From Rosistilla oblonga (GTDB lineage: Bacteria > Planctomycetota > Planctomycetia > Pirellulales > Pirellulaceae), in the NCBI RefSeq assembly GCF_007751715.1, contig NZ_CP036292.1:3038001-3102000 (forward strand): a DNA stretch of 64,000 bases. The letters are read 5' to 3'. The position numbers and the translations under genes are program-made. Positions 1-64,000 of the stretch are shown one piece after another. Position 1 is the first letter of the stretch; each line of letters opens with the position of its first letter. The notes under the pieces are model-generated. The model was not told the origin of the DNA and searched no databases. It worked only from the letters and a program-made list of their open reading frames with translations.

Positions 1-246
1 ACCGTTGGCACGTTGGATGCCAGCTTGGTCCATCCGCGCGAAGTCTTCCGAGCCGCGATCAAAGACGCGGCGCAGTCGATCGTGTTGGTCCACAATCATC
101 CCTCGGGCGATCCGACTCCCAGTCCCGAGGATTTTGCCGTCACGCGGCGTTTGGAATCGGCCGGCGATACGATCGGGATCGGCGTCCTCGACCACATCGT
201 CTTGGGCCGCCAAGGCCACGTAAGCATCCGCCAAGCCGAAAACTGA
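1..246 (+). CDS. radC: RadC-family JAB-domain protein, C-terminal part (5' end outside window)
   Basis: Frame 1 is open from the first base to a TGA at 244-246, so the start lies outside the window. The 81 visible residues carry the JAMM zinc site HNHPSGDPTPSPED (His-x-His-Pro-Ser-Gly followed by a downstream Asp), and the tail GIGVLDHIVLGRQGHVSIRQ is the usual RadC C-terminus. RadC proteins were historically linked to DNA repair, but their biochemical role is unsettled; the fold is a predicted metal-dependent JAB/MPN domain. The helix-hairpin-helix half expected in a full RadC is not visible. The gene stops just before a repeat field and an IS4 insertion, neither of which disrupts it. Confidence 0.88.
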   Translation, partial: TVGTLDASLVHPREVFRAAIKDAAQSIVLVHNHPSGDPTPSPEDFAVTRRLESAGDTIGIGVLDHIVLGRQGHVSIRQAEN

Positions 247-366
247 AGCCCCATGGTCGCCTTTCGCTCCGCGAAAGTGCGCAGTACGACACCAATCCCC
301 ATACCAGCACGAAGCGCAAGCGAGTGAATGAACCGGTGTGATCGGGGGAAAACACTCGCTTGCGCG
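247..366. repeat. Intergenic repeat field, left of the IS4 element
   Basis: After radC there are two motifs that recur at 1894-2290. One is a palindromic block around CTTTCGCTCCGCGAAAGTGCG (cited here as CGCTCCGCGAAAGTGCG). The other is the block GCACGAAGCGCAAGCGAGTG with its reverse complement CACTCGCTTGCGC. The last eight bases (359-366) are one half of an IS target duplication. No coding potential is credible here. Confidence 0.75.
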
Positions 367-1885
367 TTTTGATGTTGCGCCGATGGATGCTTTGATCAGG
401 CGACGCACCGGTATTCCTGGGATAAAAGCTCAGTGTAGCGTTTCCTCAGTGTGCGGAGGCCGTGGTTGGTTTTTAGCCGTCGCAGATGCCACTGGTGCTC
501 GCGATAGCGAATGCCTACCAACAACGCCTCGCGGACCGTGTAACTGCGAGCGTGCTTCCAGCATTTGCGCTGCCGATCGTCGATTCGGCGATCGGCCAGC
601 TTGCGGCGACGAGTCCATTCCAGATAGCAGAACGTGATCAACACGATCCCCATCCAGCTCTCGACCGCCTCGAAATCTTTGAAGCTGTACTGGTTCATTC
701 CCAGCGTGCTCTTGAGTTCTTTGAAGAACAACTCGATCTGCCAACGTAGACTGTACAGCTCACACACCTGCCGAGCCGACAAGTGCTTTGCATTGGTCAT
801 CAACAACTTCGTCCCTTCACGTTTAATCTTTTTGCCAATCGGCTTACTCGAGGAAAAGACGAGCATGACCATGCCCACATTGTGGACCTCGCTTCTCTCG
901 CTGTGGACGTGATACGTCCGAGTTGACTTCGTCCCGTCGCGGCGGCGTGCCGTTCGATGGCAGGAGGCTCGTCGCTGAGCAGCGCAAGGCCCCGCACCGA
1001 TCGAAAGACGAATGGTTTGGAAACGTGATGCAGGAAGTTGTTCGATTCGCAAACTCACACGAGGCCGCTTGCCGTGCTTCTTTGCAGCGAAGACGCGATT
1101 GGTGTTGACCGGAACGATCCAGAAATAGCCTCGCTCCCGGCAAGCCGCACGCACGCATTTGGCGTCAAATGCGGTGTCTCCGAGCACAATCAGTTCGATG
1201 CCAGCGGGTACTTGTGCGTCGCAAATCAACTGCGCCGCAAGCTGCGCCTGCGTCCGATGTTTGATCTTGTGTGCCTTCGCATAAGGCTTGGTGTAGTACG
1301 GCAGCCACATCGGTACTCGCAATCCGTCAGGAGTCAGCAGCAATGCGAACACGAAACAGTGGCAACTCTTTCGTTGATACTTGTACTTGGTGTAGCGGCG
1401 ATTCTTGGCTGGTCGTCGTTTGGAGTTACCGGTGCTGAAGGTGTTTTCGATGGTCTGGCCGGCAGTGGCGACGAGCGTTGAATCGAGCAGCAGGAGATAG
1501 CGGCCGTTCCAATCCTGATCACGAAGCATCTTCAGTGTGATCGCCGCGAGCAAATCGGCGATCGCCTGCCGGTACCGTTTAAGGAAGCGTCCGGGTTGTG
1601 CCCGATGTCGCGGTTTTCCCTCGATGGCGGAGGCAGCAGACATGCACGAGTTTCGACCGTGCCGCGTAAGAATAGCGATCAAGAATCGCAGCAGCATGCT
1701 TCGAAAGTGAGCAGAAACCTGCGTGTTCGGCAGAAACGACTTGATTGCGGGGAGGGAATCTTCCATGATTGCCATCGGTGAGCTCCTGGGCTTTGTTTGT
1801 GTGGTAACTCACAAACTCAGGATGTCTCACCTCTTTCTGCAATACCAATTCTCGCTAGCAACCCCATCAACGCGCAACATCAAAA
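367..1885 (-). mobile_element. IS4-family insertion sequence, 1519 bp, with 8-bp target duplication
   Basis: The element ends in inverted repeats: TTTTGATGTTGCGC at 367-380 and its exact complement at 1872-1885. It is flanked by the direct repeat CTTGCGCG at 359-366 and 1886-1893. Removing the element and one duplication restores the block ending CTCGCTTGCGCGTCGTGCTA, which exists uninterrupted near 2237-2258. That fixes both the ends and the target. It carries one transposase gene on the minus strand. Confidence 0.9.
396..1775 (-). CDS. IS4-family transposase (DDE type)
   Basis: 459 residues, intact. The first catalytic Asp lies in LLLLDSTLVA (about residue 97), the second in VLGDTAFDAK, and the Glu in YSLRWQIELFFKELKS, which fits the IS4 family Y-x2-R-x3-E-x6-K signature. 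The gene fills almost all of the 1519-bp element and has no frameshift, so the copy could still be active. It would catalyse cut-and-paste transposition. The subgroup within IS4 was not decided; an 8-bp duplication suits some IS4 subgroups and not others. Confidence 0.9.
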   Translation of the reverse strand: MAIMEDSLPAIKSFLPNTQVSAHFRSMLLRFLIAILTRHGRNSCMSAASAIEGKPRHRAQPGRFLKRYRQAIADLLAAITLKMLRDQDWNGRYLLLLDSTLVATAGQTIENTFSTGNSKRRPAKNRRYTKYKYQRKSCHCFVFALLLTPDGLRVPMWLPYYTKPYAKAHKIKHRTQAQLAAQLICDAQVPAGIELIVLGDTAFDAKCVRAACRERGYFWIVPVNTNRVFAAKKHGKRPRVSLRIEQLPASRFQTIRLSIGAGPCAAQRRASCHRTARRRDGTKSTRTYHVHSERSEVHNVGMVMLVFSSSKPIGKKIKREGTKLLMTNAKHLSARQVCELYSLRWQIELFFKELKSTLGMNQYSFKDFEAVESWMGIVLITFCYLEWTRRRKLADRRIDDRQRKCWKHARSYTVREALLVGIRYREHQWHLRRLKTNHGLRTLRKRYTELLSQEYRCVA

Positions 1886-2290
1886 CTTGCGCGTCGTGCT
1901 AGTATGGCCGCGCTTGAGCGCACTTTCGCGGAGCGAAAGGCGACACTTGCAAGAAGCGCAAGCCAGTGATCGAACGGGGGGATCGTGGGAAAAACACTCG
2001 CTTGCGCTTCGTGCTAGTATGGTCGCGCTCGAGCGCACTTTCGCGGAGCGAAAGGCGACACTTGCCGCCAAGTCGAAAATTGAAGACCGATGGTCGCCTT
2101 TCGCTCCGCGAAAGTGCGCAGTGCACCCTGCTCCCCAAGTCCCAATACCAGCACGAAGCGCAAGCGAGTGAATAATCGAAGATACTAGCACGAAGCGCAA
2201 GCGAGTGATCGAACGGGGTTGATCGTTGGGAAAACACTCGCTTGCGCGTCGTGCTAGTATGGCCGTGCTCGTATCTTCGCGCTCGGCAAC
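1886..2290. repeat. Intergenic repeat field, right of the IS4 element
   Basis: Alternating direct and inverted copies of two motifs: GCACGAAGCGCAAGCGAGTG (copies near 2154 and 2190, complements near 1997 and 2238) and the palindromic GCGCACTTTCGCGGAGCGAA (near 1917 and 2035, complement near 2094). Many small open frames here are by-products of the repeats. No gene is supported. Confidence 0.75.
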
Positions 2291-2298
2291 TTCGAGCG

Positions 2299-3861
2299 CT
2301 ACGGCAATTGAGGAGGTAACGGGGCGCCGGCGTCGTCGACCGGGTAAACCGCTTCGTGTGCGACCAGCGCGTCGATCAAGCCTTGCATCATCCGCTTCAG
2401 CTCTTGCGGATGCGACTTCGCGAGGTTCGTCGATTCAAACGGGTCGTCGGCCAGATTGAACAACTCGTAATTGCCATCTTCGAACTGGATGAAACCGCCG
2501 GTCGTCGGTTCGTTGGGGAGCGTGTGATAGACAACTTTCCAGTCGCCGTCGCGCCACGAGGTGAAATAGTTGCTGCGATGCGGTCCGTGCGGATAGTGCA
2601 TCAAAAACTGTTCCTTCCGTTGCGGATCGGGCTTGCCGGTCAACAGCTTCTGTAAACTCAAACCGTCGACCGTGTGATCCTTCGGCGCCGCGGCGCCGGC
2701 GACGTCGAGGATCGTCGGCAGCAGATCGGTTACGTCGGCGACCTGACTCTGAATCGCTCCGGCGGGAATCTGCCATTGCTGCTGCAGCGGATTCGCTGGA
2801 TCGGACTTCGCCCAGGCGGCGATAAACGGGACGCGCATCCCGCCTTCATAATGAGCACCCTTCTTGCCTCTCAGCGGCGCGGCGCACGCGACTTCGTGCT
2901 GATGCCCAAGAGGAGCGTCCGAGCCGTTGTCGCCCAAGAAGAAGACAAGCGTCTCCTCGGCGATCCCCAGTTGTTCCAATTGGTCCAACATATCGCCGAG
3001 CGATTTGTCCATCCCTTCGATCAACGTGGCAAACGCCTGGGCTTTCGCGGGCTTGCCCGAGTCTTTGTAGTTGGCGGCGAAGCGTGGATCGGAATCGAAC
3101 GGTGCATGGACCGCGTAGTGTGAGAAGTACAGGTAGAACGGTATGTTGTCGCGAACCGCTTGCGCAACCAACGGCTTCGCCTCCAACGTCAACGCCTCGG
3201 TCAAAAACGTATCGCTGCCGTGGTACTTCTCTAACCCCGGGACCGCGTGGTGCTTGCGTTTGGTTTGGTGGCCGTAGCTTTTTTCGCCGTAGTAGCTGCC
3301 GGGTGCACCAAACGCTGCGCCGGCGACGTTGATCTCGAAACCAAGGTTCGCCGGATCGGCACCCTCGTGTCCTTCGGGAGCGAAGTGGGCTTTGCCGATA
3401 TGGATCGTCCGGTATCCGTTGTCGCTCAAGATCCCCGGCAGCGTGACGTCTTGCGGGCTCAATCCGTCCCAATCCCATCGTGGTGCACCGTGTGGACCGG
3501 CATTGTTTTTCTGAGGGTTGATCCAGTTGGTCGCTCGATGGCGAGCCGCGTTTTGCCCGGTCATGATCGAGATCCGCGTCGGCGAACAAACGCTCATCGC
3601 ATAAAACTGGTTGAACCGAATCCCTCGCTCCGCCAACCGCTGCATGCTTGGCGTGCGATAGAAGTCATTTAAAGGATACCGCTGCGGCTGGCCCGCTTCG
3701 TCGGTAAGAAACGGTACCGACGTATCCATGATCCCCATGTCGTCGACCAGGAAGACGATGATGTTCGGGCGTTTGGCGGCGACGTTTTCGTCGGCGGCAA
3801 TCGCTGGTCCAGCGAACAACAGCAGAACGAACAGGCCGAGGGGTGCAGCTGATTTTGGCAT
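2299..3861 (-). CDS. Secreted sulfatase (arylsulfatase-type)
   Basis: 520 residues, about the usual length for the family. An N-terminal signal peptide (MPKSAAPLGLFVLLLFAGPAIA) is followed by the metal-site start NIIVFLVDDMG (Asp-Asp) and the formylglycine motif CSPTRISIMTG near residue 92, whose Cys would be matured to formylglycine. Further conserved blocks are HIGKAHF, FFLGDNGSD and a basic C-terminal region. It would hydrolyse sulfate esters, probably of algal or other sulfated polysaccharides, in the periplasm or outside the cell; the substrate cannot be read from sequence. It lies 166 bp downstream of a same-strand NHL-propeller gene (4028-4885), so cotranscription is possible. Confidence 0.93.
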   Translation of the reverse strand: MPKSAAPLGLFVLLLFAGPAIAADENVAAKRPNIIVFLVDDMGIMDTSVPFLTDEAGQPQRYPLNDFYRTPSMQRLAERGIRFNQFYAMSVCSPTRISIMTGQNAARHRATNWINPQKNNAGPHGAPRWDWDGLSPQDVTLPGILSDNGYRTIHIGKAHFAPEGHEGADPANLGFEINVAGAAFGAPGSYYGEKSYGHQTKRKHHAVPGLEKYHGSDTFLTEALTLEAKPLVAQAVRDNIPFYLYFSHYAVHAPFDSDPRFAANYKDSGKPAKAQAFATLIEGMDKSLGDMLDQLEQLGIAEETLVFFLGDNGSDAPLGHQHEVACAAPLRGKKGAHYEGGMRVPFIAAWAKSDPANPLQQQWQIPAGAIQSQVADVTDLLPTILDVAGAAAPKDHTVDGLSLQKLLTGKPDPQRKEQFLMHYPHGPHRSNYFTSWRDGDWKVVYHTLPNEPTTGGFIQFEDGNYELFNLADDPFESTNLAKSHPQELKRMMQGLIDALVAHEAVYPVDDAGAPLPPQLP

Positions 3862-4027
3862 CGATTGGATTTCCGGCGGTGATAAAACGTGGAAGGCTTC
3901 GAAGCGGCCAAGGAGAGATTGTCGTCTAGTTTAATCGGCTGGGGCGAGCGATTCGCGCGTCGCCTGCCAAACGTCGGCAGAAGACGGTGGTCGCCCTCGG
4001 ACTGGGCGGCAACGCACATCGACTTCG

Positions 4028-4885
4028 TTAGTCTTTGATCAGTGGCGTGATCTGTTTACTGTCGATGGCGATCTTATATATGTTCTTCGCGTGCGGATCG
4101 GCGACGAACAGGTTCCCCTCGTGGATCGCGAGTCCAACGGGATTGATCAGCGGCGGGCCAGTCAACCATTGTTCCGGTTTGCCGCCAGCGGGAATCCGCC
4201 AAATCGCTTTGGCATATCCGTCGGTGACAAACGCGTCTCCCGAATCGGTGACGACAACGTTGTGCGGGAATTGAAACGGGCGATCGCTGACGACCGGCGT
4301 CGCTTTGCCCGCCGAATCGATCCGCACCAATTGGTCCTTGTCCTGCGTGACAGCCCACAACTGGCCTTGGGGATCGAGGCTCAGCCCCCGCGTGTTGACC
4401 TGCGCGAATGTTTCGACTTTGCCCCCGGCCAAGGGAAAGCGGACGATTGTCCGCGTCTCCAAATCGGCGACGTAGACGTTTTCGTCGGCATCGACGGCGA
4501 TGCTCATCGGGATTCCGATCCCGCCGGCCGTCAATGGCTTCGGTTCGCCGCCAGCCGCTGCGATTCGATAGACCTCGCGAGTCGGCGTGTCGCCGATCAA
4601 CAAGTCACCATCGGGAAGGATCGCGACGCACCGCGGTCGGTTCAGCGGTTTGCGAATCCATTTCGATCCGCGGACGAAGAGCGTCGGCTGGCCCTCGGCT
4701 GACAACTTCCAAACGCCCGGCAGATCGAGATCGACAACGTACGACTCCGCCGCATCGACTGCGATTGCTAGCGGGTACTTCGGCCGGCTGGGTGTCTCCT
4801 CGTCGACGGTTTCTTCTGCGGACAAACCACCGAGCAGTACGACCGACAGGGCGGCTACTTGAGCGAAAGTGCAGGCGAATCTCAT
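4028..4885 (-). CDS. Secreted NHL/SMP-30-like beta-propeller protein
   Basis: 285 residues from the ATG at 4885. The reading frame extends upstream to 4981, but the signal peptide MRFACTFAQVAALSVVLLGG begins at 4885, which decides the start. About five blades repeat the pattern 'DGDLLIGDTPTREVYRI', 'DENVYVADLETRTIVRFPL', 'QGQLWAVTQ', 'GDAFVTDGYAKAIWRIP' and 'GNLFVADPHAKNIYKI', as in NHL or gluconolactonase-like propellers. An enzymatic role is not shown; it may be a binding or lactonase-like protein. It is followed on the same strand by a sulfatase. Confidence 0.8.
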   Translation of the reverse strand: MRFACTFAQVAALSVVLLGGLSAEETVDEETPSRPKYPLAIAVDAAESYVVDLDLPGVWKLSAEGQPTLFVRGSKWIRKPLNRPRCVAILPDGDLLIGDTPTREVYRIAAAGGEPKPLTAGGIGIPMSIAVDADENVYVADLETRTIVRFPLAGGKVETFAQVNTRGLSLDPQGQLWAVTQDKDQLVRIDSAGKATPVVSDRPFQFPHNVVVTDSGDAFVTDGYAKAIWRIPAGGKPEQWLTGPPLINPVGLAIHEGNLFVADPHAKNIYKIAIDSKQITPLIKD

Positions 4886-5060
4886 GCGATCAGCGGTCCT
4901 GTGTGAAGATGTGACGGTTAGGGGAATCTTGACGAATTTAACGATTTTACTGAATGAGCAGAGTTTGCCGCCCGATAACACATAAACAGCTTTCTATCAT
5001 TCCAGCGGACCGCCGCGCTTTGCGACAACGCTCGGAAGTCAGAACTTTAGGTTTGTTAAT

Positions 5061-6518
5061 ATGATCACGACTCAACCGCTTTCTCGAATCCAGTGCTCGC
5101 TCGCTCTGGCGTTTGCCTTGATTCTAACGAATCTCGCGACCGCTGCCGAGGATCAAACGGTTCCAACGAACAGCTTGCGTGCACCGGTCAAACCGAAACA
5201 AACTTGGGTCCCCGAAGCGAGTCCGGCAGCCGAAGCGGCCGCCGCGCCGCAGACGGTCGAACCACCAGCCGAAGCGCAGACGCTGGTTTCGCATCCCCAG
5301 CAACCGACCAACGCTCGGCGACAATACGCTCCCGCACCGCAACCGGCTCGCGTCGGCAGCGGCGCGGCCAGCTCGCGCCCGAACACGGCGGTCCGTCGCC
5401 CCGCGGCAAAACCCAATTCACCGAACTGGTTGGGCGTCAAACAGGTCGGCTACAACGAACATTATATCCCCGGCGATGCTGGGATTTACGTCGAAGGCGC
5501 TCCGTCGTGCGGTTGCGATTCGTGCAGCGGCGGAATCGGCATGGCTTACGATCCGGGCTGCGGTTTTGAACCCAGTTGTGGTTTTGAACCGAGCTGTGGA
5601 TTCGAAGGGGCCGGGTGCACCGGCGACGCCTGCGGAATCGGTTGCGGATGCAACGCCTGCGTCGAACCTGGCTGCCCTCCTTGCGATCCGTTTGGATGGT
5701 GGGATTGGCGACGAACCGAATTTTTCGTCGGCGTGCAAGGCTTCAAAGGACCACCCAACTTCGCTTCGGGCAACACCGCCGGGCAGCGCGACGGATCGGC
5801 CAGCTTCGGTTTTCACCAAGGCTTCAACATGGGCCGGCCGCTGTACTTCATCGGTTGCGGTGAGTTCGGTTGGCAGTTCGGTTTGCGAGCGACGCAGAGC
5901 AATCTGAGCGGAGCGGAATTTACGACCGACGAGCGAACCCAGCTGTTCCTGACCGGTGGCGTCTATCGCCGCGTCGATTGCGGATGGCAGGGTGGCGTGG
6001 TCGTCGATTACCTGAGCGATCAATGGTACTACGACGTCGATCTGCTGCAGATTCGCGGCGAGCTGAGCTGGAAGGTTTCGCCGGTCAACGAGTTTGGTTT
6101 CCGCTTGACGCAGAGCACGCAGACCAGCGGTTCGGTTGCCCAGTTGTTAAACGATGCGGGCGTCAACACGACCACCGAAGCTGGCTTTTTGGCGACCGAT
6201 CAGTATCGGTTCTTCCACCGCCGCACGATGGGCAACGGAGTCGAAGTCGAAGGCAACGTCGGCTTCAGCGGCAGCTCCGACGTGCTGCTTGGTGCGTCGT
6301 TCGACGTTCCGATGGGCCGCTGCTTGGAACTGCGAACCGGATTTGACTACTTGATTCCCGACGATGGCTCTTCGGCCGGCGGAAATCAAGAGGAAGGTTG
6401 GAACCTGGGGATCTCGTTTGTCTGGACTCCAGGCGGCCGAATCGCCGGCGGACGCGACTACTACCGACCGCTGTTTAACGTCGCCGACAACGGCAGTTTC
6501 ATGGTCGACCGTCGCTAG
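5061..6518 (+). CDS. Cys-rich, probably outer-membrane-associated planctomycete protein
   Basis: 485 residues with a signal peptide (cleavage likely after LILTNLATAA). Residues about 30-140 are a low-complexity Pro/Ala/Gln linker. A Cys/Gly-rich stretch follows (about 148-210) containing three near-tandem GCGFEPS-type units. The C-terminal 270 residues are rich in aromatic and Gly residues with alternating polarity (FGWQFGLRATQSNLSGAEF, WNLGISFVWTPGGR), as in beta-barrel proteins. I do not recognise a named enzyme family. Envelope location is inferred from the signal peptide and barrel-like pattern. The clustered cysteines could form disulfides or bind metal. Confidence 0.7.
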   Translation: MITTQPLSRIQCSLALAFALILTNLATAAEDQTVPTNSLRAPVKPKQTWVPEASPAAEAAAAPQTVEPPAEAQTLVSHPQQPTNARRQYAPAPQPARVGSGAASSRPNTAVRRPAAKPNSPNWLGVKQVGYNEHYIPGDAGIYVEGAPSCGCDSCSGGIGMAYDPGCGFEPSCGFEPSCGFEGAGCTGDACGIGCGCNACVEPGCPPCDPFGWWDWRRTEFFVGVQGFKGPPNFASGNTAGQRDGSASFGFHQGFNMGRPLYFIGCGEFGWQFGLRATQSNLSGAEFTTDERTQLFLTGGVYRRVDCGWQGGVVVDYLSDQWYYDVDLLQIRGELSWKVSPVNEFGFRLTQSTQTSGSVAQLLNDAGVNTTTEAGFLATDQYRFFHRRTMGNGVEVEGNVGFSGSSDVLLGASFDVPMGRCLELRTGFDYLIPDDGSSAGGNQEEGWNLGISFVWTPGGRIAGGRDYYRPLFNVADNGSFMVDRR

Positions 6519-6545
6519 CGTTTCATCCACATTTGAATTTAGGTA

Positions 6546-6605
6546 GTGGACGAGGTCACGAGTCCTTTCGCGCCAGAGATTATGGGGACTCGTGACCTCG
6601 TCCAC
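6546..6605. repeat. Perfect 20-bp inverted repeat (hairpin) after the Cys-rich protein gene
   Basis: GTGGACGAGGTCACGAGTCC at 6546-6565 pairs exactly with 6586-6605 around a 20-nt loop. There is no T-run, so it is not a classical intrinsic terminator, though it could end or protect the upstream transcript. A related hairpin (left arm with GCT in place of GTC) occurs at 36489-36549, where an IS has cut its right arm. Confidence 0.75.
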
Positions 6606-6720
6606 CACCATCAGTCCGAAAATCAAAGATTGACAAACCACGAGGTCGGCCGTGGTATTCGAATCGACCAGAATTCTACGTCGAGTCGAATCGGACTCCC
6701 TCGATCGTCTTCAAATCTTC

Positions 6721-6936
6721 TCAGCCGGCGCGGCGAGCGTCGGCGCGGCGGCTATGCACAACGGTGATTGCTGCCACAGCGGCGATCGCGACAACAGCCG
6801 CCCAACCGATGTGTGCTCCACTGGTCAGGTAGTGCAATGCCGGAGCGGTTTCGCTGGCGACCGATCCGTGACCGGGATGAGCGAACAACGTCGATGGGAT
6901 CAGGATAGCGGTGGTCAGGGTCAGCAATGGACGCAT
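6721..6936 (-). CDS. Small secreted or membrane protein with HPGHGS motif
   Basis: 71 residues from the ATG at 6936, which places a signal-like segment (MRPLLTLTTAILIPSTLFA) at the start; the frame is open 15 codons further upstream without a signal. The mature part begins HPGHGS, then ALHYLTSGAHIGWA, then one hydrophobic helix (WAAVVAIAAVAAITVV) and a basic tail. His-rich HPGH starts are common in small proteins linked to metal transport (HupE/UreJ-like), but this protein is far too short to be a permease and nothing next to it is a transporter. Function unknown. Confidence 0.55.
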   Translation of the reverse strand: MRPLLTLTTAILIPSTLFAHPGHGSVASETAPALHYLTSGAHIGWAAVVAIAAVAAITVVHSRRADARRAG

Positions 6937-7136
6937 CGGAATTCTCTTGGGTTGGTTGACGGCATCGACGCGCGTTTGCATGCGTCTGAAATGATTGATG
7001 AATGATGTCGTTCGGAAACGCCGGCTCGCGGCATCCCGTTAAGTGTTAGCAATCGCTTCGGGGGCGGCACAAACCGCTGATCTTATTGAACTATCAGCCG
7101 CAGCGTTAACCTGCGGTTTGCTGGCACATCCGGACG

Positions 7137-7262
7137 CTAGCAGCTTGTCGGTTTGATCAGCCGTTTGGGCGTTAGCCCCGGTTCCGCTGCCACTAAACCG
7201 GGGCTAACGCCCAAACGGCTAATGCAAGGAAGCTCGTTGTGACTAAACCGACAAGCTGCTAG
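7137..7262. repeat. Palindromic element copy 1, flanked by CTAG
   Basis: 126 bp including flanking CTAG at both ends (7137-7140 and 7259-7262). The ends are inverted (AGCTTGTCGGTTT and AAACCGACAAGCT), and a long inner hairpin pairs AGCCGTTTGGGCGTTAGCCC with its complement. Copies 2 and 3 are at 11108-11232 and 28685-28810. No open frame inside. It behaves like a MITE with a 4-bp CTAG target duplication. The rest of the 6937-7440 gap shows no gene. Confidence 0.8.
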
Positions 7263-7440
7263 TGCGTGCCGGTTAATACGGCTGAACTCGATCACCGCTG
7301 CAGCGGGAACCGCTTCGCAACATTCGCCGCAAACGATAACATAGGCTCAAGCCGACCGTTATAGCGAGTTGGTCGCGTTTGCCCAGTGGATGTGTTGTCG
7401 CGACCCCGCTTGCGACCTCGATCCTGGGAACCACCAAACC

Positions 7441-8415
7441 ATGTCAGCCACCGAACTCCGCCCCTTGGGACAAACCGATATCCGGGTCTCTCCCGTCGCG
7501 ATGGGCTGCTGGCCGATCGCCGGAATGACCAGTCTAGAGGTGAACGATCCCGACAGCTTGGCGACGCTTGATGCCGCCTTCGACGCCGGCATCAACTTCT
7601 TCGACACCGCGTATTGTTACGGTGCCAACGGCGAGAGCGAACGGTTGATCGGCCGCGGTTTGGGAAATCGCCGCGACCAAATCGTGATCGCGACCAAAGG
7701 CGGAATCGCTTGGGACGCCGATGGCCAACGCGTCCAAGACGCTTCCCCCGCGACGCTTCGACGGCAGTGCGACGAGAGCCTGCAGCGACTGGGAACCGAC
7801 CGCGTCGAACTGCTCTATCTGCACGGCCCCGATCCGGATGTTCCCGTGGCCGAATCGGCGGGCGAACTGAAACGTTTGATGGACGCCGGCAAGACCCGCA
7901 GCGTCGGCGTTTCGAACTTTAACGTCGAACAATTGGAAGAGTTTCACGCGGTCTGCCCGCTCTCCGCCGTTCAGCCTCATTTCAATATGCTGCAGCAGGA
8001 GATCACTCACGACATCCTGCCCTGGTGCGAAGCCAACGGCGCTTCGGCGATCATCTATTGGCCGCTGATGAAGGGGCTGTTGGCGGGCAAATTGTCCCGC
8101 GACCACCAGTTCGCTCCCGGCGATGGCCGCGCGAAGTACCCGATGTTCCAGGGGGAGGAGTGGCAGAAGAATCAAGACTTTGTCGACGCGCTACGCCAAT
8201 TGGCGCTCGAGATCGGCCGAACCGTTTCGGACGTGGTGATCAATTGGACGATTCATCATCCGGGGATCACCGCAGCGCTTTGTGGAGCCAAGCGGCCGTA
8301 TCAAATCACCGAGACCGCAGCGGCACTCTCGTGGCGATTGTCAGCTGACCAAAGGGCAAGGATCGACCAAGCGATCGCCGACCGCGGCCCGGCAGCCGGA
8401 CGATCGGCTGTCTAA
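7441..8415 (+). CDS. Aldo/keto reductase
   Basis: 324 residues from the ATG at 7441; the frame is open further upstream, but the family N-terminus (LRPLGQTDIRVSPVAMGCW) begins here. The catalytic tetrad is visible: Asp in FFDTAYCYG, Tyr of the same block, Lys in IVIATKGG and His in LLYLHGPD. The block VGVSNFNVEQLEEF and a C-terminal NADP-binding region (VVINWTIHHPGITAALCGAKRPYQ) complete the fold. It would reduce an aldehyde or ketone with NAD(P)H in the cytoplasm; the substrate is unknown. It stands alone, with a cysteine-desulfurase-like gene 285 bp downstream. Confidence 0.92.
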   Translation: MSATELRPLGQTDIRVSPVAMGCWPIAGMTSLEVNDPDSLATLDAAFDAGINFFDTAYCYGANGESERLIGRGLGNRRDQIVIATKGGIAWDADGQRVQDASPATLRRQCDESLQRLGTDRVELLYLHGPDPDVPVAESAGELKRLMDAGKTRSVGVSNFNVEQLEEFHAVCPLSAVQPHFNMLQQEITHDILPWCEANGASAIIYWPLMKGLLAGKLSRDHQFAPGDGRAKYPMFQGEEWQKNQDFVDALRQLALEIGRTVSDVVINWTIHHPGITAALCGAKRPYQITETAAALSWRLSADQRARIDQAIADRGPAAGRSAV

Positions 8416-8562
8416 CCAGCCGCTTCAATCGGTACAATCGCGTTGCTGTTTCGCGGAAACTGTCGCTCTGCCAGTCGGCCGCAACGATCACCGAATCGCT
8501 CTATCTTAACATGGGGCTACCGGGGCGAATTCGTCGCTCCGCTTCCAGTGCAAATCGGCGAA

Positions 8563-8633
8563 GGTATCCCCCGCCACGCGCTGCCGTCCGGTTTTTCAAG
8601 CGAACCGGACGCTAGCCCGTGGCGGCTGGTACC
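8563..8633. repeat. GCCACGCG...CCGGACG hairpin without insertion
   Basis: GGTATCCCCCGCCACGCGC and GTCCGG pair, imperfectly, with CCGGACGCTAGC and CGTGGCGGCTGGTACC across a short loop. It is the same core hairpin that in other places (7130, 11100, 28680) is interrupted at CTAG by the palindromic element. It lies upstream of the desulfurase-like gene, inside a stretch that is open in its frame but is probably leader DNA. Confidence 0.65.
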
Positions 8634-8700
8634 CGATCCTAAAAACGATTTTCCCTGGCCCCGATTCGCATCGTTTTTGGTTGACGAGGTCACAGTTCCC

Positions 8701-9834
8701 TTGAGACACATCTATCTAGACTTTAACACCACGACCCCGTTGGCCCCTTCGGTCGGCGAAGCGATGCAGCCGTTTTGGGACGAACATTTTTTGTTACCCA
8801 CGCAACAGCATCCCGCCGGATTGGCGTTGGGCGAACTCGTCGACACGGCTCGGGAACAGGTAGCCAATCTGTTGGGCTGCGATCCGTTCGAAGTCGTATT
8901 CACCTCCGGCGGCACCGAAGCGAACAACCTGGCGATCCTGGGCGTCTGCCGTGCCTGGCAGCAAGCCGGTAAGCCGCCCGGCCGCGTGATCGTGTCGGCC
9001 AGCGAGCACGATTCGGTGATCGCCGCCGCAAATTCGTTGCAGTTCGACGGATGGCATATCGAATATCTCGACGTCGATCCCGACGGTCGAGTCGACCCGG
9101 AACAGCTCGATGCGATGCTGCAGCACGATACGGCGCTGGTTTGTGTCCAGGCGGCGTGCAGTATTTCCGGCGTCCTGCAGCCGGTTCGCCAAGTCGCCGA
9201 CATCTGCCACGCCCGCGGCGTACTGCTGCACTGCGACGCGGCTCAATTGGCCGGCAAGCAGCCGATCGATACCGGTTCGTTGCGAGCGGATACGATCGCG
9301 ATCAGCGGTCACAAAATGTATGGCCCCAAGGGAATCGGAGCCCTCTATGTCCGACGAGGTTTGAAACTGTCACCGATCCTGTATGGCGAAGCTCAAGAGA
9401 TGGGGCTGCGTCCCGGTTCGGGAAACATCACCGGCGAGATCGGTCTCGGCGCGGCGGCGAAGATGGCCGCGCGTGGTGCCGAGGATGCCGCCGATGCGAT
9501 GGCCGCACTCCGCGATCGGTTTGAAGATCGACTCCAACAGGCGATATCGCCGACGCCACGGGTGCTGGGAAATCAAGTCTCCCGGCTGCCCAACACGTCG
9601 CTAATCACGCTGCCGATTCGCGTCCCATTGCAATTCAATAAAGCGACCTCGGATCTTGTTATCTCACGTCCCCGCTGCGCTCAACCGCAGGACTGGATGA
9701 CTCGCTGCCTGGTCGCTATCGGGCTCAGCGAACAACAGATCGCTTGCACGCTGCGAGTGAGCGTCGGCTGGACGACGTCGCAAGAATCGGTCGATCAAGC
9801 AGCCGACCAGATCATCCGCGCGTTGGAAAACTGA
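8701..9834 (+). CDS. Cysteine-desulfurase-like class V aminotransferase (IscS/NifS group)
   Basis: 377 residues from a TTG at 8701 (GACGAGG lies 12 bp upstream); the protein then starts at the typical HIYLDFNTTTPLAPSV. The frame is open back to 8443, but that part is a hairpin repeat. PLP-binding features are FTSGGTEANNLAI, the Asp/His region CHARGVLLHCDAAQ and the Schiff-base Lys in ISGHKMYGPKG. The catalytic-loop Cys seems to be in SRPRCAQPQ, aligned with the SSGSACTSG loop of NifS, but the region before it is shortened and the surrounding loop residues are atypical. Desulfurase activity is likely but not certain; another PLP lyase role is possible. Confidence 0.82.
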   Translation: MRHIYLDFNTTTPLAPSVGEAMQPFWDEHFLLPTQQHPAGLALGELVDTAREQVANLLGCDPFEVVFTSGGTEANNLAILGVCRAWQQAGKPPGRVIVSASEHDSVIAAANSLQFDGWHIEYLDVDPDGRVDPEQLDAMLQHDTALVCVQAACSISGVLQPVRQVADICHARGVLLHCDAAQLAGKQPIDTGSLRADTIAISGHKMYGPKGIGALYVRRGLKLSPILYGEAQEMGLRPGSGNITGEIGLGAAAKMAARGAEDAADAMAALRDRFEDRLQQAISPTPRVLGNQVSRLPNTSLITLPIRVPLQFNKATSDLVISRPRCAQPQDWMTRCLVAIGLSEQQIACTLRVSVGWTTSQESVDQAADQIIRALEN

Positions 9835-9848
9835 TTCGCCGGCAGGAT

Positions 9849-10823
9849 TCAATTGCTGACTAGCAACGCTTCGATCTGCGTCAAAACCTCTGGCGAGGCA
9901 ACTTTTTTGCCCGTCACCAAATACGAAAAGTTGTCCGCCAAGATCTCCTCCGGATGGATCAAGTATTTGGTGTTCCGTCCCACCTGCGACATGAAGCCGT
10001 CCAAGTCTCCCATCGCGTGCCCGACGAAGCTGCCATCGTCACGCAACACCGGTGTCCAGATGCCGTCTTGTTTTTCAAGCTGCACAAACTTGACCTGCAG
10101 AAACGCGAAAAAGGACTTCTCGTGGCTGGGATCGAATTCCGCCACGCTGGAAAACAGCACCGGCGCCACATCGACCGACTGGCCATCGACGTCGACGGTG
10201 ATGTAGTGCTGCACGATCGGGGCGTCGGGATTGGTGATCCGTCGGTTTTGATCCGCCGCCGGCAACTGCACCTCGTCGCACGGCTCGAATCCAATCGTTG
10301 CATAGAGTTGATCGCGCCATTGGGGCGACTGACGCGAGGCGATATGAAACAGTTCGTGAGCCAACAGTCGCAGCATATCCTCGGGGCGGCGGACGATCCG
10401 TTTTTCGGGCAACACGATCGCATTGCCCCGCGTGTGCGGCGCCCCCGCCTCGGAATTTCCCTTCGTGCAGACCAGTAAGATCTCTTCGGGCAGCGGCAGA
10501 TTCCACTCGCCCACACGCGCCGCCAACTGCTCCACCGCCGGGCGAACGGTCGCGATAAACGCATCGGTCCACGGTTGGATGTCTTCGGCAGCCGACCGAC
10601 GATAATCGGTGGAACTCACCTCTTCGCGCGTGTTCAACCGACTCTGCAAATCGAACCGGCTCAATCGCTGCGTGAACGTATCCTCCGCCTGCAAAACCTC
10701 CGCCCCCTCGGCGACCGTGGCGAAACGGACGACGCATTCGGGAGTCAGCGGGATCTCTTGTCCGAGCATAATTGAACCTTGGGCTGCCAAGATCAGCGTG
10801 ATCCAAATTCGAAAGTGCATCAT
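9849..10823 (-). CDS. Secreted putative zinc metallopeptidase (HExxH)
   Basis: 324 residues with a signal peptide (ISMLG-type hydrophobic stretch at residues 4-20). The zinc motif HELFH sits in LRLLAHELFHIASRQSP near residue 172, and a Glu in IHPEEILADNFSYL near residue 300 is a plausible third ligand, giving a gluzincin-like arrangement. Length and motif order do not match a named peptidase I can recall. It probably acts in the periplasm or outside the cell. It is convergent with the desulfurase-like gene; the two stops are 14 bp apart. Confidence 0.7.
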   Translation of the reverse strand: MMHFRIWITLILAAQGSIMLGQEIPLTPECVVRFATVAEGAEVLQAEDTFTQRLSRFDLQSRLNTREEVSSTDYRRSAAEDIQPWTDAFIATVRPAVEQLAARVGEWNLPLPEEILLVCTKGNSEAGAPHTRGNAIVLPEKRIVRRPEDMLRLLAHELFHIASRQSPQWRDQLYATIGFEPCDEVQLPAADQNRRITNPDAPIVQHYITVDVDGQSVDVAPVLFSSVAEFDPSHEKSFFAFLQVKFVQLEKQDGIWTPVLRDDGSFVGHAMGDLDGFMSQVGRNTKYLIHPEEILADNFSYLVTGKKVASPEVLTQIEALLVSN

Positions 10824-10933
10824 CGATCGGCTCCGTTAATCTGTGGAAAGCGATGCAGGCGGCGCCGCCCGATTCTCGTCGGAATCATTATAGGGCAAGC
10901 AAACGCCAGCTTGGGGAGCGGGGCGAAACAGCG

Positions 10934-11057
10934 CAGGGCTGATCAGTGTTTGTGCTTAGGCAAATTAGCCGCCACGCGTTAGCGTCCGGTTCTCCAGGTA
11001 AACCGGACGCTAACGCGTGGCGGCTGATACCTCAAATTGAAACACTGAATAGCCCTG
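10934..11057. repeat. CAGGGCT-ended MITE, 124 bp, with 10-bp target duplication
   Basis: Terminal inverted repeats are CAGGGCT...AGCCCTG, with imperfect extension (GATCAGTGTTT against AAACACTGAAT) and a central GCCGCCACGCG/CGCGTGGCGGC hairpin. It is flanked by the direct repeat CGAAACAGCG at 10924-10933 and 11058-11067. No coding capacity. A second copy, 28611-28854, carries another element inserted inside it. Confidence 0.85.
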
Positions 11058-11107
11058 CGAAACAGCGACATTCCATCTTCGTCGCCGCGCAAATCAGCCG
11101 CCACGCG

Positions 11108-11232
11108 CTAGCGGCTTGTCGGTTTAATCAGCCGTTTGGGCGTTAGCCCCGGTTCCGCTGACACCAAACCTGGGCTAACGCCCAAACGGCTAATGCAGGG
11201 AAGCTCGTTGTGACTAAACCGACAAGCCGCTA
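11108..11232. repeat. Palindromic element copy 2, flanked by CTAG/CTAA
   Basis: Same orientation and sequence family as copy 1 at 7137-7262. The left flank is CTAG and the right flank CTAA. It interrupts a GCCGCCACGCG...CGTCCGGTTC block, the same type of core hairpin that forms the middle of the CAGGGCT elements. The remainder of 11233-11498 shows no gene. Confidence 0.8.
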
Positions 11233-11498
11233 ACGTCCGGTTCTGCGAGGTGCCTCGCGCTCCTGCGACGGCGGCCGATCCCAACTAACTCCGCCGACGT
11301 CGGTGCAATCGGTGCGTATCCCGCGACCGCTACAAAGCGTCCATCGGGCCCACGCTTTTGGTTTGCCGAGTACCTTGCGACCGCAGCGATTCAAAACCAT
11401 GTGCAAGAGTTGAACAACGTCCCCGTACCTTGGGTTTCGTTGTATCAGCATCTGCCTCTTTTGGCTATGCGGATCCCACTGCCGGAAGAGAAAGCACG

Positions 11499-12347
11499 AT
11501 GAACAAGATCCTGACCGCAACCTCCGCGTCGACTGAAAATCGTCCATCCGCCAACGACAACGCGCGTGGCCGCGGATTCGATAATTCCGAACACTGCATG
11601 CATCTGCTCGAAGAGGCGCAGTCGTTGGTCCAGCAGTCGATCGACGACGACCAGCCCGGTGCGCCGGAGCTGTCGGTCGTGATCCCCGTCTTCAACGAAC
11701 GCGAGACGCTGCCGCAGGTGATCGCCGCGGTCCAAGCCCTGCCGATCACTAAAGAGATCATCATCGTCGACGATGGCAGCAGCGACGGGACCGCCGATTG
11801 GCTCCGCAGCCAACGCGGGAAGTCGGGCCTGACGATCGTCTTGCGGCGTCGCAATCGCGGCAAGGGATCCGCGCTGCGAATGGGCTTTCGCCACTGTCGC
11901 GGCGCGATCATCGCGATCCAAGATGCCGACCTCGAATACGATCCCCGCGATCTGATGAAAGTCATCCGGCCGATCCAGGATGGGCTGTCCGATATCGCTT
12001 ACGGTTCCCGCTACCTGGGCAACGAAGTGCAAGACCCTTCGTTCCTGCATCGCCTGGGGAATCGGGTGCTGACCGGTTTAAGTAACGTTACGACCGGGCT
12101 GCGGTTGACCGATATGGAGACCTGTTACAAAGCGTTCCGCCGGGAATTGATCCAAGGGGTGACGCTGCGACAGTGCCGGTTTGGATTCGAACCCGAGGTG
12201 ACCGCCAAGCTGGCTCGCAGCGGCCAACGGTTCATGGAAGTCCCGATCGAATACCAGAGTCGCGGCTACGACGAAGGCAAGAAGATCGGTTGGCGCGATG
12301 GTGTTAACGCGATCTACTGCATGTTACGGTACAGCCGCTGGGATTGA
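11499..12347 (+). CDS. Family 2 glycosyltransferase (dolichol-phosphate mannosyltransferase-like)
   Basis: 282 residues from the ATG at 11499, preceded by GGAAGAGAAA; the frame is open back to 11358, but this start has the ribosome-binding site. After about 50 disordered residues the GT-A domain starts LSVVIPVFNERETLPQVI, with IIIVDDGSSDGT, RRRNRGKGSALRMGF, the metal-binding IQDADLEYD (DxD-like) and the acceptor-side METCYKAFRREL. There are no transmembrane segments, so it is a soluble DPM1-like enzyme. It would transfer a hexose from a nucleotide sugar to a polyprenyl phosphate or related acceptor. A hydrolase gene follows 70 bp downstream on the same strand. Confidence 0.9.
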   Translation: MNKILTATSASTENRPSANDNARGRGFDNSEHCMHLLEEAQSLVQQSIDDDQPGAPELSVVIPVFNERETLPQVIAAVQALPITKEIIIVDDGSSDGTADWLRSQRGKSGLTIVLRRRNRGKGSALRMGFRHCRGAIIAIQDADLEYDPRDLMKVIRPIQDGLSDIAYGSRYLGNEVQDPSFLHRLGNRVLTGLSNVTTGLRLTDMETCYKAFRRELIQGVTLRQCRFGFEPEVTAKLARSGQRFMEVPIEYQSRGYDEGKKIGWRDGVNAIYCMLRYSRWD

Positions 12348-12417
12348 GCCGCCGGTTGGTCCTGGCGGTGAGGATCGATATGCGGGGCTGAACAACGAAC
12401 GCGCTGGAACTCCATCG

Positions 12418-13245
12418 ATGTGGCTTCGCAAACGACTCGCCGACCGCTTCATTCTGCGTCCCTCACGGCACGTTGTCGACGATCCGCAACCCGCCACGCG
12501 ATTGATCGTCGATGGACCGCAAGGCGACATCGAATGCTTCGCGACGCGAAAGCCTGCCGGCACGCAAGCCGCCGCGCTGTTGGACGTGGATCAACCCCCC
12601 GCTGATCTGCTGATCTTAAAGCTCCCCGGAACGGGCGGCCGCGCCGAGCGATCGACAGCTTTTCCCGCCCTCCTCTTCCAGCCGCGCGATGTCGAAGTCT
12701 GGACCTGGAATCCGCCCGGCTACGGACTCAGCCAAGGCTCCGCCTCGCTGCGACACATCCCCGCCGCAGTCCTTGCCGTTTGGGATCATCTGCAACAGCA
12801 CCGCGTCGGCACTAACACAAAAACCTTGATCGTCGGCAACAGCCTCGGATCGGTGACCGCGTTGTATTTGGCCAGCCAACGCGCGGCCGACGCTCTGATG
12901 ATTCGCAACCCGCCGCCGCTTGTCGATATGGTCCGCGACGGCAACGCCTGGTGGAACGCCCATCGCGGTGGAACCTGGATCGCGGCATCGATCGAAGCGA
13001 AGATGGACGCCACGACAACCGCCGGTCACTGCCAATTGCCAGCCTTGTTTGTGCAATCGCAACTCGACGCCTTGGTCCCGGCGAGGCTGCAACAATCGAT
13101 CATCGACGCCTACGCCGGCCCGCACCGCCTGGTCGTCCTGCCCGAAGCCCAACACGACACACCCTATCGCCCCGACGACCTCGAAGCGATCCAGCTGGGC
13201 TTGCAGTGGCTGATCCCCGAATTTTTCGACAAGCCGCTGGAGTAA
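12418..13245 (+). CDS. Alpha/beta hydrolase
   Basis: 275 residues from the ATG at 12418; an earlier in-frame start would overlap the glycosyltransferase gene. The nucleophile elbow is GNSLGSVTALYLA (Gly-x-Ser-x-Gly, Ser near residue 144). The oxyanion region is LKLPGTGGRAERS, the acid is likely the Asp of VQSQLDALVPARL, and the His is in PEAQHDTPYRPDD. No signal peptide, so cytoplasmic. Substrate unknown; the layout resembles BAAT/dienelactone-like hydrolases. It is possibly cotranscribed with the upstream glycosyltransferase. Confidence 0.8.
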   Translation: MWLRKRLADRFILRPSRHVVDDPQPATRLIVDGPQGDIECFATRKPAGTQAAALLDVDQPPADLLILKLPGTGGRAERSTAFPALLFQPRDVEVWTWNPPGYGLSQGSASLRHIPAAVLAVWDHLQQHRVGTNTKTLIVGNSLGSVTALYLASQRAADALMIRNPPPLVDMVRDGNAWWNAHRGGTWIAASIEAKMDATTTAGHCQLPALFVQSQLDALVPARLQQSIIDAYAGPHRLVVLPEAQHDTPYRPDDLEAIQLGLQWLIPEFFDKPLE

Positions 13246-13746
13246 AGGCTTCAGCCGACCGCGTCCCAAGCGCTGGAGTAAGAGGCTTTAGCCGATTCAC
13301 GCGCCGCTAGATATCCGCCCACCGCCAGATCAAGTCGCTTAGAGGCTCGACTCCAGCCCCGCCAAATAATCCGTTCTCCGGCCGTCTCACCCAAACACTG
13401 CAGCCCCTCCGTCGCGTTCACGCTCGTCAAGCGAGCGTGCAACGAGCGACCGATCGATCGCAAGTCCAGCGTTTCGGCGTGGCGGAGTCAGAAAATTTTC
13501 AGCGAGCGATGGTCGTTTGGCGGCTCGGCGGCAGCTTCAAACAAGCGGAAAGTCAAGATTTTCCGGCACGATTGGTACAAACCGTGCTAGGACGACTCAA
13601 GTTGTGAAAAAAGCTTGCCGATAGCCCCTAAGGCGACCTTGCGAGGATGAAAGTGATACAGTAAATTTCGGACACGAGAGGAACGCCGCTTTCGGAACCC
13701 AAGTCCCCCAAGGACCTGGCGCCCACAGCAGCAATCCGCTCCATAT
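13246..13746. other. Intergenic, 500 bp, no gene seen
   Basis: The start has two near-copies of a CTGGAGTAA(GA)GGCTT(C/T)AGCCGA motif (13238-13260 and 13273-13297). After that there is no open frame with family resemblance. Most of it is the leader of tRNA-Asn; a promoter was not assigned. Confidence 0.5.
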
Positions 13747-13819
13747 TCCCCTGTAGCTCAGTTGGTAGAGCAGGCGGCTGTTAACCGCCTTGTCAGAGGT
13801 TCGAGTCCTCTCGGGGGAG
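13747..13819 (+). tRNA. tRNA-Asn (anticodon GTT)
   Basis: The 73-nt cloverleaf reads directly: acceptor stem TCCCCTG pairs with CGGGGGA at 13812-13818, discriminator G at 13819. The D arm is AGCTCAGTTGGTAGAGC, the anticodon stem GGCGG/CCGCC with loop CTGTTAA (GTT at positions 34-36), and the T arm AGAGGTTCGAGTCCTCT. No CCA is encoded. The gene lies at the edge of an island rich in mobile elements; tRNA genes often serve as integration sites, though no attachment-site repeat was found here. Confidence 0.97.
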
Positions 13820-13856
13820 CTTTTTCAGTTTTCTGAAAACTAGCGACAAACCACTC

Positions 13857-13895
13857 AACGCCCGCGGTAGTGCATGACACCCGCGGGCGTTTTTT
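13857..13895 (+). terminator. Intrinsic terminator after tRNA-Asn
   Basis: AACGCCCGCGG at 13857-13867 pairs with CCGCGGGCGTT at 13881-13891, a perfect 11-bp GC-rich stem, followed by six Ts. It is well placed to end the tRNA transcript. Confidence 0.85.
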
Positions 13896-14917
13896 CGTTT
13901 ACGCTCGGTTTTTCGCGGCACTTAAACGCCGCGGCATCCAACCCGCAATGTTCTTGCATGTGCGTCGAGAGTCCCGGGCTGCCGAATCCAATCACCCCGA
14001 TTCGCCCCAGACCCCCAGAGAACTCTCTGGTTTTCTGTTTAGCTTGGCGAACTGGTTTACGCGGGCGAGCTTTGACTCGGTCAGCATGTAGCGCCCCAAG
14101 AACCTTCACGAAGCATCTCGCGGATCACCCCCAAGACTGCATTCAATTTGACTGGGTGGTGTCAGTCTCGATCGCCATTTGCCCAAGGTCGTTTGTTCGA
14201 CTTCTTCTGCATCGTCGATCACGTGCTTCGCAACTACAACCCCGACTCAGCGTACGTGCAAATTGCAGATTAGAACGGAGTCACTTGCAAATCATCTTGC
14301 GACAACGTCACCTGAGATAAAATCCTCGGATGCTGCCAGTGGTGAGGTTGAAGTGAAAGAACTGCTGCCGGACGTCTGGGCCAAACTGCATCCCGAACCG
14401 CTCCGCAGCGGAATCGCTAGCACTCGCCGCCCGCCACCGAAAACTAACCAACCGATAGCCGCGTCGAACGTTTACGTTAGATCCATCGTTGCCGCGACCT
14501 CCATCACAAGAATCAACGGGCAGAGGCGCATCGTCCGGCTCCAGTAAGCTCTTGGTTATGATACCGTAAGCTGGTGGGATACTCCCAGTTCAGCAGATAA
14601 GCATGCCGCTGGCCAGTGCGGCGAATCATTCGTCTGCCGCTTTGTATTTGCGAACAGCAATACGAATGCAGGTCCAATTTGGTGAAGACCAGCTCCGGGT
14701 GTCCGCGAAACTTGTTGACCGTCGTGCGGGTCGCTCGGGCGACATGTTGTTCGAGTTCGGCCAGCTCCACTAGCTACGTCTCCGCCCTCTTCTTGATGCG
14801 GCCGCGAGTGGACGGCTTCGCCTTATTTTTGGCTTCCCCAGCATCAACGCCAGGCCGCAGGGGTCCAAAATCGTCAAGCATTGTTACTTTATCAATCAAA
14901 ACAAGACATTGAAGAAG
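13896..14917. other. About 1 kb without a supported gene
   Basis: Short open frames on both strands (for example 13870-14091 plus, 14179-14547 plus, 14513-14770 minus) show no recognisable domain, ribosome-binding site or family pattern. The stretch may hold decayed genes at the island boundary. Confidence 0.45.
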
Positions 14918-15463
14918 TCACTTGCTGTCGCCATCAGCCTCAGCCAATCGGTGTTTCATCACACCGAGGCCGGGACCGAACGTAACGTCCGGGATCATTT
15001 CAAAATCGAAGCGTGCATAGAGCTTCAACGCAGCTACATTGTTAGGATCGACGAGAAGGAGCAGGTACTCCGACGGCTTGGTTCGTTCGCAATTGATCAG
15101 GTTTGCTTCGCCAATCAAATGGTTCATAATCTGGCGTGAATATCGCCAATCTGAATCTGGCGGCTGGCCTTGAAATCGCTCATCGATTCCAAGCATTGGG
15201 ATATAGAGCAGTCGTGTGTAATTGCCATCAGGCATCGGCCACCGCCAGTTTACGAGGCCGAGTGAGCCGTAGCCGACAATTTCTCCTGTTTGTAAGCGAT
15301 ACAACCAAACCGTCGAACCTCGGCTAATCGAATCAAAAGCGCCGGAACCGGTGATCCACTCCGTGCAGAATCTTCCGGACACTGAGTCGCCAGAAGAAAA
15401 GCCGACCAAGGCGTCTCGGTCGGCTTCAACAAACCTATCTGCATAAAGCTGAAATTCACTCAT
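14918..15463 (-). CDS. GNAT-family N-acetyltransferase-like protein (third gene of TA-like operon)
   Basis: 181 residues from the ATG at 15463. That start overlaps the upstream stop as ATGA, which favours it over an in-frame start at 15487. The middle holds the beta-strand pattern of GNAT folds (STVWLYRLQTGEIVGYGSLGLVNW), and the C-terminal part (YLLLLVDPNNVAALKLYARFDFEMI) is the typical 'V.p.N..A..lY.r.GF' block that ends the acetyl-CoA fold. Acceptor unknown: it could modify tRNA, protein or a small molecule. The tight coupling to a RelE-like/XRE pair makes a role in the same system likely. Confidence 0.72.
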   Translation of the reverse strand: MSEFQLYADRFVEADRDALVGFSSGDSVSGRFCTEWITGSGAFDSISRGSTVWLYRLQTGEIVGYGSLGLVNWRWPMPDGNYTRLLYIPMLGIDERFQGQPPDSDWRYSRQIMNHLIGEANLINCERTKPSEYLLLLVDPNNVAALKLYARFDFEMIPDVTFGPGLGVMKHRLAEADGDSK

Positions 15464-16158
15464 TGTCCTCGAGCGTTTTCCTTCCAAGACGGCAGTGCCT
15501 GACCTTTAAGCGATGAACGAGGTAGCGAGTCATCGCGAAGAGCATTTGCCATCGCCTCGCTCATTTCCTGACCATCTCGTTCAAATGCTGCCGCTGCATC
15601 CAAGTAGTCCATGACTTCGATGTCCGGCCATAGTTCACGAACATCAACGTCAACGGCAGCCGCGATCTTTTCCAGCGTTGCCCTTTGGGGGCGGCATTTT
15701 CGGTTGAGCATTTGCGAGATTGCGGGTTGTGAACAATCGATTCGCTTGGCAAGTTCTTGTTGAGTGATGTGTTTATTCTTCATGATTTGTCGCAATCGCT
15801 CAGCAAACTGTGCCTCTTGCGAATTCATTTTCTCAACTTCCGATTGCAAGGCTGGAAACTTCTCTGCGGCCCCAGCTTCGGAATGTGCCAGGTCCATTCC
15901 GTAGCGGCCCTCGGTATCCGGCAGCAAACGAAACTGGTCCAACAACGTATGCCACGCGCGACCTTTGTCGCCGGGAAGGGACTCGGGATCGTCGATGATT
16001 GCCATCAGTCGCTCGGAATTGCTGCGAAGCTGGTCGCTGCATTCGGTTAGCGCAGCGAAGAACGCTTGCTGCTGGGTTCCGTGCAACGAGAGAATCATTC
16101 GCATCAGCGAAGTGTTCGTGTTCTCCAGTGGTGCGTCGGGAGTTTCGGTCGTACTCAT
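15460..16158 (-). CDS. XRE-family transcriptional regulator, probable HigA-like antitoxin with a long N-terminal extension
   Basis: 232 residues. A helix-turn-helix domain at about residues 112-166 reads MKNKHITQQELAKRIDCSQP then AISQMLNRKCRPQRATLEKI, the classical HTH_3 pattern. The roughly 110 residues before it are charged and helical without a match I recognise, which is unusual because HigA-type antitoxins are mostly near 100 residues. Start and stop overlap the neighbouring genes by four bases each (ATGA), indicating translational coupling. It probably binds the toxin and represses the operon. Confidence 0.82.
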   Translation of the reverse strand: MSTTETPDAPLENTNTSLMRMILSLHGTQQQAFFAALTECSDQLRSNSERLMAIIDDPESLPGDKGRAWHTLLDQFRLLPDTEGRYGMDLAHSEAGAAEKFPALQSEVEKMNSQEAQFAERLRQIMKNKHITQQELAKRIDCSQPAISQMLNRKCRPQRATLEKIAAAVDVDVRELWPDIEVMDYLDAAAAFERDGQEMSEAMANALRDDSLPRSSLKGQALPSWKENARGQ

Positions 16159-16571
16159 GGCAATCCAAACGGGTTGTCGTGGCTAATGTGCATTCGCTCC
16201 AGAATGACGTTCAAACGCATCTGAAGGATCTCGATCAAAAAGTCTGTTAGCGGTTCATCCAGCATCATCACCGAAAGAATCCAAATTCCGCCTCCAGGTT
16301 CGGGTTGAGTGAAGATAACGCGGTAGCCGCTGGCTATCCCGTATCCCTCCTCCACTACCAGTTCCCAGAACGAGGTTTCACCAAGCCTGCGTACCGCGGT
16401 ATCGAAAACCTGATTGTCCCCCGCTTCCCGCCACTGCAACTTCAATGCCTGGCGCCACAACTGTGCCCGCCCCGCTCGTCGAGGCAGAATCACGTGGGCA
16501 TCACGGAACGCTGAGAGGCAGAACCGGACATCTTGCCGAAGCGGAAGTTCGTCAGGTTGCATTTCTTCCAT
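16155..16571 (-). CDS. RelE/HigB-like (phage Gp49-like) toxin candidate
   Basis: 138 residues and first gene of the three-gene minus-strand operon. The central pattern FWELVVEEGYGIASGYRVIF resembles the core strand of RelE/HigB-type ribonucleases ('lwElR...g..yRi.y'), followed by ILSVMMLDEPLTDFLIEILQMRL, which resembles the C-terminal helix. The usual catalytic Arg/Lys/His set cannot be assigned with certainty. It is longer than typical HigB (about 100 residues), with an N-terminal extension. A regulator gene overlaps its stop by ATGA. Confidence 0.6.
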   Translation of the reverse strand: MEEMQPDELPLRQDVRFCLSAFRDAHVILPRRAGRAQLWRQALKLQWREAGDNQVFDTAVRRLGETSFWELVVEEGYGIASGYRVIFTQPEPGGGIWILSVMMLDEPLTDFLIEILQMRLNVILERMHISHDNPFGLP

Positions 16572-16710
16572 CGGTTCGGTATAACAAACTTATAACACAA
16601 AAGCGGGGCTGACAAGGGTAATTACCATCTAAGCCATAAATCATGCCCCTTCAAGACGCCATTCAGTGCCTCGAATTCTTTTCTAATAATCAATAGCTGG
16701 GGGTGGATAT

Positions 16711-16829
16711 GAGTAATTGTCAATTGTTGTGTTTTGAGAAATTGAATTAGGCGGCGATCTCATCCTGCATGATTCCGTCTTTGAAGGAACGCCCTTCGGT
16801 GACGAGAGTGATCTTTTCGTGGCAGTTCA
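16711..16829 (-). pseudogene. IS256 3'-end remnant
   Basis: 119 bp nearly identical to one end of the intact IS256 element at 25490: the terminal GAGTAATTGTCAATTGTTGT plus the last codons of its transposase (EGRSFKDGIMQDEIAA). Similarity stops sharply at both sides, at 16711 and after 16829. That independently fixes the terminal base of the element. Confidence 0.85.
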
Positions 16830-16860
16830 AGAATCAGAGGGGGACATCCACAATACGCTC

Positions 16861-16992
16861 TCTTCAGTTCGTTGCGGTCGGTGACCACGACCAGCGTCGG
16901 AGACTTCATCGCCAGTTGCTGGAAGCGCTTGCCCGCGTAGTAGCACATGGAAATGCTCTTGCTATGGAAATGCTCTTGCTGCTGCCCTGAGT
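16861..16992 (-). pseudogene. Type I restriction HsdR remnant (Walker A region)
   Basis: Minus-strand translation gives MCYYAGKRFQQLAMKSPTL then VVVTDRNEL, the strongly conserved HsdR segment just after the Walker A motif. Upstream it reads TQGSSKSIS where the family has TQGSGKS. A 17-bp tandem duplication (AGCAAGAGCATTTCCAT, twice) breaks the frame there. Only about 40 codons survive, so it is a fossil of a restriction system. The GGGGACATCCACAA tags lie on both sides. Confidence 0.75.
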
Positions 16993-17109
16993 AATCGGAG
17001 GGGGACAATCGGAGGGGGACATCCACAAAACGCTCTGGTGTGCTCCCTAGAAACTGTTCCATGAGTCATGAGAGTGTACCGGCCAATGGTGGCCCAGGAG
17101 ACTCTTGAA

Positions 17110-17385
17110 ATGACGAACGCACGAAAACGGCGTAGGCCGGAACAGATTGTGAAGGCACTTGCCGAAGGCGAAGCCATGCTGGCAGCCGGTAAGTCCGCTG
17201 CTGAGGTGTATCAGAAACTTGGCGTTGTCGAATCGACTTGGATGCGATGGAAGAAACAGTTTGGTGGCATGAAGTCGGATGAGGCCAAGCGGCTGCGCGA
17301 ACTTGAAGTTGAAAACCAGAGGCTTAAGGAGTTGCTGGCCGAAGCGGAACTCGACAAGAAGATGATCGCAGAGGGAAACTTCTAA
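17110..17385 (+). CDS. Orphan IS3-family OrfA
   Basis: 91 residues from the ATG at 17110, with GGAG a few bases upstream. It has the IS3 OrfA layout: helix-turn-helix (RRRPEQIVKALAEGEAMLAA then AEVYQKLGVVESTWMRWKKQ), then a leucine-zipper-like coiled coil (ELEVENQRLKELLAEAEL) and LDKKMI. The expected OrfB with the DDE integrase domain is absent: repeat tags and a REP-associated transposase follow at once. It is therefore a truncated IS that can no longer move on its own. Confidence 0.82.
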   Translation: MTNARKRRRPEQIVKALAEGEAMLAAGKSAAEVYQKLGVVESTWMRWKKQFGGMKSDEAKRLRELEVENQRLKELLAEAELDKKMIAEGNF

Positions 17386-17399
17386 GCCCGATGGGAGCA

Positions 17400-17470
17400 G
17401 AAGGGGACACCCACAAAAGGGGGGCAGAAGGGGACACCCACAAAATGATTGCCTTCGCGGAGTCGCACAC
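17400..17470. repeat. GGGGACA(C/T)CCACAAAA tag repeats
   Basis: GGGGACACCCACAAAA occurs twice at 17402-17446. The second copy continues into ATGATTGCC, exactly as at 30923-30951. Variant copies sit at 16848, 17003 and 17020. The tags cluster next to the REP-associated transposase and may be its substrate sites or scars. Confidence 0.6.
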
Positions 17471-17547
17471 CTAGAATTGCTTAATGCAGTGCCGGAGTAA
17501 CAATTGCAACGAGATTTGATCTGTTTTCGTAGTCGGAGGGCTTTGGG

Positions 17548-18627
17548 ATGGCTCGACAATCGCGGGGTGAGGTGCTCGATCCCGATCAGGTGCAGATCGT
17601 GCACTGTATCGAGCGATGTGTCCGTCGCGCTTTCTTGTGTGGTGAGGATCCCTATACCCGACAGTCGTTCGAGCACCGCCGTCGTTGGATCCGAGAACGA
17701 CTCGAATTCCTCGCCTCCTGCTTTGCAATCGATTGCCTGACGTTTTCGATCATGAGCAATCACCTGCACTTGGTGCTGCGCAGCCGTCCGGACGTCGTTG
17801 CTGTCTTGTCCGATGAAGAAATCGCCAGGCGGTGGCTGCTGCTGTTCCCCAAGCGTCGCAACGATGACGGGGCCCCCGCCGAGCCTTCCCCCACAGAGGT
17901 TGCCGCGATCGTTAATAACGAACCGGTGCTGGCTGAGCGCCGTCGTCGGCTATCGGATATCAGTTGGTGGATGCGGTGTACAGCGGAAAACATTGCCCGC
18001 CGCAGTAACGCCGAAGATCAGGTGAGTGGTCACTTTTGGGAGGGGCGATTTAAAGCTCAGTTGATTCTCGACGAAGCAAGCCTATTGGCCTGCGCCGCCT
18101 ACGTCGATTTGAATCCAATTCGCGCTGCGATGGTTCAGACGCTGGAAGCGAGTGAATTCACCGGAGCCAAGGAGAGGATCGATGATATCACTTGCGCATC
18201 GGAGCAAGACCGCAAGCACGTTCATGACTGGGAGCGAAGCCGAGTACCGCCCAACAGTGGATGGATGAGTCCAGTGGAGATCGTCGAGCGAGACGATCCG
18301 ATCGGCGCGGACGTCGATGCGAGCCATCGTCGGTCGAGCTGCAAAGGCTTTTTGTCGATATCTTTGTCCAAGTATCTTGAACTGTTGGATTGGACGGGGC
18401 GTCAGTTGCGAGACGACAAGCGAGGCGCGATCCCTGCCGAACTCGCACCTATTCTGACTCGGATCGGACTCGACGCACCGGCCTGGTGCGATTTGGTCAA
18501 ACGATTCGGGCGTCTGTTCAAACGAGCCGCCGGCACATCGGAGAGTCTCAGCGCAGAAGCCGCTCGTCGCGGGCAAGCATGGATGCAAGCTCCCGGAAAC
18601 CCATTGGCTGGCCAAGCCCCTCCGTAG
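17548..18627 (+). CDS. REP-associated tyrosine transposase (RAYT, Y1_Tnp/HUH family)
   Basis: 359 residues with GGAGGG six bases before the ATG. The HUH metal motif is HLHLV in FSIMSNHLHLVLRS near residue 74. The catalytic Tyr is probably the one in CAAYVDLNPIRA (about residue 180), preceded by GHFWEGRFKAQLI, as in TnpA_REP proteins. A C-terminal extension of about 140 residues (VHDWERSRVPPNSGW onwards, Arg-rich) is common in planctomycete versions. It would cut and join single-stranded DNA at REP-like hairpins. Its last 11 bases are part of a duplicated 242-bp segment. Confidence 0.9.
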   Translation: MARQSRGEVLDPDQVQIVHCIERCVRRAFLCGEDPYTRQSFEHRRRWIRERLEFLASCFAIDCLTFSIMSNHLHLVLRSRPDVVAVLSDEEIARRWLLLFPKRRNDDGAPAEPSPTEVAAIVNNEPVLAERRRRLSDISWWMRCTAENIARRSNAEDQVSGHFWEGRFKAQLILDEASLLACAAYVDLNPIRAAMVQTLEASEFTGAKERIDDITCASEQDRKHVHDWERSRVPPNSGWMSPVEIVERDDPIGADVDASHRRSSCKGFLSISLSKYLELLDWTGRQLRDDKRGAIPAELAPILTRIGLDAPAWCDLVKRFGRLFKRAAGTSESLSAEAARRGQAWMQAPGNPLAGQAPP

Positions 18628-18858
18628 ATTCCCGCCATCGTCCCTTCAACTGACCCGAAATCCAACCACTTCTGGCCCCAGTCGCAAACTACTACGTGCG
18701 GCAAGGCGCCGGAACCGCGTCACCCAAGCTATCCCCCCGATCAAGAAGCCGTTTCAACGCCCCCCAAGTACCTTTCGAAGCCCATATCCCGGCTCTCGCC
18801 CCTAAAAAATGAATGCTTGCGCTAGCTCAAAGCTTGGCCGTCCCCAAATGCGTCAATG
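18617..18858. repeat. 242-bp direct repeat, copy A (starts in the RAYT stop region)
   Basis: Begins CCCCTCCGTAGATTCCCGCC, overlapping the RAYT stop codon, and ends CCCCAAATGCGTCAATG. Copy B at 18990-19232 matches almost base for base apart from single-base indels and a 3-base difference near 18706. Confidence 0.9.
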
Positions 18859-18989
18859 CTTTTGACAAGATTATCAACACGAAGACGCTCGACGTTTGCA
18901 AAGACCCGCATGAATGTGATGGGAATGGCGAAGACGATGATGAGCACGATGATTGACCTAGCTCAAAGCTTGGCTGTCCCCAAATGCGC
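18859..18989. other. Spacer between the two direct repeats, with a possible gene tail
   Basis: One plus-strand frame continuing out of copy A reads VNAFDKIINTKTLDVC then KDPHECDGNGEDDDEHDD and a stop at 18955-18957. It looks like the acidic end of a protein, with no start. Bases 18958-18989 repeat the TAGCTCAAAGCTTGGC end of the direct repeats a third time. Confidence 0.4.
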
Positions 18990-19232
18990 CCCCTCCGTAG
19001 ATTCCCGCCATCGTCCCTTCAACTGACCCGAAATCCAACCACTTCTGGCCCCAGTCGCAAACTACTACGTGCGGCAATATCGCCGGAACCGCGTCACCAA
19101 AGCTATCCCCCCCGATCAAGAAGCCGTTTCAACGCCCCCAAGTACCTTTCGAAGCCCATATCCCGGCTCTCGCCCCTAAAAAATGAATGCTTGCGCTAGC
19201 TCAAAGCTTGGCCGTCCCCAAATGCGTCAATG
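18990..19232. repeat. 242-bp direct repeat, copy B
   Basis: Second copy of 18617-18858. It includes the duplicated RAYT stop codon without the rest of the gene. From 19233 to 19537 no gene is seen. Confidence 0.9.
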
Positions 19233-19537
19233 ATTGGATATACTGCAGAGGCGGCGAAGTCCCGCGCAGGACTGAGAACCGCGCACTTGAATGAAAGAGA
19301 GCTGGAAAAGATGTAGCATGCTATCTACACCGACAATTTGAATTGACGCGCGAAGCGTCAAGTTGTGCTTCCTCCCAAATACCGCCAACCTGAGCCGTAA
19401 GGCTCTTGAACGCAGAGAAGCAGTACTTGTGCCGCGCCCCGAAAGGGGCGCTGGCTAGGTGCTGTTCTCTGCGCCCCTTGGCGGGGGTTGGGAGGTGCGG
19501 CCTTAGTTCAGCGCCCTCTCTTCTTGCGGGAGACTAC

Positions 19538-19915
19538 ATGACAAGTGACGATGCCGGTGAGTGCAAGGGCGATTCTGCTAGCACAACGAATGTCGTCCAA
19601 GGATGTGGTTGCTTGACCGTATTTCTAGGATTGGCGATGTGGTGCTTCGTTTGGCTCAACATGTCAGCCCCTACCGAGGAACAGCTTCAACGAGAACTTG
19701 AACAGCAAGAGCTGATCGAGGACATGGAGCGAAGGAAGCAAGAGAACATGAAGGCAATCGTCGCAGCTAAGCGGTTTGTTCTCAGCAAATTGAAGTCACC
19801 TTCAACCGCCAGGTTTCCATGGGGAAGCGATGAATACAACGTAGTTTCATCACATGACGGAAAAGAGTGGACGGTCTCGTCGCACGTTGACGCTCAGAAT
19901 AGCTTCGGAGCCATG
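19538..19915 (+). pseudogene. Small membrane-anchored protein, 5' part, interrupted by IS3
   Basis: Start at the ATG 19538 with CGGGAGA just upstream. The 126 codons before the IS encode a soluble N-terminus, one transmembrane helix (CLTVFLGLAMWCFVWLNM, residues about 25-42), a charged coiled coil (EEQLQRELEQQELIEDMERR) and a folded region with VLSKLKSPSTARFP and VDAQNSFGAM. The frame resumes after the IS at 21194 with IRSRWKVEMVSELGSWQATR then VNIE and a stop at 21266-21268. The intact gene would therefore encode about 150 residues. 'SPSTARFP...SxVDAQNSFGA' is a pattern I associate with uncharacterised membrane-tethered proteins. Confidence 0.85.
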
Positions 19916-19980
19916 TGAGGTGGTGACCTGATCGCGGGCGCGCTCAGGGCTTAGGATGGCCGCTCAAGGAGATTGCCAGA

Positions 19981-20280
19981 ATGAGCAAGAAGCCACTCAA
20001 AGACACTAATAAAGCACGGCGTCAGTTCACCGATCAATTCAAGAAAGATGCGGTGCAGATGCTGCTCGACGGGCATGCCGCGAGTTCAATCTTCGACCGT
20101 CTCGGCCTGACAGGTACGAACTTGTTGTACCGATGGAAGCGAGAACAGTTGCGTCAAAGCGGCCCCGTTGCTTCGTCGCTCGACAGCCGTGTGAAAGAAC
20201 TTGAAGCCGAGCTGAAGAGAGTCGAGCGAGAGCGTGACATTTTAAAAAAAGCATTATCTATTTTCAGCCGAAGCGATTGA
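19981..20280 (+). CDS. IS3-family transposase OrfA
   Basis: 99 residues: helix-turn-helix (KDAVQMLLDGHAASSIFDRL) and coiled coil (RVKELEAELKRVERERDILK). Near the end, a run of seven A followed by G at 20244-20251 (TTAAAAAAAGC) is the slippery site expected for a -1 frameshift into OrfB, whose frame is indeed -1. The fusion protein would be the active transposase and OrfA alone the regulator. Confidence 0.92.
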   Translation: MSKKPLKDTNKARRQFTDQFKKDAVQMLLDGHAASSIFDRLGLTGTNLLYRWKREQLRQSGPVASSLDSRVKELEAELKRVERERDILKKALSIFSRSD

Positions 20281-21155
20281 ATGATCGATTCGTCGCTGCG
20301 GCAGAAGTCATGGATTCGTCGAATGCAACGGCCACCGAAGTCTGCCAGGTTCTGTCACTCTCGCGAAGCTCGTTCTATCAATTCCAAAAAGCGACTGAAC
20401 GAGATGAATCAACGCGGGCAGAGGAGCTTGCCCCGATAATCATCGACATCTTCTGGAAGCATCGGCGGCGCTATGGGGCCCGACGAATCAGCAGTGAATT
20501 AGCTGATCGAGGCATTGTCGTTTGTCGAAGAACGGTTGCGGAATCGTTGAAAATGCAGGGTTTGAAAGCGATTCAGCCTAAGTCGTTTCAACCAAAGACA
20601 ACCGACAGTCGGCACCGGTTGGGATATAGTCCGAACTTGCTTCTGGAGCCCTTCGAACTCAACGCGGTCAACAGACTATGGGTCGCCGACATCACCTACA
20701 TTCCCATGGCGGAGCGTCGTTTCGCCTACTTGTCCATGATCATGGATCGCTTCTCGCGACGACTCATCGGATGGAAATTGGATGTAGCGATGACCGAGCA
20801 TCTCGTCATTGGAAGTCTGAAGGATGCGATTATGATTCGACAGCCTGGATGTGAATTGATCCATCATAGCGATCGCGGTGGCCAGTACGCCGGCAATCGC
20901 TTTCGGCAGATCCTCAAGCGGTCGTCAATTCGACAGAGCATGAGTCGCGCTGGTGACTGCTATGACAACGCATTCATGGAAAGTTGCTTTGGAACCATCA
21001 AGACTGAACTGGAGATGACCGAATACGAGACTGTAGCTGAAGGCGAGCGCGAGCTCGGAAGCTACTTCAGCTACTACAACCAAGACCGGAAGCACTCGAG
21101 TCTTGGCTACCAAACACCCACCCAGTTTGAATCCACTCACCCAGGGCAAGAATAA
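20277..21155 (+). CDS. IS3-family transposase OrfB (rve integrase domain)
   Basis: About 292 residues. The HTH_21-like segment (FWKHRRRYGARRISSELADR) is followed by the DDE integrase core: first Asp in RLWVADITYIP, second in LIHHSDRGGQYAG, Glu in ESCFGTIKTELE, then YYNQDRKHSSLGYQTP. It is probably translated mainly as an OrfAB fusion by slippage at 20244-20251; a TTG at 20277 or ATG at 20281 could give OrfB alone. No disabling mutation seen. Confidence 0.93.
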   Translation: MNDRFVAAAEVMDSSNATATEVCQVLSLSRSSFYQFQKATERDESTRAEELAPIIIDIFWKHRRRYGARRISSELADRGIVVCRRTVAESLKMQGLKAIQPKSFQPKTTDSRHRLGYSPNLLLEPFELNAVNRLWVADITYIPMAERRFAYLSMIMDRFSRRLIGWKLDVAMTEHLVIGSLKDAIMIRQPGCELIHHSDRGGQYAGNRFRQILKRSSIRQSMSRAGDCYDNAFMESCFGTIKTELEMTEYETVAEGERELGSYFSYYNQDRKHSSLGYQTPTQFESTHPGQE

Positions 21156-21193
21156 GCCCTGAGCGCGCCCGCAATCAGGTCACCACCTCAATG

Positions 21194-21268
21194 ATTCGTT
21201 CACGCTGGAAGGTCGAAATGGTCAGTGAGTTAGGTTCGTGGCAAGCAACACGCGTTAATATCGAATGA
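21194..21268 (+). pseudogene. 3' part of the IS3-interrupted small gene
   Basis: Codes IRSRWKVEMVSELGSWQATR then VNIE-stop and joins in frame to 19538-19915 once the IS and one ATG are removed. From 21269 to 21572 no gene is visible. Confidence 0.85.
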
Positions 21269-21572
21269 ATTGGTTTTGCGTTTCTCGCAAGATTTACTGC
21301 CGAAAGAACTGGTGCTAAGCACTGAGCATGGAACAGCAGAGAATTGCATTATTTTGCGAGACGATCTGACCGACCGCGAATATGCGTCGCTACCGCTGGC
21401 TTAAGTGACGAGCTCCGGTCTTTTGATTTCCTCTCCATAGCGAGCATTCAGTGCAACATGCTAAGGTGAGCGTCTGGCAGAGTATGGGGCATAGTCCGAA
21501 TAGGACTGGCGACCCTCATTCGCTCGTAATGAATTGACCCACCCTGGTACCTACCGCTTGTACGCACGTCAC

Positions 21573-24500
21573 ATGCGACTTAGATATCCTCAACCCGGTA
21601 ACGAAGAGGAGTTCGAGGACTTCTGTCTTCGGTACTACCGCCACTCCTTGGAGAGAGGCGGCCTAGTTCGATACGGCAAGCGAGGTGAGAGACAAGACGG
21701 GATCGACATCATTGATCAACACTGCATGAAGCCGCTGTACGTGGTCCAATGCAAGAATCATGAGCCCACTAAGGCAATTCCACCGCAGGAAATTAAGGAC
21801 GAAGTTGCCAAGCTCGAGCAGACATTGCACCCTGTTGATTTCTACATCATTGCAACAACCGCACGAAAGAGCCGAAACGCGCAGGACGCGGTACTGGCGT
21901 TGAACCAACGGAACAATGGTCAACCTCCATTCAAAGTCGAAATCCACTTCTGGGAAGATATCTGTGCACGTTTAGATGAGTTTGGCAAGGCTGTTGCAGA
22001 CTTCCTTGTCTGGGGTGAGCGAACGTTGGAGGAAACACTTCGGACTATCCAACTTCTTGCTGCCAACACGTCTGCGTTTCCAGACAACGCGAGCACTGTA
22101 CAGGTCGACGCAACTGAACTCCATTTAGAAATCAGTACATTATTTGATCAGCGGAAAATTGTTGCGGTGGAACACGAAATCGCCAAGTTGGCTGACCCCG
22201 AAACTGATTCAGCATTGAGCCGAGAGGAACGCTACTCAATCCTAAGACTCAAGGCCAAGCTTGCTGTTGAGCACCTCAGATTTGATGAGGCGGCGCGTCT
22301 GTTCAAGTTGGCGCACCAGGCCTGCCCTGAGATCCCGAAAGCACAGCAAAACTACGTGTTTGCACTTGAGTTAAGCGGAGACAGAAAGACTGCGTTCAAA
22401 GAGGCTGAGAAGCTAATTGATCAGAATGCAGACTCGTCGTATCTGGTCAGTTTGCTCATTCGCAACTGTGAAAATGAAACTGATCTTGATCAGTATCGTT
22501 CAGTGATTGATGACTTCGCGGAGAAAGAAGAGGACGTCAATCTCGCGCTTGTGACCAAATTCCTTGCCTGGGACGAGCCAGAAAGTGCGGAGAAAGCCGC
22601 CAATCGCGCACTTACTCTCTCTCCGACATCAGCACATGCCTTGTTTTGGCGCGGCGCTGTCGATCACCATTGTGGAATGAATGGCGATTGGCGGCTTCGT
22701 GCCGACCGATTGAAGAACGCGATCAGTCATTACACAAAGTCGCTAAAAGCTTGTGAACGCGACGGATACCGAGGTCTACTCCCCGAAGTCCTCAATCACC
22801 GCGCTCGAGTCAATGGATTTCTTGGCAATAGAACCGAGGCTGAGCGTGACTATCGACGTGCAGTTGAAGTCTCGGAAGAGCAGTTTCTCTACGCGGAGTC
22901 TGCGGTTTCATTCTTTCTGCAACATGGCGACTTCGAATCTGCTTGGGAGTTCGTCCCATTGCTCAGTGACTCGTCCAACGAGTCAAGATATTTGACGGGA
23001 GTCATTGAATACTACCATGGCCCGAAAAGTAAGAAACGCGAGCTTATCGAGGAATTTGGGGAACTTGCAAGCATCAATTTCGATCGAGCTGTTGATGTGC
23101 GGTTCCACTGCGTCGAATGGGCGATCGCACTGCAAGACTACGGTCTCGCGCTTGAGTATGCGCCGAATAGTTTTCTTGAGTCGCATCCGCTTCAGGGGAA
23201 CACATTGCGAGCATGGATAGCTTTGGAGTCAGGCGATACTGAAGGTTCACATCAGTGGGCAAACAAGGCAATTGAGTCGAGTTCCAGATCTGCAAATCGC
23301 CAGGAGATCGCGGTTCTTGCAAACCTGCTAATGCGAATTGGAAGCGATGAGAAGGCATTGCCACTGTGTGAAAAAGCATCGATTCCAGGTGTTTTAAATG
23401 ACGACTGCAAACGCCTTCTTGAATGTGCACAGCGACTTGATCGACAAGACACCCTTCTGCGAATTTGTTCCGAACTCCGCGAAACCGATCAACAGGACAA
23501 CCGCATTCGGAGGTTGGAAGTAGAGCTGCTGTCGCACTATGCACCAGAACGAGCTTTCTCGCTTGCAGAGGAATTCACCAGTCACGACCACACCTACTTT
23601 TCTGTTGCTCGAAACTACCTGGCTGTTCAACTTGGCGACCCAAGTCAAGTCAAAATCGACAACGAAGCTTTACCCAGCCCAGCGGATTTTCCCCCCGAAG
23701 AAGCGTATCTGGTCGTAACGCCATACATCGAAATTGGGCGTTACCTCGATGCTATCGACTTTGCCTACCAACAACTACGGCGTTACTTCTCCAATGAGCG
23801 AGCCCACGGGCAATACATTTGGGTGATGCTGGAATACGGTGAGAGTGCAACGATCCCTTCTGAACAGAGCACCGTAACCGACCAAAGCGCCGTTCAGCTC
23901 CAAAATCTCACCACAAACGAAGAGCGGTGGCTAATAATCGAAGACGATCAGCCAGACACTGCTCGTAATGAGGTTGCGTCATCCACACCCGCAGCGCAAT
24001 CGCTAATCGGTAAACGAGTCGGGGATGTCGTCTGTGTCATCGGTGGCTCCCTGCAGCTCCAGTCAGAGACAGTTACTCAAGTTCAGCACAAGTACGTACG
24101 ACTATTCCAAGAGACGATCGCAAATTTCCAGAATCGGTTTCCCGGTTCAGGAGCGATACAGTCGATTCACCTTGGTAAGCCAGACAGTCCTGATACCACG
24201 CCAATCGTCGAGAGTCTCAAGGGACGCCAGAAGCATGTTAAAACGGTAACGGATTACTACCGTGAGAAGCCGTGCTCGTTGCACCTACTGGGAACCAGCC
24301 TTGGAGTCAATCTCTACCAACTCATCAGTTTGCTGGCGATTCGGAGTGACATGTTTATTCGGTGCGTCGACTGCTCCCCTGAAGACTTCGACGAGCTCGC
24401 TAGTGAAAGACGATCCCAAAATAGGTTCGTTCTTGACTTATCTGCAATCGTGACAATCGCCCTCCTGAATTCTTGGTCAAAACTGCCTTCGAACAACGAG

Positions 24501-25313
24501 TACCTCATTTCCCGAGCAACCAAGAACACTCTTGCCGAATGGCTTGCAGAACTTGAGGATGGACGACGTTCTAAGACATACGCAACGCTCAGTGACGATG
24601 GCCGTTTTTCAATCGAAGATGTTCCGAGAGAACATCTCGACAAAGAACTCAGCGACCTTCGGACGGCCGTTGAACAAATTGACAGTCTCTGTGTGATTCG
24701 AGATTCGATGGCGATCTCAGAACTGGATCCTAAGCGTAGGGAACGCTACCTGGATTTCCTAGGAATATGTTCATTGGAATCACTTAGCGTGGCGAAAGAC
24801 GAGGATGCCCTGATTTGGACGGACGACTTGTGCGTCGCAATTATTGGCGAATCGGACTTTGGTGTTAAACGAACCTGGACACAACAGTTCTTGAAATCCC
24901 AAGAACTGAACGGCGATATTGAGTTGGCGACCTACAGGAGACAGACTGCAATGTTGGCAGCCTGGAATTACGCAGAAACAATCTGGAGTGTCGGTGATTT
25001 GGTCGCAGCGGGTGAGAAGAGTGGCTGGGACGTTGCAGCTTGGCCATTTCGTGAGTGTCTCGCCCTTATCGGATCCTGTCCGTTGAAAAACGCCCAAAAG
25101 GCGCAAGTGCTCTTCGAATTCTTTGGATTGCTTCGTCGATCGTCGTGTGTGGAGCTGAAGCACTCGGTTATTATTCAGACCGCACTAGATCATTTGGGGC
25201 ATGCAGCTACGGTGCGCTGGATGCTTCGTCGCGTTGATCAGGCGTTCCCAATCGATTTCCCAACTGCGGAATTCCTGAAGGCAGAGTTTGCGTATTGGCT
25301 GCGACTACGTTAG
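21573..25313 (+). CDS. REase-TPR-GreA/B-like-PIN multidomain protein, putative defence effector
   Basis: 1246 residues from the ATG at 21573; a TTG at 21534 is also in frame and no clear ribosome-binding site decides. Residues about 1-140 form an Mrr-like restriction-endonuclease fold, with FEDFCLRYYRH, then QDGIDIID (Asp45) and YVVQCK (Gln59, Lys61), the D-QxK catalytic pattern. Residues about 195-760 are helical TPR-like repeats. Around 808 AAQSLIGKRVGDVVCVIGG resembles the C-terminal domain of GreA/GreB. Residues about 950-1085 look like a PIN nuclease: FVLDLSAIVTIAL, NTLAEWLAEL, LIWTDDLCVA give Asp, Glu, Asp. Two predicted nucleases on one scaffold, among IS elements and a restriction remnant, suggest anti-phage or abortive-infection function. 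No named system is recognised. Confidence 0.75.
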   Translation: MRLRYPQPGNEEEFEDFCLRYYRHSLERGGLVRYGKRGERQDGIDIIDQHCMKPLYVVQCKNHEPTKAIPPQEIKDEVAKLEQTLHPVDFYIIATTARKSRNAQDAVLALNQRNNGQPPFKVEIHFWEDICARLDEFGKAVADFLVWGERTLEETLRTIQLLAANTSAFPDNASTVQVDATELHLEISTLFDQRKIVAVEHEIAKLADPETDSALSREERYSILRLKAKLAVEHLRFDEAARLFKLAHQACPEIPKAQQNYVFALELSGDRKTAFKEAEKLIDQNADSSYLVSLLIRNCENETDLDQYRSVIDDFAEKEEDVNLALVTKFLAWDEPESAEKAANRALTLSPTSAHALFWRGAVDHHCGMNGDWRLRADRLKNAISHYTKSLKACERDGYRGLLPEVLNHRARVNGFLGNRTEAERDYRRAVEVSEEQFLYAESAVSFFLQHGDFESAWEFVPLLSDSSNESRYLTGVIEYYHGPKSKKRELIEEFGELASINFDRAVDVRFHCVEWAIALQDYGLALEYAPNSFLESHPLQGNTLRAWIALESGDTEGSHQWANKAIESSSRSANRQEIAVLANLLMRIGSDEKALPLCEKASIPGVLNDDCKRLLECAQRLDRQDTLLRICSELRETDQQDNRIRRLEVELLSHYAPERAFSLAEEFTSHDHTYFSVARNYLAVQLGDPSQVKIDNEALPSPADFPPEEAYLVVTPYIEIGRYLDAIDFAYQQLRRYFSNERAHGQYIWVMLEYGESATIPSEQSTVTDQSAVQLQNLTTNEERWLIIEDDQPDTARNEVASSTPAAQSLIGKRVGDVVCVIGGSLQLQSETVTQVQHKYVRLFQETIANFQNRFPGSGAIQSIHLGKPDSPDTTPIVESLKGRQKHVKTVTDYYREKPCSLHLLGTSLGVNLYQLISLLAIRSDMFIRCVDCSPEDFDELASERRSQNRFVLDLSAIVTIALLNSWSKLPSNNEYLISRATKNTLAEWLAELEDGRRSKTYATLSDDGRFSIEDVPREHLDKELSDLRTAVEQIDSLCVIRDSMAISELDPKRRERYLDFLGICSLESLSVAKDEDALIWTDDLCVAIIGESDFGVKRTWTQQFLKSQELNGDIELATYRRQTAMLAAWNYAETIWSVGDLVAAGEKSGWDVAAWPFRECLALIGSCPLKNAQKAQVLFEFFGLLRRSSCVELKHSVIIQTALDHLGHAATVRWMLRRVDQAFPIDFPTAEFLKAEFAYWLRLR

Positions 25314-25480
25314 CCCCGAGATCGTGATGCCTGAAAGACCGCAATGATCGCTCTCCGCGTAGCTTCCGGTAGCCCACCCCACGCGTACACCAATTCAACC
25401 AATTTGTCGCTGTCAGGCAACGAATGCAGGTAGATTGCTTCGGGTTCTGCTTCGCCCTTAGTCGATAGCTGGCTCGTCCC
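25310..25480 (-). pseudogene. C-terminal gene tail cut by IS256 (integrase-like end)
   Basis: A minus-strand frame without start reads EAEPEAIYLHSLPDSDKLVE then LVYAWGGLPEATRRAIIAVF and QASRSRG-stop. 'L...W..LP.a.r..I.a...a' is the usual end of many planctomycete tyrosine recombinases and related proteins. Its stop (25312-25310) overlaps the stop of the plus-strand multidomain gene by two bases. The upstream part is missing where the IS256 element begins at 25490. Confidence 0.6.
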
Positions 25481-25489
25481 CCGTATTTT

Positions 25490-26932
25490 GAGTAATTGTC
25501 AATTGTTGTGTTTTGAGAAATTGAATTAGGCGGCGATCTCATCCTGCATGATTCCGTCTTTGAAGGAACGTCCTTCGATGACGTGAGTGATCTTTTCGTG
25601 GCAGTTCAGGCGTCTCCATTTCTTGGATGCTGATTGGGCGAGCTTGAACATCATCGCCAAGCTTGCTCGCCGGGTTCCACTTCCTTTGGTCTTTCGATGG
25701 CGAAGCCGGATCGTCGCGAACGTGGACTCGATCGGGTTGGTCGTTCGGAGGTGACTCCAGTGCTCCGCCGGGAAGTCGTAGAACGCCAACAGCACGTCGC
25801 GGTCCTTCTTTAAGCACACGCATGCAGGAGCGTATTTCGCTCCGTACTTTTCAAGGAAGTGATCGAATGCTTTGTTCGCGTCGTCCTTCGTCTCGGCTTG
25901 CCAGATTTCATGCAGGTCACCCTTCGCCTTGGGCTGCACGCTCTTGGGCATCTTGTTCAAAACGTTGGACGTCTTGTGGACCCAGCAGCGCTGTTCGCGG
26001 GTCTCGGGAAACACTTTCCGAATCGCCGCCCAGAAGCCTAACGCACCGTCACCGATGGCGATCTTCGGAGCCATCTTCAGGCCTCGTTGCTTGAGATCGA
26101 TGAGCAGTTCACTCCAGCTTTGCTCGCTTTCACGGTAGCCATCGAGGACGGCGATCAGTTCCTTTTTCCCATCGGGAGTTGCTCCCATTAGCACCAGCAA
26201 GCACTGCTTTTTGTTGGCATCGTCTTCCAGGCGGACCTTGGCGTGAATGCCATCGGCCCAGACGTAAACGTATTGCTTGTCGGATAAATCACGTTTGCTC
26301 CAATCGTCGTACTCGGTACACCACTGTTCCTTCAGCCGACAGACGACGTTGGGACTTAGGTCGGCGGCACGCTCGCCCACAAGCGACTGAAGGGCTTCCA
26401 CGAAATCACCGGTCGAGATCCCTTTGAGGTACAGCCAAGGAATCAAATCTTCGATGGCCTTGGCCTTTCGCAGGTAGCTTGGCAACACGCTGGGCGAAAA
26501 CGTGACCAGCCGGTTGCGATCGGGGTCGTTGTCGCGAACTCGCCCTTGGTTGATGGGAATGGATCCAGCACCGGTGAGGATGTCCCGCTCCGGCAAGCTT
26601 CCGTTCTTGACGACGAGTCGCCTGCCTCGCTCATCGGTTCGATTGGAATGCATGCCGATGAAGGCTTCGACCTCAGCGTCGATCGCAGCTTGCAGCATTC
26701 GCCTGGCTCCTTCGCGAACAATTTCGTCGAGTGGACTTCGCTGGTCAAACAGAGCCCGAAACGAAACCACTTCGGGATCGATCTGGCCGCCCACTGGCAC
26801 ATCGGGCCTGTCTGACTTAGTCTTGGTCACGGCGTATTCCTTTGCCCACTTCGGGCCGTTGGAGGGTAGAAGTTCCAACAGGATGCGCCACCTTTTTCAT
26901 TCACTCAAGAACACGACTTTCGACAATACCTC
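25490..26932 (-). mobile_element. IS256-family insertion sequence, about 1443 bp
   Basis: The left end at 25490 is fixed by the remnant at 16711, which starts at the same base. The right end is inferred from an imperfect inverted repeat (GAGTAATTGTC...GTGTTTTGAG against GAGGTATTGTC...GTGTTCTTGAG, ending 26932). No 8-bp target duplication is visible, so one flank may have been rearranged after insertion. Confidence 0.78.
25526..26878 (-). CDS. IS256-family (Mutator-type) transposase
   Basis: 450 residues, intact. DDE triad: Asp in YVWADGIHAKV, Asp in AIGDGALGFWAAI, Glu in TTNPIESTFATIR, plus the family's CWVHKTSNVLNKMPKSVQPKAK block. The N-terminal region ARRMLQAAIDAEVEAFIG is standard. No frameshift, so probably functional. 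A truncated relative lies 8.7 kb upstream. Confidence 0.93.
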   Translation of the reverse strand: MELLPSNGPKWAKEYAVTKTKSDRPDVPVGGQIDPEVVSFRALFDQRSPLDEIVREGARRMLQAAIDAEVEAFIGMHSNRTDERGRRLVVKNGSLPERDILTGAGSIPINQGRVRDNDPDRNRLVTFSPSVLPSYLRKAKAIEDLIPWLYLKGISTGDFVEALQSLVGERAADLSPNVVCRLKEQWCTEYDDWSKRDLSDKQYVYVWADGIHAKVRLEDDANKKQCLLVLMGATPDGKKELIAVLDGYRESEQSWSELLIDLKQRGLKMAPKIAIGDGALGFWAAIRKVFPETREQRCWVHKTSNVLNKMPKSVQPKAKGDLHEIWQAETKDDANKAFDHFLEKYGAKYAPACVCLKKDRDVLLAFYDFPAEHWSHLRTTNPIESTFATIRLRHRKTKGSGTRRASLAMMFKLAQSASKKWRRLNCHEKITHVIEGRSFKDGIMQDEIAA

Positions 26933-27220
26933 GCTATGTGCGATGAACCACAGCTGCGTGGCATTTTGGGCAGAAGCGTAAGCTTGATTCCGTTAACGAT
27001 GGCGGTGGACCTAACATGTTGGATTCGGTATCGGACAGCAAACGGTCGTAACGGCTGCACCGCCGAACGGTATTACCAGGCCGTTGAACAGCCGGGGCGG
27101 TATTGCTAAAAGAGGTTTCGAGCACCAGATATGAGAGTTGTGGTCGTGCCGCTCGGATCTGGCAATTCTGGAATTCCAATCGTGCAGTAGTTCTTCCCCC
27201 AGATTTTTAGGACGAAAACG
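26933..27220. other. Intergenic, no gene seen
   Basis: 288 bp between the IS256 end and the next gene. A plus-strand promoter for the following gene is likely here but no clear -35/-10 pair was assigned. Confidence 0.4.
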
Positions 27221-28345
27221 ATGTCAGAGTATCAATGGATTGAATTTCGTGCAGTGGACGGGCCGCTCGATGATGCAAGCTTGGAATTCATGCGCCAACA
27301 ATCCACTCGAGCGGAGATTTCCCGTTGGTCATTCACAAACGAATATCACTTCGGCGATTTTCGCGGTGATGTCGATCAGATGATGCGGCGAGGCTACGAC
27401 GTTCATGTCCACTATGCTAACTTTGGAATCCGGCGAATCGCTTTCCGAATGCCCGACGGGTTTCCTTTCGCCGATGCGATCAAACCCTATCTGTTCGAGG
27501 AGGGAATCTTTTGGGAACCGGATGGAACGGGGACAGCAGGAATTCTGACCTTGGAACCCGAAGGCGACGCGGGGACCTGGGAATGGATGGAGGATGTTCA
27601 GAATCTCGCCAGCGACTTGATTCCGATTCGTGAGATGTTGATCGTTGGTGATCTGCGACCGCTGTACATCGCGCATCTCGCATTCAATTGGGACGACGAC
27701 GCGATTGAGCCGCCAGTACCAGCGGGACTTCGTGACCAACACTACGCGCTAGACCGGTTGCGCAGTTTTTACGAGATTGACCCGGACCTATTGTCGGTCG
27801 CGTCCGAAGCATCTCCAGAACGGAACAAGAGCGCAAGCGACGATTCCATGATCGACAATTGGATGGCATCGCTCTCCGAGGCAGAACTGGCGGAGAACTT
27901 ACGGCGTTGCTTAACCGAGCCGAAACTCGCTGCATCGCAGTTGCTCACAACAATCCGCACCCAGGCGTCTGAGGCTCCAAACCTTGGAACTGGGGAGCGT
28001 ACATTGGGGCAATTGCGAGAGGCTGTGTCCAAAATCGAAGCCGAACGATTGCGAATCCAACTTGCAGAGGCGGCAAAACGATCGGCAGAACAAAAAGCCG
28101 CAGCGGAGAAAGCACTCGAAAAACAATTGGCTTCAATCGCCGAAAATCCCGAACTTACAATCGGTCGCATCGACAGCGCGATCTCCGAAAGAAACCGCCC
28201 CGCCTATCAGCGTGCAGCTAAGCAACTAGGCTTGCTTGCTATGGCTTGCGGCAAACCGATGGCGGATGCGAAAGCGGACGCGATTCGGCAAAAGTATCCC
28301 ACACGCAGCGCATTGAGCAGTGAACTAAAAAAGGAAGGCTTCTAA
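27221..28345 (+). CDS. Conserved hypothetical protein (MSEYQWIEFRAVDGPL type)
   Basis: 374 residues. The N-terminal half (SEYQWIEFRAVDGPLDDASL, SRWSFTNEYHFGDFRGDVDQ, HYANFGIRRIAFRMP) matches a widespread uncharacterised bacterial family I recognise by pattern but cannot name. After a charged linker comes a long helix (about residues 275-310, AEAAKRSAEQKAAAEKALEK) and a small C-terminal domain ending RQKYPTRSALSSELKKEGF. No signal peptide or membrane helix. It is a cargo gene at the downstream edge of the IS-rich island. Function unknown. Confidence 0.75.
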   Translation: MSEYQWIEFRAVDGPLDDASLEFMRQQSTRAEISRWSFTNEYHFGDFRGDVDQMMRRGYDVHVHYANFGIRRIAFRMPDGFPFADAIKPYLFEEGIFWEPDGTGTAGILTLEPEGDAGTWEWMEDVQNLASDLIPIREMLIVGDLRPLYIAHLAFNWDDDAIEPPVPAGLRDQHYALDRLRSFYEIDPDLLSVASEASPERNKSASDDSMIDNWMASLSEAELAENLRRCLTEPKLAASQLLTTIRTQASEAPNLGTGERTLGQLREAVSKIEAERLRIQLAEAAKRSAEQKAAAEKALEKQLASIAENPELTIGRIDSAISERNRPAYQRAAKQLGLLAMACGKPMADAKADAIRQKYPTRSALSSELKKEGF

Positions 28346-28610
28346 GGGACGGCTCAAAAATGACTTCCCGATTCAATCTTTCATAACGTGCCAATCGGAT
28401 GTCTCGTTCTTGGCTGAAGCTCGAGCTGGAACCTTTAAGTTTAACGGACGGGTTTAACACGTTGTGAGGCAATTGTACTTCGAGAGCTTGGCGTCGTGCC
28501 GGATGTAGTCTCTGCTCAGAAATCGCTCGGTCGCCTGCACGCCACGCCGATAAATCCGTTTCGAGATTGCGACTTTAACCTGCAGCCCAGTGCTCGTGGC
28601 GGTTCGAGCA

Positions 28611-28854
28611 GGGCTGATCAGTGTTTGTGCTTAGGCAAATCAGCCGCCACGCGCCAGCGTCCGGTTCTCCAGCTAAACCGGACGCTAGCGGCTTGTCGGT
28701 TTAGTCACAACGAGCTTCCTTGCATTAGCCGTTTGGGCGTTAGCCCCGGTTTAGTGGCAGCGGAACCGGGGCTAACGCCCAAACGGCTGATTAAACCGAC
28801 AAGCCGCTAGCGCGTGGCGGCTGATACCTCAAATTGAAACACTGAATAGCCCTG
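28611..28854. repeat. CAGGGCT-ended MITE copy 2, containing an inserted palindromic element
   Basis: The outer ends CAGGGCTGATCAGTGTTTGT and GAAACACTGAATAGCCCTG match the 124-bp copy at 10934-11057, but the middle is split at CTAG by the palindromic element 28685-28810. Outside it, CTAAGGGACGGC (28342-28353) and its complement (28855-28866) form a wider inverted pair that begins at the stop codon of the preceding gene. Confidence 0.85.
28685..28810. repeat. Palindromic element copy 3, inverted, nested in the MITE
   Basis: Same element as 7137-7262 in reverse orientation, flanked by CTAG on both sides (28685-28688, 28807-28810). Removing it with one CTAG restores CCGGACGCTAGCGCGTGGCG, the uninterrupted centre of the outer element. 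Confidence 0.88.
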
Positions 28855-29041
28855 GCCGTCCCTTAGCGATATCCCACGCAGTTTTTTTCCCGATTGCGAA
28901 ATGATCCAGGGCGATGTCTCGAAGATTCTTAAGCCCCCCTCCCTTTTCCTGCGGAGGCTGAAATCGGCTAACGTATACGGATTCCGCTTCGTCCAGCTCC
29001 TTAGATCGTCGCGACGATTCACCCCCAGCCAAGAACCCAAT

Positions 29042-30913
29042 ATGATCCTAACCGCTATCGACTATGCGATCATCGGTGCCTACTTCGCCATCACGATTGG
29101 GATCGGATTCTGGTTCCGCAATCGAGCCAGCAAGGACATTGCGGAGTATTTTGTCTCTGGACGGTCGTTGCCATGGTGGATTGCCGGGACGTCGATGGTC
29201 GCGACAACGTTTGCCGCAGATACGCCGTTGGCCGTAACTGGGCTTACGATTCAGCACGGTCTGGCCGGGAATTGGGTTTGGTGGTCGTTTGCGCTCGGTG
29301 GCATGATCACTGTTTTCGTTTATGCCAAGCTGTGGCGAAGGTCGGGCGTGATGACCGACGTCGAGCTCGTCGAGCTACGCTACTCGGGCAAATCGGCGGC
29401 CCTGCTGCGTGGTTCCCGGGCGATCTACGTCGCCCTGATCGTCAATCCGATCATCATCGGTTGGGTGACGTCGGCGATGTTCATAGTGTTGGACGAAACT
29501 GTCTTGTTCGAACTGCCCGCGTCGACGCTCGAACAAACGGTATTCGGCGATAACGCGCTGTCGGTTCGGCCTTGGTTGATCATCGCTGGAACGCTGATGA
29601 TGGTGGGCGTCTATGGGACGCTTTCGGGAATGTGGGGCGTTGCAGTCGCTGATGCGCTGCAATTCTGTCTCGCGATGTTCGGCTGTATTGCCTTGGCATG
29701 GCTGGCGATCGCGCACTTCGGTGGCGCTTCGCAATTGGAAGCCAAAGTGATCGAGAACTTTGGCGAGGGCGGCACGGCAGCGTTTGATTTGATCCCCGAT
29801 TTTACAGGTGCCAACGCATGGCTGCCGCTGCATGTATTTTTGTTGCTGCTGTTGGTGCAATGGTGGGCGACATGGTATCCAGGCGCTGAACCCGGCGGTG
29901 GCGGATTTATCGTTCAGCGGATGGCGGCTTGCAAAGATGAACGTCATTCGCTGCTCGCGACGCTGTGGTTTCAGATCGCCCACTACTGTGTTCGTCCCTG
30001 GCCATGGTTAGTCGTAGCGCTGGCTGCGCTTGCGATGTACCCGGAACTGCGTCAAAGCGAACTTGCCGATCCCGCTTTTAACTCTGGCGTCGGTTTTCCG
30101 AGAGTGATGCGCGACCTCAGTCCTCCGGGACTTCGCGGCCTGTTGACTGTCACGTTCTTCGCCGCGTTCATGTCGACGCTCAGCACCCAAATGAACTGGG
30201 GCGCATCGTATTTAGTTCGCGATGTCTACCAGCGGTTTATGCGTCCCGATGCAACGGAAAAACAATTAAACCGAGCGTCGCGTTATGCGTCGCTGATCGT
30301 GTTGCTGGCCGGTGGCGTCGCGTCGGTGCTGATGTTTGGCCAATCGGTCGACGCTGCTTGGCGGTTGTTATTGGCGTTGGGCGCTGGCACAGGAGCCGTT
30401 TTTATGCTGCGTTGGTTTTGGTGGCGGATCAACGCTTGGAGCGAGATCGTTTCGATGTTCGGATCGCTTCTGTTTTTCTTGACAGTCGAACCGATCGCGC
30501 TTGCCAGCGGACTGGTGTCCGCCGATGGCGGCGGCCCCATCTTAGGGCCGGAGGTCAAGATGTTTTCTGTTGCCGTGATGACGATCGCGCTGTGGGTGAT
30601 CGTCACTTGGTTAACGCCCCCCGTCGATGACGCGACGCTCGATAGGTTCTTTCAAATGGTCAGGCCGGGCGGACCGTTTTGGAAGCCGGTCGCCGAACGC
30701 AATCCCAACGTCAAGGTCGATACCGACATTGGCCTTTCGATCCTAACCGCCCTCTCCGCAACGGGGATCGTTTACGCGGTGCTGCCGGGAATTGGGAACC
30801 TGATCTTTGGGCACTACCAAGCCGCGGCGCTGTGCGGCGGGATCGCCGCCATTTTGACAGCGATCGTTGCCGTTTTGGTGAAGCGATTGACACGAGTCGA
30901 TTCTCATTCGTAG
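29042..30913 (+). CDS. Sodium:solute symporter (SSF family)
   Basis: 623 residues from the ATG at 29042; the frame is open 47 codons upstream, but that part lacks membrane character. The start DYAIIGAYFAITIGIGFWFR and the SSF block EYFVSGRSLPWWIAGTSMVA then TTFAADTPLAVTG are typical, with about 13-14 hydrophobic segments. Planctomycete relatives often carry sugars or organic acids with Na+; the substrate here is not readable. It is followed by a GGGGACATCCACAAAATG tag at 30923, the same tag that surrounds the RAYT gene. Confidence 0.92.
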   Translation: MILTAIDYAIIGAYFAITIGIGFWFRNRASKDIAEYFVSGRSLPWWIAGTSMVATTFAADTPLAVTGLTIQHGLAGNWVWWSFALGGMITVFVYAKLWRRSGVMTDVELVELRYSGKSAALLRGSRAIYVALIVNPIIIGWVTSAMFIVLDETVLFELPASTLEQTVFGDNALSVRPWLIIAGTLMMVGVYGTLSGMWGVAVADALQFCLAMFGCIALAWLAIAHFGGASQLEAKVIENFGEGGTAAFDLIPDFTGANAWLPLHVFLLLLLVQWWATWYPGAEPGGGGFIVQRMAACKDERHSLLATLWFQIAHYCVRPWPWLVVALAALAMYPELRQSELADPAFNSGVGFPRVMRDLSPPGLRGLLTVTFFAAFMSTLSTQMNWGASYLVRDVYQRFMRPDATEKQLNRASRYASLIVLLAGGVASVLMFGQSVDAAWRLLLALGAGTGAVFMLRWFWWRINAWSEIVSMFGSLLFFLTVEPIALASGLVSADGGGPILGPEVKMFSVAVMTIALWVIVTWLTPPVDDATLDRFFQMVRPGGPFWKPVAERNPNVKVDTDIGLSILTALSATGIVYAVLPGIGNLIFGHYQAAALCGGIAAILTAIVAVLVKRLTRVDSHS

Positions 30914-31447
30914 GAGCAGCAGTAGGGGACATCCACAAAATGATTGCCTTTGGCGTGGCGGTTGGCCTCGAATTGCGTCGCCAGGACGCTGCGGGAAGAA
31001 CGGGCGTCTAGGCATTTTACTGGGGGCTTGTTGATGTCTCCGCAGGACTGGGACGAGGCGAGCCATCTGGTCGAGCGGTTTGTTCTTTCGTGTGACTCGA
31101 CTCAGGGGGGCCATTTGTCGCCCCGTCCAATGCAAGTCTTGCTGCTGCCTACCGCAGCGATCGAGAGTCGTTCGCTCGGTTGCAGCTAGAGACAACGACG
31201 TCGGGTGCAAGTTGACGCGTCTTGAAGCAACTGACATTAGTGGTCGGGGCCAGGGCAGGAAGAACAAACGCAGAGGCGCCGAGGACGTAGAGTGTCTATC
31301 GCCCACAGCCCCTCTGCGATCTCTGCGGCTCCGCGTTTCAATCCCGTCATTTCCTTATGAGGTCAAGCGAACATTTGTATGGGGATCGCATCTTTCGGGG
31401 CCGCCATCGCTTCCCGACTGTGGGCGTTCTTGGTATTTTCGTCGTTT
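30914..31447. other. Intergenic with a RAYT-type tag
   Basis: Contains GGGGACATCCACAAAATGAT at 30926-30945 followed by TGCC, as at 17431. The rest has no supported gene. Confidence 0.5.
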
Positions 31448-32581
31448 ATGATTCCCAAGGACCCAACGACAGACACTCGCGTACAAACTGTTTGCCTGAT
31501 GGCATTGGCTGTCGTTGCAGTCACTTTCTCGATCTATTGGCTCCGCCCGGTATTGGTGCCGCTGGTGGTCGCGCTGATTGTGGTCAGCGGCGTAAGCCCC
31601 ATTTTGACGACGCTGGAGCGGCGTTTGGGCGTGAACCGGCTCATCGCCGCGGGGCTTACATTTGTCTTCGGCGTGGGACTAATGATTGCGTTTGGGGTCT
31701 CCGTTTGGATGTCGATGGTCGACCTGAATGCCAATTCGGAAATGTATCGAATTCGCGTTCAAGAAATTGTCGACTGGGCCGAACTCCGCGTCGAAGAGAT
31801 CGGCAGTCGCATTGAAGAAGAAGTCGCTTCGTTTTTGCCCACAAAGGAATCGGCAGTCGACGTGACCAAGTCGGCTGGAATCGTGAAAGCCAATGAGCCC
31901 CCTGCGCGAGACGCGAGCGAGTTTGTCGACGCATTTATACGGGACGGGATTTCGATCATCTCTCAGGCATTTATCAGTCTTGTGTCGACGTGTGCCATCG
32001 TGATGATCTATGTCTTCTTTTTGTTGATCGGCACACCGACGGTCGGCGACGATTGGCCGATGGTCCGCGAGATCGATCAACAAATCCGTTCCTACCTCGG
32101 ACTCAAGACGATCATCTCCATCTTCACGGGGTTGGCTTTTGGGCTCGCGCTTCGGATGTTCGGCGTCCCGATGGCATTCACCTTTGGCGTTTTGGCGTTC
32201 CTCTTAAATTTCGTCCCAAACATCGGGCCGCTCGTTGCCAGCCTGCTTCCGATTCCACTGATCCTGCTTAATCCAGAAGGCAGCATTGGTTGGATGGCGT
32301 CGGCGATCGTCGTCACGTGTGGTATTCAGGGCATCAGTGGCAATTTGGTCGAGCCGAAAATCATGGGCAATTCATCGGACCTTCACCCTGTCACGGTGCT
32401 GGTTGCACTCATGTTTTGGGGAATGATGTGGGGAGTGATTGGGATGTTTCTCGCAACGCCTATCACTGCGGCCATGAAAATATTGCTGCAACGCATCGAT
32501 TCCACCAGGCCGCTTGCCGATTTGATGGCTGGGCGATTTTCGGCCAACGGGGATGCTGAAGATCGCAGTTTGGTCGTGTGA
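31448..32581 (+). CDS. AI-2E family transporter / UPF0118-type permease
   Basis: 377 residues from the ATG at 31448; an in-frame ATG at 31379 would add 23 residues and cannot be excluded. The layout is that of PF01594: two N-terminal helices (LMALAVVAVTFSIYWLRPVL), a variable soluble region (about 90-160), then the membrane core with FGVLAFLLNFVPNIGPLVAS, IPLILLNPEGS, NLVEPKIMGNSSDLHPVTVL and FLATPITAAMKILL. Members export small molecules or act as Na+/H+ antiporters; the autoinducer-2 role applies only to some. Confidence 0.9.
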   Translation: MIPKDPTTDTRVQTVCLMALAVVAVTFSIYWLRPVLVPLVVALIVVSGVSPILTTLERRLGVNRLIAAGLTFVFGVGLMIAFGVSVWMSMVDLNANSEMYRIRVQEIVDWAELRVEEIGSRIEEEVASFLPTKESAVDVTKSAGIVKANEPPARDASEFVDAFIRDGISIISQAFISLVSTCAIVMIYVFFLLIGTPTVGDDWPMVREIDQQIRSYLGLKTIISIFTGLAFGLALRMFGVPMAFTFGVLAFLLNFVPNIGPLVASLLPIPLILLNPEGSIGWMASAIVVTCGIQGISGNLVEPKIMGNSSDLHPVTVLVALMFWGMMWGVIGMFLATPITAAMKILLQRIDSTRPLADLMAGRFSANGDAEDRSLVV

Positions 32582-32820
32582 AAAGCGTCGATCGCCTGGG
32601 GCTCTTTCGGAACCATGTTGATTGGACACGGAATGTCGTTTGCAAAGTAGGTTGAGCGTCTGTTGCCCGACGTGAGCGAACGGGCCTGCGTCTCGGGGAA
32701 GGGAGCTGCCGACGATACGGATCGATAACGATTCGGTTCTTGGCCGCAGGACGCGTGACAGAATCCTTGCACGCTGTGAAGCCCCCTGTAAGTTTGTGAC
32801 TTCGCATTTACAATCGGGCG

Positions 32821-33645
32821 ATGTTTCAACTGCGCTGTACCGTCCGAGATTGTCAAGAATTGCTTGAGCCATGCGAGCGAGGCTTAGCGTGCCGCGCGGG
32901 CCATCATTTTGATCAAGCCAAACAGGGCTACTGGAATCTCCTGCAACCTCAGGATAAGAAGTCGAAAAATCCTGGTGATTCGCTGGATGCTGTTTTGGCC
33001 CGTCACCGTTGGCTTCAACGTGGGCACGCAACATCTCTGATCGAAACGCTGCGTCCGTGGGTTGCGACGGTCGCCGCGCAGACGAATCAAAGAACGCTTG
33101 ATTTAGGGTGTGGTGAAGGATCGTTTGGTCCTGCCTTGTTTCCCGACGACGCCGATTCGTACTGCGGTATCGACCTGTCCCGGCGCGCTATCAAGTTGGC
33201 TGCTCGCCGGTGGCCTGAGGCGACTTGGGTGCTGGCGAACGCGGATCGCGAGTTGCCAGCGGCCGATCAAAGTGTTCAACGAGTGATCTCACTTTTCGGA
33301 CGGCGTCCGGTTTCGGAGATCTATCGCGTTCTTGCGCCCGGGGGGATCTGTGTGGTTGCCGTGCCGGGCGAAGATGATTTGATCGAACTTCGCGAGAAAG
33401 TCCAGCAAGCTGGCCATCGCCGCAGTCGTTGGGAAATGATTGCCGACGAGATGACGGATGCCGGTCTTGAAGTCGTGGATCGGAAGCATTGGCACATCAA
33501 CGTCAACCTAGATCCGGACGCGATTGCCGACGCGTTAGCAATGACGTACCGTGCGGTCCGCCATTCCCAGAAGTCTCGCTTGGATGTCGTTCAGGCGATG
33601 GACGTCACGCTGGCCGCGGACCTGCTCCTTCTGCGGCGGAATTAG
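32821..33645 (+). CDS. rlmA: RlmA-type 23S rRNA (guanine-N1) methyltransferase
   Basis: 274 residues. The N-terminal zinc site is Cys6, Cys11, with a later Cys-x3-His pair (CERGLACRAGHHFDQAKQGY), and QGYWNLL follows, as in RlmA/RrmA. The SAM-binding Rossmann core starts LDLGCGEGSFGPAL, with YCGIDLSRRAIKLAARR and VLANADRELPAADQSV as motifs II and III. It would methylate N1 of a guanine in hairpin 35 of 23S rRNA (G745 type). The expected NPKHL-like C-terminal motifs are not obvious, so it could also be a relative with another target. Confidence 0.8.
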   Translation: MFQLRCTVRDCQELLEPCERGLACRAGHHFDQAKQGYWNLLQPQDKKSKNPGDSLDAVLARHRWLQRGHATSLIETLRPWVATVAAQTNQRTLDLGCGEGSFGPALFPDDADSYCGIDLSRRAIKLAARRWPEATWVLANADRELPAADQSVQRVISLFGRRPVSEIYRVLAPGGICVVAVPGEDDLIELREKVQQAGHRRSRWEMIADEMTDAGLEVVDRKHWHINVNLDPDAIADALAMTYRAVRHSQKSRLDVVQAMDVTLAADLLLLRRN

Positions 33646-33649
33646 CGTT

Positions 33650-33695
33650 CTCGGGGCTTCCGCCCCGAGCTACCGACGTGGACTCCTCCGGAGTC
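33650..33695. repeat. Two adjacent hairpins after rlmA
   Basis: CTCGGGG/CCCCGAG (33650-33656 with 33663-33669) and GACTCC/GGAGTC (33681-33686 with 33690-33695). They separate convergent rlmA and hrpB and may work as a bidirectional transcript end, although T-runs are lacking. Confidence 0.6.
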
Positions 33696-33816
33696 AATCC
33701 ATGTGAGAGGCGGCGATTCCTTTTGTCGTGCAATGCATCAGTAAATCGCCAAGATGAACTTCCCACCTCGCAACGCCAAGTAATTTCGTGTTTACCTGAC
33801 GGGTACGGTCGGCGGC

Positions 33817-36375
33817 TTATTTCTTTTCGGGCCTGCGTTGCATGCCGTTGCGGGTCGCTTCGGCCGACAGCGGATCCTCGGGCCAATGGTGTTTGGGGTA
33901 CCGCCGCCGCAGTTCTTTGCGAACCACGGTATAGGTCGTCTTCCAAAAGTTGGCGAGGTCGTCGGTGATCTGCTGAGGCCGTTGATTGGGGCCCAATAAA
34001 TGCAATTGCAAGCGGACACGGCCGCCGGCGATCCGCGGCGTGTCGGTCCATCCAAACAGCTCCTGCAGCTTGACTCGCATCACCGGCGGCTTGTCCGGCG
34101 TGTATTCGATCGTCCGCCAGTTGCCGCTGGGCACCTGCATCCTCGCGGGCGCATGACGCTCGATCGCTTGCTGCTGCTGATAATCGAAGCTGCCGAGCAA
34201 ATGGTCCAACCACGGCGCGGAACGCAATTGGGCAAACGAGGTCCGCGATTGGCAAAGCTCGCGCAGCACTTCGTTGATGCGGTCGTCGTCCAGCGGCGGT
34301 AATTCTAGGTCGGGGGCGTGGTTGTTGAGGAATGCAACGCGGTGGATCAAGCCAGCGACCTCAGGCTTGTCGGGCGGAAAGACGCGGGCATGCTCGCGAG
34401 CCGCTTCGTCGTACAGCAACTGCGCGGTCTCAGGCGAAGGCGCGCAAGCGATCGGAGCCTCCGACAGCAGCAGATCGGAAAAATAGAGGCAGCGCCGCAT
34501 CTGCACGGCTTGCGATTGCGGATCGAAACGGGGCTGATCGACTCGCCGCACCTGAGCGTCGTCCAACCAGCGGGCGTCGATCTGTGTCGCCATGCGAACT
34601 TGAGCTTCGGAGCCCGACGCTTCGACGTCCAAGCAGAGGAACAACTCTCCGCGATCCACCTGCGCAGTCGCCACGTGACAGGCGACCGATCCACGATGCA
34701 ACCGAACCCCGCGGCCACCCACCATCACGCCCTGCGCGCTGCCGGGCGATCTGCGTCGGGCGACGCGATCGGGAAATGCGGCGAGCAAGGCACGGGCCAG
34801 CAAATCGGCGGCGACCGTTGCGCCGTCCGACAACTGCTGTCGCGGCGACGACTTCGACCGTCGATCCGCCAAGCGATCGGCAACCTTCCAGATCGTCTTC
34901 ACCGCCCCCGGATGCACCCGAACGTTGGCGTTGCCGTCCCGCAGGTCCTTGAGCATCTGCACGCGGAGAGCAACGTCACAACTGCCGACATCCGCTCCCG
35001 TTGGCAATGAATCGCGATCAAACGGGCTGCGCTCGGTCAGCAAAGCGGCAGCCAGAGCCGCATCGTCGGCGATCCCCAGCTGTTCGGCTTCGACGAGAAA
35101 CCGGGCAAGTCGCGGCGATAGCGGTTGGGCAGCCATCTGTTCGCCCATCGAGGTTACCGCGCGATCGGCATCGACTGCGCCCAGCAAGTCCAACAACCGG
35201 TACGCCCGGTCGACCGAATCCGAGCGAGGCGGCGTCAGCCATGGAAAGTCGGTCGCGTCGCGTTCACCCCAGGCGGCCAGCGTTAATGCAGCGCCGGAAA
35301 AGTCTGCTCGCAAGATTTCCGGCGAGTCGACAGGAGGCCGCGTCCGCTGAAGCGTCTCGGGCCACAATCGCCGGCAGACACCTGGTTCGGTACGCCCGGC
35401 TCGCCCGGCCCGCTGCGTCGCCGAAGCCTGCGAGATGTTTTCGATCTGCAGCCGGGGCAGCCCGACGCGGTCGTCGTAGCGCAACACGCGGGCCAATCCG
35501 CTGTCGATCACACCGGTCACGCCTGGGATGGTGACCGAGGTTTCGGCGACGTTGGTCGACAAGATCACTTTTCGTTGGCCGCTGGCGGCGATCACACGGT
35601 CTTGCTGGTCGGGCCGCAGGTCGCCGTAAAGTTGCATCACCTGGCAATCGCCGGCCAAACCGGCTGCTTCAATTGCATGCTGAGTGCGACGGATCTCACC
35701 GACGCCGGGCAGGAACACCAGGATATGTCCGGCAGTGCTGCTCAACATCTCGGGCAACGCGGCCACCACCTGGTTTTCAATCCGATCGGTCGACAGATCG
35801 CCCGCATGCGAGATCGCGACGTCGAACGAACGCCCACGACTCTCGATCCCCTCCGAATCCCTTAGGAACTCCACAATCGGCTCCGGCTGCAGCGTGGCCG
35901 ACATGATGACCAGTCGCAGGTCGTCGCGTAGCGTCCGACGGATTCGGCACAACATCCCAAGTGCGAGATCACCGTCGAGCGAGCGTTCGTGGAATTCGTC
36001 GAGGATCACGCAACCGACGTCCTCCAGAAGCGGATCGTCCTGCAGCCGACGCAGTAACATGCCGGTTGTCATCGCGATCAAACGCGTCTCGCTGCTGACT
36101 TGGCGATCGAAGCGGACGTGGTAGCCGACTTCGCTGCCAAGTTTGGAGTGCCGCAGCGTTGCCAGGCGAGCGGCGGCGCTGCGGGCTGCCAAGCGACGCG
36201 GTTGGACCAACAGAATTCGACCGGACTGGCCGGCCGTCGACTCGGACGCATCAGAACCCAACAGAGCCAACGGCACGCCGGTCGTCTTGCCCGCTCCCGG
36301 CGGCGCTTTGAGCACTACCGACCGTTTGCGCGCCAACGCCGCCGTGATTGCATCGATACAATCCGCGATCGGCAA
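33817..36375 (-). CDS. hrpB: ATP-dependent helicase HrpB
   Basis: 852 residues from a TTG at 36375, the normal length for HrpB. SF2/DEAH motifs in order: Walker A KAPPGAGKTTGVP, Walker B DEFHERSLDGDLAL, motif III SATLQPEPI, motif V VILSTNVAETSVTIPGVTGV, motif VI QRAGRAGRTEPG. Then come the HA2-like and HrpB C-terminal domains (QELFGWTDTPRIAGGRVRLQ, near the end PQQITDDLANFWKTTYTVVR). It is a cytoplasmic RNA/DNA helicase of broadly unknown role. No close upstream partner on the same strand. Confidence 0.95.
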   Translation of the reverse strand: MPIADCIDAITAALARKRSVVLKAPPGAGKTTGVPLALLGSDASESTAGQSGRILLVQPRRLAARSAAARLATLRHSKLGSEVGYHVRFDRQVSSETRLIAMTTGMLLRRLQDDPLLEDVGCVILDEFHERSLDGDLALGMLCRIRRTLRDDLRLVIMSATLQPEPIVEFLRDSEGIESRGRSFDVAISHAGDLSTDRIENQVVAALPEMLSSTAGHILVFLPGVGEIRRTQHAIEAAGLAGDCQVMQLYGDLRPDQQDRVIAASGQRKVILSTNVAETSVTIPGVTGVIDSGLARVLRYDDRVGLPRLQIENISQASATQRAGRAGRTEPGVCRRLWPETLQRTRPPVDSPEILRADFSGAALTLAAWGERDATDFPWLTPPRSDSVDRAYRLLDLLGAVDADRAVTSMGEQMAAQPLSPRLARFLVEAEQLGIADDAALAAALLTERSPFDRDSLPTGADVGSCDVALRVQMLKDLRDGNANVRVHPGAVKTIWKVADRLADRRSKSSPRQQLSDGATVAADLLARALLAAFPDRVARRRSPGSAQGVMVGGRGVRLHRGSVACHVATAQVDRGELFLCLDVEASGSEAQVRMATQIDARWLDDAQVRRVDQPRFDPQSQAVQMRRCLYFSDLLLSEAPIACAPSPETAQLLYDEAAREHARVFPPDKPEVAGLIHRVAFLNNHAPDLELPPLDDDRINEVLRELCQSRTSFAQLRSAPWLDHLLGSFDYQQQQAIERHAPARMQVPSGNWRTIEYTPDKPPVMRVKLQELFGWTDTPRIAGGRVRLQLHLLGPNQRPQQITDDLANFWKTTYTVVRKELRRRYPKHHWPEDPLSAEATRNGMQRRPEKK

Positions 36376-36488
36376 TCGTTCTATTTCCCGGTCGGTAATG
36401 ACTTAATACTCCGTTGCACCTAAGGGCCCTATTCAGCAGCAAGCACAGCGTTTTCACGTTTAACCGCAATACCGTTCCACGAAGCGTC

Positions 36489-36549
36489 GTGGACGAGGCT
36501 ACGAGTCCATTTGCATGCATCAGACCAAATCGCTCGGACTCGTAACCTC
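36489..36549. repeat. GTGGACGAGG hairpin with its right arm cut by an IS
   Basis: The left arm GTGGACGAGGCTACGAGTCC (36489-36508) pairs with GGACTCGTAACCTC (36536-36549), where the next element starts and the final GTCCAC is lost. Compare the intact hairpin at 6546-6605. Confidence 0.65.
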
Positions 36550-38092
36550 CTGTCGATTACCCACAAGTCATTGGTCTGGTCCGAAGGCTTGCCAGCAGAG
36601 GGCGAAGTCGAGCATTCGCCGCGTGCCTCGCCAGATCACTTCGGCTCCCGGCGGACCGTCGCCTTCACGGTGATTGTAGCCGCCAAGGGTCGCAAGGAGC
36701 GGGATGAATTGTGACAGCTCAGGAGCTTGCTTTGGGGGAGCCGTCTTTTCCACCACTTTCCAGACCGACTTCCATTCCGCTTCGCTGGAGACGACATCAC
36801 AGGGAAGCTCTGGACACTCGCGGCCTAAGAAGGTCACAAACATGATCCGCCATGCGATCACTTTGTAAAACATCAACGCGCGGATCAGTCGGTCTCTCGC
36901 TTCGAGTTGAATCTCTTCGACCCGGCAGCCAGTTTTGAAAACTCGAAAGAATACTTCGATTGGCCAACGAGCCACATACAAATCCACAATCCGCAGCGTC
37001 TGGGCAATCGTGTCGACCGGCAGAGAACTCAGTAACAGCCAGTCGACTTCGGTTCCGTCGCCTGGGCCATCGATCTCGCTCACCCAAACGACACTGATCT
37101 CGACCGGCGGCATCGAAGACTGCTTGTTGTGTGGCGCACGAAGGGTCATCCGCTTCGCTCGAATTTCTAACTTCGCAGTGCGTGCTTCACGGCCGGGGTG
37201 TTGTTTGTTTCCTGATCCTTTGGTTCGCTTGGGCGTTTGGGGAAGCTGGACTTCGCGGTAAGCGACCGGCTGGGCGGATGCGATTTCGGCACGCATTTTC
37301 TTATAAGCCGCAGGCCCGCCATCGGGGTCTTTCTCCGGCAACGAGCGTTTTCGCTGCGAGCGAATGACGAACTGAGCCGGTGTTTCATGCTGATCGGCTT
37401 CGACGAAAATGTCGTAGATGTCTCCTTCGCGATCGGCCAGCGAAACGATCTGAGTTTCAGGACATTTTCCGGCGATCTCGCAGGCCTTGCGGTAACCATC
37501 GAGCCATCGTTGCCCTTCGCCGGTGTGTAGGGGTTGGCCTTCTCGCTTCTTGCTGGTGCCGAGCGCTTCTTTGTCGCGATCGTAAAACTTAACACCGACC
37601 ACCCCGAGACAAAGTTTCTCCGGCGTGAAGGCGATGTGGGAATGATCGTAAAGTCCACGGCGGCCTAAGCGATCGAGATTGCGGACGCCTTCGGGCGGAT
37701 GCGCGGTGTAGTCCAGTTCGGTGGTATCTTGTGCGATGCAAACGGTGTCTTGGGCTTTGATTCGTTGGAGTGTCTTTTCAGCGTGAGCCCCGAGAATGGC
37801 TTCTGGATCGACGTTGGGGTTATCGAATAGACGGTAGGCGGCTTTGGTTTCGTCCCAGCCACTGCAAGCTTCGTTGATACTGGCCGAAGGGTTGGCCGCC
37901 AGCGAGGCGAGCAACGCTTCGGCTCGATCGTTGAGACGTTTGTCTCCAAGTTGAATATCTTGAAATTCGTATGCGATACTGGTCGGTTGCATGCTTTCAC
38001 CTTAAGATTTCATTGTGCAAAATGAAATACTACAAGCGCAAATACCGTGCCAAAACGAGCTGTTTTTGCGGCGACTTGTGGGTAATCAACAG
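36550..38092 (-). mobile_element. IS4-family (Tn5/IS50-like) insertion sequence, 1543 bp
   Basis: Terminal inverted repeats CTGTCGATTACCCACAAGTC (36550-36569) and the complement of CTGTTGATTACCCACAAGTC (38073-38092) differ by one base. No 9-bp duplication: the left flank is CGTAACCTC and the right flank CTCTTGACG. The two flanks belong to two different repeat families, so a deletion or recombination at one side is likely. Confidence 0.85.
36568..37992 (-). CDS. IS4-family transposase, Tn5-like
   Basis: 474 residues. The N-terminal Tnp DNA-binding domain reads DIQLGDKRLNDRAEALLASL and CSGWDETKAAYRLFDNPNVD, as in Tn5 transposase. The DDE core has IAQDTTELDYT (first Asp), VSLADREGDIYDIF (second Asp) and YVARWPIEVFFRVFKTGCRV (Glu in the YREK-type signature). 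The C-terminal domain ends RRMLDFALCWQAFGP. No disabling change seen. Confidence 0.93.
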   Translation of the reverse strand: MQPTSIAYEFQDIQLGDKRLNDRAEALLASLAANPSASINEACSGWDETKAAYRLFDNPNVDPEAILGAHAEKTLQRIKAQDTVCIAQDTTELDYTAHPPEGVRNLDRLGRRGLYDHSHIAFTPEKLCLGVVGVKFYDRDKEALGTSKKREGQPLHTGEGQRWLDGYRKACEIAGKCPETQIVSLADREGDIYDIFVEADQHETPAQFVIRSQRKRSLPEKDPDGGPAAYKKMRAEIASAQPVAYREVQLPQTPKRTKGSGNKQHPGREARTAKLEIRAKRMTLRAPHNKQSSMPPVEISVVWVSEIDGPGDGTEVDWLLLSSLPVDTIAQTLRIVDLYVARWPIEVFFRVFKTGCRVEEIQLEARDRLIRALMFYKVIAWRIMFVTFLGRECPELPCDVVSSEAEWKSVWKVVEKTAPPKQAPELSQFIPLLATLGGYNHREGDGPPGAEVIWRGTRRMLDFALCWQAFGPDQ

Positions 38093-38112
38093 CTCTTGAC
38101 GAGTTCCGCTAC
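38091..38112. repeat. CTTGACGAGTTCCGCTACG repeat copy beside the IS
   Basis: One copy of the 25-bp family that has invaded the sulfatase at 38886. Its first bases are cut at the IS end. It lies between the IS and the sigma-factor stop; a partial copy is at 38838-38853. Confidence 0.75.
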
Positions 38113-38714
38113 GAGAGAGCCTCCAGTACGACGATGCGGAGGCGTTCCAGCGCTCGCATGTAGCGGATGCTTGCCGCCTTTGGCTTGATGTTCAGTTCAA
38201 TCGCCACTTCTTGATTGGTTAGCTCTTCAAAGTGACGCAGCGCTAGAACTTCACGATCGATGTCGTTCATGTTCGCGAGCGCTGTCCGCACTTCGGCGAT
38301 CAGTTCCCCGCGAACCGCGGCTTGGCTGGGCGAAGTCATGTGGGCGATAAAACGCTGCGAAAGGCAAAGCGATGTGTTGCCCCACAGATTGCTACCAGCT
38401 GGGGTGGCTTCCCGAGAAGCGTTTCGCGATTCGGTTCCCAAGTGTGTGCGATGGATTTTGCTAAGCGTCTGCCCAGTTATTAGACGCAGCCACAGGAACA
38501 GCGACGGGAAGTCGCCATCGATGTAGTGCCGAAGTCGCTTTTCGGCATCCAGGAAGACCTCCTGCACCACATCATCCGGGTCGACGCGCCCACGAATTTT
38601 GTCGCTGAGGCGAAAGTGGACGATTTGCCAAATTCGCGGCCGATGCAGCGAGAACAACTCGCCGAACGCGGCAGTGTCGCCATTGTTGAGTCGTTCTTCG
38701 AGGTCGTCGGCCAT
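38109..38714 (-). CDS. ECF-type RNA polymerase sigma factor
   Basis: 201 residues. Region 2 reads RIWQIVHFRLSDKIRGRVDP then DDVVQEVFLDAEKRLRHY, with the 'D.DDVvQEvfl' core; region 4 reads NMNDIDREVLALRHFEELTN then QEVAIELNIKPKAASIRYMR (helix-turn-helix). It belongs to the ECF types common in Planctomycetes. It is divergent from the sulfatase gene at 38886 with 171 bp between starts, and no anti-sigma gene is adjacent. Control of the sulfatase is plausible but not shown. Confidence 0.9.
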   Translation of the reverse strand: MADDLEERLNNGDTAAFGELFSLHRPRIWQIVHFRLSDKIRGRVDPDDVVQEVFLDAEKRLRHYIDGDFPSLFLWLRLITGQTLSKIHRTHLGTESRNASREATPAGSNLWGNTSLCLSQRFIAHMTSPSQAAVRGELIAEVRTALANMNDIDREVLALRHFEELTNQEVAIELNIKPKAASIRYMRALERLRIVVLEALS

Positions 38715-38885
38715 AAAACTTTTCGGATAGGCAGTAGATCGTTCGGAGAACGCGGGTTTATGAGTTCAGGGATCAGCAGTTGAGGCGGAAGCCGCTAAGG
38801 CTTCCGAACGGTATTCCTGGATTGAATAACGAAACTGCCGACGAGTTCCGCTACGCCAAACTCATTCTATCAGCGAAAAACGACA

Positions 38886-41800
38886 ATGAAACCAATCCTT
38901 ACGCTCCGCACATCTGCTCTTCTTCTGTTGACCGCGTTGGCAGGACTATCGGAATCCGACACCGCATCGGCGCAGCGCGATCGATCGGAACCAATGCCGA
39001 AACAAAAAAACGTTATCGTCCTGTTGGCCGATGACCTGGGCTGGGGCGACGTCGGTTTTCACGGAGGAGTCGCCGAGACGCCCAACATCGATCGGTTGGC
39101 GAGCGAAGGGCTGCAATTGGACCGCTTCTACGCCTACCCCGCCTGCAGCCCCGCTCGGGCAGCGATGCTGACCGGGCGTTTTCCGCATCGTTACGGAATT
39201 CGCGGACCGGTTCGTCCCCGCGACGAGGGGCTGCCGATGAGCGAACGGTTGTTGGTAGCGGACTTTCAGGACGCCGGTTACCAAACTGCCTTGGTTGGGA
39301 AGTGGCATTTGAGCCGCTCGACAGACGCGGCGCACAACCCAAGTCGTCGCGGCTTCGACCACTTTTACGGTTTCCTGGATGCTTCGATCGACTACTACAA
39401 ACACACAAATGGAAGAGGCCAGATCGACTGGCAGCGAAATGGTGAGACGATCGACGAAACAGGATACGCCACCGACCTGCTGACGCGCGAAGCGATCCGA
39501 ATCATCGAAACCCGCCGTAGCGGAAGTCGTCAAGACTTTCGAGTTGAGGATCGTAGCGGAAGTCGTCAAGACTTTCGTCCCAACAACCGCACTGGAAACC
39601 GTCAAGACGCTCGACAAGGAACGGAGTCGAACGAAACTCTTGACGAGTTCCGCTACGGGGGAAAGCCGTTGTGTATGGTGGTTGCCTACAACGCTCCGCA
39701 CAGTCCGTTTCAAGCTCCCAAGGAACTGATTGCCAAGTACCGCGGTCGACTCGATGAACGCAGTGCGACTTATGCCGCGATGGTCGAATCGATGGATCAA
39801 GGAATCGGGAAGATCATGGCCGCCATCGAGAGGCAGGGGATGCGCGACGATACGATCATCGTTTTTGCATCGGACAACGGAGCGGCCCGGATGGGAACCA
39901 ATGCGCCGCTGCGTGGACAGAAGCGGCAGGTTTATGAAGGCGCGATTCGCGTTCCGTGCATCATCCATGCTCCCGGCATCGTCAAGCCAGGGACCGTGTC
40001 AGATCAGATGATCGCAATCCATGATCTCCTGCCAACCTTGGCCGGCGCCGTCGGTGTACAACTCGGCAAGGGTAGCGGAAGTCGTCAAGACTTTCGACCG
40101 GAGAACCGTCGTAGCGGAAGTCGTCAAGACTTTCGGCGGACCGATGAATCCGAAACTCTTGACGAGTTCCGTTACCGCAAAGGAAACAAAAACAACGAAA
40201 CTCTTGACGAGTTCCGCTACGGTGGCGAGTACCGCGACAAGCCGCTTGATGGCGAAAACTTGTGGCCCAATCTTGTCAGCGGCAAATCCAAACCACGGCG
40301 CATCGTGATCGCCGAAGAAGACTTTGCGATCTTTCAAGACAACTGGAAACTGATTCAATCCGCCGCGGGAGTGGAGCTCTACGACATCGTCGCCGATCCC
40401 AGCGAACGGCAAAACCTTGCCCAACGCCACAGCAAAATCGTCGCTCAGTTGGTAGGCGAGCTGGCGGAATTCAAACAACAAATCGCCGCCGACCAACCCG
40501 CAACACACGTCGTCGCGGAAGTCGTCAAGACTTTCGACACACCATCGAAACTCTCCACGAGTTCCGCTACAGAAACCAGACCGGGTTCGGCGAAACTCTC
40601 CACGAGTTCCGCTAAACGGAATCCGAAACTCTTGACGAGTTCCGCTACGGATAGGAGTATCGTGGAGGGGGCTTCGCTGGCCGGTGTGCAGCTTCAAGGC
40701 GATGCCGACTTCGGGATCTTGGGAAACCGACTGACCGAATCCAACGGCAAAGGAATTCGGTTGATGTCGGCCGTCGATCTTAACGGAGACAAGCAGCTTG
40801 CCGGTGAAGCTTCGATCATCAGCGACGCCATCAAGCCGCAAGACCGCTGGTACCGCTTCGACATTCTCGGCATGGCTCAAGATGGCTTTGTCGTCGACAA
40901 GGACAATTTGTATTTGAAGGTCGAGTTTTTCCAGAAGGGCCGCGCCGGTTCACTCGACTTCATCAAGACGCGAATTTATCCGCAGGTCGTCCAAGAGCGA
41001 AAAGATTTTAAGGACGAGGGGACTAATGCGAGCCTTGGGCTGGGAACGTGGCGAACCTACGCGATGGATTTCCGGACTCCCTTCGCTGAGATCGATTCGG
41101 TCAAATTGAGCGTCGGATTCACCGATGGAAACGGCAAAGGGAAGCAGGCCGAGTTCTGGGTCAACTCGGTGAACCTGAAACCGATTCCCGTACCTGCCGG
41201 GTACGAAGCCCCAGCCAACGCGGACCGACAATTCCCGCAGCCCGAACCGAATTCGCTTGTGGCACTTGGTGGTCGCTGGTACTTCGATCCGCAAGGCGGC
41301 TCGAAGCGGCTTCCCAAGCAATTCGATTACACCAATGCCGATCAGTTGCTTTACAGATCGGATCGCTTTGAGGCACCCTTTGCGGGGAACATGTCGTCGT
41401 GGCTGCGAGCTGGCTACAAAGATTTTGAAGGCAACATCGTCAAAAAGGATGAGCACAAGCCGTACGCCGTTGTCATCTCGGTGACGAAAGATCACATTGT
41501 GATGCGAAGTCGCAATCTGCCTAATCACCCGACCGCTACTTTCCCCGACAAGTGGCGGATGCTGGACGGGAATCCCTCTTACATCCAAGAGAAGGCGAAC
41601 ACTTGGTACTTGCCCAAGGAACCGAAGCTGGCGGCCGATCCGATCGCGATGGACGAAAAGAACGCCAACGGTGCTCTGCCCATGGGCCCCATCGGCGTCG
41701 CCACGAATGGAGTGATCTTCTTCAATCCGTTTGATCACATCTTCGAGACCGATGCGGTTTGGCGATTGGATCGTTGCTGTGGCCACCCGAGTCCGCAGAG

Positions 41801-42098
41801 CGCGTATCACTATCACAAATACCCTGTGTGCGTGAAGACGCCGTGGAGCGACGAAGGCAAGATGCACTCATCGGTGATCGGATTCGCGTTCGACGGCTTG
41901 CCAGTCTACGGACCTTATGAAGCCGACGGTTTATTGGCCAAGGATGACCTACAAAACCCACTCAACGATTTCAACTTGCACGACGACGCAGTCCGCGGAC
42001 CGCACTATCACGTGACGCCGGGCAAGTTCCCACACATCATCGGCGGTTATTGGGGCGAGCTCGACCCGATGAACGGCCGAGGCCGCCGAGCGAGGTAA
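38886..42098 (+). CDS. Sulfatase-YHYH fusion, invaded in frame by 12 copies of a short repeat
   Basis: 1070 residues, about twice a normal sulfatase. A signal peptide is followed by VIVLLADDLGWGDVG, the formylglycine motif YPACSPARAAMLTG (Cys near residue 88) and VGKWHLS. Later blocks are VVAYNAPHSPFQAP and IVFASDNGAARMG. Residues about 211-258, 396-446 and 543-589 are translated repeats: RSGSRQDFR, ETLDEFRYG, VAEVVKTFD and KLSTSSAT, the same 25-bp DNA read in different frames and strands. Between 600 and 780 lies an uncharacterised beta-rich region. The C-terminus is a YHYH domain (SAYHYHKYPVC, GFAFDGLPVYGPYE, GPHYHVTPGKFPHIIGGYWG). The inserts fall in loops next to conserved strands, so the enzyme may still fold. 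Secreted; substrate unknown. Confidence 0.9.
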   Translation: MKPILTLRTSALLLLTALAGLSESDTASAQRDRSEPMPKQKNVIVLLADDLGWGDVGFHGGVAETPNIDRLASEGLQLDRFYAYPACSPARAAMLTGRFPHRYGIRGPVRPRDEGLPMSERLLVADFQDAGYQTALVGKWHLSRSTDAAHNPSRRGFDHFYGFLDASIDYYKHTNGRGQIDWQRNGETIDETGYATDLLTREAIRIIETRRSGSRQDFRVEDRSGSRQDFRPNNRTGNRQDARQGTESNETLDEFRYGGKPLCMVVAYNAPHSPFQAPKELIAKYRGRLDERSATYAAMVESMDQGIGKIMAAIERQGMRDDTIIVFASDNGAARMGTNAPLRGQKRQVYEGAIRVPCIIHAPGIVKPGTVSDQMIAIHDLLPTLAGAVGVQLGKGSGSRQDFRPENRRSGSRQDFRRTDESETLDEFRYRKGNKNNETLDEFRYGGEYRDKPLDGENLWPNLVSGKSKPRRIVIAEEDFAIFQDNWKLIQSAAGVELYDIVADPSERQNLAQRHSKIVAQLVGELAEFKQQIAADQPATHVVAEVVKTFDTPSKLSTSSATETRPGSAKLSTSSAKRNPKLLTSSATDRSIVEGASLAGVQLQGDADFGILGNRLTESNGKGIRLMSAVDLNGDKQLAGEASIISDAIKPQDRWYRFDILGMAQDGFVVDKDNLYLKVEFFQKGRAGSLDFIKTRIYPQVVQERKDFKDEGTNASLGLGTWRTYAMDFRTPFAEIDSVKLSVGFTDGNGKGKQAEFWVNSVNLKPIPVPAGYEAPANADRQFPQPEPNSLVALGGRWYFDPQGGSKRLPKQFDYTNADQLLYRSDRFEAPFAGNMSSWLRAGYKDFEGNIVKKDEHKPYAVVISVTKDHIVMRSRNLPNHPTATFPDKWRMLDGNPSYIQEKANTWYLPKEPKLAADPIAMDEKNANGALPMGPIGVATNGVIFFNPFDHIFETDAVWRLDRCCGHPSPQSAYHYHKYPVCVKTPWSDEGKMHSSVIGFAFDGLPVYGPYEADGLLAKDDLQNPLNDFNLHDDAVRGPHYHVTPGKFPHIIGGYWGELDPMNGRGRRAR
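39517..39657. repeat. Intragenic repeat cluster 1 (4 copies)
   Basis: Forward copies (GTAGCGGAAGTCGTCAAGAC + TTTCG) at 39517-39541 and 39553-39577, a decayed one at 39591-39613, and a reverse copy at 39632-39657. All stay in the sulfatase frame. The cluster adds about 48 residues between a helix end (AIRIIET) and the strand KPLCMVVAYN. Confidence 0.9.
40072..40221. repeat. Intragenic repeat cluster 2 (4 copies)
   Basis: Forward copies at 40072-40096 and 40111-40135, reverse copies at 40151-40175 and 40196-40221. Inserted between LLPTLAGAVGVQL and DKPLDGENLWPNL, a surface loop in sulfatases. Confidence 0.9.
40512..40650. repeat. Intragenic repeat cluster 3 (4 copies)
   Basis: A forward copy at 40512-40536 and reverse copies at 40546-40570, 40591-40614 and 40624-40650. 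Here the forward copy is read in another frame than in clusters 1 and 2 (VAEVVKTFD, not SGSRQDFR). It sits in the linker after the sulfatase domain. Confidence 0.9.
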
Positions 42099-42108
42099 CC
42101 CCACAACC

Positions 42109-42288
42109 GTAGCGGAAGTCGTCAAGACTTTCGTGACCATCGCTAAACCGTAGAGGAAGCCGTCAAGAGATTCGTCATCAACGCGCAGCCGTAGCGGAAG
42201 TCGTCAAGACTTTCGTAACCATCGCTAAACCGGAATGGAAGCCGTCAAGAGATTCGTCGCGTTCGAAAGTCTTGACGACTTCCGCTAC
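42109..42288. repeat. Non-coding array of the same 25-bp repeat (5 copies)
   Basis: Forward copies at 42109-42133, 42150-42174 (variant), 42191-42215 and 42232-42256 (variant), and a reverse copy at 42263-42288. Spacing of the forward copies is about 41 bp. The array begins 11 bases after the sulfatase stop. The rest up to 42570 has no gene. Confidence 0.9.
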
Positions 42289-42570
42289 GAGGCCGTTTGT
42301 TTATCGATCTCTCTGCAAGCTTTCCGAACACGTATTCCCGCCAAGTTCCGCGCTGTCGCTTCATCTTTGGAAGGACGCGAGAGCATCGGTCGACGCCGCG
42401 AAGCTCGCGAAGTGACCGGTAGATCTTGCGAGCTTGGCTGCTCGTAGGGTGACAACGTACTTGTCCCGATCAATTTGCGGCAGAGGCCAGACCCGGCGTT
42501 TGGCATCGGGATTGCACTACTGTCAGGTTTGCGACGCAGTCCGACGTCCAGCGTTCCAGGGAGCAAGAAG

Positions 42571-42789
42571 ATGAGCCAAGAATTTCAGAAGAACCAATCC
42601 GTCCAATGGAACTTCGGTACCGGTGTGGGCAAGGGGAAGATCAAAGACGCGTTCAAAAGCAAAGTCACGCGAACCATTAAGGGGAGTGAAGTGACTCGCA
42701 ATGCAACGGAAGAGGAACCGGCCTACCTGATCGAACAAGACGATGGCGACGAGGTGCTGAAGAGCCAAAGCGAGTTAACGCAGGATTAG
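42571..42789 (+). CDS. DUF2945-like (HVA1/TUDOR) small protein
   Basis: 72 residues from the ATG at 42571 (GGGAGCAAGAAG upstream). VQWNFGTGVGKGKIKDAF, followed by EEPAYLIEQDDGDEVLKSQS, is the pattern of the 'hypervirulence associated protein, TUDOR' domain: a small beta-barrel with an N-terminal W-x(2)-G-x-G loop. Bacterial members are cytoplasmic and uncharacterised. It precedes the radical SAM repair gene by about 100 bp on the same strand. Confidence 0.82.
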   Translation: MSQEFQKNQSVQWNFGTGVGKGKIKDAFKSKVTRTIKGSEVTRNATEEEPAYLIEQDDGDEVLKSQSELTQD

Positions 42790-42886
42790 TTTTGCGGTTC
42801 TATCCGTCTGTCGATTTGCGTGAGTTTCATGCTGTTTGGGACTTGTTGCGAAAACGACCACGGCGATCAATGACCTGGAATATTGA

Positions 42887-44140
42887 ATGGATGTACGAGA
42901 CAAACTGACGGTTCTGGCCGACGCTGCAAAGTACGATGCGTCGTGCGCCAGCAGCGGTTCCAAAACGACGCGACCGGGCAGCACGATCGGCAGCACCGAG
43001 GGGATGGGGATCTGTCACAGCTACACGCCCGATGGACGCTGTGTCTCGCTGTTGAAAATCCTGCTGACCAACTACTGCATCTATGACTGCCAGTACTGCG
43101 TCAATCGCATCTCCAGCGACACCCCGCGGGCTCGGTTCACTGTCGATGAAGTCGTGTCGCTGACGATGGAGTTCTACAAACGCAACTACATCGAAGGACT
43201 GTTCCTCAGCTCCGGGATCATCCAAACCTCCGACTACACGATGGAGCAATTGATCTCGGTCGCCAAAAAGCTACGAACGGAACAACGTTACGGCGGATAC
43301 ATCCATTTGAAGACGATCCCGAACGCGTCGCAGTCGCTGATCGAGGAAGCCGGTCTGTGGGCGGATCGGTTGAGCGTCAACATCGAACTGCCGACTGAAG
43401 GCGATCTGTATAAGTTAGCTCCCGAAAAAAGGAAGCCCCAAATCGAAGGTGCGATGGCGGGCATCCGCGACAAGATCGACGAGACCAAGCAAGAACAAAA
43501 GGCTGGATTCAAACCGCCGCGATTTACGCCCGCCGGCCAGAGCACTCAGATGATCGTCGGCGCGACCGACACGCCCGATGTCGAAGTCCTCAAGACCGCA
43601 TCGCAACTCTACAGTTTGCAGAACTTGCGCCGCGTTTATTATTCCGCCTACAGTCCCATCCCGCATGCCGACGCGCGCCTGCCCGGTCAATCGCCACCTC
43701 TGGTTCGCGAGCATCGCCTGTACCAAGCCGATTGGCTGATCCGTTTCTACGGATTCGACGCCAACGAAATCGTGGCCGAAGCGGATCAGAATCTCTCGCT
43801 GGACATCGATCCCAAACTGGCTTGGGCTCTGGCTAATCGGCACTACTTTCCAGTCGACGTGAACAAGTCCAGCCGGGAAGAGCTGCTGCGAGTTCCGGGG
43901 ATTGGTGCGAGGAACGTCAAACGCATCTTGAACATCCGTCGCTTTCAGTCGCTCGCCAGCGGCGACATGAAGAAGTTGCGAGTCGCCTGGAATCGCGCCA
44001 AGTTCTTCGTCTTGACCGCCGATCACAACCCCGCGTTGTTGAATCTGGACAAACTGGATTTGCGTTCAAAAGCGAAGCCGAAGACAAAACAGTTGCTGCT
44101 GTTCGATGCCGCAAGTTCTGCTCTCTCCGGAGAAGTCTAG
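42887..44140 (+). CDS. Putative DNA modification/repair radical SAM protein (UDG-linked)
   Basis: 417 residues. The radical SAM cluster motif is C64-x3-C68-x2-C71 (NYCIYDCQYC), followed by VNRISSDTPRARF and the glycine-rich FLSSGI. The C-terminus has a helix-hairpin-helix (SSREELLRVPGIGARNVKRI), a DNA-binding element. This architecture is the radical SAM partner that typically sits beside a DUF4130-uracil glycosylase fusion, and that fusion follows directly 71 bp downstream. It would bind a 4Fe-4S cluster and SAM; the reaction on DNA is not established. Confidence 0.92.
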   Translation: MDVRDKLTVLADAAKYDASCASSGSKTTRPGSTIGSTEGMGICHSYTPDGRCVSLLKILLTNYCIYDCQYCVNRISSDTPRARFTVDEVVSLTMEFYKRNYIEGLFLSSGIIQTSDYTMEQLISVAKKLRTEQRYGGYIHLKTIPNASQSLIEEAGLWADRLSVNIELPTEGDLYKLAPEKRKPQIEGAMAGIRDKIDETKQEQKAGFKPPRFTPAGQSTQMIVGATDTPDVEVLKTASQLYSLQNLRRVYYSAYSPIPHADARLPGQSPPLVREHRLYQADWLIRFYGFDANEIVAEADQNLSLDIDPKLAWALANRHYFPVDVNKSSREELLRVPGIGARNVKRILNIRRFQSLASGDMKKLRVAWNRAKFFVLTADHNPALLNLDKLDLRSKAKPKTKQLLLFDAASSALSGEV

Positions 44141-44211
44141 CTACAGAGCGGCCGCATTCCATCGGCCCCAAACAAGATGCCTCACGCCGCGTCCCGCTGA
44201 AAGTTCCCCTT

Positions 44212-45615
44212 ATGCAATCCATCCACGTCGAAACATTTGACGACTGGCGCGACGCAGCGCGACGTCTATTGGCGTCGGGCGTTTCACCGACCGACGTGCA
44301 ATGGATCGGGGGTGCAGAGCGATCTCTTTTCGATGATGCGCCATCGCCAACCGCTGCGGGTCTCGGTGGAGAAGGCACAACGCCAAGTGTTCCGAAAGCG
44401 TTTTTAGAGCTCGCCCGATACGTCGCCTGCCATCGCGAATCGGGCCGCTGGTCGCTGCTGTATCGAATGTTGTGGCGGCTGACACACGGCGAGCCGCATC
44501 TGCTGCAGGTGACCACCGACGACGATGTCCATCAATTGACGCTGATGCGTAAGGGGGTGTCGCGCGACATCCACAAGATGAAAGCCTTTGTGCGGTTTCG
44601 CAAACTCGAGACCGGCGGCGCGGAGGAGCAGTTTATTGCTTGGCACCGTCCCGACCATCGGATCGTTCGTTTGGCCGCACCGTTTTTTGCACGTCGTTTC
44701 AGCGGCATGCATTGGTCGATCCTAACACCTGACGAATCGGTGACTTGGGATCAGACTTCGTTGCACTACGGACATGGAGTCCCTGTATCGGAAGCTCCCG
44801 ACGAAGATGCGTTGGAAGATCTGTGGAAGGCCTATTACGCATCGATCTTCAATCCGGCACGCGTGAAGGTCGCCGCGATGAAGCGTGAGATGCCCGTGCG
44901 ACACTGGCCCACGCTGCCCGAAGCAACGCTGATCGACGACCTGTTGCGACAGGCACCTGCCCGTGCCGACGCGATGATTCAAACCAACGAAGGCTTTGCC
45001 GAAACGGCGGCCCACTTCATGCCCGAGCATGGCGACTTGGTGTCGCTGCGCCTTGCGGCCGCCACCTGCCGTGCCTGTTCGTTGCACCAGTGTGCCACGC
45101 AAACGGTCTTCGGCGAAGGTTCGCCGTTGGCTCGCATCGTGTTGGTCGGAGAGCAACCAGGCGACCGCGAGGATATCGAGGGGCATCCGTTTGTCGGCCC
45201 GGCAGGCAAGCTGCTCGACGAAGCGTTGGAACACGCGGGGATCGATCGCCGCGACGTCTACATCACCAACGTCGTCAAACATTTCAAATTTAGGGAAACC
45301 GAGACTCCGCGCGGCAAGCGGCGTTTGCATCAGAAACCGGATTCGCGAGAGATCTACGCCTGTCGGCCTTGGTTGGAGGCGGAGCTTGCCGCGATCGGTC
45401 CGCAGGTGGTTGTTTGTCTGGGAGCAACCGCGGCCCAACCGTTGTTTGGTCGCGACTTTGGAATCACAAAGGATCGAGGAAAGGTGATGCGAACCGATTG
45501 GTGCGACAGCACGATCGCAACTTGGCATCCGGCAGCGATTCTGCGGATGCAAGATGCGGTGCGACAAGCGCAGATGCGGACGCAGCTTGTCGACGACCTG
45601 GCATCGGTTAAGTAG
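44212..45615 (+). CDS. DUF4130-type domain fused to UdgX-like uracil-DNA binding domain
   Basis: 467 residues. The N-terminal half (FLELARYVACHRESGRW, RLTHGEPHLLQ, VSRDIHKMKAFVRFRKLE, WHRPDHRIVRLAAPFFARRF) is the TIGR03915/DUF4130 domain. The C-terminal half is a family-4/UdgX uracil-DNA glycosylase fold: four Cys for an Fe-S cluster (CRAC, CAT..., and two later), motif A VGEQPGDREDIEGHPFVGPA, YITNVVKHFKF, GKRRLHQKP and the C-terminal ATWHPAAILR. The KRRLH loop matches the KRRIH loop whose His bonds covalently to abasic DNA in UdgX. It pairs with the radical SAM gene just upstream. Confidence 0.92.
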   Translation: MQSIHVETFDDWRDAARRLLASGVSPTDVQWIGGAERSLFDDAPSPTAAGLGGEGTTPSVPKAFLELARYVACHRESGRWSLLYRMLWRLTHGEPHLLQVTTDDDVHQLTLMRKGVSRDIHKMKAFVRFRKLETGGAEEQFIAWHRPDHRIVRLAAPFFARRFSGMHWSILTPDESVTWDQTSLHYGHGVPVSEAPDEDALEDLWKAYYASIFNPARVKVAAMKREMPVRHWPTLPEATLIDDLLRQAPARADAMIQTNEGFAETAAHFMPEHGDLVSLRLAAATCRACSLHQCATQTVFGEGSPLARIVLVGEQPGDREDIEGHPFVGPAGKLLDEALEHAGIDRRDVYITNVVKHFKFRETETPRGKRRLHQKPDSREIYACRPWLEAELAAIGPQVVVCLGATAAQPLFGRDFGITKDRGKVMRTDWCDSTIATWHPAAILRMQDAVRQAQMRTQLVDDLASVK

Positions 45616-45694
45616 CGGGTCGATGGAGGAACTGGTTTGCGCGCGACTCGGGGGGAGTTCGCCTGAAGGCTCGACTCCAGCACTTGCACCGGGA

Positions 45695-46285
45695 TTAGAG
45701 ATACGCCTCGATCGCTTCGGCGAGCGCTTCGGCAATCGAGTCTTTGTAACGCGCGTCTTTTAGCCTTCGTTCATCCGATTCGGCGTTCGTCTTTCCGGGG
45801 CCGGTGATGAAGCTGATTTCCACCAAACAACGAGCCGTTTTGGCGACGTGATTCTGTGGATTCAAAACGCCCAGCCGTCGCTCATCTTTGATTCCGCGAT
45901 CCCGATAGCCAGTGGCACCGACTGTCGCTTTCTGAACTAGATTGGCCAACACGTACGACCTTTCTGGCGGCCGGGTGCCTGGCCAGACAAGTGTTTCGGT
46001 TCCCTGCACGCTTGGATTGGAAAAGCCGTTGAAGTGGATCGAAAGAAAGACATCCGCCGCTGCGTCTCGAGCAACGTGAGCTCGCGCGGCAATCCCGACG
46101 TTCACGTCGGTCTGTCGAGTCATCCGCACGTCGTGCATCGCCGACAGGATTCGCTGCACCCGTTTGGCGATGTCCAAGGTGAGCTCTTTCTCGAGCGTCC
46201 CCTCCGGCGCCGTCGCATTGTTCGGGGATGATCCGCCTACTTTTGTGTCACCTCCGTGCCCAGCGTCGATCACGATGATCGCCAT
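45695..46285 (-). CDS. N-acetylmuramoyl-L-alanine amidase (Amidase_3)
   Basis: 196 residues. Zinc ligands and catalytic Glu are visible: VIDAGHGGDTK, LEKELTLDIAKRV, FLSIHFNGFSN and CLVEISFITGP. It cleaves the bond between N-acetylmuramic acid and L-alanine of peptidoglycan. No signal peptide or wall-binding domain is visible, so it may be cytoplasmic, exported another way, or act on a substrate other than wall peptidoglycan. It is short, a catalytic domain only. Confidence 0.92.
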   Translation of the reverse strand: MAIIVIDAGHGGDTKVGGSSPNNATAPEGTLEKELTLDIAKRVQRILSAMHDVRMTRQTDVNVGIAARAHVARDAAADVFLSIHFNGFSNPSVQGTETLVWPGTRPPERSYVLANLVQKATVGATGYRDRGIKDERRLGVLNPQNHVAKTARCLVEISFITGPGKTNAESDERRLKDARYKDSIAEALAEAIEAYL

Positions 46286-46371
46286 AACTTCTTGCCTTGT
46301 TTTGTGCGGTTACATGCTGTCGGACACTTCCGTCATGGCCGGGTGGCGTCCGGATCGGGCCGGTGGAGCAA

Positions 46372-46671
46372 TCAAAGATTTCCGTCGGTTACGCTGTCGA
46401 TTTTATCCTGCATCGTTTGGTCGCGGTCGGTGCGCGTTCCGACCTTGATGCTTGTCGTGATGCGCGGCGCTCCCATCGCATGAACACGCTCGTGGCAACG
46501 CTTGATCGCGGCAAAGACATCGTCCCAGTCACCCTCAATATTTGTGCCGTAGGCGTGAAGCTGGTGCTCCAAACCGGCTTCTTGCAATAGCTTCTGGCAT
46601 TCGGCTACGTACTTGCTGACCGAAACGCCAACTCCCATCGGAACGACGCACAAATCGACGATTACTTTCAT
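46372..46671 (-). CDS. MTH1187-family thiamine-binding protein
   Basis: 99 residues from the ATG at 46671; the frame runs upstream to 47010 without family similarity. MKVIVDLCVVPMGVGVSVSK, QLHAYGTNIEGDWDDVFAAI and APRITTSIKVGTRTD are the PF01910 pattern, a ferredoxin-like fold that binds thiamine or related ligands. It is probably cytoplasmic. A thiamine gene (thiD) lies 15 kb away, so there is no operon link. Confidence 0.9.
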   Translation of the reverse strand: MKVIVDLCVVPMGVGVSVSKYVAECQKLLQEAGLEHQLHAYGTNIEGDWDDVFAAIKRCHERVHAMGAPRITTSIKVGTRTDRDQTMQDKIDSVTDGNL

Positions 46672-47187
46672 TTCAATTGATTCCCCAAGGCACCGGCCTT
46701 GTCTTCGGTATTCAAGTTGGATCGTCCGCATCCGGCTGGTTTCGACGGCAAGCACGTCTGCGGATCGGATCATCGCAACCCAACGGTAGGCGAGATCGTG
46801 AGCGTAGGCAAAAAATGGTCCCCCGTCTTCCCGTGTAACTGGAGGGCGATCGCTGTGCAAGAGGTCTCGCCGGTTGATGGCTTCTTTGCCGCGCGTGCAG
46901 GAAGAGGAGCGATGTCGAGCACCAAGGCGGTTCATTGTTTCGATTTCGGCTGATTTGCGTAAACACAAGCGAACACCTAACAGCGTTGACCGATCGCACA
47001 GGTTTTGCATTCGGCTTCCGTATTTGTGATATGTTAATTCGCTTCAGCGGGCTGTCTGCAATGGTTCCGTAGCGTCCGCCTGAAGAACGAATGATCCGCC
47101 ACTGGGAAAGAACGACGAGGTTCCAGGCATCGCAAGCATGCGAGCGGCGGTTCAGGGTGGAAAACCAGAGCACTCGTAAATAAATGG
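46672..47187. other. Intergenic, about 500 bp, no gene seen
   Basis: Open frames here lack family patterns. It is the shared upstream region of the divergent thiamine-binding and propeller genes; no promoter was assigned with confidence. Confidence 0.45.
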
Positions 47188-48138
47188 ATGATAACAATGA
47201 TGAAGTCCGCAGCACTATTGGCCGCTCTGGTCGCCTTCCTCTCCTCTTCAACCGATGCGAGCGATCAGGAAACTACGCACAGTTTCTTGGCATGTGGGCA
47301 AAAGACTTACATCATGGACGACGACGGCAAGGTCAGCTGGACGTATCCAGCATCCACTCGCGACGGCTATGTGCTTCGCGACGGTACTGTCGTTCTGACG
47401 CTAAGCAAATCGAAGCGTTATCGCGGCGGAGCGGTTGTCAAAATTGCTCCCGACAAAACCGAAACGCTCCTTTGGGAAGGGACACAAACGGAAGTCAACA
47501 GCGCCCAGCCAACTCCTGAGGGGAATTTTGTCATCACCGAGGCGGGCGACAAACCACGCCTGCTCGAAATCGATTCGGAGGGTGAGATTGTTTTAGAGTT
47601 TCCGTTGGCGTGTCAAATGAAGAACCATCACATGCAGACGCGGATGGCTCGTAAGCTCGCCGATGGAACTTTCCTAGCACCGCATCTGTTGGACTTTGCC
47701 GTCTTCCACTATGGCAATGATGGTGAAGTCCTAAACAAGCTGGACACGACCGTGCCCGGTGATACCGAACACAAGATCCACAGCTGGCCGTTCACCGCGA
47801 TCCGGCACGGCGACGGACACACTCTTGTATGCTGCACAAACGGCAATCGAGTCGTCGATTTCGACAGCGACGGCAAGATCGTTTGGACTCTGACCAACGA
47901 TGATCTGCCGGGCGCCTGGCTTCAAGATCCCTGCGGCTCTCAGGTGTTGCCTAGCGGCAATATCGTCATCACCAGCTACGCCGCCGGACGCAAAGATCCA
48001 AACGCCCCGAAGCTGTTCGAAGTGACACGCGACAAGAAAGTCGTCTGGAAATACGTCGACGGGCAAAAGCCCGGAATCCATCATTTTCAATTGCTCACCA
48101 CCAATGGCAAGCAGCTGCAAGGGCCTGTGCTTAAGTGA
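47188..48138 (+). CDS. Secreted PQQ-like beta-propeller protein
   Basis: 316 residues with a signal peptide (MMKSAALLAALVAFLSSSTDA; ATGs at 47188, 47197 and 47200 are all possible). Repeated blades carry the pattern 'DGKVSWTYP', 'LRDGTVVLTLSKS', 'EGNFVITEAGD', 'DSEGEIVLEFPL', 'DFDSDGKIVWTLT' and 'KLFEVTRDKKVVWKY', as in aryl-sulfotransferase/PQQ-like propellers. No PQQ-dehydrogenase catalytic motif is evident. Extracytoplasmic and probably a binding or structural protein. Confidence 0.78.
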   Translation: MITMMKSAALLAALVAFLSSSTDASDQETTHSFLACGQKTYIMDDDGKVSWTYPASTRDGYVLRDGTVVLTLSKSKRYRGGAVVKIAPDKTETLLWEGTQTEVNSAQPTPEGNFVITEAGDKPRLLEIDSEGEIVLEFPLACQMKNHHMQTRMARKLADGTFLAPHLLDFAVFHYGNDGEVLNKLDTTVPGDTEHKIHSWPFTAIRHGDGHTLVCCTNGNRVVDFDSDGKIVWTLTNDDLPGAWLQDPCGSQVLPSGNIVITSYAAGRKDPNAPKLFEVTRDKKVVWKYVDGQKPGIHHFQLLTTNGKQLQGPVLK

Positions 48139-48315
48139 ACGAATGACTGGCGAAGATGTATTTATCCTAGCCCAGGGCAAAGCGTTGCAAGCCCGGCGAG
48201 CGAAGCGCGGGCCTGCGGGAGCTCATCCGCCGATTACGTCGGCTAATCACCATCGTTTCGCTCGCGAATAACGCAAAGTTACGCGAAACAACGACAGGCA
48301 AAGTCTCATCCTGTC

Positions 48316-49170
48316 TTAGATCGATGTCGTCGCACGCTGCGTTGCTGCGGCGATCTCTTGCTCGATCGCGTCGAGAGGATTTAGGGGGCGAAGTGGTTCG
48401 TCGTACGGAGTGACTCGATTGGTTTGCGGATCCCAGTGAACTGGTCCGTAGCGGGCGGGAGCGGGGTGACCGCTGAGGATGTTTCCCATCGCATCGCCTT
48501 GGTTGTAATGCCAGAATTCGAACGGGAAGTGCATGAAGCCGTGAGCTTCCATGATTGCGGTGATCTCTAATCGGTTCTGCAGATCAGCGGCCTCGATAAA
48601 CGGCGACCGCATCGGCGTTCGCTCGCTCATCTCCAGGTAAGGATTGCCACGCCAAACCTCGCTGCCGTCGTCGCGGCGGAAGACCGAGATATCAACAGCC
48701 GATCCCGACATGTGCGTCCCGATTTTAGGAATGTTGGCGATCAGTACCGTCGCCCGGCGAAAGACAAGGTCCGTCGGAGGCAGCTGGCCGTCGTTTTCCC
48801 AGATGCACTTCTTCAGGATCGCATCAAACAACTCCGGCTTGCGGACCAACTGACTCTGCATGTCCTGGGATCGATAGCCGTCTTCGATCTTCAAAATCCA
48901 GCCGCGATCGTTCATCGCACGACCGATGTCCAGCAGTTTGTTGACCAACCCTTCGCGGATGAAGAAGACACGCTCGAGTTCGCCAGCGATCTTCGATTCG
49001 GAGAACTGCATCTCGATACCAGCTCGTTCTGCCGCATCGGGCAGCGACGCGAAGCCCTCGCAACATTCGTGAACCTCGAAGGGGATGATCTGTTGGATCA
49101 GGTCGTAGCCCAGCTGCATTTGCTGAGCCCAATAGTCACGTCGCGAAGCGGTGTCCGAAGTTGTCTTCAA
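48316..49170 (-). CDS. M15-family (VanX/D-Ala-D-Ala dipeptidase-like) peptidase
   Basis: 284 residues from a TTG at 49170. Zinc and catalytic residues appear as KIGTHMSGSAVDISVF (His and Asp of the SxHxxGxAxD pattern) and FPFEFWHYNQGD (catalytic Glu, ligand His), with the substrate Arg in IEDGYRSQDMQ. Longer than VanX (about 200), with an N-terminal helical extension. It may trim D-Ala-D-Ala or act on other wall peptides. No signal peptide, so it could recycle peptides in the cytoplasm. Confidence 0.82.
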   Translation of the reverse strand: MKTTSDTASRRDYWAQQMQLGYDLIQQIIPFEVHECCEGFASLPDAAERAGIEMQFSESKIAGELERVFFIREGLVNKLLDIGRAMNDRGWILKIEDGYRSQDMQSQLVRKPELFDAILKKCIWENDGQLPPTDLVFRRATVLIANIPKIGTHMSGSAVDISVFRRDDGSEVWRGNPYLEMSERTPMRSPFIEAADLQNRLEITAIMEAHGFMHFPFEFWHYNQGDAMGNILSGHPAPARYGPVHWDPQTNRVTPYDEPLRPLNPLDAIEQEIAAATQRATTSI

Positions 49171-49242
49171 TGGATCAATCCGTGATGTCGATTGGAGTTG
49201 TGGTGTCGTGAATGTTGGCCGTTGTACGGCTAAACGATGGTG

Positions 49243-50910
49243 TTACGGCGATACCGTGTTAGCAAGCTGCTCGATTTCATCATTTGTCAACGCACGATTG
49301 TAGACTCGTAGATCGCTCATCTTGCCGTTGAAGTAATCGTGCGCGCCGAAGCCGATCTGCAGCGGGCGGTCGTTTGAAATGTTGTAATCGTTCTCTTTAT
49401 AAACAGCCGACGTTGCAACTTGTTTGCCGTTGACATGCAGCCGCAATTGCTTCCCGTCGCGTACCGCGGCCAAATGCACCCAACCGCTTGGCAAGGCATG
49501 ATCGTAGCTGACGTTGCGGCCGATCTCGATCGAATGTACACGCCCCGAAGGCAACGTCCCGGCGAACAACCGGCCTTGGAATACGGCCATCGTCCACGTG
49601 CGGCGGTAGCGGACATCGGGTGTGTGATCCAGGCGTCCGACTTGCGTCCAATCTGGTTCGTCGAATCGATAGACTTCGGCCAGAGGCAAGGTGCCGCCAT
49701 ACATCTTGCCGTTGTAGACCATCAGCGGCATCGTCTCCAACTCTTCGCCCAGCTGCCCCGCAGGAAGCCAGTTCTTGCCGCCGCCCCAACGGAAGACTTT
49801 AGCGTTGGGCCACTCGCTGACATACAAATCGCCACGGTGCGTTGCAAAGCCATACGTTTGATTGGCACCTTCCAAAATGCCGAGGTGTTCCCATCGCTCG
49901 CCATCGTAACGATAGACGGCTCCTTCGTCGTATCCGCTGGCGAAGATCGCACCGTTGTAGACCGTCAGCGATTCGACCCGCTTACCATCGGGCGTGCCGC
50001 ACGACGTCCACTCGGTCCCTCCTTCGTAGCGAAAGAAGCCAGCGGGAGCGTACAACGATCCGGCGTAGAGCTGTCCGCGATAGACCACCAAGCCGTTGAT
50101 CGCTTCGGTCTCGGGCAGCGTGCCACAATAGGTCCAACTGTCATCGCCATCGTAGCGATAAACTTTACCGCCAAGGTTGGGGTTCTCCGATTCTTCCAAC
50201 GACGATCCGCCCAAGCGATACTTGCTGACGCCGGCGTACAGCTTGCCGTCATAGACAGCGAACGCCGAGACCGCGTTGCATTTGTCGGGACTTCCACAAT
50301 CGGTCCATGTTTTCCCGTCGTAGCGAAACACGCGTCCCGATTGCGTCGGGCCAGCTTCGCATGTTCCCGCAAACAACTGTCCCTGGTAGACCGCCATTCC
50401 AAAGATCATCACCGCGTTGCCGAGCTGCCCATGATCGGTCCACTGGCCAACTGGTGATCCGTTGTCGATTCCGAAGTGCAGATGGCGATCGTTCGCTTGC
50501 GACGAAGTGACGCCCGAGTAGTTCTGGATGCTGAAGTTGAACCCACGTCGGCTGATCGGATCATATTTACTGACAAGATCGCCCAGCACGTCATCCAATT
50601 CCGCGGCGGTATTCACCCACATGCCGATCGAAAAATCGTTCCCTGCAAGATCGAGCGACGGGCTGTCAGCGACTTCGACATAACTTTTGCGGCCATCAAA
50701 ACCGCCCGCCGTCTCCGCTTTGCCATCGCGTCCGGAGACCTTGAGATCGACGCCACGATTTGTTCCGTGGTTCTCGTGCTCGGAGTGATCAGCAACATCG
50801 CCCGACAGTTTCCAGTGTCCGACAGGTCCCGGCGGATCTGCCAACGCAGAGGCTGTACAAAAGCTGCTCACGCAGAGGATCGCTGGAAACAGTTTCTGTC
50901 GCACAGTCAT
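49243..50910 (-). CDS. Secreted LamG protein with a propeller apparently inserted in the LamG domain
   Basis: 555 residues from the ATG at 50910; AAGGAG nine bases upstream decides this over the TTG at 50928. After the signal peptide comes the first half of a concanavalin-like LamG fold (GPVGHWKLSGDVADHSEHEN, DFSIGMWVNTAAE, residues about 28-150). Then about seven blades of a kelch-like propeller 'vYdGkLYAG..f.RYDG..W..cG' (about 165-440). The second LamG half follows: LPSGWVHLAAVRDGKQLRLH, NISNDRPLQIGFGAHDYFNG and KMSDLRVYNRALTNDEIEQL. Extracellular glycan binding is the best guess. Confidence 0.85.
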   Translation of the reverse strand: MTVRQKLFPAILCVSSFCTASALADPPGPVGHWKLSGDVADHSEHENHGTNRGVDLKVSGRDGKAETAGGFDGRKSYVEVADSPSLDLAGNDFSIGMWVNTAAELDDVLGDLVSKYDPISRRGFNFSIQNYSGVTSSQANDRHLHFGIDNGSPVGQWTDHGQLGNAVMIFGMAVYQGQLFAGTCEAGPTQSGRVFRYDGKTWTDCGSPDKCNAVSAFAVYDGKLYAGVSKYRLGGSSLEESENPNLGGKVYRYDGDDSWTYCGTLPETEAINGLVVYRGQLYAGSLYAPAGFFRYEGGTEWTSCGTPDGKRVESLTVYNGAIFASGYDEGAVYRYDGERWEHLGILEGANQTYGFATHRGDLYVSEWPNAKVFRWGGGKNWLPAGQLGEELETMPLMVYNGKMYGGTLPLAEVYRFDEPDWTQVGRLDHTPDVRYRRTWTMAVFQGRLFAGTLPSGRVHSIEIGRNVSYDHALPSGWVHLAAVRDGKQLRLHVNGKQVATSAVYKENDYNISNDRPLQIGFGAHDYFNGKMSDLRVYNRALTNDEIEQLANTVSP

Positions 50911-51507
50911 CGCAAGATGCTCCTTCAAGGGTAAGTCTCGTTGTCGTCTCGGCTCCGACTATAACCGCTTCGCCCGAAGGATGCGATCAACAACCGCTTT
51001 ACGGTACAGCCATGCGGCAACGGGGATCTATGGAACGCATCAATGTTGGACGGGATGCTTCACGAAATTCAGCAGCCGCAGCATTTGTATGCGATCGATT
51101 CCCTTCGGTGCGCAACACATTCTGCCCTGAATCATTCTGCCCTGAATCATTCTGCCACAAATCATTCTGCCATAACTCATTCTGCCATAACTCATTCTGC
51201 CAAGAAATCAAACGAGAAAGCGTTGGCAGAATGAGGGTGGCAGAATGACTTGCATTCTTGGTTGTGGTCACAATAACGGGCCCGTTTGACAAACATCGCC
51301 AAGCGATCGCGAGGAAACGATGGTTGCAGAAGCGACCATCGGATCCCGGTTCCCTCAAAACAGAGTCCAGCATCATTTGCCTGCTGGGATTGTTTGCCTG
51401 TCCTCTGTTTCGGCTTTCCGAGCTCGAACCGGCGTTTCGGGATCGTTGTTCGCCATCGACGGAACAAGGATCAATTCGAGACCAACAGCGACAGAATCTG
51501 CAGCGGA
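50911..51507. other. Intergenic, mostly repeats
   Basis: 600 bp without a supported gene. The notable content is the 15-bp tandem repeat at 51118-51207 and two inverted GGCAGAATGA copies after it. Confidence 0.5.
51118..51207. repeat. Six-unit 15-bp tandem repeat (CATTCTGCC + 6)
   Basis: Units of exactly 15 bp starting CATTCTGCC, with the last six bases CTGAAT, CTGAAT, ACAAAT, ATAACT, ATAACT and AAGAAA. Inverted GGCAGAATGAG/C copies at 51225 and 51239 can pair with it. Dispersed relatives lie at 58555-58875. Confidence 0.88.
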
Positions 51508-51870
51508 TCACGCGGGTTCGGCGAGTACTTTTCCGGTTCGGGCGTCCACGCGGTGCAGCCGACTCACATCTCCCAATGCCCCATCGACGTATTTTAAAGA
51601 GACTAACCAATACGGATTGTCGGGCACATTCGCCGCCACCATCTCTCGAAGAATTTCAGGATCGTGCACCCCATTCTCACTGTACAGTTTCGCGTAGAAC
51701 TCCTGCTCACGACGAAGCTTCGGCGTATCGATGAAGACAGCCGAGCACTTGGTGCCTGGCGGAACGTTGCCGAAGTGATCGATCACAATCATGATCGCGG
51801 CTTTTTGATCGATTTCTCTGCTCGTCAACTCTCGCTCCTGACGCTCGACAACTGCGCAACTGAAAACCAC
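51508..51870 (-). CDS. Hypothetical protein
   Basis: Up to 120 residues; the likely start is uncertain (the in-frame ATG at 51792 is an alternative). The sequence IVIDHFGNVPPGTKCSAVFI, followed by LVSLKYVDGALGDVSRLHRV and DARTGKVLAEPA, looks like a folded alpha/beta domain. The final part resembles PepSY-like ends ('vdA.TGkvl'). No signal or membrane helix. Function unknown, and it may be the remainder of a longer gene. Confidence 0.45.
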   Translation of the reverse strand: MVFSCAVVERQERELTSREIDQKAAIMIVIDHFGNVPPGTKCSAVFIDTPKLRREQEFYAKLYSENGVHDPEILREMVAANVPDNPYWLVSLKYVDGALGDVSRLHRVDARTGKVLAEPA

Positions 51871-52044
51871 AGCCCGCTCCGCAAGCCGTGCTGGCTTTAC
51901 AGCAGTCTACCACAAACCGTATGCAAGCCAGAGTGAGGCTTCGCGGCCTTGGGCAGGCCGCCTTAGTGAGAGACATCACCATGCAGACGTACAGACTGCT
52001 ATTACGGAGGCACTGAGTTTTGGTGGCGCGGTATTGAGCATGGA

Positions 52045-52317
52045 TCAGCAGTCGCTGACGCTTACCGACGGCGGGCGCTCGGTGGTCCAGGCGGTCCGTT
52101 TGGCGGTCATTTCCAGATGCAGGGTCGCGCCGGCGGCGATGTCTTGCCAGCGAAGGTAGGGACGCTCCAGCGGTTTGCCGTTGAGTGTGGCTGAGGCGAC
52201 GTATTTACGCTCCGCCGACGTTTCAGGTGCTTCGATCGTGAAGATGCTTCCATTTCCAATCCGCAATTGATCGGATCGGCTCGAACCACAAGGACCAGAT
52301 TCCGATAGGGAAGACCG
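52045..52317 (-). pseudogene. GH92 alpha-mannosidase remnant (C-terminal end)
   Basis: The minus frame reads LRIGNGSIFTIEAPETSAER, KYVASATLNGKPLERPYLRW and QDIAAGATLHLEMTAK, the characteristic C-terminus of family 92 exo-alpha-mannosidases. A TAG at 52318-52320 closes the frame upstream and no catalytic domain is present, so about 90 of some 750 residues survive. Confidence 0.75.
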
Positions 52318-52442
52318 CTAAATGTCGACGTCGTATTCCAGTTTGCGTGAGGAATGCGTGCAACTCCCGATAGCAAAGACAGGAACGAATCGAATGAGCA
52401 CCCTGTGCCCCCATTAGCCAGCAAATCCGCCCGTGGTCGATA

Positions 52443-52685
52443 TCAGGCAAAAGGCAACTTCCGCACCAGTCGCCACTCAATCGCCCAATCTTCGCCCAAC
52501 AAAACGCCCCAAACCACTGTCGCGGTGGGACTTACAGCGACACAGCAAAATGCAACCAGCAAGATCAAGCCCGTCGGAACCCAGCCCCAGTGCCTAACGA
52601 ATAGGCACGCCGTTACGCTCCACGAGTCCTTGTAAGCTGCGTTGCCATTTGTTTTCGACGTTACGAATTCATCTGGGGCAAACAG
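52443..52685 (-). pseudogene. Possible membrane-protein remnant without a start
   Basis: An open minus frame of about 80 codons with no ATG, GTG or TTG at its beginning reads DEFVTSKTNGNAAYKDSWSV, then the hydrophobic GWVPTGLILLVAFCCVAVSP and GVLLGEDWAIEWRLVRKLPF. A neighbouring frame also gives a protein-like tail (WQRSLQGLVERNGVPIR). This suggests a frameshifted relic. From 52686 to 53057 nothing is supported. Confidence 0.3.
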
Positions 52686-53057
52686 TCCATCGCGTTATTC
52701 CAAAGGGGACACGTAGCCCTATCCACGCCTGTCGCACCAGCGCACAGCATGCCCCATAACAATTCCACAGCCAGTCGAGGCTGGAGTAATTCTCGGACGG
52801 TTGAAGGCGGGAGTGCACGACAGAAAGGCTGTGCCTGGACGTCACCGGGCATCGCAAACGTTTCGGTTGCCGCGGTAGAGCGATCTGCTTCGCTAGGTTT
52901 GTATTCGTTTGCCCGCGAATAACGCGAACATCCGCAAATTTGAACCGCACGCGTAGGCGGCTCTCGCTTTGTTCCCCCTGCATGACCGGTGCCCACGCAG
53001 ACGTGGTAGACTTTGTCTCAAACAACGAAGATTCATCAACGGTTAGGAAGTTCACAA

Positions 53058-56000
53058 GTGAAGCCGGGGCTCTACGATCACCTACTGACGGAGGCTATCA
53101 AAGCGGAAATTGGTCGATTGGGGGACCCGCGATTGGTTTCGCTCGCACCGGTCGATACCGAAGAATCCCATGCCGCGCTCGCCCAGTATTTGGAACGACT
53201 GATCGCTTCACGTTTAGCGATGCATCGTGGTTCGGATGCCGCTGAGAAACAGCGGCAACTTGTCGAACGAATCATTGCGACACTGGCGGCATCACTTAAC
53301 GAGCCTGCGACGGAAACGTTTAGCATTGCAACGCCGTTGCAGCGACTGCTGGCAATCCATCACTCAGCTGACGTTTCTAGCAACGAGCGTCCCGACAGCC
53401 CTTTGTCGCGGTCCACGCTGTTCACCGGAACGCGATTGGATGCGAGCCTGGGCAGCCAGCTGCGTAAGGAGATAGCGACCTGTGATCGCGTCGACGTTCT
53501 CTGCTCATTCATAAAGTGGAGCGGCCTGCGAGTCCTGCTTGACAATTTCCGCGAGTTGATTGAAAAGGCGAAAGGCGATGGGCCCGTGCTTCGCGTGATT
53601 ACGACCAGTTATATGGGAGCTACGGATCCCAAAGCTGTCGAAGTGTTGCGTGAACTGCCCAGAACAGAGATACGTGTCAGCTACGACACGAAGCGAACGC
53701 GGTTGCATGCGAAGGCTTATCTCTTTCATCGCAACACCGGTTTCAGCAGCGCCTACGTTGGTTCGGCAAACTTGTCGAATGCAGCATTATCCGAGGGGCT
53801 AGAGTGGACTACCAAAATCAGCCAGTACGAACTGTCGTACCTCTGGGACAAGGTGACGGGCACCTTTGAGACGTACTGGCAAGACGATGAGTTTCAAGCA
53901 TTTGACGAACATGCCATTCCGAGACTGCGTCGGGCGATCCAGCGGGAGCGCAATGTTGGTTCGGATTTAGGATTGGCAATCAATTTCGATTTGCGTCCGT
54001 TCCCGTTTCAAGAGGAAATATTGGATATCATTGCGGCCGAGCGTGACGTTCAAGGCAAGCATCGCCATTTGGTAGTTGCCGCGACCGGTACGGGCAAGAC
54101 GATGCTTGCCGCATTCGACTACGCCCGTGTCGCTCAGCAACTCGGTCGTAAACCTCGGCTGCTATTTGTCGCTCACCGCAAGGAGATTCTCAGTCAGGCA
54201 CTGACCTCGTTTCGCTGCGTCGTGAGGGATCAGAACTTTGGTGACCTGCTGGTAGATGGCAACGCCCCAGATCAGCACGATCATCTGTTCTGCTCCATCC
54301 AAAGCTACAACTCTCGTAATTTGAACGAGGAACCACCAGACCGGTTCGAATACATCGTGGTGGACGAATTTCATCATGCGGCCGCTCCTAGCTATCAAAC
54401 GTTGCTCGGTCACATCGAACCAAAGATCTTACTCGGACTTACTGCGACGCCTGAACGTTCGGACCAATTGGATGTGCTGAGTTGGTTTGGGGGGCGTGCC
54501 AGCGCGGAGATAAGGTTGCCAGACGCGATCAACCGTCGACTGCTATGCCCGTTCCAATACTTCGGTGTCGCCGATTCGGTCGATCTCGCGGGGCTTACTT
54601 GGCAGCGTGGCGGGTACCGTGTCGATGATCTGGATCGGCTCTATACGGGGAACGATATCCGGGCCAAGCTGATCCTGGAAAAGCTCACCGATACCGTATT
54701 AGACGTTGCCGACCTACGCGGACTGGCGTTTTGCGTCAGTGTTGCCCACGCCGAATTCATGGCGAGATTCTTTGATGAAAATGGTGTGCCTTCGATCGCA
54801 CTGTCGGCAAAGTCGAGCGATGAAGAACGAAACACTGCTCAACAGAAACTGCGTGACCGCATTGTGAACTTCATTTTCGTTGTCGATCTTTACAACGAGG
54901 GTGTCGACATTCCGGAAGTCGACACGGTGTTGTTTCTGCGGCCCACGGAAAGCCTTACCGTGTTCCTTCAGCAACTTGGGCGCGGGCTGCGTTTGCATCC
55001 GGATAAGGAGTGCCTGACCGTGCTCGACTTCATCGGAACGCAACGCAAAGAATTTCGTTTCGCCAGTCGTTTCAGAGCTCTAAGTGGGAAGCCTACCGCC
55101 AAACTTGATGCCGAGATCGAAGCCGAATTTCCACACCTGCCCAGCGGATGCGTTATCAAGCTCGAAAGGGTCGCTCAACAACGAGTGCTGGAAAACGTTC
55201 GCCAATCAATTCGTTTGATTCGCCCACGGATGCTGGGCGCGCTACGAGATTTGAAACAGTACCTTGACCGAACGCCGACGATCGAAGATGCCATCGATTA
55301 CTTTGACACGTCGTTGGACGAATTGCTGAAACGCGGTTTGTGGTCGCGTTTGCTTGCCGATGCGAAGATCGGCGCCCAAGTTGTTGCTCCCGATGAGCCA
55401 CAACTCGCCAAAGGACTGTGCCGGCTGAGTCATGTAAATTGTCCCCAACAGATTGCCGAACTGAAAGCGTATTTGGTGTCTTCGCATCCACCATCGCGAA
55501 CCCAAATGTCTACGCTCATTGAAATGCTGCACACTGCACTATGGGGCACCCAGCATGTAGGAATGTCGCTGGACGAAGCGGACCAACGATTACGAGCGAA
55601 TCCGTCGGTGGTTCAGGACCTCAGCGATATCCTGGACTATCGCTTGAAGCATTCGCCTCTGATTGTGTCTCCCACCTCGCCGTCCTACGCCCCCTTGGCG
55701 ATCCACGCAAACTACACGCGCGACGAGATCCTGGTTGGGCTGGGGCACTGGCGATTCAACAATCGGCCGAGCCAGCGTGAAGGCGTTTTGCACATGAAAA
55801 CGCGGAAGCTTGACGTCTTCTTTGTGACGCTGCAGAAGTCGGAAGACGAGTATTCACCAACGACCATGTACGAGGACTACCTCATCTCGCACGACCTTTT
55901 CCACTGGCAATCGCAGAGCAATACGTCGGAGCAATCCCCAACGGGCCAACGATACATCCGACATCGCGAGCGTCACTACACTCCGCTGCTGTTCGTCAGG

Positions 56001-56165
56001 GAGACGAAAACTCTTACTTCCGGATTAGCTGCCCCCTATCACTTCCTCGGTCCTTGTCACTACGTCAGCCATACCGGCAGTCGCCCCATCAGCATCACTT
56101 GGAAACTAGAGCATGCGGTTCCAACTCGCCTGTTGCGGACAATGGCCCGACAGGTCGCGGTTTAG
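53058..56165 (+). CDS. PLD-nuclease SF2 helicase with DUF3427-type C-terminus
   Basis: 1035 residues from a GTG at 53058 with AGGAAG eight bases upstream; an in-frame TTG at 53013 is less likely. Residues about 115-290 form a phospholipase-D nuclease-like domain (LHAKAYLF with HxK, then YVGSANLSNAAL). Residues about 310-700 are an SF2 helicase: VAATGTGKTMLAA (Walker A), YIVVDEFHHAAA (DEFH), GLTATPERSD, FIFVVDLYNEGVDIPEVDTV and QQLGRGLRLHPDK. The C-terminal part (LAIHANYTRDEILVGLGHW, VLHMKTRKLDVFFVTLQKSE, YEDYLISHDLFHWQSQ) is DUF3427-like. Such proteins occur in restriction and defence contexts. A DUF4357-like gene overlaps its end. Confidence 0.9.
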   Translation: MKPGLYDHLLTEAIKAEIGRLGDPRLVSLAPVDTEESHAALAQYLERLIASRLAMHRGSDAAEKQRQLVERIIATLAASLNEPATETFSIATPLQRLLAIHHSADVSSNERPDSPLSRSTLFTGTRLDASLGSQLRKEIATCDRVDVLCSFIKWSGLRVLLDNFRELIEKAKGDGPVLRVITTSYMGATDPKAVEVLRELPRTEIRVSYDTKRTRLHAKAYLFHRNTGFSSAYVGSANLSNAALSEGLEWTTKISQYELSYLWDKVTGTFETYWQDDEFQAFDEHAIPRLRRAIQRERNVGSDLGLAINFDLRPFPFQEEILDIIAAERDVQGKHRHLVVAATGTGKTMLAAFDYARVAQQLGRKPRLLFVAHRKEILSQALTSFRCVVRDQNFGDLLVDGNAPDQHDHLFCSIQSYNSRNLNEEPPDRFEYIVVDEFHHAAAPSYQTLLGHIEPKILLGLTATPERSDQLDVLSWFGGRASAEIRLPDAINRRLLCPFQYFGVADSVDLAGLTWQRGGYRVDDLDRLYTGNDIRAKLILEKLTDTVLDVADLRGLAFCVSVAHAEFMARFFDENGVPSIALSAKSSDEERNTAQQKLRDRIVNFIFVVDLYNEGVDIPEVDTVLFLRPTESLTVFLQQLGRGLRLHPDKECLTVLDFIGTQRKEFRFASRFRALSGKPTAKLDAEIEAEFPHLPSGCVIKLERVAQQRVLENVRQSIRLIRPRMLGALRDLKQYLDRTPTIEDAIDYFDTSLDELLKRGLWSRLLADAKIGAQVVAPDEPQLAKGLCRLSHVNCPQQIAELKAYLVSSHPPSRTQMSTLIEMLHTALWGTQHVGMSLDEADQRLRANPSVVQDLSDILDYRLKHSPLIVSPTSPSYAPLAIHANYTRDEILVGLGHWRFNNRPSQREGVLHMKTRKLDVFFVTLQKSEDEYSPTTMYEDYLISHDLFHWQSQSNTSEQSPTGQRYIRHRERHYTPLLFVRETKTLTSGLAAPYHFLGPCHYVSHTGSRPISITWKLEHAVPTRLLRTMARQVAV

Positions 56166-56457
56166 TGGAACAACAACGCGGGTAACAACTTGGACGGTCC
56201 GCCTGACGGGGGCCGGGCATGTTGGCTATACCTGTAGCTCTGCGACAGCACTCGTCGACGAAGAGACGCTGGTCGGGCTGTCGGATCAAGGCCTACTCCA
56301 GTTCGCCGAAGACGTGTACTTCAATAGTCCCAGTGCCGGTGCGGCGATCGTTGCCGCAGGAAACACCAACGGACGTATCGCTTGGAAAATTGTCGGCACC
56401 CGACAAACGTATGGTGAATGGCATCAGGCACAACTCCCAAGTGATGATGACGAATGA
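56113..56457 (+). CDS. DUF4357-like small protein
   Basis: Up to 114 residues; the start is unclear because the first 50 codons overlap or follow the helicase end and lack family character. The C-terminal half (ETLVGLSDQGLLQFAEDVYF, NSPSAGAAIVAAGNTNGRIA and WKIVGTRQTYGEW) fits the DUF4357 pattern 'f.SPSaAAa.v.g.s.NG...Wk...G'. This domain is often joined to nucleases or helicase systems. Its TGA overlaps the next start codon as ATGA, indicating coupling. It may be a fragment of a longer gene. Confidence 0.55.
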   Translation: MRFQLACCGQWPDRSRFSGTTTRVTTWTVRLTGAGHVGYTCSSATALVDEETLVGLSDQGLLQFAEDVYFNSPSAGAAIVAAGNTNGRIAWKIVGTRQTYGEWHQAQLPSDDDE

Positions 56458-56700
56458 AGATCTATCTGACGACGAACGAGCCGCTCCGGATGGCTGGCGA
56501 CGCGTTTCTTGGCCCGATGAGGTGATCGAGCTACTGAAAGCTGGTGGCGTCAGTGCGATCAGCTTGGATCACGACCTTGGCGACGAAGACCGGGGGACAG
56601 GCTGCGATGTGGTACTGTGGATCGAAGACCAGTTGCAATGCACGGGTCTGTGCCTCCAGCGATGAAGGTTTATACGGCAAACGTGTCGGCGAGGACTAAG
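56454..56700 (+). pseudogene. Cyclic-phosphate processing receiver (cREC) gene with two frameshifts
   Basis: The product would start MKIYL and continue DDERAAPDGWRRVSWPDEVI, then ELLKAGGVSAISLDHDLGDE, then DRGTGCDVVLWIEDQL. The first five codons and the rest are in different frames: one base is missing near 56468, between MKIYL and DDER. A second shift near 56630-56645 separates LWIEDQL from GSVPPAMKVYTANVSAR. Either the gene is decayed or the read contains errors. Members are receiver-like domains linked to cyclic phosphates in RNA or nucleotide repair and defence. Confidence 0.75.
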
Positions 56701-56861
56701 CACGTCACAATGTGTTTTTCGGTTAAACCGCGAGCGATTCAGGCTGCTCAGAAATTTAAAACGCGGGGCGTTGCCCACGCGGTTAAACTAGAAGACTCCT
56801 TGCTGGCTGCATAGGATGGGAAACGGTATCCGAGCGATTGATTCGATGGTGAGATAGCGCG

Positions 56862-57734
56862 ATGAGTAAGCTGCATTTCCTGCCGGTTGTCGATACCGAC
56901 GAACTGGCTCGCATGAACCAGAGTGTTCTGGAGATTCGTCATGAAACCGCGGAGTCGCTCGGGCGGTCGGCTCTGGAAGCGATCGATCGTGGCGAATACC
57001 TCACCGACGCCGGGACCGTTGATTGGGCTGCGTCGATCCAAAAGGCAAAAGCGTCGAAGGTTTCCATTTCGCCAGACGCTTCGCTGCCTCCGGTTGAGAG
57101 CAACAGGTATTCGGAAACGCATGTCACCGTTGCCAATCAAACGACGTTCGCTGCCGCTCGCGATCTATTGGACCAAGGCCATCGGCCGTTGGCGTTGAAC
57201 TTTGCAAACGGTGTCGAGACAGGAGGCGGATTCTTGCGTGGCGCGACGGCTCAGGAGGAAGCGCTCTGCCGCTGCAGTGCGTTGTACGCGACCCTAATCG
57301 GCGATCCGATGTATGATTTTCACCGCGAGACCGATCCGGCGGCATCGAGTGCGTGGGCGATCCTGTCGCCCGACGTGCCTGTCTTTCGCGACGACGCGGG
57401 GATGGAGTACGATCAACCTTGGTTGCTCAGCTTCCTCACGTGCGCGGCACCGTACGCTCCTGCGATCGGGCGAGCGCGGTCGGCGAAAATGCTACGTCAA
57501 CGAATCGACCGCGTTCTTGCGATCGCTCAGGCCTATCGATACAACTCACTTGTCCTGGGGGCATGGGGATGTGGCGCGTTTGGCAACGATCCGCTGCAGA
57601 CGGCGAAGGATTTCCGAGGCGCGTTGGAAGCTGACTTTGCAGGCGTGTTTTCAAGCGTGATCTTTGCCATCGCCGATTGGTCGCAGCAGCGACGGTACCT
57701 GCGTCCCTTTAGCGACGTCTTTTCGGAAGCGTGA
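56862..57734 (+). CDS. Bacterial-type poly(ADP-ribose) glycohydrolase (TIGR02452/macrodomain)
   Basis: 290 residues. The microbial PARG signature is clear: ALNFANGVETGGGFLRGATA then QEEALCRCSALYATL (GGG followed by QEE, the catalytic Glu pair). An N-terminal helical region (VLEIRHETAESLGRSALEAI) precedes the macrodomain fold, and LVLGAWGCGAFGNDPLQTAK is the macrodomain loop. It would remove ADP-ribose from proteins or nucleic acids. It follows a helicase/DUF4357/cREC block on the same strand, consistent with an ADP-ribose or nucleic-acid damage system, and the zinc-ribbon gene follows 51 bp later. Confidence 0.92.
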   Translation: MSKLHFLPVVDTDELARMNQSVLEIRHETAESLGRSALEAIDRGEYLTDAGTVDWAASIQKAKASKVSISPDASLPPVESNRYSETHVTVANQTTFAAARDLLDQGHRPLALNFANGVETGGGFLRGATAQEEALCRCSALYATLIGDPMYDFHRETDPAASSAWAILSPDVPVFRDDAGMEYDQPWLLSFLTCAAPYAPAIGRARSAKMLRQRIDRVLAIAQAYRYNSLVLGAWGCGAFGNDPLQTAKDFRGALEADFAGVFSSVIFAIADWSQQRRYLRPFSDVFSEA

Positions 57735-57785
57735 CGCTGTGAGACGATACGATCGACTACCGAACCTCAGGGAGAAGGCAAAACG

Positions 57786-57950
57786 ATGCAGAACGATTCC
57801 GACGAACGCCCGCAAAAGCAAGATCCAGTAAAAGCTTCCGTTCCCGCATGTCCGGTCTGTGGTGGTCGCTTGATCGATATCCGAGGCAAGTTGCAATGCA
57901 CGGTGTGCCATCGAATCTGCGAGACCTGTTGCGAAGGTGGTCGCTGCTAG
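57786..57950 (+). CDS. 54-residue zinc-ribbon protein
   Basis: A short gene with GGGAGAAGG before the ATG at 57786. The product has a disordered, charged N-terminus and then CPVCGGRLIDIRGKLQCTVC followed by HRICETCCEGGRC, giving CPxC...CxxC plus a further Cys cluster, a zinc-ribbon-like metal site. Planctomycete genomes carry many such Cys-rich mini-proteins. A rhodanese gene begins 17 bp downstream, so the two are probably cotranscribed. Confidence 0.8.
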   Translation: MQNDSDERPQKQDPVKASVPACPVCGGRLIDIRGKLQCTVCHRICETCCEGGRC

Positions 57951-57967
57951 CGACGCGGTGAATCTTC

Positions 57968-58438
57968 ATGGCAGCTGGCGATATCGTCCTCCGACTCTGC
58001 AACGCTTCTTTTGGGGCGATCGAGGCAGTGCGTCGATCGCTTGGACGACCTGGGGTTGAAACGATCTCGACGGCGGAGCTTCACGCCGCAATGAACTCGA
58101 GCCAATCGCCGCCGGTGTTGGTCGATGTCCGCAGCGATGCGGAACGAGCCGTCTCTCGGATTCCCGGTGCGATCACGCAGCAGGAATTTGAAGCCACCTC
58201 GGATGAAACGCTCGCCGGCCGACGCGTAGTGACCTACTGCACCGTGGGCGGACGCAGCTATTGGTACGCTCGCCGACTGGCTGCCAGCGGCATCGATGCC
58301 GCGAACTATCGCGACAGCATTCTAGGTTGGTGCCGCGCAGGCCTTCCGCTCGAATCGCCAGACGGCGAAGCTACCAACGCCGTGCATCCGTATTGGCGGA
58401 TCTTCCACGTGCCGGATCGATACGATGTGAAGACGTGA
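57968..58438 (+). CDS. Rhodanese-like domain protein
   Basis: 156 residues. A rhodanese core with PPVLVDVRSDAERAVSRIPG and the active-site loop VVTYCTVGGRSYWYARRLAA: the Cys of CTVGGRS is the persulfide-carrying residue. An N-terminal helix precedes it; there is no signal peptide. It would pass sulfur between proteins or small thiols, or sense it. It is preceded by the zinc-ribbon mini-gene. The usual partner genes of a molybdopterin or tRNA-thiolation pathway are absent. Confidence 0.9.
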   Translation: MAAGDIVLRLCNASFGAIEAVRRSLGRPGVETISTAELHAAMNSSQSPPVLVDVRSDAERAVSRIPGAITQQEFEATSDETLAGRRVVTYCTVGGRSYWYARRLAASGIDAANYRDSILGWCRAGLPLESPDGEATNAVHPYWRIFHVPDRYDVKT

Positions 58439-59030
58439 ACGGTGGTCGATACGAATCATTCTTCTGATAAATCCCCAGGGTCAGGCGTTGCGTTTTGCGA
58501 AGGGCCGAATTCCAGAAAGCCTTGCGTTTCGCACCGAGTAGCTGGGAGAATTGGCAGAATGATGGGGGGCGGAATGATTTGCAGCGACGACAAGATGGTT
58601 GTGTTGGCGCAAACGCTTCGTTCTCGAGAGCGATCAGCGGATGAAACGTATGGTGAGAGAGCTTGTTTTTGGAGGCTGGCAAGAGATCTTGCAGAACGCC
58701 GATGATGGGATTCGCTAACGCCTGCCCCTCGCGGCATCGTCCACACCCTGAATCATTCTGCTCCCATCATTCTGCCAACCAACCCGCACGGTCAGGTCTC
58801 GCGTTCTGACAAACGGCCCGATCTCAACAGCTCCCAGCTTCGCAACGGTGAGCCGTGAAGGATTGGCAGAATAATTTGGAGGGACTGCGGGACCATGTGG
58901 GAGTTAACATGACCAGCTATTGACAGTGTGAGAACTATGGGGAGTCATTGAACCTTGGGCTAAGGTGCTTCTAATACGATTGCGAAAGCCGAATGCCGTG
59001 TGTCGCTTCTAGTACTCGCTGGGGAGATTT
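58439..59030. other. Intergenic with dispersed ATTCTGCC repeats
   Basis: 590 bp without a supported gene. GGCAGAATGATG (58553), GCGGAATGATTTG (58567), AATCATTCTGCTCCCATCATTC (in pieces, near 58752-58776) and GGCAGAATAATT (58864) are members of the family forming the tandem array at 51118. Confidence 0.55.
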
Positions 59031-60827
59031 CTATTGAAGTGACGCGATCGGAATGATCGCCAGTTCGGCGCTGTTGAGGTTGCCGCGTCGGCCTCCGTTG
59101 TTGGAGTAGCCGACGTAGAGGTGCCCGTCGTGTTCGATCGCACATGGATAGGAAAGACTCAGGCTGTCTGCTGATTCGCCCGGTTCGCCAGGGTTCTGGG
59201 AACGACGAATCACAAACACCTTTTGAAAGACGTTTTCGCCGGGAGCTGTCACGGCGATCGTAAGTGGAGTGCGCTTGCCGCCGTTGTTTCGGGCTGTGGT
59301 GCAGATCAGGTATCGCTGCCCCGTGCTGAGCGTTCCCGCGACGGGCTTCGACGTCGCCATCGGCAGGTTGCTGATTCCCGACGGTGTCCAGGTGCGTCCA
59401 TAGTCCTCGCTGACCGCGACCAAAGCCGAAGCCCCGCCGCCGTAGCGGGCGATGTTGAATACTCGCTTCCCATCGACAAAATTCGCGGATTCACCCCACA
59501 TCCGATCGATCCCTTCGCCGGTTGGGATCTCCACATAGTCCCACTTGGTGAAATCGTCGCCGCGACTGATCGCAACCGCCGCCGGAAATATCTTGTTGTT
59601 GGAATAGGGGCCTGCGGAGATGCCTGGCATGATCCAGTTACCATCGTCCATCTTCTCAGGCTGGTTCATCGGCCAGAAGCCGTCTCGGATCACGATGCCA
59701 TGCGGATCCCATTTCCCCGTGGCTTCGTCGAGCGAATAAGCACGCGTGTGGATCTTCTGCATCTTGCCGTAATAGGCTCCGTGGAAGGCCCACAGTTTGC
59801 CAGCGTGCGAGAGAAAGACGCCATGGCTGACCGCCAGATCGGGTTCTTCCCCGGCATCGATCACTCGCAGTTCGCTCCAGGTTTGCCCCTGGTCCTCGCT
59901 GACGCGATATTGAGCTTCCTCGCTGACCGTATTCTCGGCTCCCTTGTTGTGACCGATCGAGGCGTAGAGTTTGTTCTTGTGCCAGCCGAGTCCCACGCCG
60001 TGTAGGAAGGTGTACCCGTCCGCTTCCCGATCCCATTTCTTGATCACATGAAACTTGACGCCTTTGAGCGTGGGGATGTCGGCGGCAACGGGTAGCGGCG
60101 AAGCCGCGTCCCAGATTGGAAACGGTTCGGCAAAGTTGGGGATCGGGTGAGTCGCCGTGACCGGTTTGTAGAGGGATGCCATTTCGGACGGCGTGAGCGA
60201 GCGATTGAAGAGCATCGCTTCGTCCAACGCTCCCATCATGGTTTGCCTGATTCGGCCGTCATCATCGACGCCGCCGAAGGTCAGCGGAGCGTTTGTCTGC
60301 GGGATCGGCTGCGTCAGTTCGACATCGCCGGCCAGTTCGCCATCCAACCACAATTCCGCTTTGTCGTCGGTAACCACAAGCCCCAGCTGGTGCCATGTCC
60401 CGGGTTTTAATGTCGCGTCGGATTGGGCAGTCTTCCAACCTCCTTGCTGAACGTACAGTCGCAGCTTCTGGTCGCTGTCGATCATGATGCCCCACTCGCG
60501 CTGGTTCAAAGCGTAGCAATTCTTCGCCACGATCATCTGCTGGCCGCGATCGAGATTGTAGGGATTGAACCAGACGACGAAGCTGAACGGCTTGCCGCTG
60601 ATCGGGACGCTTCCGGAGTCGTTGACTTCCAGCAGCGACTTGCCGCTGAGCACGAGGGATTGGCCGTGGACTCCAACCGCTTGCGAGGGTGAACCACCTT
60701 TGTGCCGAAGTTGCGCTGAGCTCGCGGAATCGAGCGGCCAGATCCGATCGGGGGCCGGTTCCGCGGCGACGGCCACAGCCGATGTGAACAAGGCCAACCC
60801 CAGTAGATACACAAAACGATCGCTCAT
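59031..60827 (-). CDS. Secreted LamG plus sialidase-like (BNR) protein
   Basis: 598 residues, with GAGAGGAATTGG before the ATG. A signal peptide (VYLLGLALFTSAVAVA) leads to a LamG domain (residues about 28-220, FSFVVWFNPYNLDRGQQMIV, WHQLGLVVTDDKAELWLDGE, LDEAMLFNRSLTPSEMASLY). The C-terminal propeller (about 240-595) has Asp-box-like repeats (VSEDQGQTWSELRV, VSEDYGRTWTPSG), as in exo-alpha-sialidases. The catalytic Arg triad and Tyr/Glu cannot be placed by eye, so activity is uncertain. Extracellular carbohydrate binding or hydrolysis is the likely role. Confidence 0.85.
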   Translation of the reverse strand: MSDRFVYLLGLALFTSAVAVAAEPAPDRIWPLDSASSAQLRHKGGSPSQAVGVHGQSLVLSGKSLLEVNDSGSVPISGKPFSFVVWFNPYNLDRGQQMIVAKNCYALNQREWGIMIDSDQKLRLYVQQGGWKTAQSDATLKPGTWHQLGLVVTDDKAELWLDGELAGDVELTQPIPQTNAPLTFGGVDDDGRIRQTMMGALDEAMLFNRSLTPSEMASLYKPVTATHPIPNFAEPFPIWDAASPLPVAADIPTLKGVKFHVIKKWDREADGYTFLHGVGLGWHKNKLYASIGHNKGAENTVSEEAQYRVSEDQGQTWSELRVIDAGEEPDLAVSHGVFLSHAGKLWAFHGAYYGKMQKIHTRAYSLDEATGKWDPHGIVIRDGFWPMNQPEKMDDGNWIMPGISAGPYSNNKIFPAAVAISRGDDFTKWDYVEIPTGEGIDRMWGESANFVDGKRVFNIARYGGGASALVAVSEDYGRTWTPSGISNLPMATSKPVAGTLSTGQRYLICTTARNNGGKRTPLTIAVTAPGENVFQKVFVIRRSQNPGEPGESADSLSLSYPCAIEHDGHLYVGYSNNGGRRGNLNSAELAIIPIASLQ

Positions 60828-61320
60828 CCAATTCCTCTCTATCCTGTCTGTTCAACTACCAAGATCGCCAACATTGGGTTGACGACTTGGGGAAGCGACA
60901 GCCACCCTGAATCGTCGCGGCAACGACGTCATACTCGCCACTATCGTCGCGTATAGCGTAATCGAAAATCGCGTTCCGGAGGTGCAACGCTGCGCGGCAA
61001 CCTCCGGCTTTTCGTCTTGGATCCATTCGGAATGTCGCCCGCAGGAAAAGCTCGCCGTTGAATGCGACGCAAAGGGGACATGCAGCAACGCAAAATCAGT
61101 CCGTCTCGAATCATTGCTTCTGAAAAGGGGGTCTCGGTCATTCGTTCTCTCCTGGAAGGATTCTGAATAATCCCCGGCTTGTCCCCGCCAGTCGTGGTCT
61201 ATCCCAGTCTTCAAGGAATCGAACAGAGGTGATCATCACGCCCTCCTGTTCTCGACTCTTCCAGCCGTGCATCACGTCGCTTCAGAAAACAGATCGCGAT
61301 AAACTAATCGTGATCGGGGC
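60828..61320. other. Intergenic, no gene seen; one hairpin
   Basis: CCGGAGGT (60976-60983) pairs with ACCTCCGG (61000-61007), followed by CTTTTCG, a weak terminator-like structure. An open frame on the minus strand (60852-61214) has no recognisable pattern. Confidence 0.45.
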
Positions 61321-62142
61321 ATGTTCGCATTGCTCCCCAACGCGATTCATCCTCTGTTGCTCTTGGAGCCCCTCACATTGCATGTTGCTTTAACTATCGC
61401 TGGCTCGGACCCCTCCGGTGGTGCGGGGTTGCAAGCGGATCTGAAGACATTTCACGCCCATCGGGTCTACGGCACCAGTGTCGTTACCTTGTTGACGGTG
61501 CAAAACACACAAACCGTCGACGCCATCGAACAAATGAATCCCGAGTTTGTGCTGGCACAATTGGATGCTGTGCTCGACGATATTCCGCCGACGGCAGCCA
61601 AGACGGGGGCACTCGGTAGCGCCGCGATGATCCATGCGGTCGCCGAGCGTGCTTCCTCATTCCACTTTCCCTTGGTGGTCGATCCGGTCATGATCAGCAA
61701 GCATCGCGTGCCGCTACTGGACGATGCTTCGATCGATGTGCTCCGTCGCGAATTGTTGCCGCATGCGTTCTTGGTCACCCCCAATCGGATGGAAGCAGCC
61801 CGTTTAGCAAACATCGAGGTGGATGATTTGGAGTCGATGCAAATGGCTGCACAGATGATTCATCGATTGGGAGCGAAAAATGTGCTCGTCAAAGGAGGTC
61901 AAGTCGGTTCGGAGTCGGTCGATTGGTTGTTCACCGAAAATGAGTTTCATCGCATCGGCGGAGAGCGAATCGATACACGTAGTACTCACGGCACCGGATG
62001 CGTTCTTTCCGCAGCGATCACCGCAAGCCTTGCACAGAATATGCCGCTGGTTGAAGCTGTTGAGCAAGCGAAGCTGTATGTTGTCAATGCGATTCGCACG
62101 GCCCCCAATCTAGGCAAAGGCTATGGTCCGGTGAATCTATGA
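61321..62142 (+). CDS. thiD: Hydroxymethylpyrimidine/phosphomethylpyrimidine kinase
   Basis: 273 residues (ATG 61321; a TTG at 61378 would start closer to the family N-terminus LHVALTIAGSDPSGGAGLQA). Conserved blocks: GSDPSGGAGLQADLKTFHAH, DPVMISKHRVPLLD, VTPNRMEAARLA, VLVKGGQVGSE and the anion-hole motif STHGTGCVLSAAITA. The enzyme phosphorylates HMP and then HMP-phosphate in thiamine synthesis, in the cytoplasm. Length is standard. Short open frames between it and the next sulfatase look spurious. Confidence 0.95.
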   Translation: MFALLPNAIHPLLLLEPLTLHVALTIAGSDPSGGAGLQADLKTFHAHRVYGTSVVTLLTVQNTQTVDAIEQMNPEFVLAQLDAVLDDIPPTAAKTGALGSAAMIHAVAERASSFHFPLVVDPVMISKHRVPLLDDASIDVLRRELLPHAFLVTPNRMEAARLANIEVDDLESMQMAAQMIHRLGAKNVLVKGGQVGSESVDWLFTENEFHRIGGERIDTRSTHGTGCVLSAAITASLAQNMPLVEAVEQAKLYVVNAIRTAPNLGKGYGPVNL

Positions 62143-62371
62143 AATCGAATCGCCATCTGCCGCGCCTTGCTCGCGATTCCATGGCCGCCGCTCATGAATC
62201 GACCGACGCTCTACAGAAACCTGTCCCCCACGGTCCACGCGGCGGTTACTATATCTGTGCCGATCTCCTAGTTGAAATGGACAGCTTGCCATCAACCGCT
62301 CCAGCGCCGCGCTGCGTCGCTGGAGCCTTCACCTTCTATTTCAAAATGTTTTGTTCGAAGTGAAACCAGCC

Positions 62372-63835
62372 ATGATCTTTCCAAAGCAAAGCCTGCTTGT
62401 CTTGCCGTTTCTGTTGTTCCCGATTCCAGAGCTGCGGGCCAATGAAACCAGGGCTGACAGCACCAGCGAATCGCAGCCGAACATCATTCTTGTCATGGCC
62501 GATGACCAGGGATGGGGAGACGTCGGCTACAACGGACATCCGTTTGTTCAGACCCCTGAACTGGACGCGATGGCGGGGGCGGGGTTCGTGTTCGATCGCT
62601 TCTACTCCGCTGCACCTGTCTGTTCGCCGACGCGTGCCAGCGTGATGACCGGACGTTCGCCGATTCGCACCAAGGTCACCAACCACGGCCGCTACATGCG
62701 TCCTCACGAACAAACGATCGCCGAATCACTGAAGGATGCAGGCTACGTCACGGGAATTTTTGGCAAAGTTCATCTGGGCTCCGGGCAACCCGATTCGCCG
62801 TGCAACCCCAGCGGGATGGGTTTCGATGAATGGGTCATCGGGCTCAACTACTTCGACAACGATCCGTATCTAAGTCGCAATGGCAAGATCGAACATCGGC
62901 AGGGGAAGGGATCGGTCCTCGCGATGGACGATGCCCTCGAATTCCTGCAGCAACATCAACAGGGCGAGCAGCCGATGTTTGCCGTCGTTTGGTTCCCCTC
63001 ACCCCACGATCCGCATCAGGAAGTCCCCGAAGGTCCGTCGCTTTATGACGGCGAAAAACAGGCCGGCTATTATCGCGAAATCACCCTGCTGGATCAGCAG
63101 CTGGGAAGATTGCGTCGGGAGCTGAAACGCATGGAGATCGCCGACGACACCATCCTCTGGTATTGTAGTGACAACGGCGGCCTCAACGCAGCGACGTCGG
63201 GTGGTCGTCAGCGAAAGGGGAGCATCTACGAAGGGGGCCTACGAATTCCGTCGATCATCGAATGGCCCGCTCGCAAACTCAGCGGACGAACCGAGGTGCC
63301 AGCCTGGACCTGCGACATCTATCCAACCCTGCTCGCGATGGCTGGGGTTCGATCGACACCTCCACACCCACTCGATGGCATCGACATCCGCGACATTATC
63401 GCGGGGCAGACGGCCAAACGGAGCAAGCCGCTCGGGTTCTGGCACAAGTTCCAGCAAGGGCAGTCCACCTATAGCGACCGGATCCAGAAAGCGATCATGG
63501 AAAAGCAACAAGCCGGAGCTCCCCTGCCGCACGACGATCCGCGGATCCGAAAAGACGTCGACGAATTTCCGCAGTTCTCCGAAGACGTCGCCACGGGACA
63601 TGCGGCATGGACCAACTGGCCATGGAAACTCCATCGCATCAACGGCAAAACCTACGAGCTCTACAATTTGGCGGATGATCCGATGGAAGCAACCGATCTT
63701 TCCGGTGCCCCCGAGCAACAAGCTCGATTGAAGCGGATGCAGAAGGAACTGAACTCCTGGATGCGTTCGGTGGTACGAAGTCTCAATGGAGACGATTACG
63801 CCGGCTTGCACGCAACGGAGAAGACCAAGCTATGA
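62372..63835 (+). CDS. Secreted sulfatase
   Basis: 487 residues from the ATG at 62372, which puts the signal peptide (MIFPKQSLLVLPFLLFPIPE) at the start; a TTG/ATG seven codons earlier is possible. PNIILVMADDQGWGDVGYNG carries the metal Asp pair and VCSPTRASVMTGRSP the formylglycine Cys (near residue 87). Then FGKVHLGSG, WFPSPHDPHQEV, LWYCSDNGGLNAATSGG and the C-terminal WKLHRINGKTYELYNLADDP. It removes sulfate from an unknown ester, probably of a glycan. It has no insertions, unlike the sulfatase at 38886. Confidence 0.93.
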   Translation: MIFPKQSLLVLPFLLFPIPELRANETRADSTSESQPNIILVMADDQGWGDVGYNGHPFVQTPELDAMAGAGFVFDRFYSAAPVCSPTRASVMTGRSPIRTKVTNHGRYMRPHEQTIAESLKDAGYVTGIFGKVHLGSGQPDSPCNPSGMGFDEWVIGLNYFDNDPYLSRNGKIEHRQGKGSVLAMDDALEFLQQHQQGEQPMFAVVWFPSPHDPHQEVPEGPSLYDGEKQAGYYREITLLDQQLGRLRRELKRMEIADDTILWYCSDNGGLNAATSGGRQRKGSIYEGGLRIPSIIEWPARKLSGRTEVPAWTCDIYPTLLAMAGVRSTPPHPLDGIDIRDIIAGQTAKRSKPLGFWHKFQQGQSTYSDRIQKAIMEKQQAGAPLPHDDPRIRKDVDEFPQFSEDVATGHAAWTNWPWKLHRINGKTYELYNLADDPMEATDLSGAPEQQARLKRMQKELNSWMRSVVRSLNGDDYAGLHATEKTKL

Positions 63836-63867
63836 ACCCCATCGGGTGATGGTCGATCCCAATCTTT

Positions 63868-64000
63868 CTAGCGAAGCAATCGACGAGCCGTTGCCTCACA
63901 ACAGGACAAATAGCCGGCACCAAACAAATTCAGGTGGTTCAGTTGATGATACAGCGTGTAGACTTCGGCCCGCTCGCGCCAGCCTGATCGAAGCGGCCAG
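63868..64000 (-). CDS. Fructosamine-kinase family protein, C-terminal end (continues outside window)
   Basis: Minus-strand frame from the window edge to a TAG at 63870-63868, about 43 codons: WPLRSGWRERAEVYTLYHQL then NHLNLFGAGYLSCCEATARR and LLR. 'W.eR...Y.LYh.LNHlNlFG.gYl' is the fixed C-terminus of fructosamine-3-kinase-like proteins, which phosphorylate glycated amines to allow deglycation. It is convergent with the sulfatase, the two stops being 32 bp apart. Confidence 0.85.
   Translation of the reverse strand, partial: WPLRSGWRERAEVYTLYHQLNHLNLFGAGYLSCCEATARRLLR

Follow-up and report, generated by a model that had tools for sequence, protein, structure and literature searches.

Repeat clusters within a sulfatase gene

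The window analysed here, a 64,000-nt stretch of the Rosistilla oblonga genome (designated G000; G002 is a congener), contains an open reading frame encoding a 1070-AA product, with zero internal stops and with matches to the Pfam domains Sulfatase (PF00884, residues 41-391) and YHYH (PF14240, residues 907-1065). The uninterrupted sulfatase frame described in an earlier, sequence-only reading of this DNA is confirmed by these assignments. The product carries the motif known as CSPAR, and residues C87, P89 and R91 were invariant among the 14 sequences aligned. Comparison of the G000 and G002 sulfatase genes over 915 core codons gave dN of 0.037 and dS of 0.339 (dN/dS about 0.11), a ratio indicative of purifying selection on the host gene.

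Searching the window with the pattern GTAGCGGAASTCGTCAAGASTTTCG at up to 3 mismatches returned 16 matches, compared with none in 100 shuffles. Eleven of these lie within the sulfatase frame, one degenerate match lies upstream and four downstream (Table 1). The twelve intragenic copies counted previously thus comprise 11 recovered at this threshold and a twelfth which is real but degenerate. The limits given for the three clusters (39517-39657, 40072-40221 and 40512-40650; sites 1, 2 and 3) were reproduced, and so were the peptides RSGSRQDFR and ETLDEFRYG at sites 1 and 2, and VAEVVKTFD and KLLTSSATD at site 3. One copy is likewise found just upstream of the sulfatase orthologue of G002 (L091:10008-10032).

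Table 1. Host gene and REP-A copies in the window
Feature	Position	Strand	Detail
Host gene, sulfatase with C-terminal YHYH domain	38886-42098	+	1070 aa, CSPAR motif; ORF and Pfam
Truncated REP-A, 20 nt	38093-38112	-	at right edge of IS4-type element
Degenerate REP-A, upstream of sulfatase gene	38830-38854	-	3 mismatches
REP-A, G sub-type, site 1	39517-39541	+	0 mismatches
REP-A, G sub-type, site 1	39553-39577	+	0 mismatches
Degenerate REP-A, site 1, also in G002	39589-39613	+	18/25, hand count; peptide RTGNRQDAR
REP-A, C sub-type, site 1	39632-39656	-	0 mismatches
REP-A, G sub-type, site 2	40072-40096	+	0 mismatches
REP-A, G sub-type, site 2	40111-40135	+	0 mismatches
REP-A, C sub-type, site 2	40151-40175	-	1 mismatch
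REP-A, C sub-type, site 2	40196-40220	-	0 mismatches
REP-A, G sub-type, site 3	40512-40536	+	1 mismatch
REP-A, C sub-type, site 3	40546-40570	-	2 mismatches
REP-A, C sub-type, site 3	40591-40615	-	3 mismatches
REP-A, C sub-type, site 3	40624-40648	-	0 mismatches
Downstream array	42109-42288		REP-A at 42109 (+), 42191 (+), 42264 (-)
Downstream array variant GTAGAGGAAGCCGTCAAGAGATTCG	42150 and 42232		3 mismatches at 42232

A structure model was examined for surface loops at the inserts. Block-mean pLDDT was 74-97 across most of residues 41-210, 261-390 and 451-530, and residues 214-256 and 396-447 had pLDDT <50 and were without regular structure. Site 3 is not singled out by the model, because nearly all residues from 539 onward had pLDDT <50; a low-confidence helix (541-550) lies within it. 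The low-confidence segments, together with the empty sites of orthologues described below, bear out the earlier view that the inserts fall between conserved sulfatase blocks.

Anatomy and dispersal of the REP-A unit

The 25-bp unit consists of GTAG followed by an imperfect 8-bp hairpin. Among 202 REP-A copies collected at up to 5 mismatches from a defined set of loci, the GTAG tag stood at the foot of the palindrome in 181, and each of the 8 stem positions was paired, counting G-T, in 188 to 199. Stem pair 10/20 was G-C in 103 copies, C-G in 93, G-G in 3, C-C in 1 and otherwise composed in two; the genome-wide search pattern allowed G or C on each side of this variable pair independently. The stem is maintained through compensatory change at pair 10/20. 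When neighbouring copies less than 120 bp apart were considered, 85 of 118 pairs were opposite in both orientation and sub-type, and 7 were of opposite orientation but the same sub-type. Paired copies fold in silico (DNA parameters) into long hairpins, which heterotypic pairing weakens by 7.8 kcal/mol in one model pair. As had been proposed, the unit is readable in several frames on both strands: both sub-types contain a stop in two of the six frames and leave four open, and across its two orientations REP-A encodes several unrelated peptides.

The genome-wide search suggested by the sequence-only reading found 49 REP-A copies at up to 2 mismatches in the 7.25 Mb of G000 (0 with a reversed-pattern control), 10 of them in the sulfatase gene and 3 just downstream. 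Copies in the 14 other G000 regions were either extragenic or within short ORFs (318 aa or less), and five of these ORFs lacked a Pfam match. Copy numbers at a threshold of 1 mismatch were 282 in G014, 35 in G002 and 20 in G038. In 17 regions of G014, no copy fell inside an ORF longer than 200 aa. REP-A is thus mostly extragenic, dispersed and clustered, as GTAG REP and REPIN elements are. From its anatomy and from the RAYT-like genes that it flanks in four relatives, it appears to be a new family of this established type, whose movement is attributed to RAYT transposases.

Empty, occupied and decayed sites in orthologues

Alignment with homologues showed that the R. sallentina orthologue, 64% identical, is without all three segments. 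Of the 18 other orthologues, 16 have no insert at site 1 and 17 have none at site 2. In the G002 sulfatase, REPs occupy all three sites, as in G000. These comparisons support the three segments as insertions of a dispersed palindromic element. Between G000 and G002 the segments differ in length by 36, 102 and 78 nt. Each difference is a whole number of codons, a pattern suggestive of units being duplicated or deleted in situ.

The site-3 linker holds REP-A, decayed REP-A or the unrelated REP-B in 8 of the 18 other orthologues, REP-B forming a five-fold 57-bp tandem in the G122 sulfatase. Weak traces were seen in two more, G230 and G203 (8 and 9 mismatches; shuffle fractions 0.010 and 0.044, each per single sequence). 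No convincing REP was found at site 3 in G231, G159, G242, G014, G128, G243, G136 and G150, G136 being borderline at 10 mismatches (shuffle fraction 0.072, per single sequence). Segments conserved in distant orthologues over diverged DNA had been named as evidence against insertion, and three orthologues approach this in part, at site 3 only. They carry diverged REP-A pairs, which speak for older or repeated insertion and not against insertion. A single old insertion at site 3, common to all lineages, is one possible reading; on the sulfatase tree, calculated from all columns filled in 30% of rows with the inserts kept in, the decayed site-3 label needs 3 changes.

RAYT genes associated with REP-A

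RAYTs are Y1 HUH transposases that are thought to move REPs as single-stranded DNA. In G014, a gene for a 199-aa RAYT-like protein (L147:2338-2937) is accompanied by 18 REP-A copies upstream and 6 downstream, and its homologues in G036, G132 and G159 (64-70% identity) have REP-A on both sides, with 3-4 mismatches in the flanking units of G159. Residues H72, H74 and Y133 were invariant in nine sequences; we take the first two to be the HUH motif and Y133 the catalytic Tyr motif. The G014 protein scored 40.2 bits against NCBIfam NF047646 (under the cut-off of 80) and 19.5 bits against PF01797 (cut-off 23), and from these sequence matches proteins of this type can be regarded as a divergent, RAYT-like group.

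Searches of G000 and G002 with two queries gave no RAYT homologue (E ≤1e-5), and the REP-A copies of these genomes therefore look orphaned. Although G038 carries REP-A, its RAYT homologue is only 58% identical and is flanked by another hairpin; G056, also a REP-A carrier, gave no RAYT homologue at E ≤1e-5. The six Y1 matches of G000 were rejected as REP-A partners, since a search allowing 7 mismatches found no REP-A beside any of them. By eye, five of them are flanked by hairpin arrays of other sequence and the sixth by its own. Y1 matches were present in 7 of 8 relatives searched, and REP-A was absent at up to 5 mismatches from the 30 Y1 loci listed from relatives. In 20 further regions round weaker matches, REP-A (up to 6 mismatches) occurred only at L147, with 24 copies, and at L155, with one copy carrying 4 mismatches.

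Origin of the inserts

We consider it highly probable that REP-A, a GTAG REP moved by a RAYT, entered the sulfatase gene at three sites, and that frame-keeping insertions survived in an enzyme that tolerates them. REP-A would be a non-autonomous hairpin, and its units, probably as pairs, would have entered the three places before G000 and G002 separated. Insertions would have survived if their length preserved the reading frame and the frame used was among the four open ones. The number of copies at the sites may then have changed by whole-codon steps. The sulfatase has probably remained functional, since the inserts occupy two loops of the sulfatase domain and the linker that follows it. The RAYT would have been lost from the G000/G002 lineage.

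The whole-codon differences between G000 and G002, and the REP-B tandem of G122, could also be read as the mark of low-complexity linkers that arose at the protein level, through tandemly duplicated repeats under peptide-level selection and without DNA mobility. Tandem duplication stands as a partial account of how copy number changed within the segments, but it does not account for the first arrival of the unit. A peptide-level origin is very improbable, given that one DNA unit encodes several unrelated peptides when translated in its two orientations, is dispersed genome-wide mostly outside long ORFs, and flanks RAYT genes in relatives. Even less credible is a decaying pseudogene or assembly artefact with its frame kept by chance, for which we found no supporting point: the single uninterrupted frame with its CSPAR motif, the low dN/dS and the occupation of the same three sites in G002 all speak against it.

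Selection might instead have kept the intragenic REPs as regulatory RNA or DNA elements, with coding as a by-product. The long hairpins predicted for paired copies would suit such a role, as would the dS of 0.090 in the insert columns shared by G000 and G002, lower than the core value, a reduction that constraint on the DNA or its homogenisation could produce (dN there was 0.043; the 83 codons are too few to judge peptide constraint). Yet dS is also low (0.038) for residues 253-292, directly beside an insert. The reduction thus extends beyond the REPs, and we therefore attach no particular significance to the low dS of the inserts. As sites 1 and 2 are moreover vacant in nearly all orthologues, we regard a regulatory role as unlikely, if less so than the two preceding explanations.

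Relation to known elements

Rickettsia palindromic elements are palindromic sequences that sit in frame inside genes, and the inserts described here are likewise palindromic and intragenic. The sequence-only reading had thought a planctomycete counterpart of them new. This did not hold: the unit is a GTAG REP with a RAYT in relatives, and the passages of PMC3733652 considered here already report that Planctomycetes have GTAG REPs, R. baltica being one of the genomes named as having several families, and that REPs lie in frame within genes of a number of species, RPE-4 and RPE-6 of R. conorii included. The phenomenon is therefore not new, and since the same source notes the heterodimer preference of REPs, heterotypic pairing is not claimed as new either. 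It describes RPE-1 as longer and RPE-4 and RPE-6 as intragenic CGTC-type repeats; going by these descriptions, REP-A is set apart by its GTAG tag and by a RAYT partner present in relatives.

In those parts of the literature on GTAG REP, REPIN and BIME elements and their RAYTs that bear on REP-A (PMC3733652, PMC2817692, PMC3116915, PMC6006769), the same tag and imperfect hairpin are described, as are complementary stem variants, the G-T pair, inverted heterotypic pairs, clusters, a RAYT gene flanked by its own unit and mostly intergenic copies. Here, by contrast, a single gene has REPs at three sites, and the same gene pair has been hit by two unrelated families. The REP-A sequence itself does not appear in the text passages of this literature, figures and supplements aside. 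Intragenic GTAG and CGTC REPs are reported from Opitutus terrae, Thauera, Rickettsia conorii and others, where dimers or groups code for 20-30 aa and clusters for 43-82 aa, some ORFs being hit twice (PMC3733652). Dimers or groups lie inside protein ORFs here too. Compared with the cases in that account, one ORF holds three clusters, and the same sites can be set against empty, decayed and differently invaded orthologues.

Recurrent invasion of the kinase-sulfatase cluster

The sulfatase-YHYH gene belongs to a conserved cluster with genes for a kinase, an EF-hand protein and an ECF sigma factor. The kinase gene is also invaded in frame, by REP-A in G002 and by REP-B in G122 and G199. The G122 cluster further includes a RAYT gene, located between the kinase and EF-hand genes. 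This parallel invasion, the GTAG tag, the transposase and site 3 as a recurrent landing place go beyond the sequence-only reading. The apparent novelty lies in recurrence: the site-3 linker and the kinase gene have been hit repeatedly across genera by two REP families. The same linker of one enzyme is found, depending on the genus, empty, occupied, decayed or holding another REP family, a natural experiment on mobile hairpins becoming protein sequence. Whether intragenic REPs are tolerated or useful as linkers is thereby open to testing on one expressible enzyme, and matched planctomycete RAYT-REP pairs are now supplied for biochemistry.

Tentatively, the cluster may be a recurrent nursery for RAYT-REP systems. 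A REPtron would settle between the kinase and EF-hand genes, as in G122, and from there its own REPs would spread locally into the two protein genes next to it, in which a few linkers would serve as landing places. After loss of the RAYT, the REP-coded peptides could persist and, over genus-level times, drift apart like any other linker sequence. The stage after RAYT loss would be represented by G000 and G002, and the decayed stage by G185, G056 and G132.

REP-A copies in the window and in the genome

The sulfatase-YHYH ORF carries the Pfam Sulfatase (residues 41-391) and YHYH (residues 907-1065) domains. At ≤3 mismatches the window holds 16 matches to the 25-bp REP-A pattern, with 0 matches in 100 shuffles of it, and 11 of the 16 lie within the ORF, grouped as three clusters (sites 1-3). 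The sequence-only reading had counted twelve intragenic copies; eleven stand at this threshold, and the twelfth, at 39589, matches at only 18 of 25 positions. The clusters, reading frames and peptides that it described agree with the sequence, and the genome-wide search that it suggested did find copies elsewhere: the 7.25-Mb, one-contig genome (G000) has 49 in all (≤2 mismatches), 10 of them in the sulfatase gene, against 0 for a reversed-pattern control.

REP-A consists of GTAG, then CGGAAGTC-GTCAA-GACTTTCG, i.e., a tag and an 8-bp hairpin that is imperfect and includes a single G-T pair; in a second sub-type one G-C stem pair is replaced by C-G. Among 202 copies from a set of chosen loci, 181 have the GTAG tag; for stem pair 10/20, 103 copies have G-C and 93 have C-G. 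Close neighbours are opposite in both orientation and sub-type in 85 of 118 pairs. At ≤1 mismatch REP-A was present in 14 of 117 genomes, G000 included: 14/72 of the same family and 0/45 of other families of the order. REP-A belongs, as a new family, to an element type already known, the GTAG REP.

Features of the window and of repeat-bearing loci
Feature	Location	Strand	Remarks
Sulfatase-YHYH ORF	window 38886-42098	+	1070 codons
Site 1	window 39517-39657		
Site 2	window 40072-40221		
Site 3	window 40512-40650		
REP variant GTAGAGGAAGCCGTCAAGAGATTCG	window 42150-42256		interspersed with normal units 3′ of the sulfatase gene
IS4-family element	window 36550-38092		ends CTGTYGATTACCCACAAGTC
Transposase of IS4-family element	window 36568-37992		
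RAYT-like gene (G014)	L147:2338-2937		
CAACACCCATCAT-type tandem repeat	L034, about 2090-2230		adjoins one IS200-like gene
Divergent Y1 protein (G000)	L036:1501-1713		weak match (E 0.004), contains YIQYNPQKAGL; flanked by CTTTCGCTCCGCGAAAG hairpins

Occupancy of the sites in orthologues

The sulfatase was found at E up to 1e-100 in 19 of 199 family genomes, including the window's own, and the comparison rests on the 18 other orthologues; the third congener, G001, had none at this threshold. The suggested check, whether the inserts are absent from homologues, showed site 1 empty in 16/18 and filled in the congener G002 and in G046 (a 4-mismatch unit), and site 2 empty in 17/18 and filled solely in G002. 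The R. sallentina orthologue (64% identical) is without all three segments. G002 has one REP pair per site, plus a shared degenerate copy at site 1; its segments are shorter than those of the window by 36, 102 and 78 nt at sites 1, 2 and 3, and at each the copy-number difference amounts to whole codons.

Site 3 contains clear REP-A in G002 and G046 and, in G185, G056 and G132, a REP-A pair whose units have 5 to 7 mismatches each, a match equalled by 0/500 codon shuffles and by 0/158 to 0/160 segments elsewhere in the gene. Weak REP-A traces were seen in G230 and G203, the unrelated REP-B in G122, G194 and G199, and no convincing REP at this site in the remaining eight. The site-3 linker of G122 (L138/L236) contains a five-fold 57-bp in-frame REP-B tandem coding for the 19-residue repeat peptide PPSGDGSYAGQSVGRTQPA.

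Between G000 and G002 the sulfatase gives dN 0.037 and dS 0.339 (915 core codons). In a model predicted from 14 sequences (mean pLDDT 55), the sulfatase domain mostly reaches 74-97 but drops lower over residues 101-120 and 171-180; nearly all residues from 539 onward fall below 50, probably because few sequences cover the C-terminal part. Site 1 separates helix 195-209 from strand 262-268, site 2 separates helix 378-388 from helix 460-465, and site 3 follows helix 516-536. The putative loops at sites 1 and 2, residues 214-256 and 396-447, are modelled without regular structure, at pLDDT <50. The alignment to 6bia, the best solved relative, is split into three pieces at sites 1 and 2.

REP arrays in the neighbouring kinase gene of relatives

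The usual order in the relatives examined is kinase, EF-hand protein and sigma factor on one strand, with the sulfatase opposite. Kinase matches occurred in 18 of 20 genomes searched, and 13 were aligned. The G002 kinase gene has five in-frame REP-A over two sites, the first empty in 12/12 other kinases and the second with some extra residues in G185 and G046. REP-B lies in frame at one place within the kinase domain of G122 (13 units) and G199 (2 units), empty in the other 11/11. In G122 (L232) this array, which resembles the sulfatase tandem, adds ~120 residues.

In G122, whose cluster is spread over two contigs, the RAYT gene that goes with REP-B (RAYT-B) separates the kinase gene from the EF-hand gene and is bordered by REP-B arrays left and right; the corresponding interval of G002 contains five REP-A but lacks a RAYT. 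Another five REP-B lie close to the start assigned to the G122 sulfatase ORF and may precede the true one. The hypothesis that the cluster acts as a local RAYT-REP nursery is based on three genomes whose kinase gene is invaded and on one where a RAYT is in place.

Outside these two genes, units nearly always lie away from long ORFs: 17 G014 regions had 0 REP-A copies inside ORFs >200 aa, and across nine G199 regions one 160-aa ORF contains two copies and a degenerate copy sits where an ORF begins. Counter-cases are five ORFs from G001 and G002 (198 to 340 aa) that do contain copies, none with a Pfam match.

Transposases and proposed mechanism

The G014 RAYT-like gene, found around one weak Y1 match, is preceded by 18 REP-A units and followed by 6, most of which alternate in orientation, and the gene's stop codon falls within the GTAG of the next unit; the protein matches the NCBIfam REP-associated tyrosine transposase with a score below cut-off. 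Searching with it gave matches at E up to 1e-5 in 10 of 19 genomes, and the homologues of G036, G132 and G159 (64-70% identity) have REP-A on both flanks. Searches with this and a second query (E up to 1e-5) found no cognate RAYT in G000 or G002, so their REP-A copies are probably orphans at present.

Within 400 bases of 17 RAYT loci, hairpins of GTAGTGGA type with GTAG were seen beside L188 (G122), L194 (G014), L189 (G038) and L248 (G128), REP-B at L232 (G122; the same gene as L195) and L245 (G199), and a one-mismatch REP-A form at L255 (G230). No hairpin was scored at L190, L191, L198, L249 and L252, although GTAG repeats are readable next to L190 and L191. Across this sample the kind of GTAG hairpin thus varies with the RAYT group. 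REP-B (GTAGCTACGCTCGCCAGAGCGTGG) likewise has a GTAG tag and an 8-bp hairpin; at ≤2 mismatches it occurs in 7 of 11 genomes searched (G014 121, G122 89, G199 47, G194 18, G046 4, G150 2, G185 1), with 0 copies in G000 and G002. Its RAYT, in G122 and G199 (73% mutual identity), is flanked by REP-B in each.

At the level of sequence, the data fit a course in which RAYT-moved REPs would have landed in the sulfatase gene and been kept wherever frame and fold permitted. As four of the six frames of the REP-A unit are open, in-frame reading needs survivorship and no special coding design. PMC3733652 already describes in-frame REPs, REP heterodimers and, for R. baltica, several GTAG families; in the texts consulted we met no description of two REP families repeatedly using the same linker and gene pair.

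Other repeats of G000

In the left flank of the IS4-family element lies another GTAG-type repeat in broken form, GTGGACGAGGCTACGAGTCC, and in the right flank a broken REP-A. In G002, EF-hand and kinase genes adjoin the sigma gene; G000 gave no kinase match (E up to 1e-100), so it may have undergone a deletion mediated by an IS or by REPs. Each of five IS200-type transposase genes (L031-L035) is bordered left and right by hairpin repeats; as judged by eye these are of five different sequences, which would fit the coexistence of several further small repeat families in this genome. The L036 Y1 protein and its hairpins are possibly another RAYT-REP pair.
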